DNA of 64,000 nucleotides from contig JAJZTW010000002.1 in assembly GCA_021847345.1 (NCBI GenBank), positions 62,001 through 126,000 on the forward strand, written 5' to 3'. The stretch's first letter is position 1, and each line of letters opens with the position of its first letter. The position numbers and the translations under genes are program-made. The notes below the pieces were generated by a model that made no database searches, had not been told where the DNA came from, and was given only the letters and a program-made list of their open reading frames with translations. The stretch comes from Pseudomonadota bacterium (GTDB taxonomy: Bacteria; Pseudomonadota; Gammaproteobacteria; Burkholderiales; Burkholderiaceae_C). Below are positions 1 through 64,000 of the stretch, one piece after another.

Positions 1-1650
1 GCGAAGCTTGCGCAGACTGCCGCGCCCTGGGCGCGGCGCGGCGCCGAGAAGGCCCGGCGCCTGGCGGCCGTGGCCGACCTGGCCGACGGGCGCGTCCTGC
101 CCACGCAGCGCCTGGTCGACGCGCTGGGCCTGCTGCTGCGCCCGGGCGACCGCGTCGCGCTGGAGGGCAACAACCAGAAGCAGGCGGACTTCCTGTCGCG
201 CGCGCTGGCCAGCCTCGACCCGGGCCGGGTGAACGACCTGCACCTGCTGATCTCCAGCATCAGCCGGCCCGAGCACCTGGACCTGTTCGAGCGCGGCATC
301 GCGCGCCGGCTGGACTTCTCCTACGCCGGGCCGCAAAGCCTGCGCGTGGCGCAGCTCATCGAGGACGGCAAGCTCGAGATCGGCGCCATCCACACCTACG
401 TCGAGTTGTATGCGCGCATGCTCATCGACCTGCAGCCCAACGTGGCGCTGGTGTGCGCGCAAAAGGCCGACGCCGCCGGCAACCTCTACACCGGGGCCAA
501 CACCGAGGACACGCCGACCATCGTCGAGGCCACCGCGTTTCGCCAGGGCATCGTGATCGCCCAGGTCAACGAGCTGTGCGACGAATTGCCGCGGGTCGAC
601 ATCCCGGGGTCCTGGGTGGATTTCGTGGTTCTCGCCGATCGCCCCTTCGCCATCGAGCCGCTGTTCACCCGCGATCCGCGCCACATCACCGACCTGCAGG
701 TGCTGATGGGCATGATGGCCATCCGGGGCATCTACGAGCGCTACGGCGTGACGTCGCTGAACCACGGCATCGGTTTCGACACCGCGGCCATCGAGCTGCT
801 GCTGCCCACCTATGGCGAATCCCTCGGGCTCAAGGGCAGGATCTGCCGCAACTGGGCGCTCAATCCGCACCCCACGCTGATCCCGGCCATCGAGAGCGGG
901 TGGGTGGAAAGCGTGCACTGCTTCGGCAGCGAGGTCGGCATGGAGCGCTACATCGAGGCGCGCCCCGACGTGTTCTTCGTCGGGCGCGACGGCTCGCTGC
1001 GATCGAACCGCGTGCTGTGCCAGCTCGCCGGGCAGTATGGCGTGGACATGTTCATCGGCTCGACCCTGCAGATGGACGGCGACGCCAACTCGTCGACCGT
1101 CACGCTGGGGCGCCTGACCGGCTTCGGCGGCGCCCCCAACATGGGCCACGATCCGCGCGGGCGGCGTCACGCCACCCCGGCGTGGCTGTCGCTGATCACC
1201 GCCGACAGCCCCGTGGTGCGCGGGCGCAAGCTGGTGGTCCAGCTGGTGGAGACCTTCCAGCAGGGAGGCGTGCCCGCGCTGGTGGAGTCCCTCGACGCGG
1301 TCAGCGTGGGAAAGATGAGCGGCATGCCGATCGCTCCGGTGATGATCTATGGAGACGATGTCACGCACGTGGTCACCGAGGAGGGAATCGCCTACCTCTA
1401 CAAGGCGCAGGGCCAGCAGGAGCGGCGTGACGCGCTGGCCGCGGTGGCCGGAGTCACCCCCATCGGCCAGCGCGTGAATGCGCAGCGTGTGCAGCAACTG
1501 CGCGAGCGCGGCCTGGTGGCCTTCGCCTCCGATCTCGATGTCAGTCCGCTGCAGGCCAAGCGCTCGCTGCTGGCGGCGCGCAGCATCGAGGACCTGGTCG
1601 CCTGGTCCGGCGGGCTGTACGAGCCGCCGGCGCGTTTTCGCAGCTGGTGA
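1..1650 (+). CDS. mdcA: malonate decarboxylase, alpha subunit (MdcA), 5' truncated by window edge
   Basis: Frame open from base 1 (AKLAQTAAPWARRGAEKARRLAAVADLADG...); EGNNQKQADFLSRAL and NHGIGFDTAAIELLLPTYG motifs typical of MdcA; followed by mdcBCDEGH. Confidence 0.95.
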   Translation, partial: AKLAQTAAPWARRGAEKARRLAAVADLADGRVLPTQRLVDALGLLLRPGDRVALEGNNQKQADFLSRALASLDPGRVNDLHLLISSISRPEHLDLFERGIARRLDFSYAGPQSLRVAQLIEDGKLEIGAIHTYVELYARMLIDLQPNVALVCAQKADAAGNLYTGANTEDTPTIVEATAFRQGIVIAQVNELCDELPRVDIPGSWVDFVVLADRPFAIEPLFTRDPRHITDLQVLMGMMAIRGIYERYGVTSLNHGIGFDTAAIELLLPTYGESLGLKGRICRNWALNPHPTLIPAIESGWVESVHCFGSEVGMERYIEARPDVFFVGRDGSLRSNRVLCQLAGQYGVDMFIGSTLQMDGDANSSTVTLGRLTGFGGAPNMGHDPRGRRHATPAWLSLITADSPVVRGRKLVVQLVETFQQGGVPALVESLDAVSVGKMSGMPIAPVMIYGDDVTHVVTEEGIAYLYKAQGQQERRDALAAVAGVTPIGQRVNAQRVQQLRERGLVAFASDLDVSPLQAKRSLLAARSIEDLVAWSGGLYEPPARFRSW

Positions 1651-2522
1651 GCGCCGATCCGATGCTGCCGCTGTCCGACACCCCGGCCCGCGTCGAGCCA
1701 CGCGAGCAGGCGGCCTGGCTGGCCGACGCCGCGGTGCAGGCGCTGCGCGACGAGGCTCGCCTGAGCCCGAAGCCGGCGCTGGTGGACTCCCGCGGAAGCG
1801 GCGCCCATGCCGATCTCGACCTGGCGCGCATGCTGCGTTCGGCGCGTGCCCTGCGCCGTCCCTTCGCCGACATGGCGCTTGCCGCGCAGGGCGCGCTGCC
1901 CGACGCGGGCCTGCGCCGGCGCCTGGCGGCGATCGGCCGCGTGGCCGAGCAGCGCATGCTGCTGGCCACCCAGGGCAGCAACGCGCACCGCGGCGCGATC
2001 TGGGCCCTGGGCCTGCTGCTGGGCGCGCGCGCCCAGCTCGGCGCGGCGGCCGATGCCGCCGAGGTCTGCGCGACGGCCGCGCGCATCGCGCGTCACCCCG
2101 ACGCGCATGGTCCCGACGCCGCAGCCAGCCATGGCGCGCGCGCGGTGCGGCGCTACGGCGTCGCCGGCGCCCGCGGCCAGGCCTGCAGCGGTTTCCCGCA
2201 TGTGCTGCGCTGGGGCCTGCCGATGCTGCGCCGGCGTCTGGCCGCCGGCGCCCGGCCGGAGCATGCACGGCTGGACGCGTTGCTGGCGATCATGGCCGAG
2301 CTCGACGACACCTGCCTGTTGCACCGCGGCGGCGTGCCGGCGCTGCGCGCTGCGCAGCACGGTGCGCGGCGCGTGCTGGCGCTGGGCGGCAGCGCCGAGC
2401 CGGCCGGCCATGCGGCGCTGCTGGCGCTCGACGCCGAGCTGCTGGCCCGCAATGCCTCGCCAGGAGGCAGCGCCGACCTGCTGTCGGCGAGCCTGTTCCT
2501 CGACAGCGTGACCGCGCGCTGA
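1647..2522 (+). CDS. mdcB: triphosphoribosyl-dephospho-CoA synthase (MdcB, CitG-like)
   Basis: ATGA overlap with mdcA; SPKPALVDSRGSGAHADLDL and TQGSNAHRGAIWALGLL motifs; operon position. Confidence 0.93.
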   Translation: MSADPMLPLSDTPARVEPREQAAWLADAAVQALRDEARLSPKPALVDSRGSGAHADLDLARMLRSARALRRPFADMALAAQGALPDAGLRRRLAAIGRVAEQRMLLATQGSNAHRGAIWALGLLLGARAQLGAAADAAEVCATAARIARHPDAHGPDAAASHGARAVRRYGVAGARGQACSGFPHVLRWGLPMLRRRLAAGARPEHARLDALLAIMAELDDTCLLHRGGVPALRAAQHGARRVLALGGSAEPAGHAALLALDAELLARNASPGGSADLLSASLFLDSVTAR

Positions 2523-2558
2523 CGCCGAATTCCCCTCCCGATCCATCGACCCAGCATC

Positions 2559-2849
2559 ATGGAAACCCTCGAATTCGACTTTCAGGCCGGCTCGCCGATC
2601 GCGCGGCGCGCGCATGTCGGCGTGGTCGGCTCCGGAGACCTGGAAATCCTCATCGAACCACGTGACGCGGCCGGGGCGCACGTGCGCGTGTGCACCAGCG
2701 TCGACGGATACGGCGAGATCTGGGGCCGCGTGCTGCAGCGTTTCTTCGAGCGCCACGGCGTCGCGGCGTCGGTGCGCATCAATGATTTCGGCGCCACGCC
2801 CGGCGTGGTCGCGCTGCGCCTCGAGCAGGCGCTGGAGGCCAGTCGATGA
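2559..2849 (+). CDS. mdcC: malonate decarboxylase acyl carrier protein, delta subunit (MdcC)
   Basis: 96 aa, METLEFDF...GVVGSGDLEILIEP; between mdcB and mdcD. Confidence 0.92.
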   Translation: METLEFDFQAGSPIARRAHVGVVGSGDLEILIEPRDAAGAHVRVCTSVDGYGEIWGRVLQRFFERHGVAASVRINDFGATPGVVALRLEQALEASR

Positions 2850-3718
2850 GTTCCCTCGAGCAAGTGCCGCGCCAGCAGGTGCTGGCGCGTGAAAGTTTCA
2901 TCGAGCTGGGAGCGCGCGAGCGCGCGCGCAGCCTGCTCGACGCCGATGGCCAGCGCGAGTTGCTGGGGCCCTTCGACGCGCTGGACTCGCCTTGGCTGCC
3001 GCGACAGGGCATCGTGCCGCAGGCCGACGACGGCGTGGTCGTGATGCGCGGGCGACTGCAGGGTCGGCAGGCCGTGGTGCTGGCGCTCGAGGGCCGCTTC
3101 CAGGGCGGCAGCATCGGCGAGGTGTGCGGCGCCAAGATCGCCGGCAGCCTGGAGCTGGCGCTGCGCGACTGCGCGGCCGGGCGCCCGGTGCTGCCGGTGC
3201 TGCTGCTGGAAACCGGCGGCGTGCGCCTGCAGGAGGCCAACCTCGGACTGGCGGCGATCGCCGAGATCCAGTCGGCCGTGGTGGCGCTGCGCCGGCATGT
3301 GCCGGTGGTGGCGGTCATCGCCGGCATGGTGGGCTGCTTTGGCGGCATGTCGCTGGTCGCCGGACTGTGCTCGCACCTGATCATCACCCGCCAGGCACGC
3401 CTGGGCATGAACGGGCCCGAGGTGATCGAGCAGGAGGCCGGTGTCGAGGAACTCGACTCGGCCGACCGGCGCCTGGTGTGGAGCCTGATCGGCGGCGAGC
3501 AGCGCGTGGCCACCGGGCTGGCCGACGTGCTCGTCGACGACGACGTGGCCCAGGTGCGCGAGCAGCTCGCGCGCCTGCACTCGCAGCCGCCGGTGCCGGC
3601 GCGCAGCGAGCAGGTCGACCTGTGGCGCCAGCGCATCGAGGCCCTGGCCGGCAGCGCCGACCTGGATCCCGCGGGCTTGCGCCAGGCCTGGCAAGCCTCG
3701 CCCCGCGGGCGGGCTTGA
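2846..3718 (+). CDS. mdcD: malonate decarboxylase beta subunit (MdcD)
   Basis: Carboxyltransferase-like: RARSLLDADGQRELLGPFD, GGVRLQEANLGLAAIAEI, GCFGGMSLVAGLCSHLI; ATGA overlap with mdcC. Confidence 0.94.
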   Translation: MSSLEQVPRQQVLARESFIELGARERARSLLDADGQRELLGPFDALDSPWLPRQGIVPQADDGVVVMRGRLQGRQAVVLALEGRFQGGSIGEVCGAKIAGSLELALRDCAAGRPVLPVLLLETGGVRLQEANLGLAAIAEIQSAVVALRRHVPVVAVIAGMVGCFGGMSLVAGLCSHLIITRQARLGMNGPEVIEQEAGVEELDSADRRLVWSLIGGEQRVATGLADVLVDDDVAQVREQLARLHSQPPVPARSEQVDLWRQRIEALAGSADLDPAGLRQAWQASPRGRA

Positions 3719-3761
3719 GCCGGTGCGGCCGCACATTCCCCGAAACGACAAGGAGCCCTGT

Positions 3762-4580
3762 ATGAGCAGCCGCGGAAGAATCTGGTTCGATCAGCTGCGC
3801 GCAGACGCGCCGCTGCTGGGCGGGCTGCCACCGTCGGTGCTGGCGGCCGACACCGAGCTGGGCGGGCGGGCCGCGCGCGTGCTGGCCGTGGTGCCCGATG
3901 CATCCAGCCCCTTCCCGCGCGCGCGGCGCGGCGAGGTCGGCCTGCGCGAGGCCTGGGCGCTGGCGCACGCGGTGCGCGACGCGCAACAGGCCGATCGCGA
4001 CGGCGCGCGCCGCACGCTGGTGGCGGTGGTCGACGTTCCCGGCCAGGCCTACGGTCGGCGCGAGGAGATGCTCGGCATCCACCTGGCCTGCGCGGCCGCA
4101 GTGGATGCCTACGCGAGCGCGCGCCAGGCCGGGCATCCGGTGCTGGCGCTGCTGGTCGGCGGCGCCATGTCGGGGGCCTTTCTGGCGCATGGCTACCAGG
4201 CGCATCGCCTGCTCGCGCTGGACGACGCCGGCGTCGCGGTGCACGCGATGGGGCGCGACGCCGCGGCGCGGGTGACCCGTCGCAGCGTGGCCGAGCTCGA
4301 CGAGTTCGCCAGCGCGCAGCCACCGATGTCGTATCGAATCGCCGACTACGCCGGGCTCGGCCTGCTGCACCGCCTGATCGGCGGCGTCGATGCCGACGCG
4401 CCGAGCGCGCAGCAGGTGGACGCGGTGCGCGAGGCGCTGCTGCAGGCGCTGAACGACATCGCCCCCGACGAACGGGACCTGGCCGTGCGCTGGAGTACGC
4501 CCACGGCACGCCGCGGACGCGAGGCCTCGGTGCGCGTGCGCGAGCGTCTGGCGGCGCAGTGGTCGGCGCCCGGGACATGA
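3762..4580 (+). CDS. mdcE: malonate decarboxylase gamma subunit (MdcE)
   Basis: MSSRGRIWFDQL..., GQAYGRREEMLGIHLACAAAVDAYASAR, VGGAMSGAFLAHGYQA; start placed at the ATG following an aggag-like RBS. Confidence 0.92.
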   Translation: MSSRGRIWFDQLRADAPLLGGLPPSVLAADTELGGRAARVLAVVPDASSPFPRARRGEVGLREAWALAHAVRDAQQADRDGARRTLVAVVDVPGQAYGRREEMLGIHLACAAAVDAYASARQAGHPVLALLVGGAMSGAFLAHGYQAHRLLALDDAGVAVHAMGRDAAARVTRRSVAELDEFASAQPPMSYRIADYAGLGLLHRLIGGVDADAPSAQQVDAVREALLQALNDIAPDERDLAVRWSTPTARRGREASVRVRERLAAQWSAPGT

Positions 4581-5263
4581 GCATGCCATGCGCCGCGCAC
4601 GCGATCGCGGGGGCCGTGCGGGTGCACGACCTGCTGCGCCTGCGTGACCCGGATGCGTTGCGCTGGGACGGCGCTGCGCCGGCCTGGGCGCCCGATGCGC
4701 TGGCAGCGGCACCGTGGGTGGTGGTTCGCCGGGTCGCCGCGCGTGGCGACTGGCTGGCGGTCGGCGTGCGCGGCAGCGCTCGCGCGCAGCGCGCCGCCGC
4801 CTGGCTGGATCCGGCAGGCGTTTTGAGCCTGCGCGAACCGCCCGCGCTGCGCGCGCGAGCGGGCTTGCTGGCTCCGGCGCGCGCGCAGCTGCCGGTGTTT
4901 GGCGCGCTGCGCAGCCTGGAGCAGGCGTGGCGCGAACACGGTCCGATGCACTGGGGCCCTGGCGGAAGCGTGGGATTCGAGCTGGCCAGCGGTGTCGCCA
5001 CGGCCGGCCCGCTCAGTGATCTCGACGTGGTCGTGCGTTGCGAGCACGCTCCGTCGACGGCATGCGCTCGTGCCTGGCTGCGGGCGCTGCCGCGGCACGC
5101 CCCGGCGCGCATCGACGTGCTGCTGGAGTGGCCCGCCGGCGGAGCCGCGCTGGCCGAGTTCGCCGCCGGCGGACCGTACCTGCTGCGCACGCGCCTCGGG
5201 GCTCGGCTGCGCCGGGCGGGCGTACGCCCGGCGCAAGCCGGCAGCGTCGCGGAGGCCGCCTGA
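4577..5263 (+). CDS. mdcG: malonate decarboxylase holo-ACP synthase / phosphoribosyl-dephospho-CoA transferase (MdcG)
   Basis: HDLLRL...VVRRVAARGDWLAVGVRGSARAQR, GPGGSVGFELASG, DLDVVVRCE; overlaps mdcE stop. Confidence 0.9.
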   Translation: MSMPCAAHAIAGAVRVHDLLRLRDPDALRWDGAAPAWAPDALAAAPWVVVRRVAARGDWLAVGVRGSARAQRAAAWLDPAGVLSLREPPALRARAGLLAPARAQLPVFGALRSLEQAWREHGPMHWGPGGSVGFELASGVATAGPLSDLDVVVRCEHAPSTACARAWLRALPRHAPARIDVLLEWPAGGAALAEFAAGGPYLLRTRLGARLRRAGVRPAQAGSVAEAA

Positions 5264-6243
5264 TGCGCCTGGCCTTCCTGTTCCCGGGGCAGGGCTCGCA
5301 GTCGGCCGGCTACCTGCGGCGCCTGCCGGAGCACTCTTGCGTGCGCGACACGCTGCAGGAGGCGGGCGAACTCCTCGGGGTCGACATCGTCGAGCTCGAC
5401 CAGGAGCCTGCGCTGCGCTCGACCGTTGCGGTCCAGCTCGGCCTGCTGGTCGCCGCAGTGGCGCAGGCGCGGGCGCTGGCCGCCGAGGACGTGCGCCCGG
5501 ATGCGGTGGCGGGGCTGTCGGTCGGGGCCTTCGGCGCGGCGGTGGCCTGCGGATGCCTGGAGTTCGGCGATGCGCTGCGCCTGGTGGACCTGCGCGCGCG
5601 CAGCATGCAGCAGGCCTTTGCCGAGGGATACGGCATGCTGGCCGTGTCGGGGCTGCGCCAGGCTGCGCTGGAATCGCTGCTCGAGCAGCTCAACGCCGAC
5701 CCGGATCGCACCGGGGCCGAGCTGGCGCCGGCGCAGCGCGCCTACCTCGCCAACCTGAATTCGGGTTCGCAGTTCGTGGTCGCCGGCGCAGACGCGGCGC
5801 TTGCCCGCCTGGCCGACGCGGCGCGCGGCGCGGGGGCGCGCCAGGTCGAGCGACTGGCGGTGGCGGTGCCGTCGCATTGCCCGCTGCTCGCCGGCACCGC
5901 GGCCGAGCTGGCTGGGGAGCTCGGCGCGCTGCGCCTGCGCGACCCGGTGGTGCCGTACGTGGCCAACACCACGGCGCGGGCGCTGCACAAGGCGGCCGAG
6001 GTCGCGCGCGACCTCGCCGAAGGCGTGATGCGCCCGGTTCGCTGGCACGACACCAACCGCCTGCTGGTGGAGCTCGGCGTGCGCTGCAGCGTCGAGATGC
6101 CGCCGGGCCAGGCGCTGACCCGTTTCATGCACAACCTGAGCTGCCAGGTCGACGCGCTGGCCAGCGACGGTTCCAGTCTGCGCTCGCTGGTCCTGCGGGT
6201 CCGGCGCGCATGTCCGCAGGGAGGAGCCACGCAGCCAACATGA
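5263..6243 (+). CDS. mdcH: malonyl-CoA:ACP transacylase (MdcH, FabD-like)
   Basis: MRLAFLFPGQGSQSAGYL, VAGLSVGAFGAAVACG active-site GLSVG, VPSHCPLL. Confidence 0.93.
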   Translation: MRLAFLFPGQGSQSAGYLRRLPEHSCVRDTLQEAGELLGVDIVELDQEPALRSTVAVQLGLLVAAVAQARALAAEDVRPDAVAGLSVGAFGAAVACGCLEFGDALRLVDLRARSMQQAFAEGYGMLAVSGLRQAALESLLEQLNADPDRTGAELAPAQRAYLANLNSGSQFVVAGADAALARLADAARGAGARQVERLAVAVPSHCPLLAGTAAELAGELGALRLRDPVVPYVANTTARALHKAAEVARDLAEGVMRPVRWHDTNRLLVELGVRCSVEMPPGQALTRFMHNLSCQVDALASDGSSLRSLVLRVRRACPQGGATQPT

Positions 6244-6256
6244 CCCACCCTTCGTG

Positions 6257-6304
6257 GTCGGCTCGGTCGAGCCGACCGGTCGTTCGCGCCCGGTGACGGG
6301 CGCG
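6257..6304 (+). other. two consecutive stem-loops in the mdcH-MFS gap
   Basis: GTCGGCTC-GGTC-GAGCCGAC (6257-6276) and CGCGCCCG-GTGA-CGGGCGCG (6285-6304), both perfect 8-bp stems. Confidence 0.7.
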
Positions 6305-6346
6305 CATTCGCAAAGCCGGGCTCACCCGGATGCAGGAGACAAACCC

Positions 6347-7642
6347 ATGAATCAACGCACTCTCGACGTCGCCACGCGGCCCGTGCGAACCCCGTTGAAC
6401 CGCGACCAGATCCGCGGTTTCTGGGCGGCCTGGTTCGGCTGGACGCTGGACGGCATGGACTCGATCATCTACGCACTGGTGCTCGTGCCGGCGCTGACCG
6501 AGCTGCTGCCCAAGTCTGGCATCACCGCCACGCCCGCGCATATCGGGCTCGCCGGCTCGATCCTGTTCGCGCTGTTCCTCGTCGGCTGGGGCCTGTCGTT
6601 CATCTGGGGCCCCATTGCGGACCGCTTCGGGCGCACGCGGGTGCTGGCTGCGACGATTTTCGGCTACGCGCTGTTCACGGGCCTGGCAGCGATGTCGCAG
6701 AACGTCTGGGAACTCGGCCTGTTCCGACTGCTGGCCGGCATCGGCATCGGCGGCGAATGGGCGCTGGCCGGGACCTACGTCGCCGAATCGTGGCCCGAGG
6801 ACCGGCGCAAGATGGGCGCGGGCTACCTGCAGACCGGGTACTACGCCGGGTTCTTCATCGCCGCCGCGCTGAACTTCACGGTGGGCGCGCACTACGGCTG
6901 GCGCGCCATGTTCCTGTGTGGCCTGGTGCCGGTGGTGGTGTCCATCTACACCATGCTGAAGGTACGCGAGCCCGAGAAGTGGCAGCACGCCGGCAAGCCG
7001 GTGCAGCGCAGCCCGCTGGCGGAGATCTTCCACACCCAGTACCGTCGTCGCACCCTGGTCAACGCCACCTTGCTGACGGTGGCCATCATCGGGCTGTGGG
7101 CCGGCGCGGTGTATGAGCCGGCGGCGATCATCCAGCTCGCGCTCAAGGAAGGCATGACCCACATCCAGGCCGTGCACATGGCCTCCGTGGGCACCGGCAT
7201 CCTGTCGATCGGCACCATCCTCGGCTGCCTGGCGCTTCCGGTGCTGGCCGAGCGCATCGGGCGAAAGAGCACGCTGTCGCTGTATTTCGTCGGCATGGCC
7301 GTGTGCATCGTGGTCAGCTTCGGCTGGGCCTTCTACCTGCCGGGCGGCCTGCGCACCTTCATCGCCAGCCTGTTCTTCCTGGGCTTTTTCGGCGGCAACT
7401 TCGCCATGTTCAGTCTGTGGCTCCCCGAGCAGTACGAGACGCGGGTGCGCGCGACGGCCTTCGCCTTCAACACCTCGGTGGGGCGCTTCCTCGGCGCGGT
7501 CGTGAACTTCGTGCTGGCCGCCGCGGTCAGCAGCATGGGCACGCTGGGCACTCCGGTGGCGTGGACCGCCGTGGCCTTCGTCGCCGGACTGCTGGTGATT
7601 CCGTTCGCGCTCGAGACCCGCGGCGACAAGCTGCCGGCCTGA
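6347..7642 (+). CDS. MFS transporter, possible malonate/organic acid importer
   Basis: Multiple TM segments; WTLDGMDSIIYALV, GPIADRFGRTRVL, GIGIGGEWALAGTYVAESWP; directly downstream of mdcH, same strand. Confidence 0.85.
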   Translation: MNQRTLDVATRPVRTPLNRDQIRGFWAAWFGWTLDGMDSIIYALVLVPALTELLPKSGITATPAHIGLAGSILFALFLVGWGLSFIWGPIADRFGRTRVLAATIFGYALFTGLAAMSQNVWELGLFRLLAGIGIGGEWALAGTYVAESWPEDRRKMGAGYLQTGYYAGFFIAAALNFTVGAHYGWRAMFLCGLVPVVVSIYTMLKVREPEKWQHAGKPVQRSPLAEIFHTQYRRRTLVNATLLTVAIIGLWAGAVYEPAAIIQLALKEGMTHIQAVHMASVGTGILSIGTILGCLALPVLAERIGRKSTLSLYFVGMAVCIVVSFGWAFYLPGGLRTFIASLFFLGFFGGNFAMFSLWLPEQYETRVRATAFAFNTSVGRFLGAVVNFVLAAAVSSMGTLGTPVAWTAVAFVAGLLVIPFALETRGDKLPA

Positions 7643-7666
7643 ACGGGGCGCCGCCGGGCCCTGTCT

Positions 7667-7993
7667 TCAGTCGCCGCGCAGGCGATCGGGGTCCGGCGCA
7701 TGCCCGAGCAGCTCGAGCAGGCGCGTGAACACCCAGCGCGCCTCGCCTGCGTCGACGCCCGAGTCGGCGCCCTGCAGGCCGACGCGCATGCGCTCGAGAA
7801 CGTCGTCCTCGGTCACCCCGAGGTCGGCGCGGATCTCCTGGCTGCGTTGGCACAGCAGTTGCGCCAGGTCCTCGCAGAACTCGTAGCGCAGCGTGATGTG
7901 CGCCCGCGAGGCCGTGGGCCTGGTGCGTCCCGGCTCCAGGAACAGCTCGACGAAGGAGGGCGGGACGATGATCTGGGATTCTTCGCTGTCCAT
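7667..7993 (-). CDS. conserved small protein (family often annotated 'ATPase with chaperone activity' in Burkholderiales)
   Basis: MDSEESQIIVPPSFVELFLEPGRTRPTASRAHITLRYEFCEDLAQLL...GVTEDDVLERMRVGL...EARWVFTRLLELLG. Confidence 0.7.
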   Translation of the reverse strand: MDSEESQIIVPPSFVELFLEPGRTRPTASRAHITLRYEFCEDLAQLLCQRSQEIRADLGVTEDDVLERMRVGLQGADSGVDAGEARWVFTRLLELLGHAPDPDRLRGD

Positions 7994-8020
7994 GGTGTCG
8001 GGTAGGCCTCGCGGATGGCG

Positions 8021-8476
8021 TCAGGCGGCGCGCGAGGCCAGTTGTTCCTGCACCGCGCGTCGGAATCCCATGGGGTCGGCGATGCGGTGAAAGGGGTCGC
8101 GGGTTCCGCCGGTGCCGACGATCCACACCGAGCCGTAGTCGAACAGGCGCCCGAGCAGGCCCTGCTCGACGATCAGGCTTTCCACTCGGTCCAGCAGGAT
8201 TTCCAGGGAACTGCGGCGAATCAGCCCGGTTTTCATGATCACTCGCTTGTCGGTCACGGCGAATTCGCAGCCGGCGTAACGAATCCATGCGCCGAGGCCG
8301 TAGCCCAGCGCGATCAGCCCCAGCAGCGCGCCCAGCCCGATCGCCGCGCCGCCGAGCAGTGGCAGGCCCACCGCCACCAGCAGCAACAGCGTCGGCCGCG
8401 CGAACACGGTTCGGCTCAGGTGGGCGCGATACAGCACGCGTTCGTGGCTCAGCAGGTGACGGTCGATATAGCTCAT
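8021..8476 (-). CDS. PH (bPH2/YdbS-like) domain membrane protein
   Basis: MSYIDRHLLSHERVLYRAHLSR + 2 TM + EFAVTDKRVIMKTGLIRRSSLEILLDRVES. Confidence 0.82.
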   Translation of the reverse strand: MSYIDRHLLSHERVLYRAHLSRTVFARPTLLLLVAVGLPLLGGAAIGLGALLGLIALGYGLGAWIRYAGCEFAVTDKRVIMKTGLIRRSSLEILLDRVESLIVEQGLLGRLFDYGSVWIVGTGGTRDPFHRIADPMGFRRAVQEQLASRAA

Positions 8477-8583
8477 GCGGCGGCGGGTGCGCGTCGCCTA
8501 CCGGCGCGCAGCGAAATCCAGCGCGCAACTGTAGCGGCAGTCGCGTCGCGCGCGGCGCCCGCGAACTGGCCCGCGGGGGTGCT

Positions 8584-9528
8584 ATGGTGCATCCGGGAAC
8601 TCCTCGGGAGAGCAGCTTGCGTGCGCATCGGCATCTTCGCATCGGCCTGGCATTGGGCAGCGGCTCGGCACGCGGGTGGTCGCATGTCGGCGTGATCCGC
8701 GCGCTGTTGCGCGCCGGCATCGAGCCCGACATCGTCTGCGGCAGTTCCATCGGCGCGCTGGTGGGGGCGGCCTACGCGGCCGGCGAGATCGATCGCCTGG
8801 AGCCCTGGGTCGCGTCGCTGACCCGCCAGGGGGTGATGGGACTGCTGGACTTCCGCCTGTCGTCGGGAATGATCGAGGGGCGCAAGCTGATGCGCTACTT
8901 TCGCGAACGCTTCGACGATCCGGGAATCGAGAAGCTGCCGCGTTGCTTCGCCTGCGTCGCCACCGAGCTCGACAGCGGGCGCGAGGTGTGGCTGCGCGAC
9001 GGCCCGGTGATCGACGCCGTGCGCGCGTCCATCGCGCTGCCCGGGCTGTTCACGCCCATGCAACGCGACGGCCGCCTGCTGGTCGACGGCGGGCTGGTGA
9101 ACCCGGTGCCGGTGTCGCTGTGCCGGGCCATGGGCGCCGACGTGGTCGTCGCGGTGGACCTGAACTGGGACCTGGTGGGCCGGCGCACGCACAGCGCGCC
9201 GTCGCTGTATGCCGAGCCGCAAGGCGCGCCTTCGACGCCGGCGCGGGCGCGCACGCTGGATTCGCTGTGGAAACGCCTGTGGCCCAGCAGCGACGAGCCG
9301 CCGGCGCTGCCGATGCCGTCGATGCTGGGCGTGCTCGCAGCCAGCCTGAACATCATGCAGGTGCGCATCACCAACAGCCGGCTCGCCGGCGAGCCGGCCG
9401 ACGTGGTCGTACGCCCGCGCGTGGCGAGCATCGGCCCGATGGACTACCACCGCGGCGAGGAGGCCATGGCCGCCGGGCAGCGCGCCGCCGAGCACGTGCT
9501 GCCGATGTTGCAGGAATTGCTCGCCTGA
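8584..9528 (+). CDS. rssA: patatin-like phospholipase family protein (RssA-like)
   Basis: [34 protein letters not shown] (GxSxG), [11 protein letters not shown]; start codon uncertain. Confidence 0.85.
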
Positions 9529-9566
9529 CCCGCTCCCCAGCGCTCGCGGCCCGATACACTTCGGAC

Positions 9567-10328
9567 ATGCGCATCCTGCTTGCCAACGACGACGGTTACC
9601 TGGCCCCCGGGCTGCACGCCCTGTACGCCGGCCTTTGCCGCCTCGGAGAAGTGACCGTGGTGGCGCCCGAGCAGAACGCCAGCGCCGCATCCAACGCACT
9701 GACCCTGAACCGTCCGCTTTCGGTGCTGCGGTCGGACAACGGCTTCCTGTACGTCAACGGCACGCCGTCGGACTGCGTGCACATCGCCCTCACCGGGCTG
9801 CTGGATTTCCGCCCCGACCTGGTGGTCAGCGGGATCAACAACGGCGCCAACCTGGGGGACGACACCATCTACTCGGGCACGGTCGCGGCCGCCACCGAGG
9901 GCTACCTGTTCGGGCTGCCGGCGCTGGCCGTGTCGCTGGTGCACAAGGGCTGGGCGCATCTGGACACCGCGGTGGACGTGGCGGTGCGCGTGGCCGAGCA
10001 CATCGCGCTTCGGCCGCAGGCGTCGGGCGTGCTCTACAACCTGAACGTGCCCAACCTGCCGCGCGAACAACTGCGGGGCCTGCAGGTCACTCGCCTGGGC
10101 AAGCGTCACCCCAGCCAGCCCGTGGTGATGCAGCGCAACCCGCGCAACGAGCCCGTGTACTGGATCGGCTCGGCCGGAGACGCGCTCGACGACCAGCCGG
10201 GCACCGATTTCCATGCCATCGCGCAGGGTTATGCCGCGCTGACCCCGTTGCAGCTCGACCTCACCCACCATGCGATGCTCGACGAGTGCCGTGGGCGCTT
10301 CGCGGACCTGAGCCCGGGCGGGCTCTGA
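9567..10328 (+). CDS. surE: 5'/3'-nucleotidase SurE
   Basis: [66 protein letters not shown]. Confidence 0.97.
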
Positions 10329-10342
10329 CCCGCCGAACCCGG

Positions 10343-11104
10343 ATGGCCATTCCACCGAGGCGCGCCAGCTTTCCCGCGCGGCTGTCCGATTCGGCCGGCG
10401 CGGGCTCGGTGCGTGCGACGCCGGTCGCGCAGCGCCAGCCCGTGCCGCCGATGCCCAGCGGCGCCGGCATGGACTCCCAGGCGGTGCGCTCGGGCATGGT
10501 CGAGCGCCTGCGCGCCCAGCCCGGCATGCACCCGCAGGCGCTCGACGCCATGTCGCGCGTGCCGCGCCACCTGTTCCTGGAGCCCGGCCTTGCGGCGCAG
10601 GCCTACCTGGACAATGCATTGCCCATCGGACATGGCCAGACGATCTCGAAGCCCTCCGTCGTCGCCCGTTCCGCGTCGGTGATGCTGCAGGCGCTGGGCG
10701 CACGCCCGGCCAAGGTGCTGGAGATCGGCACCGGCTGCGGCTACCAGGCCGCGGTGCTGGCCTGCGTGGCCGACGAGGTCTACAGCATCGAGCGCATACG
10801 TGCGCTGCACGAACTGGCGCGGCGCAATCTGCGTGCGCTGCGCCTGCCCAACCTGCGGCTTCTGTTCGGCGACGGAATGGCAGGCGCGCCGGTCGGAGCG
10901 CCCTTCGACGCCGTGATCAGCGCGGCGGCGGGCGAGCATGCGCCGCCCGCGTGGCTGGAGCAGCTGCGCCCGGGCGGTGTGTTGCTGGCGCCGCTGGGCC
11001 AGCCGCAGCGCCTGACCGTGATGCGCAAGCTGGGAGCCGGGCGCTTCGAGTCCCGGGTGGTCGAGCAGGCCCACTTCGTCCCCCTAAAATCCGGTACCTT
11101 GTGA
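10343..11104 (+). CDS. pcm: protein-L-isoaspartate O-methyltransferase (Pcm), with N-terminal extension
   Basis: [67 protein letters not shown]. Confidence 0.94.
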
Positions 11105-11229
11105 AGCGGGAACCCTGCGCCGGTCCATGTCCGGCCGGGGATCCGCCGAGTCCGGCGCGGCCTCTCGGGGACGCGCGCGGACGGCCGTTTGCGCGCAAAC
11201 CCTCCAAGACCTCGCCATTCCCCGCCACC

Positions 11230-12150
11230 ATGCGCCTGCTTTTGTCCGCGATCCTGCTGAGTGCCGCCCTGGCCGGATGTTCATCCGTTTCGCTGCGCCC
11301 GGCACCTGTGGTGGCCAGCAGCGCCGTTCCGGTCGGCCCAGCCGCCGCCGCGAGCTCGGCGCCGGCTGCCGCAGCGATCCCGCGGGGCTACTACCGGGTC
11401 CAGCGTGGCGACACCTTGCGTTCCATCGCGCGCAGCGTTGGCCGTGGCTGGCGCGAGCTGGCAGCGTGGAACCAGTTGAGCGATCCGAACCGAATCGAGG
11501 TCGGGCAGTTGCTGCGCGTCGCGCCTCCGGGCACGCCGGGCACGCCTGCGCCTTCGGGCAGCGCGGCGGCCCAGACCTTCCCGGTCGCGCCGCAGGGCGG
11601 CGCCACGTCGGCGCCTGCGTCCGCTCCCGCACCGACGCCGGCACCCGCACCGGCCAGCGCGGCTCGCGCAGGCACGAGTGCTCCGGCAATGCAGGCGCCC
11701 GCGGCACGCGGTGCGCAGCAGCATGCCGCGTCGGCTCCGCGCGGGGCGTCGACGCCGGAGCCGGCTGCCACCGCCCATGCCGGAGCGCTGACCTGGTCGT
11801 GGCCGACGCAGGGCAGGATCATCCGAGGCTTCAACGGCACCACCAGCAAGGGGCTGGACATCGCCGGGCAGGCGGGACAGCCGGTGCGCGCAGCGGCGGC
11901 CGGCAAGGTGGTCTACGCCGGCAACGAACTGCGCGGCTTCGGCAACCTGGTGATCGTCAAGCACAACAGCGAGTACATTTCGGTGTACGCGCACAACCAG
12001 AAGATTCTGGTCAAGGACGGGCAGGCCGTGCGCCGCGGCGAGACCATCGCGCTGATGGGTTCGACCGATGCCCCGCGCGTGGAGCTGCATTTCGAGGTCC
12101 GGCTGCGCGGCAAGCCGATCGATCCGGAGCAGGTGCTGCCCCGGCATTGA
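11230..12150 (+). CDS. nlpD: NlpD-like lipoprotein: LysM + M23 peptidase domains
   Basis: Lipobox [36 protein letters not shown] (LysM); [42 protein letters not shown] (M23); upstream of rpoS. Confidence 0.93.
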
Positions 12151-12179
12151 CCCCCAGCCTTCGCGCCACGGTCTCGCCC

Positions 12180-13190
12180 ATGCCCGCCAAACCGCGCCCG
12201 CCAGCCGCCACCGACGCCGACGGGCCAACGCGCGAGCCGCGCAACGACATCGCCGACCAGGAAGGCGTGTTCGGCCCGACGGGCGACGAGCTGGCGCAGC
12301 CCGCCGCGGGGGCCTCCATCCCGGCCGGCGCGAGCCTGGGAGTCGACGCGGACATGGCCGGCCAGAGCGTGCTGCAGGCCTACCTGAACCGCATCCGCGC
12401 CACGCCGCTGCTGAGCCCGCAACAGGAATTCGACACCGCGGTGCGCGCGCGTCGAGGCGAGTTCGCGGCGCGCCAGTCGATGATCGAGCACAACCTGCGG
12501 CTGGTCGTATCGATCGCCAAGGGGTATGCGGGGCGTGGCGTGGCGCTGGCCGACCTGATCGAGGAAGGCAACCTGGGCTTGATGCACGCCATTGAGAAGT
12601 TCGAGCCGGAGCGCGGCTTTCGCTTTTCCACCTACGCGAGCTGGTGGATTCGCCAGAACGTCGAGCGCGCCATCATGCAGCAGGCCCGCACCATCCGGCT
12701 GCCGGTGCACGTGATCCGCGAGCTCAACCAGGTGCTGCGTGCGCGGCGCCACCTGGAGGACTCCAGCGCCGACGGCAACGCGTCGGTCGACGACATCGCG
12801 AGCCTGACCGGGCGCGGCACCGACGAGGTCGCGGACCTGCTGAGCCTCAGCGAGTTGCCGGTGTCGCTGGACCTGATGCGCGAGGGAGCGTCGGGCGAGA
12901 GCTTTGTCGAGCAGTTCGCCGATCAGCAGTCGCCGTCGCCCGACGACACCGCGCAGGCGCATGAAATCGAGCGCCTGGTCGACGCGTGGCTGGGCACGCT
13001 GGCCGAACGCGAGCGCGAGATCATCGAGTCGCGCTTCGGATTGCACGGGCGCGACCTGGAAACCCTGGAGTCACTGGCCCGTCGCCTGAACCTGACGCGC
13101 GAGCGCGTGCGCCAGATCCAGCAGGAAGCCCTGGGCAAGCTCAAGCGGCGCCTGGCAGGCGGCGGCGTGGACAGCTCCTCGGTGTTGTGA
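12180..13190 (+). CDS. rpoS: RNA polymerase sigma factor RpoS
   Basis: [84 protein letters not shown]; nlpD-rpoS synteny. Confidence 0.95.
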
Positions 13191-13219
13191 GTCAAGGGCT
13201 GAAGGGCAGGGACGCAGGC

Positions 13220-14026
13220 ATGGCCGCACCGATTGTCGTATTCGATATCGAAACCATTCCCGACGCGCGAGCCGTGCGGGCTGCCGGGCTGGCCGACGAG
13301 GGCCTGGACGACGCCGCGGCCATCGCGCAGGCGCAGCAGCGCAGACTCGAGGCCACGGGAAGCGACTTCCTGCCCATCGTCTGCCAGCGCGTGGTCGTCA
13401 TCTCCTGCATCTTCCGCGACGCGACCAAGGGCCTGAAGGTGCATTCCTTCGTCGACCGCGGCGGCCAGGAGGCCGACGTGGTGCAGGGCTTCTTCCGGCT
13501 CATCGACCGACTGGAGCCGCAGCTCGTGTCGTGGAACGGCGGCGGCTTCGACCTGCCCGTGCTGCATTACCGCGCGATGGTGCACGGCGTGCAGGCGTCC
13601 AAGTACTGGGACATGGGCGAGGACGACCGCGACTACAAGTGGAACAACTACATCTCGCGCTATCACAACCGCCATCTGGACCTGATGGACCTGCTGGCGC
13701 TGTACCAGGCTCGCGCCAACGCGGGCATGGACACGCTGGCGCAGTTGTGCGGCTTTCCGGGCAAGCTGGGCATGGACGGCTCGCAGGTCTACGCGGCCTG
13801 GCTGCGCGGTGAACTCGACGCCATCCGGCGCTACTGCGAGACCGACGTGCTCAACACGTACCTGTTGTACGGCCGCTTCCAGCTCATGCGCGGCGCGCTG
13901 TCGCCGCAGCAGTACGGCGACGACATCGAGCTGGTGCGCCGCACGGTGGGGGAGTGGTCCGCCGTCGAGCCGCACTGGGCCGAGTACATGCAGGCCTGGC
14001 CGGCGCCGTCGCCGGTACAGTCCTGA
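13220..14026 (+). CDS. 3'-5' exonuclease (PolB-like exonuclease domain)
   Basis: MAAPIVVFDIETIPD (DEDD ExoI), LVSWNGGGFDLPVLHYRA, YCETDVLNTYLLYGRFQL. Confidence 0.87.
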   Translation: MAAPIVVFDIETIPDARAVRAAGLADEGLDDAAAIAQAQQRRLEATGSDFLPIVCQRVVVISCIFRDATKGLKVHSFVDRGGQEADVVQGFFRLIDRLEPQLVSWNGGGFDLPVLHYRAMVHGVQASKYWDMGEDDRDYKWNNYISRYHNRHLDLMDLLALYQARANAGMDTLAQLCGFPGKLGMDGSQVYAAWLRGELDAIRRYCETDVLNTYLLYGRFQLMRGALSPQQYGDDIELVRRTVGEWSAVEPHWAEYMQAWPAPSPVQS

Positions 14027-14142
14027 ACCTGAATCCTGAATCCGCAATCGCGCTCGGCGCCAGCGCGCCGCGCTTTCCCTGACCTGTGCGCCGCCGCCCC
14101 GGTACGCGGCGGTGTGCGTCGTCCGATGCTTGCCAGTCCGCC

Positions 14143-15609
14143 ATGAATCGTCGCAGTTCCCGCCCCCGTTCATCGTCCGCGCCCGGCGCGGATCCCGCCT
14201 TGCTGGCCGCCGAGAGCGAATGGCTGCGGGTCGAGTCGCTGGACCTCGACGCGCGTGGGGTCGCGCACCGCGCCGACGGCAAGGTCGTGTTCATCGGCGG
14301 GGCCTTGCCGGGCGAGCGCGTGCGGGTGCGCGTGCTGCGCAGCAAGCCCAAATGGGAGCAGGCCGAGGTGCTCGAATGGGCCACCACCGCGGCCACGCGC
14401 GTGCAGCCGCGCTGCGAGCATTTCGGCGTCTGTGGCGGCTGCAGCATGCAGCACGTGGACCTGCGCGCGCAGATCGCGTTCAAGCAGCGCACCCTGGAAG
14501 ACGACCTGTCGCACCTGGCCCAGCTGCGCCCGGAAGTCGTGCTGCGTCCGCTCGCGGGCCCGGACTGGGGGTACCGGCGGCGTGCCCGCCTGACCGTGCG
14601 TCTGGTTCCCAAGAAGGGCGGCGTGCTGGTGGGATTTCACGAACGCGGCTCCAGCTACGTGGCCGACATGCGCAGCTGCCAGGTGCTGCCGCCGGAGGTT
14701 TCCGCGCTGCTGCTGCCGCTTCGCGAACTGATCGGCTCGCTGTCATGCCCCGATCGCCTGCCGCAGATCGAGTTGGCCATGGGCGACGATGCGATGGTGC
14801 TGGTGCTGCGCAACCTGCAGGCGCTGACCGACGACGACCTCGGGCGCCTGCGCGGGTTCGCCGCGCAGCATCGCGTGCAATGGTGGCTGCAGCCGGGCGG
14901 GCCGCTGACGGCGGCGCCGCTCGAGCCCGATGCGGCGCTGCCGGCGTACGAGCTGCCCGAGTTCGGCTTGCGCATGCCGTTCCGGCCGACGGATTTCACC
15001 CAGGTGAACCATGCCGTCAACCGTGCGCTGGTGTCGCGGGCGCTGCGCCTGCTGGCGCCGCGCGCGCACGAGCGCGTGGCCGACTGGTTCTGCGGCCTGG
15101 GCAATTTCACGCTGCCGCTGGCCACGCGCTCGGCCTTCGTGCTGGGGGTCGAGGGCAGCGAGTCGCTGCTGCAGCGCGCCAGCGCGAATGCGCAGGCCTG
15201 CGGGCTGGGTGCCAGGGTGCGTTTCGAGGTCTCGAACCTGTTCGAGATCGACGCCGGCGACCTGCGTGCGAGGGGGAACTTCGACAAGTGGCTGATCGAC
15301 CCGCCGCGCGAGGGTGCGCTGGCGCTGTGCAAGGCGCTGGTGCACGCGATGGGACGAGGCGACGCGGCGGATGGCGAAGGCGTAGGGCCGGCAGATGCCG
15401 TGTCGGCGGCTCCAGGGCAGGGGTTCCGGGCGCCGTCGCGCATCGTGTACGTGTCCTGCAACCCGGCGACGCTGGCTCGCGATGCCGGCGTGCTGGTGCA
15501 CCAGGGGGGCTACAAGCTGCGTGCGGCCGGCGTGGTCAACATGTTCCCCCACACCTCGCACGTGGAGTCGATCGCAGTGTTCGAACTCGACCCTTCGCAC
15601 GACGCCTGA
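14143..15609 (+). CDS. rlmD: 23S rRNA (uracil-C5)-methyltransferase RlmD (RumA)
   Basis: TRAM domain [38 protein letters not shown] cysteines; [26 protein letters not shown]. Confidence 0.95.
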
Positions 15610-15630
15610 CACGAGATCGGGGCGGGCATG

Positions 15631-15656
15631 AAAAACCCGGCCGCGGCCGGGTTTTT
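15631..15656. terminator. bidirectional Rho-independent terminator
   Basis: Perfect palindrome AAAAACCCGGCCGCGGCCGGGTTTTT between convergent rlmD and the Bax-inhibitor gene. Confidence 0.9.
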
Positions 15657-15696
15657 CACATGAGGGACCGAAGGCCCCTGCGGTACGCGATCAGGC

Positions 15697-16407
15697 TCAG
15701 CGCCGGCTGCCGCCGCCGCCGCCGAAGATGCTCAGCAGCGCCAGCAGGTTGACGAACACGTTGTACAGGTCGAGGTAGATCGCCAGCGTGGCCGAGATGT
15801 AGTTGGTCTCGCCGCCGTCGAGCACGCGGCGCACGTCGATCAGCATGAAGGCCGAGAAGATGCCGATCGCGGCCACCGAGAAGGTGATCATCAGCGCGGG
15901 CATCTGCAGCCAGATGTTCGCGATGCCGGCGATCATCAGCAGGATCACTCCGACGAACAGGAACTTGGCCAGTCCGCTGAGGTCGCGCTTGACCACCGTG
16001 GCCAGCGAGGCCATGACCGCGAAGATCAGCGCGGTGCCTCCGAAGGCCATCGAGATCAGCTGCACGCCATTGGCCAGGCCGAGCACCAGGCTGAGCATCT
16101 GCGACAGCATCATGCCCATGAAGAACGTGAAGCCCAGCAGCAGTCCCACTCCGAGGCCCGAGTTCTTGTTGCGCTCGATGGCGAACATCAGGCCGAAGGC
16201 GCCTGCGAAGAACAGCAGCATGCCCATCCCGGGGTTGAGCATCATCCACTGCGCCAGGCCCGTGCGCAGGCCGGCCCAGGCCCCCGCGACCGTGGGCACC
16301 AGGGAGATCGCCAGCAGCGTGTAGGTGTTGCGCAGTACGCGGTTGCGCTCGACGGCGTAGCTGCCCGAGGCGTAGGACGGGTATTGCGGTTGGAAGCGAT
16401 CGTTCAT
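15697..16407 (-). CDS. Bax inhibitor-1 / YccA family membrane protein
   Basis: MNDRFQPQYPSYASGSYAVERNRVLRNTYTLLAISLVPTVAGA; seven-TM-like pattern; ends LDLYNVFVNLLALLSIFGGGGG. Confidence 0.92.
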   Translation of the reverse strand: MNDRFQPQYPSYASGSYAVERNRVLRNTYTLLAISLVPTVAGAWAGLRTGLAQWMMLNPGMGMLLFFAGAFGLMFAIERNKNSGLGVGLLLGFTFFMGMMLSQMLSLVLGLANGVQLISMAFGGTALIFAVMASLATVVKRDLSGLAKFLFVGVILLMIAGIANIWLQMPALMITFSVAAIGIFSAFMLIDVRRVLDGGETNYISATLAIYLDLYNVFVNLLALLSIFGGGGGSRR

Positions 16408-16673
16408 GTGTGTTCTCCCGAAACGAGATGCCGCGGACGCCACCGGGCGTCGACAGCCTGTGCAGCATACCAACATGCGGACAGGCTCCCCGACCGGTTC
16501 GACACCCCAGCAGCGACGAAGTTCCCCTGCATGCTGCAGGGCAAACGCGACGCAACCGGCGGTGGCACCACGAGCTCGTCGCGCAGTGTAGGGCTCTTGC
16601 CTGAAGCGGGGCTGAAGGGCGCGCGCCGCGCCACGCCCGCGCCAGGCTTCGGTCTGCGGGTAAATACGGGTAA

Positions 16674-16679
16674 TATAAT
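16674..16679 (+). promoter_or_regulatory. consensus -10 hexamer (TATAAT) of a probable carA promoter with a long leader
   Basis: gggTAATATAATggg about 240 bp upstream of the carA ATG; no convincing -35 identified. Confidence 0.45.
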
Positions 16680-16915
16680 GGGAAAGATTTGCGTGCGGCT
16701 TGCGCGCCGGCTCGGGAAGCCGGGGAACGCCTGGACTGGGCTCCCCCAGCCCGCAGGCGGCGGGCAGCCGGCGCCCAACCCAACACGCCGCCGCCCAGGC
16801 GCCTTCGCCCAACCGCCCCCGCCCCGACCCCCCGGCGCCGTTGCCGCCGCGGTCGGCACGCGCGCACGGTCGGCGAACAGGCACGCGGCGCGGCGCAAGA
16901 GCGGAGAGAACATCC

Positions 16916-18079
16916 ATGCTGCCGTTGCAACCGAAGGCGATCCTGGCCCTGGCGGACGGGTCTGTCTTCGAAGGGGTGTCGATCGGCGCTGCCGGGGAAA
17001 GCCCAGGGGAGGTGGTGTTCAACACCGCCATCACCGGCTACCAGGAAATCCTGACCGACCCGAGCTACAGCCACCAGATCGTCACGCTGACCTACCCGCA
17101 CATCGGGAACGTCGGGGTCAACCCCGAGGACGCCGAGGCGCCTCGCGTGCACGCCGCCGGCCTGGTGATTCGCGACCTGCCGTTGCAGGACTCGAATTTC
17201 CGGCGCACCGAGGGGCTTTCGGAGTACCTGCAGCGTCACGGCACCGTGGCCATCGCGGGAATCGACACCCGGCGACTGACGCGCCTGCTGCGCACCCATG
17301 GCGCGCAGAACGGCTGCATCGTCGCGCTGCAGCCTGGCGACGCCGTCGACGACGCGCTGCGCGAGCGCGCGGTCGAGCGCGCGCGCGCCACGCCGAGCCT
17401 GGCCGGCATGGACCTGGCCAAGGTGGTCAGTACCACGCACTCCTACCCGTGGACCCAGACCTCGTGGAGCCTGGGCGCCGGCTACGGCGAGCACGACGGC
17501 TCGGGCCTGCATGTCGTGGCCTACGACTTCGGCGTGAAGTTCAACATCCTGCGCCTGCTGGCCGAGCGCGGCTGCCGCATCACGGTGGTGCCGGCGCAGA
17601 CCAGCGCGCAGGACGTGCTGGCGCTGAACCCCGACGGCGTGCTGCTGTCCAACGGCCCCGGCGATCCGGAGCCCTGCGACTACGCGATCGCCGCCACGCG
17701 CGAGCTGCTGCAGCGCGGCGTGCCCACCTTCGGCATCTGCCTCGGGCACCAGATCCTGGCGCTGGCTGCCGGCGCACGCACCTTCAAGATGAAGTTCGGG
17801 CACCACGGTGCCAACCATCCGGTGCGAGACCTGGAAACCGGGCGCGTCAGCATCACCAGCCAGAACCACGGGTTCGCCGTCGATGCCGATTCGCTGCCGC
17901 CCAACCTGCGCGCCACCCATGTGTCGCTGTTCGACGGCACCTTGCAGGGCTTCGCCTACACCGACCGTCCGGCGATGAGCTTCCAGGGCCACCCGGAGGC
18001 CAGCCCCGGACCGCACGACATCGGCGAGTTGTTCGATCGCTTCAAGGGCATGATGCAGTCCGCCCGGCGTTCCGCCTGA
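16916..18079 (+). CDS. carA: carbamoyl-phosphate synthase small subunit
   Basis: [52 protein letters not shown] glutamine amidotransferase triad. Confidence 0.97.
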
Positions 18080-18114
18080 CAGCGCCCGGCCCCATCGCCC
18101 ACGGAAGCCCCGTC

Positions 18115-18765
18115 ATGCATGCATTCGGAATCACCAACCTCGCGCTGTACGTCGTCGGCGTGGTGTTCATCGTGCTGTTGCCGGGGCCGAACTCGCTGTA
18201 CGTGCTGGGCCTGGCCGCGCAGCGCGGCGTGCGCACCGGCTATCTCGGCGCCTGCGGCATCTTCATCGGCGACAGCGTGCTGATGGTGCTCGCCGCCGCC
18301 GGGCTGGCCAGCCTGCTCGAGGCGGTGGCCTGGCTGTTCATGCTGGTCAAGCTGGCCGGCGCCGCCTACCTGGCCTGGATCGGCTTCGGCATGCTGCGGC
18401 GGGCGTTGCGCAACTGGCGCAGGTCGGAGATTCCGCAGGCGCCGCCGATGCGCGTGGACGACGCCCATCCCTTGCTCAAGGCCCTGCTGATCAGCCTGCT
18501 CAACCCGAAGGCGATCCTGTTCTTCATTTCCTTTTTCATCCAGTTCGTCGAGCCGGACTACCCGCACCCGGCGCTGTCCTTCCTGGTGCTGGGGGCCATC
18601 GTGCAGTTCTTCAGCGCGCTGTACCTGTCGGTGCTGATCTTCGCCGGCGCCCGCCTGGCCGAGGCGTTCCGCCGCCGGCGGCGCCTGTCGGCCGGGCTCA
18701 CCGGCGCGCTGGGCGCGGCCTTCGTCGCCTTCAGCGCGCGCCTGGCCACCGCCACGCCGCACTGA
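18115..18765 (+). CDS. LysE/RhtB-family amino acid exporter (LeuE-like)
   Basis: [54 protein letters not shown]; lies between carA and carB. Confidence 0.9.
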
Positions 18766-18835
18766 GGCAGCATCGCCGCCCGAATCACCGCCCGACTCGC
18801 CACGAACCCCGCGTCCCCCACATTCAAGCAGCCTC

Positions 18836-22069
<3,234 letters not shown>

Positions 22070-22115
22070 AAATTTGGCCCGGCCGACTGCGCGGCCGATG
22101 TCGCGCGGGTCAGTC

Positions 22116-22141
22116 GGCTCCAACACGGGGCTCCAACACGG
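22116..22141 (+). repeat. 13-bp perfect tandem direct repeat (2 copies)
   Basis: GGCTCCAACACGG x2, in the carB-greA intergenic region. Confidence 0.8.
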
Positions 22142-22161
22142 GCCGCGCGGCGACGCGCGGC
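22142..22161 (+). other. GNRA-type stem-loop upstream of greA
   Basis: GCCGCGCG-GCGA-CGCGCGGC, perfect 8-bp stem, no strong T tract after it. Confidence 0.6.
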
Positions 22162-22269
22162 TTCCAGCGGCAGCAGACCCGGCACGCCCGGCGGATGGTC
22201 ATCCGGCGGGCAGGCCCGGGGTTTGCCGCCGCATTGTCTTTTTCCCTGATTCAAGGACGGTTGTTTCCC

Positions 22270-22743
22270 ATGCCTACCCCCATGACCCGCCGCGGCGCGG
22301 AAAAGCTGCGCGCCGAGCTGCAGCGCCTGAAATCGGTCGAGCGCCACGCGGTGATCCAGGCCATCGCCGAGGCGCGCGCGCAGGGCGACCTGTCGGAAAA
22401 CGCCGAATACGAGGCGGCGAAGGACCGCCAGGGCTTCATCGAGGGGCGAATCGCCGAGCTCGAGGGCAAGCTGTCGTCGGCGCAGATCATCGATCCCGCC
22501 GAGCTCGACGCCGGCGGGCGCGTGGTGTTCGGCGCCACCGTGGCGCTGTGCGACGAGGACAGCGGCGACGAGGTCTCCTACCAGATCGTCGGCGACGACG
22601 AGGCCGACCTCAAGCAGCACATGATCTCGGTGAGTTCGCCGATCGCGCGCGCGATGATCGGCAAGGAGGAGGGCGACCTGATCCAGGTCGCCGCTCCCGC
22701 CGGTACGCGCAGCTACAGCATCGTCAAGGTTTCCTACTCCTGA
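22270..22743 (+). CDS. greA: transcription elongation factor GreA
   Basis: [61 protein letters not shown]. Confidence 0.97.
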
Positions 22744-22766
22744 AGCGCCAAGCAACGAGGTCCGCC

Positions 22767-23204
22767 ATGGCAATGCTGCGTCGTCTGCGTCTGCAGATCG
22801 TGCTCGTCGGGCTGTGGCTCGGCGGTCTCGCCGCCGTCGGGCTGATCGGCGCGCCCACCGCGTTCGCGCTGATCTCGCACAAGCTCGCGGCCGCCGCGGT
22901 GGCCAGCCGCATGTTCTATCTCATGTCGCTGGCCGGCGTGGTTCTCGGCGCCGCGCTGCTGGTGGTCGAGCAGCGGCGCAGCGCCGGCATGACCACGCCG
23001 CTGCTGCTGGTGATGGGCGGGCTGTTCTTCGACGTGCTGGGTGAGTTCGTGATCGTGCCGCAACTGCTGGCGGCGGCCGCCGAGCATGCGCCGAGCCTCG
23101 CCGGCTGGCATGTCGCGGCGAGCACGGCCTACGCCGCGCAGGCGCTGTGCGTGCTGTGCTACGCGTGGCTGCTGCCTTCGCAGCTCGGACGCGACCCCGC
23201 CTAG
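22767..23204 (+). CDS. DUF4149-type membrane protein
   Basis: Four predicted TM segments, [21 protein letters not shown]; conserved position after greA. Confidence 0.75.
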
Positions 23205-23229
23205 GCGGGCCGGTCGCAGCCCCCGGGCT

Positions 23230-23706
23230 TCATCCCAGGCGCACCTTCTTGATGCTCGAGCGGCGCGGCTTGGCGCGCTTGACCTTTCCCGCCGGAGTCA
23301 CGCGCTGGTTGCCCAGCACGGTCAGGCGCTTGACCTTCGGCCGGTGGGTCGGGCTGCTCGATGGCACGACGACCTTGACCTGGCGCGGCGCGCCGGGCCG
23401 CGCTGGAGCGGACTCGAGCACATCCTTCGCGGGAAGGGGCCGGAACACGACCAGCATGCGCCCGATGCTCTGCACCGGCGCGGCGCCCAGGCGCTCGCAG
23501 ATGGTCTCGAGCATCTGCGCGCGCTCGGCACGCTCGTCGCCCGCCACGCGTACCTTGATCAGGTCGTGGGCGCGCAGCGCGCGGTCGATTTCGGCCAGCA
23601 CGGCCTCGCTCAGGCCCTGCTCGCCGATGAGCACGCTGGGCTTGAGGGAATGGGCCTGCGCGCGCTTGGCGCTGCGTTCGGCCGGGGTCAGGGAAAGGGA
23701 ACTCAT
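23230..23706 (-). CDS. yhbY: YhbY/CRS1-type RNA-binding protein
   Basis: [49 protein letters not shown]; divergent from rlmE. Confidence 0.9.
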
Positions 23707-23772
23707 TCCCGCATTATCCGTCTTCGCCAGGCGCTCCAGTGCGCGCAGGTCGAAAATGAGCAGGCTCACCCG

Positions 23773-24426
23773 ATGAAAAAGAACCGATTCAGCAAGAAAT
23801 GGCTCAACGAGCACCTGCACGACCCTTACGTCAAGCAGGCGCAGAAGGACAACTACCGCTCGCGCGCCGCCTACAAGCTGCAGGAAATCGACCAGGATCA
23901 CCGCCTGGTGCGCCCCGGGCAGCTGATCGTCGAGCTCGGCAGCGCGCCGGGCGCGTGGTCGCAGTACCTGGTGCGCCGCATGGGATGCGATGCGGCCGGC
24001 GCGCTGCGCGGGCAGGTCATCGCGCTGGACCTGCTGCCGATGGAGCCCGTCGACGGGGTGCAGTTCCTGCAGGGGGATTTTCGGGAGCCCGAAGTGCTGC
24101 AGCAGGTCGAGGCCCTGCTGGCCGGGCGCCGGGCCGACCTCGTGCTGTCCGACATGGCGCCGAACCTGTCCGGCATCGCGTCGGCAGACGCCGCGCGCGT
24201 CGAACACCTGGCCGACCTCGCGCTGGAGTTCGCGGTGAACTGGCTGGGCGACGACGGCGCGCTGTTGATCAAGACCTTCCACAGCGGCTATTTCAGCCAG
24301 ATCGTCACGCGCTACAAGCAGCACTTCAAGGTGGTCAAGGCGATCAAGCCCAAGGCCTCGCGGGAGCGCTCGGCCGAGGTGTTCGTGCTGGCGCTGCACC
24401 CGAAGCCGCGCGCGCAATCCCGATAA
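23773..24426 (+). CDS. rlmE: 23S rRNA 2'-O-ribose methyltransferase RlmE (FtsJ/RrmJ)
   Basis: [57 protein letters not shown]. Confidence 0.96.
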
Positions 24427-24583
24427 AGACTATCATCGGTGGCAAATCAATAGCAGGTTTACATGGATGACCTGCGCGCCGGCTGAGCGCGGTCACGGCG
24501 CGCGCTCTTGATTCGCCTAGAATCGGCAACATATGGAAGGGGATCGCACCCGGGTGCGCCCCTTCGGGCCTGAGGAGTCTGTC

Positions 24584-26485
<1,902 letters not shown>

Positions 26486-26496
26486 GCGGCAAGCCC

Positions 26497-27366
26497 TTGG
26501 CAAGCCAGGCGTCGACCCGCGCGCCCGGCCCGTCGCACGAACCCGTGTGGCAGGCCGGGCGTTTTGTCTTGTCGCTGCGGCGCACGCTGCTGATGGGCAT
26601 CGTCAACGTCACGCCCGACTCCTTCTCGGACGGCGGCAGGCACGACACTCCGGCCGCCGCGCTGGCCCATGCGCGGCGCCTGCTCGACGAGGGGGCCGAC
26701 CTGCTCGATCTCGGCGCGGAGTCCACGCGCCCCGGCTCGCAGCCTGTGTCGGCGCCCGAGGAATGGCGGCGCCTGCAGCCGGTGCTGCGCGAACTGGTGG
26801 GCTGGCAGGTGCCGATCTCGGTCGACACCTACCACCCCGAGACCATGCGTGCCGCGCTGGAGCTGGGGGTCGACATCATCAACGACGTGTACGCGCTGCG
26901 CCAGCCCGGCGCGCTGGAGGCCGTGGCCGCCAGCGCCGAGGCCGGCGTATGCCTGATGCACATGCAGGGCGAGCCTGCGAGCATGCAGCTCGAGCCGCAC
27001 TACGACGACGTGGTCGCCGAGGTGCGAGCGTTCCTGCTGCAGCGCGCGCAGGCCGCGCAGCAGGCCGGGGTGGGGCGACATCGCATCTGCCTGGACCCCG
27101 GCTTCGGCTTCGGCAAGACCCGCGAGCACAACCTGGCGCTGGCGCGTGCGCTGGAGCCGCTGTGCGAGGCCGGCTATCCGGTGCTGATCGGCGTGTCGCG
27201 CAAGTCCATGCTGGCCGGGACCTCGAAGCTGCCGCCGCTCGAGCGCGTGCCGGCCAGCCTGGGGGCCGCGCTGGCCTGCGTGGCCGCCGGCGCGCGCGTG
27301 GTGCGCGTGCACGACGTGGCGGCCACCCGCGACGCGCTGCGCACCTTCGAGGCCATGCGGCCGTGA
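26497..27366 (+). CDS. folP: dihydropteroate synthase (non-ATG start, TTG 26497 or GTG 26545)
   Basis: [31 protein letters not shown]; ftsH-folP-glmM synteny. Confidence 0.94.
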
Positions 27367-27394
27367 CCATGGTGGGCAGGAGGAGGCAGGCATC

Positions 27395-28720
<1,326 letters not shown>

Positions 28721-28771
28721 TCGCCGCGGCGGGCGGGTTGCGGCGCGAGACGGATGCGCGGCATTTTGTGT

Positions 28772-28793
28772 CTTTCACCAAAATGTCATAATT
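28772..28793 (+). promoter_or_regulatory. putative Pho box upstream of pstS
   Basis: CTTTCACCAAA-ATGTCATAATT: two 11-bp units resembling CTGTCATAWAW, about 65 bp before the pstS ATG. Confidence 0.65.
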
Positions 28794-28857
28794 CACCCGT
28801 CCAATGAGGCCTCAGACACCGAACACTGACCGGTGCACGACCTCAGGAGAAACTTGC

Positions 28858-29934
28858 ATGTCGATCGATACGAACCGCCGCCAACAGCTCAAGCTGGCAC
28901 TGGCCTCCGCCGGCCTGGCCATCGCCGCCTCCGTGACGCCGATGACCGCCCACGCCGCCGACGTGACGCTGCTGGAAACCGGCTCCACGCTGCTGTACCC
29001 GCTGTTCAACCTGTGGGTGCCCGACTACACCAAGGCCCATCCTGGCGTGCGCATCACCACGCAAGGCACGGGTAGTGGCACCGGCATCGCCCAGGCGATC
29101 TCTGGCGTGGCCCAGATCGGCGCCTCCGACGCGTACATGAGCGACGGCCAGATCAAGCAGAACCCCAGCATTCTGAACATCCCGCTGGCGATCTCCGCGC
29201 AGACCGTCAACTTCAACGTTCCGGGCCTGAACAAGGACCACCTCAAGCTCGACGGTCCGGTGCTCGCCGGCATCTACGGCGGGACCATCAAGGAGTGGGA
29301 CGACGCCGCGATCAAGGCGCTGAACCCCGGCGTGAAGCTGCCGCACCACGCGATCGTGCCGATCCACCGCACCGACGGCAGCGGCGACACCTTCATTTTC
29401 AGCCAGTACCTGTCGTTCTCCGACGGCAAGTGGAACAACAGCGTCGGCTACGGCACCACCATCAGCTGGCCGGCGGTGCAGGGCGGCGTGGGCGCGAACG
29501 GCAACCCCGGCATGGTCCAGGCCTGCCAGCAGACCCCGTACTCGATCGCCTACATCGGCGTGAGCTTCCATGAGCAGGTCGCCAAGGCCGGGCTGGGCAC
29601 CGCGATGCTGAAGAACCGCGCCGGCAAGTTCCTGCTGCCCGACGCCAAGACCGTCAGCGCCGCGGCTGGCGAGCTGATCGCCAAGACCCCGGCCGACGAG
29701 CGCCTGAGCCTGGTGTTCGCGCCGGGTGCGAATTCGTACCCGATCATCAACTACGAGTACGCCATCGTCAACGCCAAGCAGGCCAAGCCTGAAGTCGCCA
29801 AGGCGGTCAAGGAGTTCCTGGGCTGGGCCGTCGAGCAGGGCAACGACGCCAAGTACCTGGACGCGGTGCGCTTCATCGCGCTGCCCAAGCGCGTGCAGGA
29901 GCTGAGCAAGGCCCAGATCGCGAAGATCCAGTAA
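28858..29934 (+). CDS. pstS: phosphate ABC transporter substrate-binding protein PstS
   Basis: Signal peptide; LLETGSTLLYPLFNLWVPDYTKAHPGVRITTQGTGSGTGIAQAISG; followed by pstCAB. Confidence 0.96.
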   Translation: MSIDTNRRQQLKLALASAGLAIAASVTPMTAHAADVTLLETGSTLLYPLFNLWVPDYTKAHPGVRITTQGTGSGTGIAQAISGVAQIGASDAYMSDGQIKQNPSILNIPLAISAQTVNFNVPGLNKDHLKLDGPVLAGIYGGTIKEWDDAAIKALNPGVKLPHHAIVPIHRTDGSGDTFIFSQYLSFSDGKWNNSVGYGTTISWPAVQGGVGANGNPGMVQACQQTPYSIAYIGVSFHEQVAKAGLGTAMLKNRAGKFLLPDAKTVSAAAGELIAKTPADERLSLVFAPGANSYPIINYEYAIVNAKQAKPEVAKAVKEFLGWAVEQGNDAKYLDAVRFIALPKRVQELSKAQIAKIQ

Positions 29935-29955
29935 GCGATCCAGACGGCAGGTCTG

Positions 29956-30011
29956 ACGCGCCCGGTGGGCGCGTGAAGTCCCGGGCCCGGCATCCGCGAG
30001 GATGCCGGGCC
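29956..30011 (+). other. two stem-loops in the pstS-pstC intergenic region
   Basis: ACGCGCCC-GGT-GGGCGCGT (29956-29974) and GGCCCGGCATCC-GCGA-GGATGCCGGGCC (29984-30011), no long T tract. Confidence 0.75.
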
Positions 30012-30109
30012 TGTTGGCAGCTGATTCCCGGGCTGCCCCGATTCCACGCTGCGCCTGTCGCGCAGCGACTGCCCCGCAGGGGCGCACACGACACGGCAGG
30101 TGATCAGGC

Positions 30110-31063
30110 ATGAGATGGTTTCGACACGGATTGCAGGTGACTTCGGCACTGATTCCGCTGGCGCTGCTCGCCGTGTTCGTGTTCCTGACCCTTTACTCCT
30201 GGCCCGCGATCCGCTTCAACGGGCTGGGCTTCCTGTTTTCGAACACATGGAGCCTGGGCAACCTGTATGCGAATCCGGTCGACGTGCGCGGCGTGCAGGT
30301 TCCTCCGGGCGCGCATTACGGCATCTGGGTGTTCATCGTCGGCACCCTGGCGAGTTCGGCCTTCGCGCTGCTGATCGCGGTGCCCGTGGGCATCGGCGTG
30401 GCGCTGTACCTGGTGGAATATGCGCCGCATCGCCTGAGCTCGGCCTTCGCGCAGGTCGCCGAACTGCTGGCCATGGTGCCCAGCGTGGTCTACGGGTTGT
30501 GGGGGCTCGAGGTGCTGGCGCCGCTGACCCTGAAGTTCCTGGCCCCGGCCATCGCGCATGCGCTGCCCTTCCTGTCCTTTTTCTCCACCCCCGCAAACAG
30601 CGGCTACGGCCTGCTCACGGCCAGCCTGGTGCTGGCGCTGATGGTGCTGCCGGTGATCTCCAGCACACTGGTCGAGGCGCTGCGCCGGGTTCCCCGAGAA
30701 CTGCGCGAGTCGTGCTTCGCGCTGGGCGCCACGCGGGCCGAGGTGCTGCGCCGCGCCTTGCTGCCGGCGGTGCGCACGCCGTTGATCGGCGCGGTGATCC
30801 TCGCCCTCGGTCGCGCGCTGGGCGAGACCATGGCGGTGCTGATGGTCAGTGGAGGCGCGCTGAACTATCTGCCGAAGAACCTGTACAGCCCGATCACCAG
30901 CATGGCGGCGTTCATCGCCTCCCAGCTCGACAGCGCGCTGCAGGACACCAGCGGCATGGCGGTTCGTTCGCTTGCTGAAATCGCCCTCGTCCTTCTCGTC
31001 ATCGCGGTCATCGTCAATGTCATCGCTCGCTTCCTCACCCGGCGCGTTGCGCTCGGCGCCTGA
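30110..31063 (+). CDS. pstC: phosphate ABC transporter permease PstC
   Basis: Permease with ELLAMVPSVVYGLWG and ALGRALGETMAVLMVSG; operon position. Confidence 0.95.
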   Translation: MRWFRHGLQVTSALIPLALLAVFVFLTLYSWPAIRFNGLGFLFSNTWSLGNLYANPVDVRGVQVPPGAHYGIWVFIVGTLASSAFALLIAVPVGIGVALYLVEYAPHRLSSAFAQVAELLAMVPSVVYGLWGLEVLAPLTLKFLAPAIAHALPFLSFFSTPANSGYGLLTASLVLALMVLPVISSTLVEALRRVPRELRESCFALGATRAEVLRRALLPAVRTPLIGAVILALGRALGETMAVLMVSGGALNYLPKNLYSPITSMAAFIASQLDSALQDTSGMAVRSLAEIALVLLVIAVIVNVIARFLTRRVALGA

Positions 31064-31904
31064 ATCCGTCCGGCGCGTGTCCGGGCGCCGGCGCGCCAGC
31101 GCCGTCGTATTCGCCGTCCTGTGCAGCCTGTCCTTCGTGCTGGTGGTCGTTCCGCTGGCCGACATCCTGTGGACCGTGCTGTCGCGCGGCGCCAGCGCGC
31201 TGAACCTCGAGGTGTTCACGCAGGTCACCAACGGAATCAGCGGCGGCCTGCTCAACGCCATCGAGGGCACCGTGGTGCTCAGCGCCGGTGCCATCGTGTT
31301 CGCCGCTCCGGTCGGTGTGCTGACCGGGGTCTACCTGGCCGAGTACGGCAGCGGCCCCTGGGGAAGTTCCGTGCGCTTTCTCGCCGACGTGCTGACCGGC
31401 GTGCCGTCGATCGTGCTGGGCTATTTCAGCTACGTCACGCTGGTCGAGGGTCTGGGCTGGCAGTTCTCGGCGCTGGCCGGCGCGATCACGCTGGCCATCC
31501 TGATCGTGCCCTACATCGCACGCTTCACCGAACTGGCGATGCGCCAGAACCCGCCGAGCTTGCGCGAGGCGGGCTACGCGCTGGGCTGCAGGGAGCACCA
31601 GGTGGTGTTCAAGATCCTGCTGCCTGCTGCGCGCTCCGGTGTCATCACCGGGGTCCTGCTGTCGCTGGCCATCTCGGTGGGAGAGACGGCACCTCTCATC
31701 TACACCGCGGGTTGGTCCAACTACATGTGGAACGGCAAGCTCACGCACGAGCCGGTGGGATACCTGACCTACGTGATCTGGAGCTTCATCAACCAGCCCT
31801 TCGCGTCGGCGCATGCGCTTGCCTACGCCGCGGCGTTCCTGGTGATCGCCGTCGTGCTTGCGATCAACATCACGACGCGCATGTTCCTGCGCAAGCGCCT
31901 GTGA
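31017..31904 (+). CDS. pstA: phosphate ABC transporter permease PstA
   Basis: [43 protein letters not shown]; overlaps pstC end; start uncertain (30972 or 31017). Confidence 0.94.
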
Positions 31905-31954
31905 ATTCCCGGACCGCCAGCCCCAGTCCCTCCGAAACACCGGACCCTACGACG

Positions 31955-32743
31955 ATGAACCAATCGGCAACCGAGCCGCAGGCGGCGCCACGCGCGCGCC
32001 TGTCGGTGCGCAACGTCAACTTCTACTACGGCAAGTTCCACGCCATCAAGAACGTCAGCCTGGATATCGCCGAGAACCAGGTGACCGCGTTCATCGGCCC
32101 GTCGGGTTGCGGCAAGTCGACCCTGCTGCGCATTTTCAATCGTATGTTCGAGCTGTATCCCGAACAGCGTGCGGAGGGCGAGGTGCTGCTCGACGGGCGC
32201 AACATCCTGGGGCGTGACGAGGACGTCTCGCTGCTGCGCGCGCGTGTCGGCATGGTGTTCCAGAAGCCCACCCCGTTCCCGATGTCGATCTTCGACAACA
32301 TCGCGTTCGGCATCCGGCTGTACGAGAAGCTGCCGCGCGCCGACATGGAGGAGCGCGTGCATTGGGCGCTGACCAAGACGGCGCTGTGGGACGAGGTCAA
32401 GGACAAGCTGCACCAGAGCGGGCTGAGCCTGTCGGGCGGCCAGCAGCAGCGCCTGTGCATCGCGCGAGCCATCGCCATCAGGCCCGAGGTGCTGCTGCTC
32501 GACGAGCCGACCTCGGCGCTCGACCCGATCTCCACCGCGAAGATCGAGGAACTGGTGACCGAGCTCAAGAGCGACTACACGGTGGCCATCGTGACCCACA
32601 ACATGCAGCAGGCGGCTCGCGTTTCCGACTACACCGCCTATATGTACCTGGGCGAGATGATCGAGTTCGGCGACACCAACCAGATCTTCCTCAAGCCTGC
32701 GAAGCAGCAGACCGAGGACTACATCACCGGCCGTTTCGGCTGA
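31955..32743 (+). CDS. pstB: phosphate ABC transporter ATP-binding protein PstB
   Basis: [57 protein letters not shown]. Confidence 0.97.
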
Positions 32744-32765
32744 CCCCGTCGCAGGAGCGACCACC

Positions 32766-33467
32766 ATGGACAAGCACCTTTCCACCCAGTTCGACGCCGA
32801 GATCAGTTCCATCACCACCCGCGTGCTGGAAATGGGCGGCCTGGTCGAGTCGCAGATCGCGCAGGCGGTCTACGCGCTGCGCCACTTCGACGCCGAGGCC
32901 GCCCGCGGCGTGATGCTCAACGAGAAGCGCGTCAACCAGATGGAAGTCGACATCGACGCTGACGTGGCCCAGATCATCGCCAAGCGCCAACCCACCGCGC
33001 GCGACCTGCGCCTGATGCTGGCGATCTCGAAGACCATCACCAACCTGGAACGCGTGGGCGACGAGGCCGACCGCATCGCACGCATGGCGCGCGACCTCAT
33101 CGAGGCGGGCGCCAACCTGGCCATTTCGTTCAACGAGATCATCCGCGAGTCCGACCTCGCGGTGGCGCAGATCCGCAAGGCGCTGGACGCATTCGCGCGC
33201 CTGGACGAACGCTCGGCGGTCGACATCGTCACCGCCGACAGCGCCATCGACGCCGAATTCGACTCCTTCATGCGCAAGCTCATCACCTACGTGATGGAGG
33301 ACCCGCGCAACATCTCGGCCAGCCTGGACATGGTGTTCATCGCCAAGGCCATCGAGCGCATCGGTGACCACGCCAAGAACATCGCCGAGTTCGTGATCTA
33401 CGTGGTGCGAGGCACCGACGTGCGGCACAACAAGCAAGCCTTCAACGAGGTGGCGGGGACCCTCTGA
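32766..33467 (+). CDS. phoU: phosphate signalling regulator PhoU
   Basis: HLSTQFDAEISSITTRVLEMGGLVESQI; ISKTITNLERVGDEADRIARMA; IERIGDHAKNIAEFVIYVVRGTDVRH. Confidence 0.97.
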   Translation: MDKHLSTQFDAEISSITTRVLEMGGLVESQIAQAVYALRHFDAEAARGVMLNEKRVNQMEVDIDADVAQIIAKRQPTARDLRLMLAISKTITNLERVGDEADRIARMARDLIEAGANLAISFNEIIRESDLAVAQIRKALDAFARLDERSAVDIVTADSAIDAEFDSFMRKLITYVMEDPRNISASLDMVFIAKAIERIGDHAKNIAEFVIYVVRGTDVRHNKQAFNEVAGTL

Positions 33468-33490
33468 ACGCCAGCCGGAACCCATCGACC

Positions 33491-34210
33491 ATGGCCAGCA
33501 ACATCCTGATTGTCGAAGACGAGCCGGCGATCGCCGAGCTGCTCGCGGTGAACCTGCGCCACGCCGGTCACTGCCCCATCGTGGCCGGCAGCGCCGAGGA
33601 GGCGCTGCGCCTGATCCGCGACGTGCTGCCCGATGTCATGCTGGTCGACTGGATGCTGCCGGGCATGTCGGGGGTGGCGCTGCTGCGCGAACTGCGCCAG
33701 GGAACTCGCACGCGTTCGATCCCGATGATCCTGCTGACCGCGCGAAGCGAGGAAAGCGACACCATCGCCGGGCTCGACGCCGGAGCCGACGACTACATCA
33801 CCAAGCCCTTCTCCCCCAAGGAACTGCTCGCGCGCATCCGGGCCGTGCTGCGCCGGCGCTCGCCGCAGCTCACCGACGAACCGGTACGCGCCGGCGGGCT
33901 GGCGGTCGATCCGGGCACGCGCCGGGTGACCTTCACCGCCGGCGGTGGCGCCGAGCAGGAGCTGCGCCTGGGGCCCACGGAGTTCAAGCTGCTGCACTTC
34001 ATGATGACCCACCCCGAGCGCGTGCACAGCCGCGGCGCGCTGCTCGACAAGGTGTGGGGAGACCACGTGTTCATCGAGGAACGCACGGTCGACGTGCACA
34101 TCAAGCGCCTGCGCGAGGCGCTGGCGCCGGCGAACTGCGCGGAGATGGTCGAGACCGTGCGCGGTGCCGGCTATCGATTCACCCAGCGCCAGGGAGCCAC
34201 GGCCGGCTGA
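33491..34210 (+). CDS. phoB: phosphate response regulator PhoB
   Basis: NILIVEDEPAIAELLAVNL; LVDWMLPGMSG; winged-helix LGPTEFKLLHFMMTHPERVHSRGALLDKVWG. Confidence 0.97.
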   Translation: MASNILIVEDEPAIAELLAVNLRHAGHCPIVAGSAEEALRLIRDVLPDVMLVDWMLPGMSGVALLRELRQGTRTRSIPMILLTARSEESDTIAGLDAGADDYITKPFSPKELLARIRAVLRRRSPQLTDEPVRAGGLAVDPGTRRVTFTAGGGAEQELRLGPTEFKLLHFMMTHPERVHSRGALLDKVWGDHVFIEERTVDVHIKRLREALAPANCAEMVETVRGAGYRFTQRQGATAG

Positions 34211-34268
34211 CCCTTGCCGGCAGGCGCGCCCGGCGGCCTGTCTGCACCACCTTTCTGCCTGATCGCGC

Positions 34269-35621
34269 ATGCGTTTCGTGCTTCTCCGCCTGCTTGCCGT
34301 CGTCGCCGTGCTCGCGCTGGCCGGGGCCGCGGTCGCCTACTGGCTGGGCCCGACCGCCGGGCTGGCGCTGGCCTGCGCGCTGGCCGTCGGAGTCATCGCC
34401 TTCGACACCCTGGCGCGTGCTCGCCTGCTCGAATGGCTGCGCTTTCCGCAACGCGACACGGTGCCGCAGTCGCCGGGGGTGTGGGGCGAGGTGTTCTACC
34501 GCAGCGCGCGTCAGCTGCGGCTGTGGCAGAACCGGGTGCAGCGCGAGGAGAACAAGCTCAGCCGCTTCATCGAGGCGCTGCAGGCCTCGCCCAACGGGGT
34601 CATGCTGATCGACGAGCATGGCCAGATCGACTGGTGCAACGCCACCGCCGCCGGGCATTTCGGGCTGGATCCCCAGCGCGACATGCGCCAGCATGCGGTG
34701 CACCTGATCCGCAATCCGGAATTCGTCGCCTACCTGGCGGCGCGCCAGTTCGCCGAGCCGCTGCTCATGCGCCGCAACGGCAGCCACGGGACCGTGCTGC
34801 TCAGCGTGCAGGTCATTCCCTATGGCGACGGGGACAAGCTGCTGCTGTCGCGCGACGTCACCCAGCTCGAGCGCACCGAGGCCATGCGGCGCGATTTCGT
34901 GGCCAACGTGTCGCACGAGATCAAGACCCCGCTGACCGTGATTGCCGGTTTTGTCGAATCCCTGCGCACCCTGGAGTTCTCGGCCGACGAGCGCGAGCGC
35001 ATCCTGGAGCTGATGCAGCAGCAAAGCGATCGCATGCGCCAGCTGGTCGAGGACCTGCTGACCCTGGCGCACCTCGAGGGCGACCCGCACCAGCCCGCCG
35101 AGGAGCTGCTGGACATGCCGGGTGTCGTCGCGCGCCTGGCGGCCGACGCGCGCGCGCTGTCGGCCGGCCGGCATCGCATCGAGACCAGCGCCGACGTCAG
35201 CAAGCTGCGCGGCGCCAGCAGCGAGCTGGCGAGCGCCTTCGGCAATCTGGTGAGCAACGCGGTGCGCTACACCCCGAACGGCGGCGTGATCCAGATCCGC
35301 TGGCGCTTGCTGGAGAGCGGGCTGGGCGAGGCCATCGGCGAGTTCAGCGTCAGCGACACCGGGATCGGCATTGCCGCCGAACATATCCCGCGCCTGACCG
35401 AGCGCTTCTACCGCGTCGACCGCGGGCGTTCGCGCGAGTCCGGCGGCACCGGGCTGGGCCTGGCCATCGTCAAGCACGCGCTGCTGCGCCACCAGGCCGA
35501 GTTGCGCATCGTCAGCCAGATGGGCGAGGGCAGCACGTTCAGCGCGCGCTTTCCCGCGCAGCGCCTGGTGCTGCCGCAGCCCGAGGCCACGTCCGAGCCG
35601 GTCGCCGCGCATCCGGCGTGA
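34269..35621 (+). CDS. phoR: phosphate sensor histidine kinase PhoR
   Basis: PAS-like region; FVANVSHEIKTPLTVIAGFVESL H-box; GGTGLGLAIVKHAL; downstream of phoB. Confidence 0.96.
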   Translation: MRFVLLRLLAVVAVLALAGAAVAYWLGPTAGLALACALAVGVIAFDTLARARLLEWLRFPQRDTVPQSPGVWGEVFYRSARQLRLWQNRVQREENKLSRFIEALQASPNGVMLIDEHGQIDWCNATAAGHFGLDPQRDMRQHAVHLIRNPEFVAYLAARQFAEPLLMRRNGSHGTVLLSVQVIPYGDGDKLLLSRDVTQLERTEAMRRDFVANVSHEIKTPLTVIAGFVESLRTLEFSADERERILELMQQQSDRMRQLVEDLLTLAHLEGDPHQPAEELLDMPGVVARLAADARALSAGRHRIETSADVSKLRGASSELASAFGNLVSNAVRYTPNGGVIQIRWRLLESGLGEAIGEFSVSDTGIGIAAEHIPRLTERFYRVDRGRSRESGGTGLGLAIVKHALLRHQAELRIVSQMGEGSTFSARFPAQRLVLPQPEATSEPVAAHPA

Positions 35622-35625
35622 GAGT

Positions 35626-35790
35626 GCCCCCAGGGCCGGGCCTGGGGCCCGACCCGTTCCACCTCGCAGCTTGCAGGCTGCTCGGATTCGGCCGGCGCGC
35701 TGCTGTGCGCAGGCACAGCAGCTGGTCCGGCCTCATCCCCCGTGGGGGTCGAGAAAACTTGGGGCGGCCCTGCGTTTTCTCGTGAGCGCC
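35626..35790 (-). repeat. degenerate inverted copy of the intergenic three-hairpin repeat (54-bp core identical to 55331-55384)
   Basis: 35737-35790 is the reverse complement of 55331-55384 with no mismatches; the other repeat end GCCCCCAGGGCCGGGC lies at 35626-35641; unrelated internal segment between them contains hairpin GCTGCTGTG-N6-CACAGCAGC (35699-35722). Confidence 0.9.
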
Positions 35791-35934
35791 GAAGCGCGCC
35801 TGCATTCGAGGTCGACCGCCGGGAGGCCAGCCGCACATGCCTGCCTGGGCCGCGCGCATGGCGCACGCATGCACGCTTCGCAATGCCCGCAAGACCCGCG
35901 CAAGCCTCGGCTGCTCGCGAAGCAGACGCGGTGC

Positions 35935-38037
35935 TCAGCCCGGCGTCTGCGGCGGCGGGTTGCGCGAGTCCACCAGCAACTGGTGGCTGCCCGGGCTCCT
36001 GGCCCAGCCGCGCGCGCGGCGCCAGTTGCCGGAACTGTCCATGTCCCAGGCGTTGCCGGGGGTCTGCCAGTGCACGCGCAGGCCTTCGCGGATCACCTTG
36101 GCCTTGGCGCCGGGCTCGAGGATCGGCGCGGCGATCTCGACCCGACGGAACAGGTTGCGTTCCATCCAGTCGGCCGACGAGATCCAAACGTCGTTGGCGC
36201 CGTCGTTGTGGAACATGAACACCCGCGAGTGCTCGAGGAATCGTCCGATCACTGAACGCACCCGGATGTTCTCCGACAGCCCCGGAACGCCGGGACGAAG
36301 CATGCAGGGGCCGCGAACCAGCAGGCGGATCTCCACGCCGGCGCGCGAGGCCTTGTAGAGCTCGTGGATCACGGTGGGCTCGACCAGCGCGTTCACGCGT
36401 GCCCAGATGCGGGCGCGGCGTCCGGCGCGCGCCAGGCGCGCCTCGTGGCGTATGGCCTTGATCAGGTTGTCCAGCAGCGAGAACGGCGACTGCCACAGCC
36501 GGCGCAGCGGCGCGAAGCGCGACGAGCCGGTAATCTCGAGGAACACCTGGTTCACGTCGGCGCAGATCGCGTCGTCGGCGGTCATCAGCCCGAAGTCGGT
36601 GTACATGCGGGCCGTGCGCGTGTGGTAGTTGCCGGTGCCCAGATGCACGTAGCGCCGCAGCTGCTCGCCGCGCCTGCCGACCCGCTCGCGGCGCACCACC
36701 ATGAGCATCTTGGCGTGGCACTTGAAGCCGACCACGCCGTACACCACGTGCGCGCCCTCGGCTTCCAGGCGCGCCGCCCAGTTGATGTTGGTCTCCTCGT
36801 CCAGGCGCGCCATCAGCTCGAGCACCACGGTGACTTCCTTGCCGTTGCGCGCGGCCTCGATCAGGGCCTCCATCAGGTCCGAGGTCTGCCCGGCACGGTA
36901 GATGGTCTGCTTGATGGCCAGCACCGCGGGGTCGCGCGCGGCCGTGCGCACGAGGTCGACCACCGGGGCGAAGCTGTCGTAGGGGTGGTGCAGCAGCACG
37001 TCGCTGGCGCGGATGCGGTCGAACAGCTCGGGCTCGGCACCGGGCCAGCCGGCGATGGCCGCCGGCAGGTGGGGGGTGTAGGTCAGGTGCCCCGCGGGCA
37101 GCATGTCGATGACCGACTGCAGGCGTGCCAGGTTCACCGGCCCGTCGGCGCGGTAGCAGTCGCGCGGCTGCAGCGCGTTCTCGCGCATCAGGCGCTCGAG
37201 CAGCGGCTGCGGGCACGAGCTGGTGACCTCCAGGCGCACCGCGTCGCCGTAATGACGTGCGCGCAGTTCTCCCTGCAGCGCGGTGCGCAGGTTGGTGATC
37301 TCGTCGTCGTCGACGAAAAGCTCGCTGTTGCGCGTGACACGGAACTGGTGCACCCCGAGCACCTTCAGGCCGGGGAACAGGTGGCCGGCGTAGGCATGCA
37401 TCAGCGACGACAGCAGCACGAAGCTGTGGCGCTCGCCGTCGTGCTCGACGAGTTCGTCCGGGATCGCCAGCACCCGCGGCAGCGCGCGCGGAGCCTGGAT
37501 GATGCCGAGGTCGACGTTGCGCCCGAAGGCGTCGGTGCCCTCGAGCATGACGGCGAAGTTCAGGCTCTTGTTGAGCACCTTGGGGAAGGGGTGGGCGGGG
37601 TCGAGGCCGATCGGCGTCAGCACCGGCAGCACCTCGCGCTCGAAGAACGAGCGCGCCCAGCGCTCCTGCGGCGCCGTCCACTGCGCGCTGGCGACGAAGC
37701 GTATGCCGTGGGCCTGCAGCAGCGGGTAGATGGTGTGCTGCAGCACGCGGTAATGCTCGGCGACCAGGGAATGCGCGTCGTCGGCGATGAGTTGCAAGGC
37801 CTCGGCGACGCGCAGGCCGTCGGGGGTCAGCGCGGCGGGCTCGTGCTCCAGCAGGTCCTGCAGCTGGGCAACCCGGGTCTCGAAGAACTCGTCCAGGTTG
37901 GACGCCACGATGCAGACGTAGCGCAGGCGCTCGAGCGGCGGAATCGCCGGGTCCAGGGCCTGCGCGAGCACGCGCCGGTTGAAGGCCAGGGTGCCCAGTT
38001 CACGGTTGAGCAGCGGAGACGGCGACGGGAGGGCCAT
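35935..38037 (-). CDS. ppk1: polyphosphate kinase
   Basis: LLNRELGTLAFNRRVLAQALDPAIPPLERLRYVCIVASNLDEFFETRVAQL; PYDSFAPVVDLVRTAARDPAVLAIKQTIYR; HLGTGNYHTRTARMYTDFGL. Confidence 0.96.
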   Translation of the reverse strand: MALPSPSPLLNRELGTLAFNRRVLAQALDPAIPPLERLRYVCIVASNLDEFFETRVAQLQDLLEHEPAALTPDGLRVAEALQLIADDAHSLVAEHYRVLQHTIYPLLQAHGIRFVASAQWTAPQERWARSFFEREVLPVLTPIGLDPAHPFPKVLNKSLNFAVMLEGTDAFGRNVDLGIIQAPRALPRVLAIPDELVEHDGERHSFVLLSSLMHAYAGHLFPGLKVLGVHQFRVTRNSELFVDDDEITNLRTALQGELRARHYGDAVRLEVTSSCPQPLLERLMRENALQPRDCYRADGPVNLARLQSVIDMLPAGHLTYTPHLPAAIAGWPGAEPELFDRIRASDVLLHHPYDSFAPVVDLVRTAARDPAVLAIKQTIYRAGQTSDLMEALIEAARNGKEVTVVLELMARLDEETNINWAARLEAEGAHVVYGVVGFKCHAKMLMVVRRERVGRRGEQLRRYVHLGTGNYHTRTARMYTDFGLMTADDAICADVNQVFLEITGSSRFAPLRRLWQSPFSLLDNLIKAIRHEARLARAGRRARIWARVNALVEPTVIHELYKASRAGVEIRLLVRGPCMLRPGVPGLSENIRVRSVIGRFLEHSRVFMFHNDGANDVWISSADWMERNLFRRVEIAAPILEPGAKAKVIREGLRVHWQTPGNAWDMDSSGNWRRARGWARSPGSHQLLVDSRNPPPQTPG

Positions 38038-38109
38038 GGAGCGCGGGGACGGCAAAGTACGGACGTGGGAACGGAAAAGCTTACGATCCCACAATCTCGT
38101 GAAATCTAC

Positions 38110-38137
38110 ATGACATCGTCAAGAGGGTGTCATTTCG
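38110..38137. promoter_or_regulatory. putative Pho box(es) in the ppk/ppx divergent region
   Basis: + strand TCGTCAAGAGG/GTGTCATTTCG with GTCA cores exactly 11 bp apart; TGTCAT also on the - strand at 38110-38115. Confidence 0.5.
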
Positions 38138-38156
38138 GCATGATCCACTGCTTCCC

Positions 38157-39680
38157 ATGTCCCTGACCGTTCAGCACCTGGCAGCCGTCGACCTGGGCTC
38201 CAACAGCTTTCGCATGCTGGTGGGCAAGGCCGCCGAAAGTGTCCATGGCGCGCAGATCTACCCGCTGGACTCGCTGCGCGAGCCGGTGCGCCTGGGTGCC
38301 GGTCTGGACGACGACAAGAACCTTTCCGAGGAAAGCCAGCAGCGCGCGCTGGCCGCGCTGCGCCGCTTCGGCGATCGCCTTCGCCAGTTCCATCCCGAAC
38401 GGGTGCGCGCGGTGGCGACCAACGCGGTACGCGTGGCCAAGAACGCAGCGGTGTTCCTCGAGCGCGCCCAGCAGGCCCTGGGCTTTCCCATCGAGGTCAT
38501 CGCCGGGCGCGAGGAGGCTCGCCTGGTGTACATCGGCGCCGCGCATTCGGTGACGCCGTCGGCCGGCAACCGGCTGGTGGTCGACATCGGGGGCGGCTCC
38601 ACCGAGTTCATCATCGGTGCCGGTCTCGAGCCGCGCATGATGGAGTCGCTCTACATCGGCTGCGTGTCGATGAGCCGCGAGTTCTTTCCCGGAGGGCGGG
38701 TCGACGAGCAGCGCATGAAGTCGGCCGAGCTGGCGGCGCGCCGGGAAATCCAGATCATCGCGCGTGAGTTCCGCAAGGCCGGCTGGGCCGCCGCCGTCGG
38801 GTCGAGCGGAACGGCACGAGCCCTTGCCGACATCCTGGTCGGCAGCCAGCTCAACGACGCCCGCGCCAGCCTGGGCATCACGCGCGCAGGACTGCGGCGC
38901 CTGCGCAAGATCTACGTGCAGGCCGAGGACCTGGGCACGCTGCGCCTGCCCGGGCTCAAGCCCGATCGCCTGCCGGTGGCCGCCGGCGGCCTGGCCATCA
39001 TGCTGGCGGTGTTCGAGGAGCTGGGCCTGAAGTCGATGGAGGCCACCGACGCGGGCCTGCGCCTGGGCGTGCTGTACGACCTGCTCGGGCGCGAGCAGCA
39101 GCAGGACATGCGCGCGCTCACGGTGCAGCAGTTCATGCAGCGCTATGGCGTGGACGCGCGGCAGGCCGCGCGCGTGGAGCACATCGCATTGGTGCTGCTG
39201 GAGCAGCTCGATCCGCTGGCCGCGCCGGCGCGCCGGCAGGCCTTGCGCTGGGCGGCGCAACTGCACGAGGTGGGGCTTTCGATCTCGCACAGCGCCTACC
39301 ACAAGCACTCGGCCTACATCGTCGGCAACGCCGACATGCCGGGATTCTCGCGCAGCGAGCAGGCGGCGATGGCCGAGATGCTGCTGTGCCACGGCGGCAA
39401 GCTCAAGAAGCTGGGCTCGCTGCCGGGAGTCAGCGTCGACCTGCGTGCCTTGCTGGCCTTGCGCCTGGCGGTGCTGCTGGCACGCAACCGGCGCGACGTC
39501 GAGCTCGACGGATTGCGCCTTCATCCCGGCGCGCAGCAGGGCGTGGCCGGTACCCGCATCGAGGCCGATCCGCGCTGGTTGCGCGCCTCGCCGCTGACCC
39601 AGTACAGCCTCGAGCAGGAAACGGCCGAATGGCAGCGCGTGGGCCTGGACGTCAGCCTGCGCGAGCCGGCACGGCTGTGA
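38157..39680 (+). CDS. ppx: exopolyphosphatase (Ppx/GppA family)
   Basis: LAAVDLGSNSFRMLVGK; VVDIGGGSTEFIIG; ATNAVRVAKNAAVFL. Confidence 0.95.
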   Translation: MSLTVQHLAAVDLGSNSFRMLVGKAAESVHGAQIYPLDSLREPVRLGAGLDDDKNLSEESQQRALAALRRFGDRLRQFHPERVRAVATNAVRVAKNAAVFLERAQQALGFPIEVIAGREEARLVYIGAAHSVTPSAGNRLVVDIGGGSTEFIIGAGLEPRMMESLYIGCVSMSREFFPGGRVDEQRMKSAELAARREIQIIAREFRKAGWAAAVGSSGTARALADILVGSQLNDARASLGITRAGLRRLRKIYVQAEDLGTLRLPGLKPDRLPVAAGGLAIMLAVFEELGLKSMEATDAGLRLGVLYDLLGREQQQDMRALTVQQFMQRYGVDARQAARVEHIALVLLEQLDPLAAPARRQALRWAAQLHEVGLSISHSAYHKHSAYIVGNADMPGFSRSEQAAMAEMLLCHGGKLKKLGSLPGVSVDLRALLALRLAVLLARNRRDVELDGLRLHPGAQQGVAGTRIEADPRWLRASPLTQYSLEQETAEWQRVGLDVSLREPARL

Positions 39681-39701
39681 ACCGCGCGCGCCGAGCCGCA
39701 G

Positions 39702-40490
39702 TCAGGCCGCCTGCGCGCCCAGGAAATGCCGCGCGTAGCGCTGCTTGACGTCGTCCAGGCGCATCAGCAGCGGGAAGTCGGCGGTGTTGAAGTCGGGGTC
39801 CCAGGAGGGCGCACCGCAGATTCGCGCGCCCACGCGCAGATAGCCCTTGAGCAAGGCCGGCGGCTGCGCCGGCAGGTCCTGGCGCAGGCTGTCGACCGGC
39901 AGCGCCAGGCGGGGTTGCACGCGGTCCTCGACCGGCGCCAGGTGGCGTGTGCGCAGTTGGGCCCACAGGCTGGCCGCGTAATGCCCGCCGTCGCGCATGG
40001 ACACGCTGGAGCAGCCGATCATCGCGTTGAGATCGTTGCGGCGCATGTAATCGGCCAGCCCGGCCCACAGCGCCATGATCACGCCGCCACTGCGGTACTC
40101 GCGGTGCACGCAGGCGCGCCCGAGTTCGAGCAGGCGCGCGCGCAGGTGCAGCAGGCGTGTGAGGTCGAACTCGGTTTCCGAGTACAGCCCGCCGACGCGC
40201 TTGGCCTGATGAGGCGGCAGCACGCGGTAGGTGCCGACCAGCCGGCCCTCGGCGTCGCGCGCCAGCAGGTGGTCGCAATAGGGATCGAAGATGTCGATGT
40301 CGTACCCCGGTTGCGGCGTCGATACCCGCGCGCCGAGTTCCTCGACGAAGATCTTCCAGCGCAGGCGTTGCGCTTCCAGCACTTCGTCGGCGTGGCGCGC
40401 CCACGAGATGCTCAGCCCGCTGCGCGTGGATTCCGCGCCGGCTTGCGGCTGCTGGGCACGGGACCGTTCCGCCGGGTCGTGATCGAACAT
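39702..40490 (-). CDS. GNAT-fold acyltransferase, OlsB-like (ornithine-acyl-ACP N-acyltransferase family)
   Basis: RWKIFVEELGARV...DIDIFDPYCDHLLARDAEGRLVGTYRVLPPHQAKRVGGLYSETEFDL; RACVHREYRSGGVIMALWAGLADYM. Confidence 0.8.
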   Translation of the reverse strand: MFDHDPAERSRAQQPQAGAESTRSGLSISWARHADEVLEAQRLRWKIFVEELGARVSTPQPGYDIDIFDPYCDHLLARDAEGRLVGTYRVLPPHQAKRVGGLYSETEFDLTRLLHLRARLLELGRACVHREYRSGGVIMALWAGLADYMRRNDLNAMIGCSSVSMRDGGHYAASLWAQLRTRHLAPVEDRVQPRLALPVDSLRQDLPAQPPALLKGYLRVGARICGAPSWDPDFNTADFPLLMRLDDVKQRYARHFLGAQAA

Positions 40491-40608
40491 GCATGGCTCC
40501 TTGTATCGGGTTTGCGGACACGATACGCAACACACATGTCGTTTGCGTGACCGTTGCATGACGGTCGCATGAAGCCCGGGGTCTTCGTGCCCCCCGCGCG
40601 CAAGCCCC

Positions 40609-41088
40609 TCAATCCAGCAGGTCGGGGCTCAGGCTGGCGCGCAGCACGCGCTCGGGAGTGCCGTCGCGCTCGCGCTGGCAGACCCAGATCATCCCACCCT
40701 TGCGCAGCGTGAACGCGGCCCGCGTGCCGCTGAGCCACTGCAGGGCCGCGCTGCCCAGCGCCGGCTGGTGCCCGCACAGCACCAGTGCGCTGCGGTGCTC
40801 GCCGTGGTGCTCGATGATCCGCAGGATGTCGTCGGGGCTCGCTCCCGGCGCCAGCCCAGGCTGCTCGACCGGGTAGTCGGCAAGCGCCAGCGCGGTCTGC
40901 CGGCTGCGCAGCGCCGGGCTGCAGCACACCATCCACGGCTTGGGAACGTGGGCCTTGATCCACGCGGCCATGGCGCTGGCATCGCGCCGGCCGTTGCGGG
41001 TCAGCGCGCGGCGCAGGTCGTCGCCGCCGGCCGGAGCGTCCTCGGCCTCGGCGTGGCGCCAGAAAATCACTTGCAGCAGGGTGCTCAT
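40609..41088 (-). CDS. sixA: phosphohistidine phosphatase SixA-like
   Basis: VIFWRHAEAED (RHG-type), DLRRALTRNGRRDA, CSPALRSRQTA, VLCGHQPALG. Confidence 0.9.
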   Translation of the reverse strand: MSTLLQVIFWRHAEAEDAPAGGDDLRRALTRNGRRDASAMAAWIKAHVPKPWMVCCSPALRSRQTALALADYPVEQPGLAPGASPDDILRIIEHHGEHRSALVLCGHQPALGSAALQWLSGTRAAFTLRKGGMIWVCQRERDGTPERVLRASLSPDLLD

Positions 41089-41197
41089 CAGCGCTTCCTC
41101 GAGCGGGTCGCCGCGCCGCCGCCGGGCGCGGTCGCGCGCACACTGTAGCTCTTCATGCCGCATGCCGGCATGACTTGACCCCGGTCGAACAGGGACT

Positions 41198-41971
41198 TCA
41201 AACGGCGCCGGGCAGCGGGTCGGGCTCGAAGGCCGCGCCCTGCAACGCCAACTCCAGCTTGCGCGCCGCGGCTTCGAGGTCGAGCGCGTGCTGCGGGCCG
41301 AGTTCGCGTGCCCGCCGGTGCAGCAGCGCCGGACCGGGCCAGGCCGGCGCCCGGCGCGCCAGCGCGATGGTGTTCTCGCCTTGTTCGGCCGACAGCGCCG
41401 CCACGCCGGACTCGAAGCTGGCGCGCATGCGCTGGATCACCGCGTCACGCCTGGCCACCGGCGCCCAGAGGTTGGACGCCAGCACGCCGCCGTGGCGCAG
41501 CGCGCTGGCGCAGGCGTCGTAGAACTCCTGGCTGGACAGCGCGTCGGGCAGGCCGCCCTCGTCGAATCCGTCCAGCAGCAGCGCGTCGCAGCACTGCGGG
41601 TGCTCGCGCACCCATTGCGCGCCGTCGGCCTCGATCACGCGAAAGCGCGCATCGTCGGCCGGCACCGCGAACTGCCCGCGCATCGCGATCACATCGGGGT
41701 TGATCTCCACCGCGGTGAAACGCGAATGCGGCAGGTGGACGTAGCAGTACTTGGCGATCGAGCCGCCGCCCAGCCCGATCATGACAATGTGCTCGGGCTG
41801 CGGTTGCACCAGCACGAAGCTCATCAGTGCGCGGGTGTAGTCGAGCAGCAGGCGCGCCGGATCCGATCGGCGCATGCGGCTTTGCAGCGCCGACATGCCG
41901 AAATGCAGCGACACCTCGCCGCGCTGCTCGCACACGAAGGGCTCGCCCGGGCGTCGGCGGCGGCGCATCAT
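41198..41971 (-). CDS. spermidine synthase-like methyltransferase-fold protein
   Basis: IVMIGLGGGSIAKYCYVHLPHSRFTAVEINPDVIAMRGQF; DALLLDGFDEGGLPDALSSQEFYD. Confidence 0.82.
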   Translation of the reverse strand: MMRRRRRPGEPFVCEQRGEVSLHFGMSALQSRMRRSDPARLLLDYTRALMSFVLVQPQPEHIVMIGLGGGSIAKYCYVHLPHSRFTAVEINPDVIAMRGQFAVPADDARFRVIEADGAQWVREHPQCCDALLLDGFDEGGLPDALSSQEFYDACASALRHGGVLASNLWAPVARRDAVIQRMRASFESGVAALSAEQGENTIALARRAPAWPGPALLHRRARELGPQHALDLEAAARKLELALQGAAFEPDPLPGAV

Positions 41972-41976
41972 GGTGC

Positions 41977-43506
41977 TCAGGGGGCCGAGCGGCGCAGCGC
42001 CGGGAACAGGATCACGTCGCGGATGCTCGGCGCGTCGGTCAGCAGCATGACCAGGCGGTCGATGCCGATGCCGCAACCGCCGGCCGGAGGCATGCCGACC
42101 TCGAGCGCGCGGATGTAGTCGGCGTCGAAGTACATCGCCTCCTCGTCGCCGGCGTCCTTGTTGGCCACCTGCGCGGCGAAGCGCGCGGCCTGGTCCTCGG
42201 GGTCGTTGAGCTCGGAAAAGCCGTTGGCGATTTCGCGTCCGCTGATGAACAGCTCGAAGCGCTCGGCCACCGACGGGTCGGCGTCGCTGGCGCGGGCCAG
42301 CGGCGAGACTTCCACCGGATAGTCGACGATGTAGGTGGGCTGCCACAGCTTGTCCTCGACCAGGGCCTCGAACACGCCGAACTGCAGCTCCGGCACGCCC
42401 CAGTGGGCCGGCGCCGGCTCGCCGGCCGCCTGCAGCGCGGCGCGCAGCGCCTGCGCGTCGTCGAGCTGCTCGCGCGCGAGGCCCGCATGCAGCGCCACCG
42501 CGTCGCGCACGCTCAGGCGCGCGAACGGGGTGCCGAAATCGATCTCGCGGCCCTGGTAGACCAGTTGTGCCGAGCCGCAGGCGCGGATCGCCGCCTGCCG
42601 GATCAGGCGTTCGGTGAAGTCCATCACGTCGCGGTGGTTCCAGTACGCGCAGTAGAACTCCATCATCGTGAACTCGGGGTTGTGACGAACCGAGATCCCC
42701 TCGTTGCGGAAGTTGCGGTTGATCTCGAACACGCGTTCGAATCCGCCGACCACGAGACGCTTCAGATACAGCTCCGGCGCGATGCGCAGGAACATTTCCT
42801 GGTCCAGCGCGTTGTGGTGGGTGACGAAGGGCTTGGCGTTGGCCCCGCCGGGAATGGGGTGCAGCATCGGGGTCTCGACCTCGACGAAGCCGGCTTCCTC
42901 CATTTCGCGCCGCAGCGCCGACACGATGCGGCCGCGGTGCACGAAACGCTGGCGCGACTCGGGCGTCACCAGCAGGTCGACGTAGCGCTGGCGGTAGCGG
43001 GTCTCGACGTCTTCCAGGCCGTGGAACTTGTCCGGCAGCGGGTGCAGGTTCTTGGCCAGCAGGCGCACCTCGGTGGCCTGCACGGTCAGCTCGCCGCTGC
43101 GGGTCTTGAACAGGCTGCCGCGGCAGGCGACGATGTCTCCCAGGTCGAAGTGCTTGAACGCTCCGTGCCCGTCCGGCCCGGTATGGTCGTTGGTGACGTA
43201 GATCTGGATGCGCCCGCTGGCGTCCTGCAGGGTGCCGAAACTGGCCTTGCCCATCACGCGCTTGAGCATCAGGCGCCCGGCCACCGCCACCTGTCGGGCC
43301 AGTGCCGGCAGCTCATCGGCCGGCACGGCGTCGAAGTCGGCGTGCAGCGCGGCGGCGCTCGCGTCGGGACGGAAATCGTTCGGGTACGCGCTGCCCTGCG
43401 CGCGCAGCGCGGCCAGCTTGGTACGGCGTTCGGCGAGCAGCGACGGGGTGTTCGACGCGGCCGCGTTGGGGGCAGGGGTCTGCCCGTCTTCAGGGTTCTT
43501 GCTCAT
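41977..43506 (-). CDS. lysS: lysyl-tRNA synthetase (class II)
   Basis: [67 protein letters not shown]. Confidence 0.97.
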
Positions 43507-43509
43507 CCG

Positions 43510-45015
43510 TCAGGCGAGTTGGTTGCGCAGATAGTCCAGCGAGGCCGCGGTATCGGCGCTCAGGCCCTGGGAGTCGCGGGTGAGCAGGGCCTGCTCGATG
43601 CGCGCCGCCAGGGTCTTGCCGAGTTCCACTCCCCATTGGTCGAAGGGATTGATGCCGTACAGCCACCCCTCGACCACCGTGCGGTGTTCGTACAGCGCGA
43701 GCAGCGCGCCCAGTTCGCGCGCGCGCAGATGCTGCAGCCAGATGAAGGTCGACGGGCGCCCGCCCGGGCAGGCGCGGTGATGCGCGGCGCGCAGCGCCTC
43801 GTCGGCCGCCATGCCCTGCTGCATGAGCTCGCGGCGCCAGCTCGACGCGTCCTTGCCGTTCCACAGCGCGTCGGCCTGTCCCAGCGCGTTGGACAGCAGC
43901 GCCAGGTGTTCGGCATGGCGCGCATGCCACGGTCGCACGACGGCGACGATCTCGTGGAACACCGGAACCGCCGCCTGGTGCAGCAGCTGGAAATAGGTGT
44001 GCTGCACCGGCGTGCCGACGCCGCTGATCACTGCCGGGCCGCTCACCGCGACCGGCTGCACGCCGTCGGCCGCGGTCGACTTGCCCAGCGACTCCATCAG
44101 CAACTGCTGCAGGTACAGCGGCATGTGCGAGAACGCATCGCCGTACAGGCCGATCGACAGCAGTGGCAGTCCGAAACGCACCCGGTAGGCGTGCGACAGG
44201 CCGGCCAGCAGGCCGGGCGCGCTGGCCGCCAGCGGCGTGTCGAGAAAGTGCCGGTCCATGTCCAGGGCGCCGGCGTGCAGCTCGGCGACGGTGTCGGCGC
44301 CGAAGGCCAGCAACAGCGCCAGGCCGTGGGCGCTCCACAGCGAGAAGCGCCCGCCGATCTCGGGCAGCGAGCGGAACACCTGCGACATCGGCAGCCCGAA
44401 GCGCTGGTGGGCCGCGTCGGCATTGGAGGTCAGCGCGACCAGGCGCGCGCGGGCCTGCTCGGCACCGAGATGCGAGCCCAGCCATTGCACCACGGCGTCG
44501 GCATTGCGCATGACCTCCTGGGTGCGGAAGGACTTGCTGTTGATCACCACCCAGGTGCGGCGCGGGTCGCTGGCACGCAGCGCCTCGTCGAGCGTGGCGC
44601 CGTCGAGGTTGGCGACCCAGTGCACCTGGCAGCGCGGAGCCTGCAGTACGCTCAGCGCGGTGTGAAGAGCCAGCATCGGGGTTTCCGAGCCGCCGGCGCC
44701 CAGGTGGATGATGTCCAGCGGCTCCTGCGACGATTCGATCAACGCCTCGGCCCACTCGACCATGCGCTGGTGCTCGGCGTGCAGGAAGGCCGCCGCCGCG
44801 CGCGACGACGCATCGATGCCGTCGGCGCCAAGGCGCGACAGCATGTGCCAGGCGGGGCGGCCCTCGCTGCCGTTGAGCACGCTGCTGGAGACCAGCTCGG
44901 ACGGGCGCTGCGGCAGGCTCGCCAGGGTGGTACGGGCAGTGGCCAGCGCCTGCGCGCCGTGGCGCGTGAATTCCAGGCGCAAGCCGGCGGTGTCGATGAA
45001 GGAGCTTGCGGACAT
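43510..45015 (-). CDS. pgi: glucose-6-phosphate isomerase
   Basis: IHLGAGGSETPMLALHTAL; VVINSKSFRTQEVMRNA; GGRFSLWSAHGL; NPFDQWGVELGKTLA. Confidence 0.94.
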   Translation of the reverse strand: MSASSFIDTAGLRLEFTRHGAQALATARTTLASLPQRPSELVSSSVLNGSEGRPAWHMLSRLGADGIDASSRAAAAFLHAEHQRMVEWAEALIESSQEPLDIIHLGAGGSETPMLALHTALSVLQAPRCQVHWVANLDGATLDEALRASDPRRTWVVINSKSFRTQEVMRNADAVVQWLGSHLGAEQARARLVALTSNADAAHQRFGLPMSQVFRSLPEIGGRFSLWSAHGLALLLAFGADTVAELHAGALDMDRHFLDTPLAASAPGLLAGLSHAYRVRFGLPLLSIGLYGDAFSHMPLYLQQLLMESLGKSTAADGVQPVAVSGPAVISGVGTPVQHTYFQLLHQAAVPVFHEIVAVVRPWHARHAEHLALLSNALGQADALWNGKDASSWRRELMQQGMAADEALRAAHHRACPGGRPSTFIWLQHLRARELGALLALYEHRTVVEGWLYGINPFDQWGVELGKTLAARIEQALLTRDSQGLSADTAASLDYLRNQLA

Positions 45016-45306
45016 GACGGGTTCTGGGCCGGCGCCGCCGGGCGCCGGGCATGGCCGGAAAGAGAGCGGGGTCACGGGGAGCACGTCGCTGCGGGCGGGC
45101 AGGCAGTGCGCCGCCAGGACCGCGTCGACGGTGCCCCGGCGCGTGCACCGGCGCGCCTGCTCGAGCGCACTTCCTGCGTGCGAAACCCGGGATTCTACCG
45201 GGTCGGGCCCGGCTGGCCGGCCAGCGTAGCGCCCCGGGGCTTCTAGAATCGCATCACTCACGCCTGGCGCGAGCCAGGGCTGTCGTCGACCCCTTGCCCC
45301 ACTCCC

Positions 45307-46356
45307 ATGATCTTCGTGACCGGAGCCGCCGGATTCATCGGCGCCAATTTCGTGCACCACTGGCTGGCTTCGCGCGACGAGCCGTTGCTGGTGCTGGACG
45401 CGCTGACCTACGCCGGCAACCTGGAAAGCCTGGCCGACCTGCGCGGCGACCCTCGCTTCGGCTTCGAGCGCGTGGATATCTGCGACCGCGCGACGGTGGC
45501 CGCGCTGCTGGCGCGCCACCAGCCGCGGGCGCTGCTGCATTTCGCCGCCGAGAGCCATGTCGATCGCTCCATCGACGGCCCCGGTGCCTTCGTGCGCACC
45601 AACATCCAGGGCACCTTCGAGCTGCTGGAGGCCGCTCGGGCGTATCGAGCCGGGCTCGCCGCGCCCGACGCCGCGGCTTTTCGTTTCCTGCACGTGTCGA
45701 CCGACGAGGTGTTCGGCTCGCTGGGCCCCGATGACGCGCCGTTCCGGGAAACCACGCCGTATGCGCCCAACAGCCCGTACGCGGCCAGCAAGGCGGCCAG
45801 CGATCACCTGGTGCGGGCCTGGCACCACACCTACGGCCTGCCGGTGCTGACCACCAATTGCTCCAACAACTACGGGCCTTACCAGTTCCCGGAAAAGCTC
45901 ATTCCGCTGATGATCCACCACGCGCTGGCGGGCAAGGCGCTGCCGGTGTACGGCGACGGCGCCAACGTGCGTGACTGGTTGTACGTGGAGGACCACTGCC
46001 GCGCCATCGCCCGCGTGCTCGAGGCCGGGCAGCCGGGCGAGACCTACTGCGTGGGTGGGCGCAACGAGGTGCGCAACATCGACCTGGTGCGCGAGTTGTG
46101 CGGGCTGCTCGACCGCTTGCGCCCCCGCGCGGATGGCGCGTCCTACGCCGAACAGATCACCTTCGTCACCGACCGCCTGGGCCACGACCGGCGCTACGCC
46201 ATCGACTGCACGCGCATCCAGCGCGACCTGGGGTGGGAGCCGCGGGTCGATTTCGCCACCGGGCTGGAGCGCACGGTGCGCTGGTACCTCGAGCACGGCG
46301 AGTGGGTGGAGCATGTACTCAGCGGCTCGTACCGGGACGCCAGCCATGCAGCCTGA
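45307..46356 (+). CDS. rfbB: dTDP-glucose 4,6-dehydratase
   Basis: MIFVTGAAGFIGANFVHHWL; HFAAESHVDRSIDGPGAFVRTNIQGTFELLEA; TTNCSNNYGPYQFPEKLIPLMI. Confidence 0.97.
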   Translation: MIFVTGAAGFIGANFVHHWLASRDEPLLVLDALTYAGNLESLADLRGDPRFGFERVDICDRATVAALLARHQPRALLHFAAESHVDRSIDGPGAFVRTNIQGTFELLEAARAYRAGLAAPDAAAFRFLHVSTDEVFGSLGPDDAPFRETTPYAPNSPYAASKAASDHLVRAWHHTYGLPVLTTNCSNNYGPYQFPEKLIPLMIHHALAGKALPVYGDGANVRDWLYVEDHCRAIARVLEAGQPGETYCVGGRNEVRNIDLVRELCGLLDRLRPRADGASYAEQITFVTDRLGHDRRYAIDCTRIQRDLGWEPRVDFATGLERTVRWYLEHGEWVEHVLSGSYRDASHAA

Positions 46357-47296
46357 ACAGGCATCGGCGCAGCCTGCGCCGCCGCGCGTGCTGCTGCTGG
46401 GCGCCGATGGCCAGCTCGGCTGGGAGCTGCGCCGCGCGCTGCTGCCGCTGGGCGAGCTGGTGGCGCTGGGGCGCGCGCAGGCCGACCTGGGCGATGCCCA
46501 GGCGCTGCGCGGCGTGCTGCAGCGCCTGCGCCCTGCGGTGATCGTCAACGCCGCGGCCTACACCGCGGTGGATCGCGCCGAAAGCGAGCCGGAGCTGGCG
46601 CGGCGGGTCAACGCCGACGCGCCGCGCGTGCTGGCCGAACACGCCGCCGAGCACGGCGCGTGGCTGGTGCACTACTCGACCGATTATGTATTCGACGGCA
46701 ACACACCGCGCCCGTGGCGCGAGACCGACGTGCCCGCGCCGCGCAGCGTCTACGGGCACACCAAGCTGCTCGGCGAGCAGGCGATCCGTGACAGCGGCTG
46801 TGCGCACCTGATCCTTCGCACCTCCTGGGTGTTCGCCGCGCGCGGTTCGAATTTCGCCAAGACCATGGTGCGACTGGCGCGTGAGCGCGAACAGCTGCGC
46901 GTGGTCGCCGACCAGGTGGGCGCGCCGACCGGAGCCGAGCTGATCGCCGACATCAGCGCGCTGGCCCTGCATCGCCTGCTGCGCGAGCCGGCGCTGGCGC
47001 GTGGCAACGCCGGGCTGTATCACCTCACCAGCAGCGGCAGCACGAGCTGGCACGACTATGCGCGGCATGTGCTGCGCCACGTCGCCGGGCGCGGCATGCA
47101 GTTGCGCTGCGCGGCCGGGCAGGTGCAGCCCATCGCCACGTCGCAATACCCGTTGCCGGCGCCGCGCCCGGCCGATTCGCGCCTGGACTGCACGGCATTG
47201 CAGCGCTGGCTGGGCGTGAGCCTGCCGGCGTGGCAACCCCAGGTCGAGCGCATGCTCGACGAAGCCTACGGTCTGCAGGCGGGCGACGTCGCCTGA
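46346..47296 (+). CDS. rfbD: dTDP-4-dehydrorhamnose reductase
   Basis: LLLGADGQLGWELRRAL; VIVNAAAYTAVDRAESEPELARRVNADAPRVLA; STDYVFDG; overlaps rfbB. Confidence 0.95.
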   Translation: MQPEQASAQPAPPRVLLLGADGQLGWELRRALLPLGELVALGRAQADLGDAQALRGVLQRLRPAVIVNAAAYTAVDRAESEPELARRVNADAPRVLAEHAAEHGAWLVHYSTDYVFDGNTPRPWRETDVPAPRSVYGHTKLLGEQAIRDSGCAHLILRTSWVFAARGSNFAKTMVRLAREREQLRVVADQVGAPTGAELIADISALALHRLLREPALARGNAGLYHLTSSGSTSWHDYARHVLRHVAGRGMQLRCAAGQVQPIATSQYPLPAPRPADSRLDCTALQRWLGVSLPAWQPQVERMLDEAYGLQAGDVA

Positions 47297-47340
47297 GGCT
47301 GCTGTGACGCCTGAGCCTCGCGCGGCGCCGCCGCGTCGCT

Positions 47341-47592
47341 TCAGTGCTGCTGCAGTTCGATCTTGACCTCGATCACCTCGAGGGATTCATGACGCTCCAG
47401 CTTGACCTGGATGTCGTTGGGGTCGATGGTCACGTAGCGGGAGATCACCTGCAGCAGGTCGCGCTGCAGCGCCGGCAGGTAGTCGGCCGGTGCGCCGGAG
47501 GCGCGCTCGTGCGCCAGGATCAGCTGCAGGCGCTCCTTGGCGATGGTCGCCGTCTTCTTCTTCTCGCCCAGCAGGAAGGACAGAATGGACAT
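47341..47592 (-). CDS. minE: cell division topological specificity factor MinE
   Basis: [31 protein letters not shown]; minC-D-E order. Confidence 0.97.
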
Positions 47593-47606
47593 GGAAGGTC
47601 TCCTGC

Positions 47607-48419
47607 TCATCGGCCGAACAGGCGCTTGAACAGGCCCGGTTTCTGGTAGTCGGTGAAGCGCAGCGGGCGCTCCTCGCCCAGGAAGCGCGCGATCACGTCC
47701 TGGTAAGCCGCCGCCACGTCGCTGCCGTCGAGGTGGATCGCCGGCGTGCCCTGGTTGGAGCCCTGCAGCACGGCCTCGCTTTCCGGAATCACGCCGATGA
47801 GCTTCAGGCGCAGGATTTCCTGGATGTCGTCGATCGACAGCATCTCGCCCTCGACCACGCGACGCGGGTTGTAGCGGGTGATCAGCAGGTGCTCGCGGAT
47901 CGGCTCGTCGCCCTCGATCGCGCGCCGCGACTTCGAACCCAGGATGCCCAGGATGCGGTCGGAATCACGCACCGAGGACACTTCCGGGTTGGTGACGATC
48001 AGCGCCTCGTCGGCGAAGTGCATGGCCATCAGCGCGCCGCTCTCGATGCCCGCCGGGCTGTCGCAGACGACGTAGCTGAAGCCCATGGCGTCGAGTTCCT
48101 CGAGCACCTTGCGCACGCCTTCGAGGGTCAGCGCATCCTTGTCGCGGGTCTGCGACGCGGGCAGCACGAACAGCTGGTCGCACAGCTTGTCCTTGATCAG
48201 TGCCTGGTTCAGGTTGGCCTCGCCCTGGATCACGTTGATGAAGTCGTACACCACGCGCCTCTCGCAACCCATGATGAGGTCGAGGTTGCGCAGCCCGACG
48301 TCGAAGTCGATGACCGCGGTCTTGTGCCCGCGCAGGGCCAGGCCCGAGGCGAAGGCCGCGCTGGTGGTGGTCTTGCCGACCCCGCCTTTGCCCGAGGTGA
48401 CGACGATGATTTTTGCCAT
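47607..48419 (-). CDS. minD: septum site-determining ATPase MinD
   Basis: [51 protein letters not shown]. Confidence 0.98.
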
Positions 48420-48502
48420 GGTGACTGAGAACGTTTGGGAACAGGGCTGCAGGGGAAATCGGAGATAGGCGGCAATGCTGGCGCGGGCGACGCGGCTGGC
48501 TG

Positions 48503-49228
48503 TCAGCGCCCGCGCAGGGGTTCGATGCGCAGGTGATCGCCGTCGAGCATGACCTGTGCGCTCCTGCCGGCCACCTCGGCGGGAAGCGCCTGCTCGGCGG
48601 TGCGGTACACCCCGGCGATGGCGACCAGCTCCGGCTCCAGTCGCGAGCAGAAGATGCGCGCCGAGGTGTCGCCGTGGGCACCGGCGAGCGCGCGCCCGCG
48701 CAGCGCGGCGTACACATGGATGTTGCCACCGGCGATGATCTCGGCGCCGTGGCTGACGGCATCCAGCACGATGACGTCACCGGCCGAATACACGCGCTGG
48801 CCCGAGCGCAGTGGCCGGTCGACCAGCAAGGTCGAATTCGCCGACACCCCAGCCTGCACGGGCGCCGGCTCGGTCGCCGCTGCGCTGGCGGGGGGCTCCT
48901 GCACGTCGGCGCCAGCGCGAGGCTGGGGGCCGTGCAGCAGCGGCAGCCGCGTGCCGTGCGCCTGGCCGTCGCCGGCCAGCACGCCCAGCGGACGCAGGCC
49001 GCGCTCGATCAGCCAGTCGGCCAGCGCGTCGACGTCGAGCGCGGCCTGCTCCGGCAGGCGGCGCAGGTCGATGGCCACGGCCTCGTCGCGGAAAAAATCG
49101 GGCGATGCGTCGAGGTGGCGCTGCAGCGCCTCGCGCAGCGCCTGCGCGTCGCCGGTTCGCGGGCTCAGCAGCAGGGTGTCGATGGCGCCTGAGCGCAGGT
49201 CGAACAGCGTGGGCTTGCGCTGCGTCAT
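48503..49228 (-). CDS. minC: septum site-determining protein MinC
   Basis: MTQRKPTLFDLRSGAIDTLLL; RSGQRVYSAGDVIVLDAVSHGAEIIAGGNIHVYAALRGRALAGAHGD. Confidence 0.96.
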   Translation of the reverse strand: MTQRKPTLFDLRSGAIDTLLLSPRTGDAQALREALQRHLDASPDFFRDEAVAIDLRRLPEQAALDVDALADWLIERGLRPLGVLAGDGQAHGTRLPLLHGPQPRAGADVQEPPASAAATEPAPVQAGVSANSTLLVDRPLRSGQRVYSAGDVIVLDAVSHGAEIIAGGNIHVYAALRGRALAGAHGDTSARIFCSRLEPELVAIAGVYRTAEQALPAEVAGRSAQVMLDGDHLRIEPLRGR

Positions 49229-49415
49229 GGCCGGTTCGCGCGCTGTGCGCCGGCGCGCCGGCGGGCAGGCCGGCGTCGGGCGGGGCGGGGTGGATGGATC
49301 ATGGTGCGTATGGTACTTGGACGCGTACTTGCCGGGCGCCGCGCCGGGGCCTATAACGCGGGTGCAACGCGGCTGCCCGCGGCCCAACCCTACGCCGCGC
49401 GGCGGCGCCCCAGCC

Positions 49416-51050
49416 ATGCACGATTGGTCCACGCACGACGTCGACAACGTGGTGCCGGCTCCGCCGGCCCGCAACCTGTACGACACCGACGCAGCATTGC
49501 GCGAAGCCGTGTTGCGCGAAGGAGCGGCCTGGGCCGACGACACGCTGCACGGCTTCGGCGCCGAGCTGGGGCTGCCCGGGCAGGCCGAGCGGGCGCGTCT
49601 TGCGAATGCCTTCCCTCCCGAGCTGTGCAGCCACGACCCGCAGGGGCGGCGGATCGACCAGCTGCGTTTTCACCCCGCGTGGCACGAGCTGATGGGCGAG
49701 ATCTGGCGCCGCGGGCTGCACTGCTCGCCGTGGCTGCACCCGCGCGACGGCGCCTTCGTGGCACGCGCCGCCGCCTTCGTGCTGCAGGGCCAGGTCGAGG
49801 CCGGCAGCCTGTGCCCGACGACCATGACCTTCGCGTCGGTTCCGCTGCTGCGCGAGCAGCCGGCGCTGTGGTCGTCCTTGCGCGCGCATCTGTTGAGCGC
49901 CGATTACGACGCGACCGACTCGCCGGTCGCGCACAAGCGCGGCATGCTGGTCGGCATGGGCCTGACGGAAAAGCAGGGCGGGTCGGACCTTCGCGCGATC
50001 TCCACCCGCGCGCGTCCCGCCGGTGGCGCCGGGGAGTTCCTGCTGGTCGGACACAAGTGGTTTTTCTCCGCGCCGCAGTCCGACGCGCACCTGGTGCTGG
50101 CGCGTGACGGCGATGCCGCGCCGAGCTGCTTCTACGTGCCGCGCTGGACTCCGGACGGCAGGCGCAACGCGGTGCGCTTGCAACGCCTGAAGGACAAGCT
50201 GGGCAATCGATCCAACGCCAGCGCCGAGGTCGAGTTCGAGGACGCCTGGGCTGTGCTGCTCGGCGAGCCCGGGCGGGGCATCGCGACCATGCTGCGCATG
50301 GCCCATTACACGCGCATGGACAACGTGCTGGGCTCCGCCGCGCTGCTGCGCGCCGGCGTCGTGGCCGCTGTGCATCATGCGCGGCATCGGCATGCCTTCG
50401 GACATCGCCTGGAGGACCATGCGCTGATGCAGGTCGTGCTCGGCGACCTGGTGCTGGAAAGCGAGGCCGCGACCACGCTGGCGCTGCGCCTGGCCTGGGC
50501 CTTCGAGCGGGCGCAGGACGATCCGCTGGCCGCGGCCTTGCAGCGCGTGGTCACCCCGGCGGCCAAGTTCTGGGTCTGCAAGCGCGCGGTGCAGGCGCTG
50601 GCCGAGTGCATGGAAGTGCTCGGGGGCAATGGCTATGTCGAGGAATCGGCGCTGCCGCGCCTGCTGCGCGAGGCCCCGGTGAACTCGATCTGGGAAGGCA
50701 GCGGCAATGTCGTGGCGCTCGACGTGCTGCGAGCCTTGCGCGGCGCCGGCGACGCCACGCAGGCCCTGCGCGAATGGCTGCGCGAGCAGCGCGCAGTGCC
50801 TGCGCCGACCCTCGACGACTTCGACGCGCTGTGCGCGCGCGCGCTGCAAGATCCATCCCTGGCGCGCCACGTCGCGCAGCAGCTCGTGCTGCTCGTGCAG
50901 GCCGCACTGCTGCGCGCCCATGCGCCGCAGCAGGTGGCGGACGCCTTTTGCGCGACGCGCCTGCAGGGCCCTGCGGCGGGGGTGTTCGGCGTCGGGCTGG
51001 CGCCGGGCGCGGCGGCGCCGCTGCTGCGGCGTGCCTGGCCGCTGGATTGA
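49416..51050 (+). CDS. acyl-CoA dehydrogenase, AidB-like
   Basis: MLVGMGLTEKQGGSDLRAISTRA; GHKWFFSAPQSDAHLVLA; VLGGNGYVEESALPRLLREAPVNSIWEGSGNVVALDVLRAL. Confidence 0.9.
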   Translation: MHDWSTHDVDNVVPAPPARNLYDTDAALREAVLREGAAWADDTLHGFGAELGLPGQAERARLANAFPPELCSHDPQGRRIDQLRFHPAWHELMGEIWRRGLHCSPWLHPRDGAFVARAAAFVLQGQVEAGSLCPTTMTFASVPLLREQPALWSSLRAHLLSADYDATDSPVAHKRGMLVGMGLTEKQGGSDLRAISTRARPAGGAGEFLLVGHKWFFSAPQSDAHLVLARDGDAAPSCFYVPRWTPDGRRNAVRLQRLKDKLGNRSNASAEVEFEDAWAVLLGEPGRGIATMLRMAHYTRMDNVLGSAALLRAGVVAAVHHARHRHAFGHRLEDHALMQVVLGDLVLESEAATTLALRLAWAFERAQDDPLAAALQRVVTPAAKFWVCKRAVQALAECMEVLGGNGYVEESALPRLLREAPVNSIWEGSGNVVALDVLRALRGAGDATQALREWLREQRAVPAPTLDDFDALCARALQDPSLARHVAQQLVLLVQAALLRAHAPQQVADAFCATRLQGPAAGVFGVGLAPGAAAPLLRRAWPLD

Positions 51051-51074
51051 GCCGGCGACGGACGCGCCGCGGTG

Positions 51075-51647
51075 TCAACGACGGGCGTAGCCGGCCAGGT
51101 TCAGTGCCTGGCTGCTCAGCCAGGCCGACAACAGTCCGATCAGCGCGCCGCCCAGCACGTCGGCGGGGAAATGCGCGCCGACGGCGATGCGAGACCAGCC
51201 CACCCAGAGCGCGAACGCCACGAGCATCGCGCGCAGCACCCAGTGCGCGCCCGGCAGCAGGCTGGCCATGACGGTGAAGGCGAAGGCGGTGTGCCCGGAC
51301 GGGAAACTGTGCAACAGCTTGGGCGGGCCGATCACGTGCACGGCGGCCGGCCCCAGCACCATCAGCGGCCGGGGCATGCTCAGCCAGGGCTTGAGCGAGC
51401 CCACCAGCAGCCCATCGACCACGTAGGCGACCAGCAGGCACAGCACGGCACGCGTGCTCAGCAGGTTCGGGCGCTTGAGCGCCAGCGCCAGCGCCAGCGC
51501 CGCCCACAACGGATAGTAGAAATAGTCCCCGGCAACGGCTCCCCACGCCGCCAGGTGATCCCAGGTCCAGCCCGAGCCGGCGTGGTTGATCCACAGGAAC
51601 AGATGCTGGTTGAGCCCGCCCCAGTCGTACCACCAGTGTGTCGTCAT
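51075..51647 (-). CDS. PAP2-family phosphatase
   Basis: LKPWLSMPRP / SFPSGHTAFAF / SRIAVGAHFPADVLGGALIG, the three PAP2 motifs. Confidence 0.9.
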   Translation of the reverse strand: MTTHWWYDWGGLNQHLFLWINHAGSGWTWDHLAAWGAVAGDYFYYPLWAALALALALKRPNLLSTRAVLCLLVAYVVDGLLVGSLKPWLSMPRPLMVLGPAAVHVIGPPKLLHSFPSGHTAFAFTVMASLLPGAHWVLRAMLVAFALWVGWSRIAVGAHFPADVLGGALIGLLSAWLSSQALNLAGYARR

Positions 51648-51682
51648 GCCTGCCTCGCTTGCCGGTCCGTGTCGCGTGTCGA

Positions 51683-52270
51683 TCAGGGCGCCAGCGCGCC
51701 CCAGCCCAGCGCACTGATCCACAGGCCGAGCCCGATCAGTGCACTGATGCCGGCCATGCCGAACAGCCAGCGCCTGCCGGTCAGCGCGGTGATCGAGGCC
51801 AGCGAAATGGCAATCTGCAGCGCAATGATGCTGCGCAGGATCGCAGCATGCGGTCGGCTCAGCTGCGCCGAATGCCGGTTGGAATGATCGGATTGCTCGT
51901 CGAGCTTGCGAGCCTTCTCGGCGATCTGCTCCTTTTGCGCCACGTACTTGGCGATCTTCGCGTCGATGGCGGCGCGACGCTCGGGCGGGGCGACGTCACG
52001 CGCGAGTTCCATCAGATGTTGCTTGGTGCTCACCGCCTGGTAATAGTTCCATTGGTCGGTGGCATGCGCCTTTTCCAGCACGGCTTCGTTCTTCGCCAGC
52101 AGCACCTCTTCCATGAGCACGGTGCCCTGGTAGCTGACCAGCGCGCCCAGTGCCGCCAGCACCGCGGTGAACAGGGCGACCCACTGATTCAGGCGCGTCG
52201 GCTTCGACTCGACGGCATGGTGCAGCATTTCCTCGTGGGGGGCATGGGCGTGAACGCCTTCCTGGCTCAT
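51683..52270 (-). CDS. DUF4337-type membrane protein
   Basis: N-terminal TM (WVALFTAVLAALGALVSYQG), coiled middle (AKYVAQKEQIAEKARKLDEQS), C-terminal TMs. Confidence 0.7.
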   Translation of the reverse strand: MSQEGVHAHAPHEEMLHHAVESKPTRLNQWVALFTAVLAALGALVSYQGTVLMEEVLLAKNEAVLEKAHATDQWNYYQAVSTKQHLMELARDVAPPERRAAIDAKIAKYVAQKEQIAEKARKLDEQSDHSNRHSAQLSRPHAAILRSIIALQIAISLASITALTGRRWLFGMAGISALIGLGLWISALGWGALAP

Positions 52271-52357
52271 GGGTGGATCGCTTCGGAGTAGGGAACGGGG
52301 GCGGCAGCGGGCAACCCTACGGCGCCCGCGAACCGCTGCTCGCGCGAAGTGTACGGT

Positions 52358-52376
52358 GCCGGGGCGAGGCCCCGGC
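52358..52376 (-). terminator. stem-loop at the 3' end of lolC/E
   Basis: GCCGGGGC-GAG-GCCCCGGC overlapping the first base of the stop codon complement; no T tract. Confidence 0.5.
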
Positions 52377-53668
52377 TATTCGTAGCGCAGCGCCGCCGCG
52401 GGCTGCAGGCGCGACGCGCGCCAGCTCGGATACAGCGTGGCCAGCAGGCTCAGGCCGAGCGCGATCAGCGTGATGCTCAGCACGTCGCCCAGCCGGGGAT
52501 CGCTGGGCATGGTGTGGATCAGGTACACGCTGCTGGGCAGGAACTGGGTGTGGAACACCCACTGCAGGAACGACACGATGGGGTCGACGTTGAACGCGAT
52601 CAGCAGCCCCAGCGCGACCCCGCACAACACGCCGAACACTCCGGTGACGGCCCCCTGGATCACGAAAATGCCCATGATCGAGCGCGGGCTGGCTCCCTGG
52701 GTGCGCAGGATCGCGATGTCGGCCTGCTTGTCGGTCACCGTCATGACCAGCGTGGACACGAGGTTGAACGCCGCCACCGCGACGATCATCGCCAGGATGA
52801 TGAACATCATGCGCTTTTCGATGACCACGGCTTCGAACCAGGTGCGGTTCTGCGCGGTCCACGGCTGCGCCACCAGGTCGGGCGGCAGCAGGGCCTGCAA
52901 CTGCTGAGCCACGCTCGGCGCATCGTCGATGCTGCGGGTCTGCACCCGCAGCCCGGTGGGTCCCTGGGTCAGGAACAGGCGGGATGCGTCCCGCAGGTCG
53001 AGCAGGGCCAGGCTGGAGTCGTATTCGTAGTGCCCGATGCGGAACACGCCGACCACGGTCAGCGTACGCAGGCGCGGGATCATGCCCGCCGGGGTCAGCG
53101 ATCCGCTGGGCACCACCATGGTCACGAGATCGCCGACGCCGACTCCGAGGCGCTGCGCCAGCGCTTCGCCGAGCACCACTCCGAAGGAGCCGGGGCGCAG
53201 CGCGGTCAGTTTGCCGGCGACCATGTGCGAGGCGATGCTCGACACCTGTGGTTCCAGCGCCGGGTCGATGCCCCAGGCCAGCACGCCGAACAGCGAATTG
53301 CCCTGCGCCAGCAGCGCCTGCCCCTGGACCACCGGCGCCACGCCGGTGACCTGGCGGTCGGTGCGAACCTTCGCGGCCAGCTTCTCCCACTGCTCGCCCA
53401 GTCCGCTGCCGTCCGCGGACAGGATCTGCACATGCGGAACCACACCCAGCATGCGGTCGCGCACCTCCTTCTGGAAACCGTTCATGACCGAGATGACCAC
53501 GATCAGCGCGGCCACGCCGAGCGCGATCCCGGCCACCGACACGAAGGAAATGAAGGAGATGAAGCCGTTGCTGCGGGTGCGCCGGCTGGCGCGCGTGTAG
53601 CGCCAGCCGATGAGCAGTTCGAAGGGCCACGACGAGGCGTCGGGCTGGCGGGTGGGCGCGCGGGTCAT
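52376..53668 (-). CDS. lolC: lipoprotein-releasing ABC transporter permease LolC/LolE
   Basis: ELLIGWRYTRASRRTRSNGFISFISFVSVAGIALGVAALIVVISVMNGFQKEVRDRMLG; C-terminal FtsX-like domain. Confidence 0.94.
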   Translation of the reverse strand: MTRAPTRQPDASSWPFELLIGWRYTRASRRTRSNGFISFISFVSVAGIALGVAALIVVISVMNGFQKEVRDRMLGVVPHVQILSADGSGLGEQWEKLAAKVRTDRQVTGVAPVVQGQALLAQGNSLFGVLAWGIDPALEPQVSSIASHMVAGKLTALRPGSFGVVLGEALAQRLGVGVGDLVTMVVPSGSLTPAGMIPRLRTLTVVGVFRIGHYEYDSSLALLDLRDASRLFLTQGPTGLRVQTRSIDDAPSVAQQLQALLPPDLVAQPWTAQNRTWFEAVVIEKRMMFIILAMIVAVAAFNLVSTLVMTVTDKQADIAILRTQGASPRSIMGIFVIQGAVTGVFGVLCGVALGLLIAFNVDPIVSFLQWVFHTQFLPSSVYLIHTMPSDPRLGDVLSITLIALGLSLLATLYPSWRASRLQPAAALRYE

Positions 53669-53783
53669 GGCCGCCAGTGTACGGGCTGGCGCGACGCCGC
53701 CCGCGCCCCGGCAAGCGGGCAAACCCCGAGGCTCATGCCGTTGTGATCCTGTGCAAGCCAGTCTATAGTGGCTTCAACGGAAC

Positions 53784-53807
53784 AAAACGTACCATTTTTC
53801 GAAAATT
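53784..53807. promoter_or_regulatory. candidate operator: AAAACGTACCATTTTTCGAAAATT
   Basis: Contains perfect palindrome TTTTCGAAAA (53796-53805); resembles 57961-57988 in the iclR/CoA-ligase divergent region. Confidence 0.45.
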
Positions 53808-53925
53808 AAGCGGCGAAAGCTTACGGCCGAATGACATTCGGGATTCGCAAACGCGGTGCCGAACGGCCGCGGGCACGGCGGGTTACCCGCCGCAAGACCG
53901 CTTCGATGACCTCCGAGGAGACCCC

Positions 53926-55272
53926 ATGAGTGCAACCCAATCCCAGTCCGCCATTTCCCCGCCAATGCAGGCGGCAGCAGCGCAGGCGGGCACGAGCAAG
54001 GCTCTGCTCGTGTTCGCCAGCACGCTGGGCACGACCATCGAGTGGTACGACTTCTTCCTGTACGGCGTGCTCACGCCGCTGGTTCTCAATCGCCTGTTCT
54101 TTCCCGACCTGTCGCCGGTGATCGGCACCATCGCGGCGTACACGACCTTCGCCGTGGGCTTCCTGTCGCGGCCGATCGGGGGCATCATCTTCGGGCACTT
54201 CGGGGATCGCATCGGTCGCAAGACCATCCTGGTGCTGACCATGCTGATCATGGGCGGCTCGACCTTCCTGATCGGCGCGTTGCCGACCACCGCGGCGATC
54301 GGCGTGGCCGCGCCGCTGCTGCTGCTGTTGCTGCGCGTGCTGCAGGGCATCGGCATCGGCGGGGAGTGGGGTGGCGCGGTGCTCATGACCATCGAGCACG
54401 CGAGTCCGGGGCGGCGCGCCTTCTACGGCAGCTGGCCGCAGCTGGGCGTGCCGCTGGGCCTGATGACCTCGGCGGCAGTCGTCGCCGTGCTCAACCTGCT
54501 GCCCGACAGCGCGTTCCTGGCCTGGGGATGGCGCGTGGCCTTCTTTCTCAGCGGCCTGCTGGTGGCGATCGGGCTGTACGTGCGCCTGAAGATCATGGAA
54601 ACGCCCGACTTCGAGCGGGCGCGCCGCGAGCGCCGCATCGTCCCGGTGCCGGTGAAGACCATGTTCCGGGACTTCAAGCGCGAGGTGCTGCTCACGCTGG
54701 GCGCGCGCTACGTGGAAGGCGCCTGCTTCAACACCTTCGGCGTGTTCAGCATCTACTACATCACCCATGCCCTGGGGCTGTCGCGCGGACAGGCGCTGGA
54801 CGCCGTGATCATCTCGTCGGCGCTGATGCTGCCCTTCATCGTGCTGGCTGGCTGGCTCGCCGACCGCTACGGACTGCGGCGGGTGTTCGCCTTCGGCTCG
54901 GTGTTCATCGCGGCCAGCTCGGTGTTTTCGTTCTGGATCATGCACAACTGGGGCGCCCACCATTTCGGCGTGGTGCTGCTGGGCCTGATCATCCCCTTCA
55001 CCTTCGGCTATCCGCTGGTGTACGGGCCCGAGTCCTCGCTGTTCGCCAGCCAGTTCGACGCGCACGTTCGCTACACCGGGGTGTCGTTCGCCTACCAGTT
55101 CTCGGGCATTTTCGCCAGTGGACTGACGCCGCTGATCGCCACCGCGCTGATCGGCGCCGGACATGGCAAACCCTGGCTGGTGGCCGGCTACATGGTGCTG
55201 GTGTCCGTGATCAGCCTGGTGTCGGTGATGCTGATGCGGGGCGTTTCGCGCTCCGACGCGCAGCGCGCCTGA
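53926..55272 (+). CDS. MFS transporter, metabolite:H+ symporter (MHS/ShiA-like)
   Basis: STLGTTIEWYDFFLYGVLTPLVLNRLFFP; RPIGGIIFGHFGDRIGRKTILVLTMLIMGGSTFLIGALPT; LQGIGIGGEWGGAVLM. Confidence 0.9.
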   Translation: MSATQSQSAISPPMQAAAAQAGTSKALLVFASTLGTTIEWYDFFLYGVLTPLVLNRLFFPDLSPVIGTIAAYTTFAVGFLSRPIGGIIFGHFGDRIGRKTILVLTMLIMGGSTFLIGALPTTAAIGVAAPLLLLLLRVLQGIGIGGEWGGAVLMTIEHASPGRRAFYGSWPQLGVPLGLMTSAAVVAVLNLLPDSAFLAWGWRVAFFLSGLLVAIGLYVRLKIMETPDFERARRERRIVPVPVKTMFRDFKREVLLTLGARYVEGACFNTFGVFSIYYITHALGLSRGQALDAVIISSALMLPFIVLAGWLADRYGLRRVFAFGSVFIAASSVFSFWIMHNWGAHHFGVVLLGLIIPFTFGYPLVYGPESSLFASQFDAHVRYTGVSFAYQFSGIFASGLTPLIATALIGAGHGKPWLVAGYMVLVSVISLVSVMLMRGVSRSDAQRA

Positions 55273-55303
55273 GCTCTGTCGCGGGCCTTGCGGCCCGCGG
55301 GAG

Positions 55304-55497
55304 GCGGGCTGGGCGCAGCCCGGCCCTGGGGGCGCTCACGAGAAAACGCAGGGCCGCCCCAAGTTTTCTCGACCCCCACGGGGGGCGGGCTGGGCGCAGC
55401 CCGGCCCTGGGGGCTCTCGAGAAAACGCAGGGCCGCCCCAAGTTTTCTCGACCCCCACGGGGGGCGGGCTGGGCGCAGCCCGGCCCTGGGGGCTCTC
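55304..55497. repeat. tandem intergenic three-hairpin repeat, unit 79 bp (about 2.5 copies)
   Basis: Units at 55340-55418 and 55419-55497, partial unit 55304-55339; each contains GAGAAAAC...GTTTTCTC, CCCCC-ACG-GGGGG and GGGCTG-GGCG-CAGCCC stem-loops; fills the gap between two convergent genes. Confidence 0.95.
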
Positions 55498-56929
55498 AGC
55501 ACAGTCCGTGGCGTTGGCGCCAGGCGCCGAACATGTCGTCGATGCCCGGTTCGTCGGGCATGCACGGTGACGCGATGCGCGTGATGTTGAGAAAGTGCAG
55601 GTAGTTGAGGTTGTCCGAGATGCTGTTGCCGCCCCAGGTTCCGCAGCCCATGGACAGCGAGAACGGCAGCCCGTTGTCGAAGCTTCCGCCGGTGGCGAAG
55701 CAATGCGCCTGGTTCACGATGATCCGGCATGCCGGCATGGTCAGGCCCAGTTGCAGCGCGCGTTCGGGCTTTTGCGAATGCAGTCCGATGGAGTGTCCGG
55801 CGCCCTCGAAGCCGTAGATTTCCCGAACGATGTCTTGCGCATGCTCAAAGTCCCGTGCACGGTACACGGTGAGCACCGGGGACAATTTCTCCCCCGAGAA
55901 CGGGTACCCGGGCCCGATGCCCGTTTCCTCGACCATCAGGAAGCGCGCCGATTCGAAGCCGTCGCCTTGCAGCCCGGCGACGTGGGCGATCAGCGGGGCA
56001 GCCTTGGCCGTCACCGCCGGCGACAGCTTGCCGGCCGGCCACATGGCCTGCTGCAGGCGCTGTTTTTGCCGTTCGTCGAGCAGCACGCCGCCTTCGGCCT
56101 GCAGCGCGCGCAGCATGTCCCGGTAGACGGACTCGACGATGACCACGCTGTTCTCCGAAGAACAGCTGGTGGCGTTGTCGAAAGTCTTGGAGCGCCGGAT
56201 CCGGTTCGCCGCCTGCGCCAGATCGGCGGTCTCGTCGACGATCACCGCCACATTGCCGGCGCCCACGCCGATGGCAGGCGTGCCGCTTTCGTACGCGGCC
56301 CGCACATTGTTCTGCGAACCCGTGACCACCACCATGTCCACCTGGCGCATCAGCTCCAGCGTGGCGGACTTGCTCACCGGAGCCGGCAACTGCTGCACCA
56401 GGTCCGCCGGCGCGCCGACGCGGCGCAGCTCCTCGGCGATGTAGCCCAGCAGCAAGGTACTGGTGCCATGGCCCTTCGGGGAGGGCGACACGATGATCGC
56501 ATTGCGCCCCTTGAGTGCGTTGATGATCTTGTTCGCCGGGGTCGCTGCCGGGTTGGTCGACGGAGTCACGGCGCCGACCACGCCCACCGGGCGGGCGATC
56601 TCGATCACGCCCCGGGCCGGGTCGTCGGAGATCACCCCCACCGAGCGGGCCCCGCGCAGGTCGCGCAGCAGGCCCAGGGTCTTGCGGTGGTTCTTGATCA
56701 ACTTGTCCTCGACGTTGCCCAGGCCGGTGTCGGCCACGGCTCGTTCGGCCAGCGCGCGGTTGCGCGCCGGCTCCATGATGGCCCAGCCGACGGCCAGCAC
56801 CACGTCGTCGACCTGCTGCTGGCTGAAGGTCTCGTAGACGCGCTGTGCGGCGCGCGCGCGTGCCACGCATTCGGCGACCTGCCGGCGCACCGGGTCGGTC
56901 TCGGGGGAGGCGGATGTGTTCATGTCCAT
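55496..56929 (-). CDS. CoA-acylating aldehyde dehydrogenase, SauS/EutE-like (possible sulfoacetaldehyde dehydrogenase)
   Basis: Aldehyde dehydrogenase fold: GVVGAVTPSTNPAATPANKIINALKGRNAIIVSPSP; FDNATSCSSENSVV catalytic Cys; SMGCGTWGGNSISDNLNYLHFLN C-terminus. Confidence 0.82.
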   Translation of the reverse strand: MDMNTSASPETDPVRRQVAECVARARAAQRVYETFSQQQVDDVVLAVGWAIMEPARNRALAERAVADTGLGNVEDKLIKNHRKTLGLLRDLRGARSVGVISDDPARGVIEIARPVGVVGAVTPSTNPAATPANKIINALKGRNAIIVSPSPKGHGTSTLLLGYIAEELRRVGAPADLVQQLPAPVSKSATLELMRQVDMVVVTGSQNNVRAAYESGTPAIGVGAGNVAVIVDETADLAQAANRIRRSKTFDNATSCSSENSVVIVESVYRDMLRALQAEGGVLLDERQKQRLQQAMWPAGKLSPAVTAKAAPLIAHVAGLQGDGFESARFLMVEETGIGPGYPFSGEKLSPVLTVYRARDFEHAQDIVREIYGFEGAGHSIGLHSQKPERALQLGLTMPACRIIVNQAHCFATGGSFDNGLPFSLSMGCGTWGGNSISDNLNYLHFLNITRIASPCMPDEPGIDDMFGAWRQRHGLC

Positions 56930-56987
56930 GGGAGGATCCTCGACGGGTCTGGTGGAGGCCCGGCGCCAGGGCGCCGGGCAGTGGTTT

Positions 56988-57854
56988 TCAGGCTGCCGCA
57001 TCGGGCCCATCGGCCGCATCGGCCGCATCGGTGGCATCGGTGGCATCGGTCGCATCGGTCGTCGCCTTGGCGGCGCCGCGGCTCCTGCGCGCCGGGGTCG
57101 AAGGCAGCATCGCCGCGATGGCATCGGCCGCTTCGCGCAGCGCCGGCAGGTGACCCAGCAAACCGTCGATGTCGTAGCGCGCCAGCGGCGCCTGCACGGC
57201 CACCGCACCCCACGCGCGATAGCTGTCGCGCATCACCGGAACGGCGATGGACACCATGCCCTGGATGAATTCCTGGTCGTTCATGCCCACGCGCCGGCGT
57301 CGGGTGTCGGCCAGCTCCTGGCGCAGCCGCGCGGCGTCGGTGATGGTGAACTGGGTCATGCGCCGAAGCGGCAGCGCGTCGACGATGCGGTTTCGCATCG
57401 CAGCCGGCTGCAGGCTCAGCAGCAGCTTTCCGCTGGATGTGCAGTGGATCGGCACATGCGAGCCGGCCTGCAGGTGCATGCGCAGCGGGGAGTCGGTTTC
57501 CACGCGGTCGAGGTAGACGATCTGGTCACCGTCGAGCGCCGTCAGGTTCACCGTCTCTCCCAGGGCCTCGCCGAGCTTGCGCAGCACGGCGTGGCGCGCG
57601 GTGGCCGGCCCGGTGTGCATGAGCACCGAGATGCTCATCTGGCGTACGCGCGGGCCGCATTCGTAGCCCTGGCCGTCGAGGTTGCGAACGACCAGCTGCG
57701 CCGCGCCAAGGGTTTTCAGGATGCGATGCACGGTCTGCTTGGGCAGCTGCAGGCCCTCGGCGATCTGCATCAGGCTCATGGATTCGGAACCGCTGAGCAG
57801 TTCGAGCACGCGGAACGCGCGCACCGCCGCGGCATTGGACTGGTTCGAGTTCAT
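56988..57854 (-). CDS. IclR-family transcriptional regulator with low-complexity C-terminal tail
   Basis: RAFRVLELLSGSESMSLMQIAEGLQLPKQTVHRILKTL HTH; effector domain HCTSSGKLLLSLQP; tail TTDATDATDATDAADAADGPDAAA. Confidence 0.92.
   Translation of the reverse strand: MNSNQSNAAAVRAFRVLELLSGSESMSLMQIAEGLQLPKQTVHRILKTLGAAQLVVRNLDGQGYECGPRVRQMSISVLMHTGPATARHAVLRKLGEALGETVNLTALDGDQIVYLDRVETDSPLRMHLQAGSHVPIHCTSSGKLLLSLQPAAMRNRIVDALPLRRMTQFTITDAARLRQELADTRRRRVGMNDQEFIQGMVSIAVPVMRDSYRAWGAVAVQAPLARYDIDGLLGHLPALREAADAIAAMLPSTPARRSRGAAKATTDATDATDATDAADAADGPDAAA
56995..57057. repeat. 9-bp tandem repeat (about 7 units, consensus g(c/t)(c/g)gcatcg) inside the iclR 3' end
   Basis: gccgcatcg ggcccatcg gccgcatcg gccgcatcg gtggcatcg gtggcatcg gtcgcatcg. 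Confidence 0.9.
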
Positions 57855-57960
57855 GGCGGATCGACCGGGCTGGAGACGGGTGGCGGGGCGGCGCGCGGCC
57901 AGCGTGACTGGCACCCGCGGAACGCCCCGAAAGGCAACTGTATCGATATCTTCTCGCTGG

Positions 57961-57988
57961 AAACGTCACCATTTCGTCCCGAAAAATG
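57961..57988. promoter_or_regulatory. candidate IclR operator: AAACGTCACCATTTCGTCCCGAAAAATG
   Basis: Inverted repeat TTTCG-TCC-CGAAA (57972-57984) in the divergent iclR/CoA-ligase promoter; similar to 53784-53807. Confidence 0.45.
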
Positions 57989-58123
57989 CGAAAACCCAAG
58001 AATCGGGCGACAGTTTTCAGGAAATGTAAAAAACGGGACTGTTCGTTGGCATTTTTTTCCCTAAATTGGCATCACACCCGGCGCCGTGGCAGGTTTTCCC
58101 ACCTCGGAGGCGTGCCGGAGCCG

Positions 58124-59755
58124 ATGCGAAGTGCCCCATCCAGACCCGTCATGACTCGTCTCGAAAGCCTGTTTCCGCAAGCCATGGTGCTGCCCGTCGA
58201 CAGCGGCGAGACCTGCAGCATCCAGCAGTTGATCGACAGCAACGCGGCGCGCGATCCCCAGGGCACCTATTTCATCGCGACCCACACCGGGCGCGCGATC
58301 AGCTTCGCCGAGCTGCGCAGGGCATGCGCCGAGCTGGGTGGGTTCTTCGCGTCGCGCGGCCTGCGGCGCGGCGACGTCGTGTCGTTGTTCCTGCCCAACG
58401 GCCTGGAGGCGGCCCTGCTGATCCTGGGCTCGATGTATCACGGGCTGCTGGTCAACCCGATCAACCTGTTGTCGCAGCCGGCGCAGCTGCGCTATATCCT
58501 CGAGCACAGCGAGACCCGCTTGCTGCTCACCGTGCCCGAGCACGAGCAGCGGATGCGCGAGATCGCCGCGCAGCTGCCGCGCGCGCCGGGCATCGAGGTC
58601 GTGGACGACGACGCTTGGCTGGATCGCGCACGCGGCCAGGCGCTGCCTCCCGAGCAGCCCGCGCAGGTCGACGATGCGGCGTTGCTGATGTACACGTCGG
58701 GCACGACCGGAACGCCCAAGGGCGTGGTGCTCAGCCACGGCAACCTGTGCGCCAACGCGATCAACATCAGTCGCGAGCACCTGCTGGGCGCCGGCGACCG
58801 CGGACTGGCTCCGCTGCCGCTCTATCACATCAACGCGCTGGTGGTGAACCTGATCACGCCGTTGGCCCATGGCGGCTCGCTGGTCATGCCGCCGCGCTTC
58901 TCGGCCTCGAGCTTCTGGCGTGACGCGCTGGAGTTCCGTTGCACCTGGGTCAACGCGGTGCCGACCATCATCGCCTACCTGATCCAGTCGGCTCCGCCCG
59001 AGCTGGGGCCGCAGCAGCTCAGGCACATCCGCTTCTGCCGTTCGGCCTCGGCGGCCTTGCCGCCCGAGCACCATCGGGCCTTCGAGTCCCGCTTCGGCGT
59101 GGACATCATCGAGACCATGGGCCTGACGGAAACGGCAGCGCCGTCGTTCAGCAACCCCGTGCAGCGTGCCTTGCGCAAGATCGGCAGCATCGGCAGGCCG
59201 TCGGGCACCGTCGCGCGCGTGGTCGGCACGGACGGCGCGTTGCTGGCCGACGGGCAGGTCGGCGAAATCCAGCTGCGCGGCGGCAACGTGATGCGCGGCT
59301 ACCTGAAGAATCCCGTGGAGACCGCCAAGGCGTTCACCGACGACGGCTGGTTCCGAACCGGCGACCTCGGCTATCGCGATGCCGACGGCTACTACTTCAT
59401 CACCGGCCGGGCCAAGGAACTGATCATCAAGGGCGGCGAGAACATCGCACCGCGCGAGATCGACGAGGCGCTGCTCAAGCACTCGGCGGTGCTCGAGGCC
59501 GCGGCCGTCGGCGTGCAGGACAGCAACTACGGCCAGAACATCGAGGCCTACCTGGTGCTGCGACCTGGAGCCGAGCTGCACGAACAGGATCTGCGCGAGC
59601 ACTGCCTGCGCCATCTCGGGCGCTACAAGACGCCGCGTGCCTGCTACATCGTCGACGACCTGCCGCGCGGTCCGTCGGGAAAGATCCAGCGCCTGAAGCT
59701 TGCCGAGCTTCCGGCCGATGCGGTTCGCCGCGCGCTGCAGCTGACCCAGGCCTGA
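58124..59755 (+). CDS. AMP-forming acyl-CoA synthetase (SauT-like CoA ligase); start 58124 or 58151
   Basis: LMYTSGTTGTPKGVVLSHGNLCANA; METMGLTETAA-type motif; GWFRTGDLGYRDADGYYFITGRAKELIIKGGENIAPREID. Confidence 0.88.
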   Translation: MRSAPSRPVMTRLESLFPQAMVLPVDSGETCSIQQLIDSNAARDPQGTYFIATHTGRAISFAELRRACAELGGFFASRGLRRGDVVSLFLPNGLEAALLILGSMYHGLLVNPINLLSQPAQLRYILEHSETRLLLTVPEHEQRMREIAAQLPRAPGIEVVDDDAWLDRARGQALPPEQPAQVDDAALLMYTSGTTGTPKGVVLSHGNLCANAINISREHLLGAGDRGLAPLPLYHINALVVNLITPLAHGGSLVMPPRFSASSFWRDALEFRCTWVNAVPTIIAYLIQSAPPELGPQQLRHIRFCRSASAALPPEHHRAFESRFGVDIIETMGLTETAAPSFSNPVQRALRKIGSIGRPSGTVARVVGTDGALLADGQVGEIQLRGGNVMRGYLKNPVETAKAFTDDGWFRTGDLGYRDADGYYFITGRAKELIIKGGENIAPREIDEALLKHSAVLEAAAVGVQDSNYGQNIEAYLVLRPGAELHEQDLREHCLRHLGRYKTPRACYIVDDLPRGPSGKIQRLKLAELPADAVRRALQLTQA

Positions 59756-59847
59756 GCCGGCGCGCCACCGGCGCGGGCCGCCATTCCGGGAGCCTCCCGG
59801 GGGGCACACCCGGCAGTAGTTCCAGACAACGCCAACAGGAGACAGAC

Positions 59848-60849
59848 ATGCACAACACCGGACAAGTCGAATCCGCACGCACCGAGGCGCAGGCAGCGTC
59901 CTGGGGACGCCGCCTGCGCAAGGCGGCCGCCGTGCTGGCCATGGCGGCCGCGCTGCCGCTGGCGCATGCAGCGTACCCCGATCACCCGATCAATTTCATC
60001 GTTCCATGGGGCGCCGGCGGCGGTGCCGACCTGCTGGCGCGCACGTCGTCGAAGATCATGGAAAAGCAGCTCGGCGTGTCGCTGCCGGTGATCAACGTGC
60101 CCGGCGCCGACGGCATGGTCGGCATGACCAAGCTGCTGACCTCCCCCGCGGACGGGTACGACGTGGCGGTGCTGATCGGCGACACCTTCGCGCTGCTGTC
60201 GGGCAAGCATCCGCCCTTCGATCTCAAGCAGATCATTCCGCTGGCCATCATGATCCAGCAGCCGTCGGGCTACTGGGTCAACGCCAAGGGTCCGTGGAAG
60301 ACCTGGCAGGATGTGGAGAACGCCGCGAAAAAGAAGACCCTCACGGTGGCAGTGACCGGCTTCGGCAGCGCCGACGACATCACCACGCGCTACCTGGCGC
60401 ACAAGCTGGGGATCAAGCTCGAGTCGGTGCCCTTCGCCAAGCCGGGCCAGCGCTACAGCTCCATCCTCGGCGGCAACGCGGACATCGTCTACGAGCAGAC
60501 CGGAGACGTCCGCAGCTACTTCGACTCGGGCAAGTTCCGCCCGGTCCTGTTCTTCTACCCGAAGCCGGTGCCGATCCCGGCGTTCTCCAAGGTGCCGGTG
60601 TCGGAGCAACTGGGACTGGATGTGACCCTGCCGCAATTCCGGGCCATCGTGGTCAAGGCCGGGACCCCGCCGGATCGTGTGAAAAAGCTCGCGGATGCCC
60701 TGCGCAAGGTCGCTGCCAGCCCCGAGTTCCAGGCCTACCTGAACCAGCAGTACGCCGACCCGAACAGCTATGTGCCGATGAAGGACGCCGATGCCTTCAT
60801 GGCCGACTGGCTCAAGCAGGCTCGACAGGTCATCGCCGAGACGCATTGA
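59848..60849 (+). CDS. tctC: tripartite tricarboxylate transporter substrate-binding protein (TctC/Bug family)
   Basis: Signal peptide ...PLAHAAYPDHPINFIVPWGAGGGADLLAR; VINVPGADGMVGMTKL; followed by tctBA. Confidence 0.92.
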   Translation: MHNTGQVESARTEAQAASWGRRLRKAAAVLAMAAALPLAHAAYPDHPINFIVPWGAGGGADLLARTSSKIMEKQLGVSLPVINVPGADGMVGMTKLLTSPADGYDVAVLIGDTFALLSGKHPPFDLKQIIPLAIMIQQPSGYWVNAKGPWKTWQDVENAAKKKTLTVAVTGFGSADDITTRYLAHKLGIKLESVPFAKPGQRYSSILGGNADIVYEQTGDVRSYFDSGKFRPVLFFYPKPVPIPAFSKVPVSEQLGLDVTLPQFRAIVVKAGTPPDRVKKLADALRKVAASPEFQAYLNQQYADPNSYVPMKDADAFMADWLKQARQVIAETH

Positions 60850-60913
60850 GCGGCGGCCCGGCCGCGGCAGGCATGCCGCGGCCGGGCGCATGCATCCCGA
60901 AGGAGGCCTTGCG

Positions 60914-61447
60914 ATGTCGTCCGTCACCCTCAAGCGCGTGGTTCCATACCTGATCACGCTGGCCCTGGCCGTGTTCCTGTACCTCAAGGCCGACCAGTTC
61001 GACATGGTCGGTCGCCCGGGCATGCCGGGGCCTGACCTTTGGCCGAAGATGATCTGCGTGCTGCTGGGCGCGACCTCGCTGATCGGGCTCGTCGGCGCGC
61101 TGTTCGGGCCCGCCGAATCCGGCGCGCCGGTCGGCGAGGTCGACGAGGCGCTCGCGTCGCCGCCGGAGACCCACCCCCACCTGGTCTGGATCGGCGTGGC
61201 CGCCACCGGGATGTACGTGTGGGCGATGCCGCGTCTCGGGTTCTTCATCGCGACCTGCCTGTTCGCGGCGGCGCTGCTGCTGATCGGCGGCATGCGCCGC
61301 TGGACCTGGCTGCCGGTCGCGGCGGTCGGTCTCGCCGGCGTGTTCTCGCTGATTTTCATGAAGGTCGTGTACGTGTCGCTGCCGCTGGGCGAGGGCGCGT
61401 TCAAGAGCGTGTCGCTGCTGGTGTTCAAGCTGCTGGGGATCCACTGA
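60914..61447 (+). CDS. tctB: TTT family small permease (TctB)
   Basis: About 178 aa with about 4 TM segments, MPGPDLWPKMICVLLGATSLIGL; between tctC and tctA. Confidence 0.88.
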   Translation: MSSVTLKRVVPYLITLALAVFLYLKADQFDMVGRPGMPGPDLWPKMICVLLGATSLIGLVGALFGPAESGAPVGEVDEALASPPETHPHLVWIGVAATGMYVWAMPRLGFFIATCLFAAALLLIGGMRRWTWLPVAAVGLAGVFSLIFMKVVYVSLPLGEGAFKSVSLLVFKLLGIH

Positions 61448-61448
61448 C

Positions 61449-63005
61449 ATGAGCGTGATGCACGATCTGGCCCTCGGGCTGATGCATGTGTTCCAGCCCT
61501 ACGACCTGCTGATGCTGGTCGTGGGCATCCTGGTCGGCATGCTGGTGTCCATCATGCCGGGCCTGGGCTTCGTCATGGGGGTGATCCTGGCGCTGCCCTT
61601 CACCTACAAGATGCAGATCGAGCCGGCGGTGATCCTGCTGACCGCGATCTATTTCTCGGGTACCTATGGCGGTTGCTTCACCACCATCCTGTACCGGATC
61701 CCCGGCGAACCCAACGACGTTCCCCTGCTGTGGGACGGCTACACGATGGGCCAGCGCGAGGGCGCGGCCAAGCCACTGGGCTGGGCGCTGGTGGCCGCGC
61801 TGATCGGCGGCCTGGTGTCGTCAGCGGTGATGGTGGCGCTGACCGGGCCGTTGACCGAGGTCGCGCTGAAATTCAATTCCGAGGACTATTTCGCGGCCAT
61901 CGTGTTCGGCCTGACCACCGTGGTGTCGCTGGCCGGAAAGTCGCTCACGAAGGCCTTTGTCAGCCTGTGCCTGGGCCTGCTCGTGGCGTGCATCGGGGTC
62001 GACAGCATCTACGGCGTCAGCCGCTACACCTTCGGCGTGCCGATTCTCGGCGATGGGGTGCAGTTGGTGGCGGTGCTGGTGGGCATGTACGGCCTGGGCG
62101 AGGTGCTCAAGCGCATCGGCCAGGGCCTTGCGATCAAGGGCGCGCCGGCCGGAGCGAAGGTCAAGGTGCAGACCAGCTTTCCAAGCCTGCGCGAGATCTG
62201 GGGGGTGCGGGGCGCGATCCTGCGCAGCAGCGCCATCGGCACGCTGCTGGGCGTGGTGCCCGGGGCGGGGGCCACGATCACGTCCTTCATCTGCTACGGA
62301 GTGGAAAAGCAGTACGGGCGCGAGCGCGCCAGGCTCGGCAGCGGGCACCCCAGCGGAATCGTGGCTCCGCAGATCGGCTCCACCGCATCGGTCGCCGGGC
62401 ACCTGATTCCCATGCTCACGCTCGGCATCCCGGGCAGCGCGGCCACCGCGGTGATCCTCGCCGCGTTCCTGCTGCATGGCGTGCAGCCCGGGCCGATGCT
62501 GCTGTCCGACCCGGCCTCGCGCGTGACCGTCTACACCATCCTGGCGTCGATGTTCGTCGCGGTGATCGGCATGTGCCTGATCGGATTCTTCTGGATCCGC
62601 CTGGTCGTGCGCGTACTGCTGATCCCGCAGTACCTGCTCAACGCCATCGTCGTGCTGTTCTGCCTGGTGGGGGCCTACGCCGACCGGAATTCGATGTCGG
62701 ACGTGTGGATGATCCTGGCCTTCGGCGTGCTGGGCTACCTGTTCGAAAAGTACAAGTTCCCCATTTCACCGATGGTGCTCGGAGCCATCCTGGGTCCGAT
62801 CGGCGAGAGCAATTTCATGCGCAGCATGGTCGTGCACCGTGACGACTGGACAGCTGCCTTCACGCAGCCGCTGAGCGGAACGCTGCTGGCGATGTCGGCC
62901 TTCGCGGTGTTCTACCCCGTGCTGCGCGAGTCGCTGCGTTGGCTGCGCCGGCGAGGCCGGCCAGCGTTGACAGCGGCTGCATCCGGAGGCCCTCCGGTCG
63001 CCTGA
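61449..63005 (+). CDS. tctA: TTT family large permease (TctA)
   Basis: GMLVSIMPGLGFVMGVILALPFTYKMQIEPAVILLTAIYFSGTYGGCFTTILYRIPGEP; LTLGIPGSAATAVILAAFLLHGVQPGPML. Confidence 0.96.
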   Translation: MSVMHDLALGLMHVFQPYDLLMLVVGILVGMLVSIMPGLGFVMGVILALPFTYKMQIEPAVILLTAIYFSGTYGGCFTTILYRIPGEPNDVPLLWDGYTMGQREGAAKPLGWALVAALIGGLVSSAVMVALTGPLTEVALKFNSEDYFAAIVFGLTTVVSLAGKSLTKAFVSLCLGLLVACIGVDSIYGVSRYTFGVPILGDGVQLVAVLVGMYGLGEVLKRIGQGLAIKGAPAGAKVKVQTSFPSLREIWGVRGAILRSSAIGTLLGVVPGAGATITSFICYGVEKQYGRERARLGSGHPSGIVAPQIGSTASVAGHLIPMLTLGIPGSAATAVILAAFLLHGVQPGPMLLSDPASRVTVYTILASMFVAVIGMCLIGFFWIRLVVRVLLIPQYLLNAIVVLFCLVGAYADRNSMSDVWMILAFGVLGYLFEKYKFPISPMVLGAILGPIGESNFMRSMVVHRDDWTAAFTQPLSGTLLAMSAFAVFYPVLRESLRWLRRRGRPALTAAASGGPPVA

Positions 63006-63062
63006 TGCACCGCGGCTGCGCCGCGCACCGGCGCGGGCGGCCCCGTCTGGCGCCGGCGGCGT

Positions 63063-63521
63063 TCACGGGAAGATCACCGTGGCGTGGATGGTGTTGTACT
63101 TGCCGTCCGGGCGCAGCCCGATCGCCGTCACGATGGCCCCATTGTTGGTGCCGATCTTGAAGCGTTCGGTCCATGTCTTGTCGCCGGTGTGCTCGACATC
63201 CACCTCGTGGATGCTTTGCGTGGCGGTGTGGGCGGCGCTGTTCTTCCACAGTTCGAGGTGGGAGCCGTCGTAGGGGCCTCCCGAGATATCCAGGCCGACG
63301 ATGCCCCATATGTTGATGCTGGACTCGGTATAGAGCGTACGGGCCTGTCCGGGCGGGATCACCGTGACATCCCCGAATTCATCGAGATACCAGTGGTCGG
63401 AGCCGCCGGGGGCCAACTGGATCGGCACGGGCTGGCGGTTGACGAACGTGACGTAATATCCGGTTCCCGCGAACGCGGAGCCGCACCAGAAAATCAATAG
63501 TGTGACGCAAAACCTTCGCAT
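63063..63521 (-). CDS. small secreted protein of unknown function (paralog 1)
   Basis: Signal peptide MRRFCVTLLIFWCGSAFA; mature GTGYYVTFVNRQPVPIQLAPGG...; homologous to the adjacent ORF. Confidence 0.75.
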   Translation of the reverse strand: MRRFCVTLLIFWCGSAFAGTGYYVTFVNRQPVPIQLAPGGSDHWYLDEFGDVTVIPPGQARTLYTESSINIWGIVGLDISGGPYDGSHLELWKNSAAHTATQSIHEVDVEHTGDKTWTERFKIGTNNGAIVTAIGLRPDGKYNTIHATVIFP

Positions 63522-63579
63522 TTGATTTCTCCTCGAAACCGGCAGGGCGTTGGTGAACCTGGGGTATTTCAACAGCCTG

Positions 63580-64000
63580 TCAATCGAGCACCACGACCGC
63601 GTGCACCGTTCCGTAGCTTCCATCGGGCCGGGCGTTGATGGCGGTCGCGATGTCGGGGCTGCTCGTGCCGATGCCGAAGCTGTGGGCCAAGTCGTGCCAG
63701 CCGGCCGAAGCGTCGAGGGTGAACTCGTGGACGTTTTGCTGCACCTCGTGGCCGTATCCGTCCTGCCACATCTCCAGTCGCTCGCCCTGGTATTTTCCGC
63801 CCGACACATCGAGTCGAATGATTCCGGCCTCGCCCTTGCTCTCCGTGTAGAAAACGGTGCTGGTGCCGTCGGCCCTCACGTACACGGGGCGCCAGAACTC
63901 ATCGACCCACCAACGGTACGAGCTGACCAGCGAGATCTGGACGGGATAGTTCTGGTGATTGATGAAGGATATGTAGAAGCCTGTCCCGGCATGTGCTGCG
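63580..64000 (-). CDS. small secreted protein of unknown function (paralog 2), 5' truncated by window edge
   Basis: Frame stays open to the window edge: AAHAGTGFYISFINHQNYPVQISLVSSYRWWVDEFWRPVYVRADG...ARPDGSYGTVHAVVVLD. Confidence 0.75.
   Translation of the reverse strand, partial: AAHAGTGFYISFINHQNYPVQISLVSSYRWWVDEFWRPVYVRADGTSTVFYTESKGEAGIIRLDVSGGKYQGERLEMWQDGYGHEVQQNVHEFTLDASAGWHDLAHSFGIGTSSPDIATAINARPDGSYGTVHAVVVLD

Follow-up and report, generated by a model that had tools for sequence, protein, structure and literature searches.

How short palindromic repeats spread when no transposase is known for them is an open problem, of which the CGTC-tagged repeats are a published case. Among related systems, REPs are recognized by a 20–40-bp hairpin carrying a GTAG or GTGG foot (PMC2817692, PMC3733652, PMC6006769), and their logic combines fixed orientation, a guide-like end motif, hairpins, many intergenic copies and a lack of inverted repeats (PMC2817692, PMC3733652). 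For REPs no more than 15 nt from a stop codon, a lowering of translation has been reported (PMC12306157). CGTC-tagged palindromic repeats are single 8–9-bp stems with a 4–5-nt loop and a CGTC end, dispersed without a dedicated known transposase (PMC3733652), and class 3 TnpA-associated repeats are high-copy hairpins with a CnGA foot that are tied to class 3 Y1 genes (PMC6006769).

Here we describe a hairpin array in the window, by which we mean the whole 64,000-nt stretch of DNA that was analysed and to which all coordinates refer unless a contig is named. We read the array, with a probability of about 0.82, as a group of copies of a REP-like mobile DNA element that is non-autonomous, targets GAG or TGAG and forms arrays with itself. 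The initial annotation had called it REP- or MITE-like, which is borne out in kind, as the repeat is dispersed, structured, non-coding and inserts at new sites; it is neither a canonical REP nor a classical MITE.

A tandem array of three-hairpin units

The array lies between a plus-strand MFS gene, whose stop codon occupies 55270–55272, and a minus-strand aldehyde dehydrogenase (ALDH) gene (ORF 55496–57208), whose TGA stop occupies 55496–55498. It spans 55294–55493 on the minus strand and comprises two full units of 79 and 81 bp and a 40-bp partial unit, with unit starts spaced 81 and 79 nt apart. The initial annotation had counted about 2.5 copies of a 79-bp unit that filled the whole gap and ran into the stop codon at the last copy. 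The repeat is confirmed with corrections: about 21 nt beside the MFS gene (55273–55293) fall outside it, and the array has its sense direction on the minus strand, where it begins right behind the ALDH TGA. Together with G55495, this TGA forms a TGAG site directly upstream of the array. Unit 1, nearest the ALDH stop (55415–55493, minus strand, 79 nt; R1 match G000:C5:117415-117493, minus strand, 95.2 bits), and unit 2 (55334–55414, minus strand, 81 nt; 94.4 bits) take their borders from minus-strand matches to a covariance model. Unit 3 is represented by its 5′ part only (55294–55333, minus strand, about 40 nt) and ends beside a GCGGGCC/GGCCCGC hairpin that adjoins the MFS gene; at the junction between units 2 and 3, CTCGTGAG is followed directly by CGCCCCC.

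In the sense direction, the unit (about 81 bp, range 77–81 bp) runs CGCCCCCA, stem A, stem B, stem C and NNGAG, with a 5′ start that reads GCCCCCA before stem A. All three hairpins originally proposed for each unit are present. In unit 1, stem A (55466–55481, minus strand) is GGGCTG-GGCG-CAGCCC and reaches up to nine pairs when its outer part is included; stem B (55452–55463, minus strand) is CCCCC-AC-GGGGG, of the almost invariant family form CCCCC-NN-GGGGG; and stem C (55419–55449, minus strand) pairs GAGAAAAC with GTTTTCTC around the 15-nt loop TTGGGGCGGCCCTGC. The same stem C arms, GAGAAAAC and GTTTTCTC, enclose the loop of unit 2 (55340–55370, minus strand), and the stem C core matches three times in the window compared with 0 matches in 100 shuffles.

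Across 51 diverse units, 93% of cells are paired. Shuffles give 85.7%, and sliding the partners lowers the figure to 58% or less. Changes on both sides are seen in 86 cells, where shuffles predict 21. Covariation is strongest in stem C, where 9 of 10 pairs show changes on both sides; stem A (helix 1) shows them at 5 of 9 pairs across the family, and stem B has none, its G-run being able to pair alternatively with the 5′ GCCCCC. The stem C loop reads TTGGGGCGGCCC(T/G)GC and is nearly invariant across the family, an invariance that is partly a product of sampling because units were chosen through this conserved loop. Predicted folds of the unit are stable. Covariation alone cannot separate an RNA function from a role as a transposition substrate. 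One unit, at L024, is a recombinant whose arms come from two subfamilies (CAAGCAATC and GTTTTCTCG) and whose stem C is broken.

A second copy of the type found in the ALDH array lies on the plus strand of the window at 35625–35786, directly behind the TGA stop (35619–35621) of a 450-aa gene (34269–35621). It accounts for the third stem C core match in the window. Another hairpin-rich module separates its stems A and B, and its right end is CTCGTGAG. The module, ATGAG-GCCNG...GCGAGGTGGA, occupies 35656–35735 and occurs also at L178, L171, L182, L154 and L111; within copies of the first element it stands in both orientations and at differing positions. It seems to represent a further repeat family associated with TGAG. 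No autonomous version of the element, with left and right ends far apart, was found among the resolved pairs, which are composites of 120–216 nt, eight pairs of at least 400 nt lying outside that set.

Family size and host range

The REP-like reading of the initial annotation depended on further copies in the host genome, and these are abundant: at least 69 matches were counted in the genome (G000; 3.66 Mb in 117 contigs), spread over about 40 places, most of which have one to three head-to-tail units and are intergenic. The element is present in 22 of 25 genomes of the genus, which we identify as Thiomonas because one member (G041) is identical to Thiomonas sp. FB-6 across 1.8 kb, and a search at the DNA level found it in 0 of 16 genomes from other Burkholderiales genera. 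A covariance-model scan across the order was positive in at least 15 of 399 genomes and at least 11 of 159 genera, a patchy distribution in which the counts are lower bounds, as 11 candidates were scored per genome. Named hosts among the matches listed by a pattern scan are Thiomonas, Xenophilus, Piscinibacter, Ideonella, Pelomonas, Roseateles and Zoogloea.

An Rfam search gave no match at the gathering score, its sole match being a sub-threshold microRNA family, and no description of the family was found in the open-access literature, subscription papers lying outside that search. There was no phage match, including in IMG/VR, and plasmids gave three partial matches only. The plasmids JN106167.1 and JN106175.1, from uncultured bacteria, carry half-unit matches (about 91% identity over 54 bp) at a gene annotated as sdpA.

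Insertions differ between close relatives

Several lines of evidence indicate that the element is or recently was mobile, because insertions are polymorphic at specific sites in both directions, junctions are exact at several of them and array length has changed.

First, 14 of 14 sites compared are empty in the closest relative (G015), at local identities of 71–96%. At the site with 96% identity (L025), G000 reads AAGCTGAG, then TGCCCCC...CTCGTGAG, then CGGTGGTCGGG, and the empty site in G015 reads AAGCTGAGCGGCGGCCGGG; the insertion is 81 bp long and lies directly behind TGAG. Junctions are also base-exact, with flank substitutions allowed, at L011, L017, L022 and L030, and exact to within one substitution at L012, L019 and L170. 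They are ambiguous at L029, and at L018, L024, L168, L172 and L180 the flanks are too diverged for base-exact assignment.

Second, the polymorphism is reciprocal. At one site G015 carries two units and G000 is empty, with TTGAG joined directly to CGGAG. Third, a site common to both genomes holds three units in G000 compared with two in G015.

Precise loss could in principle account for the absences in G015, but the array is missing at the L025 and ImuB sites from most other members of the genus as well, which counters this. At the ALDH site, the relatives that have the ALDH gene lack the array, although the gene downstream differs in them. Arrays stand behind the stop codon of the same imuB-like gene in Thiomonas sp. 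FB-6 and in this genome (L228, L173), with most relatives empty; this common site reflects either independent hits or patchy loss. At L012 (G000:C81, near 9210–9286), a unit lies in frame within a small lipoprotein gene, to whose signal-peptide region it adds 27 codons.

Target site, arrays and stop codons

Cleanly resolved insertions sit 3′ of (T)GAG, and TGAG falls within the last seven bases of 93 of 153 distinct left flanks, compared with about 0.55% at random positions of the window. The two flanks of an insertion have no more than GAG or AG in common (GTGAG and AAGAG at L011, ACAG and TGAG at L012). There is no constant 4-bp target duplication; the insertions may have one of 2–3 bp. Arrays are exclusively head-to-tail, an arrangement that we attribute to the NNGAG at the 3′ end of the unit, because it offers the next target. 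Several arrays mix subfamilies (L004, L017, L023 and L173), and arrays of near-identical units probably arose by duplication.

With heuristic gene calls, 20 of the 38 evaluable arrays in G000 lie 3 nt (14) or 5 nt (6) behind the stop codon of a gene in the sense direction, and stop-adjacent copies are in sense orientation, usually 3–5 nt past TGA. Stop codons make up 7% of all TGAG sites in the window and 37% of its non-coding TGAG sites. The excess of stop codons over non-coding TGAG sites is weak (22 of 38 arrays against 15 of 41 sites, p = 0.07, where the 22 are all arrays near a TGA stop, including two looser cases). Adjacency to stop codons is mostly explained by the TGAG target together with the loss of insertions into genes: as TGAG sites elsewhere are mostly intragenic, TGA-G stops are often among those at which insertions survive.

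Search for a mobilizing enzyme

The initial annotation had pointed to a RAYT gene as a check; a search for Y1 (PF01797) gave 0 matches in the draft assemblies of both G000 and its closest relative, G015, and thus detected no RAYT. An IS110-type transposase (PF02371) is likewise absent from both drafts, as is an IS91/ISCR-type Y2_Tnp (PF04986), a family that is present in 8 of 28 genus genomes and for which the control genomes also gave no match. The two assemblies comprise 117 and about 210 contigs, respectively, and are 92–93% complete. Draft assemblies often lose multi-copy IS elements, so a missing transposase gene is not proof of its absence from the organism.

The array could be a canonical REP or BIME that is moved by a RAYT, a Y1 HUH transposase, encoded in the genome or since lost from it. 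The fixed orientation, guide-like end motif, hairpins, lack of inverted repeats and many intergenic copies all follow REP logic, Y1 genes are present in 10 of 28 genus genomes, and the assemblies are drafts. We nevertheless judge this explanation improbable, as Y1 is missing from both genomes with recent insertions and the element has no GTAG, GTGG or CGTC foot. Further, all three element-free genomes (G005, G020 and G021) carry both Y1 and IS110 genes, compared with 7 of 22 element-bearing genomes for each, a pattern that is only suggestive at n = 3. In the Y1 loci that were fetched, the sole trace of the element is a weak match (L305) that lies several kb away from a Y1 fragment.

We accordingly rejected a RAYT link on the absence of Y1 from the draft assemblies of G000 and G015 despite their recent insertions and its presence in every element-free genome. 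Derivation from IS110-type or IS91/ISCR-type elements was rejected because their transposases are absent from the same two drafts. The fetched IS110 loci contain two partial copies of the element only (L339 and L348).

Effects at transcript 3′ ends

The position of many copies behind stop codons raises another explanation, in which the host maintains the array as a 3′-end device, either a terminator, possibly bidirectional, or a stabilizer of mRNA 3′ ends. The sense orientation and the typical spacing of 3–5 nt past TGA agree with such a device, as do the stable folds and a weak terminator-like match on the sense strand of each full unit. As the main role, which the initial annotation had considered possible, it is nonetheless quite unlikely, for the sites are not conserved among close relatives and one copy lies inside a signal-peptide coding region (L012). 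Moreover, the array at L172 is followed by a native intrinsic terminator (GGGGCCCC..TTTTT), and G015 has a comparable terminator without the array. The T-run of the unit lies within a stem arm, in place of which other copies carry GATTGCTTG, GATGGCTTG or GCTTACTTG. Departures from pairing on the sense strand show no excess of G-U (17, compared with 32 A-C). Insertions could still affect termination, stability or translation as a side effect, translation perhaps through their nearness to the stop codon, as reported for REPs (PMC12306157).

A spread with no transposition, in which ancient copies undergo homologous recombination, slippage and gene conversion alone, would accommodate the difference between three and two units in an array and hybrid units that join the left arm of one subfamily to the right arm of another, as at L024, but is very improbable given single units at base-exact new sites whose unrelated flanks share just GAG with the element, because recombination between existing copies would not yield such sites.

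Proposed model for a self-arraying mobile element

For the mobile element that we favour, the sites suggest the following mechanism. A unit would insert in fixed orientation directly 3′ of GAG, best TGAG. Its NNGAG end would then present a fresh GAG behind which another unit could insert, and either this or duplication would give arrays of one to three units. A putative trans-acting enzyme would recognize the hairpin fold together with the invariant loop, the DNA probably being single-stranded, and would join the element ends at the target; effects on mRNA 3′ ends would be side effects. Hairpins, a one-sided target, fixed orientation and a lack of inverted repeats would together suit a single-stranded DNA mechanism. 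It is a tentative and still doubtful extension of this reading that the repeats constitute a betaproteobacterial hairpin family that inserts 3′ of (T)GAG, recreates its own target and has a mobilizer other than a Y1, IS91-type or IS110 transposase.

Base-exact insertions that differ between close relatives, combined with a defined target, mean that the mobilizer can be sought directly. Landing 3–5 nt past stop codons, which varies between sister species, could simultaneously change how dozens of genes are translated or where their transcripts end. In annotation, the element will show up as spurious ORFs, extended genes and contig breaks.

Comparison with known systems

The element is REP-like in its working, yet it lacks the features that define RAYT-associated REPs and MITEs. 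Classical MITEs are, like it, small non-autonomous mobile elements. However, comparisons of filled and empty sites give ends of CGCCCCC.. and ..NNGAG with no terminal inverted repeats, and there is no target-site duplication of constant length, the flanks sharing GAG or AG only. Integron attC sites were considered and rejected: they have RYYYAAC/GTTRRRY ends, and the AAC/GTT is missing in subfamilies such as CAAGCAATC/GATTGCTTG.

Class 3 TnpA-associated repeats resemble the element as high-copy hairpins with a foot tetranucleotide that contains GA (PMC6006769), but they are tied to class 3 Y1 genes, the search of this genome found no Y1 gene, and the foot sequence is unmatched. Similar to CGTC-tagged repeats, the element is dispersed without a dedicated known transposase (PMC3733652); it differs from their short single stems, small loop and CGTC end in both sequence and structure.

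The closest likeness in kind is to the REP/RAYT REPtrons, including the SMAG repeats of Stenotrophomonas, with which it shares a short structured form, many mostly intergenic copies, a fixed end motif and subfamilies with complementary stem changes. By contrast with GTAG- or GTGG-tagged REPs, whose foot on a 20–40-bp hairpin is absent here, the unit is about 80 bp long (77–81 bp), folds into three hairpins with a conserved 15-nt loop, follows a left-flank consensus of (T)GAG with TGAG as its target and ends 3′ in NNGAG.
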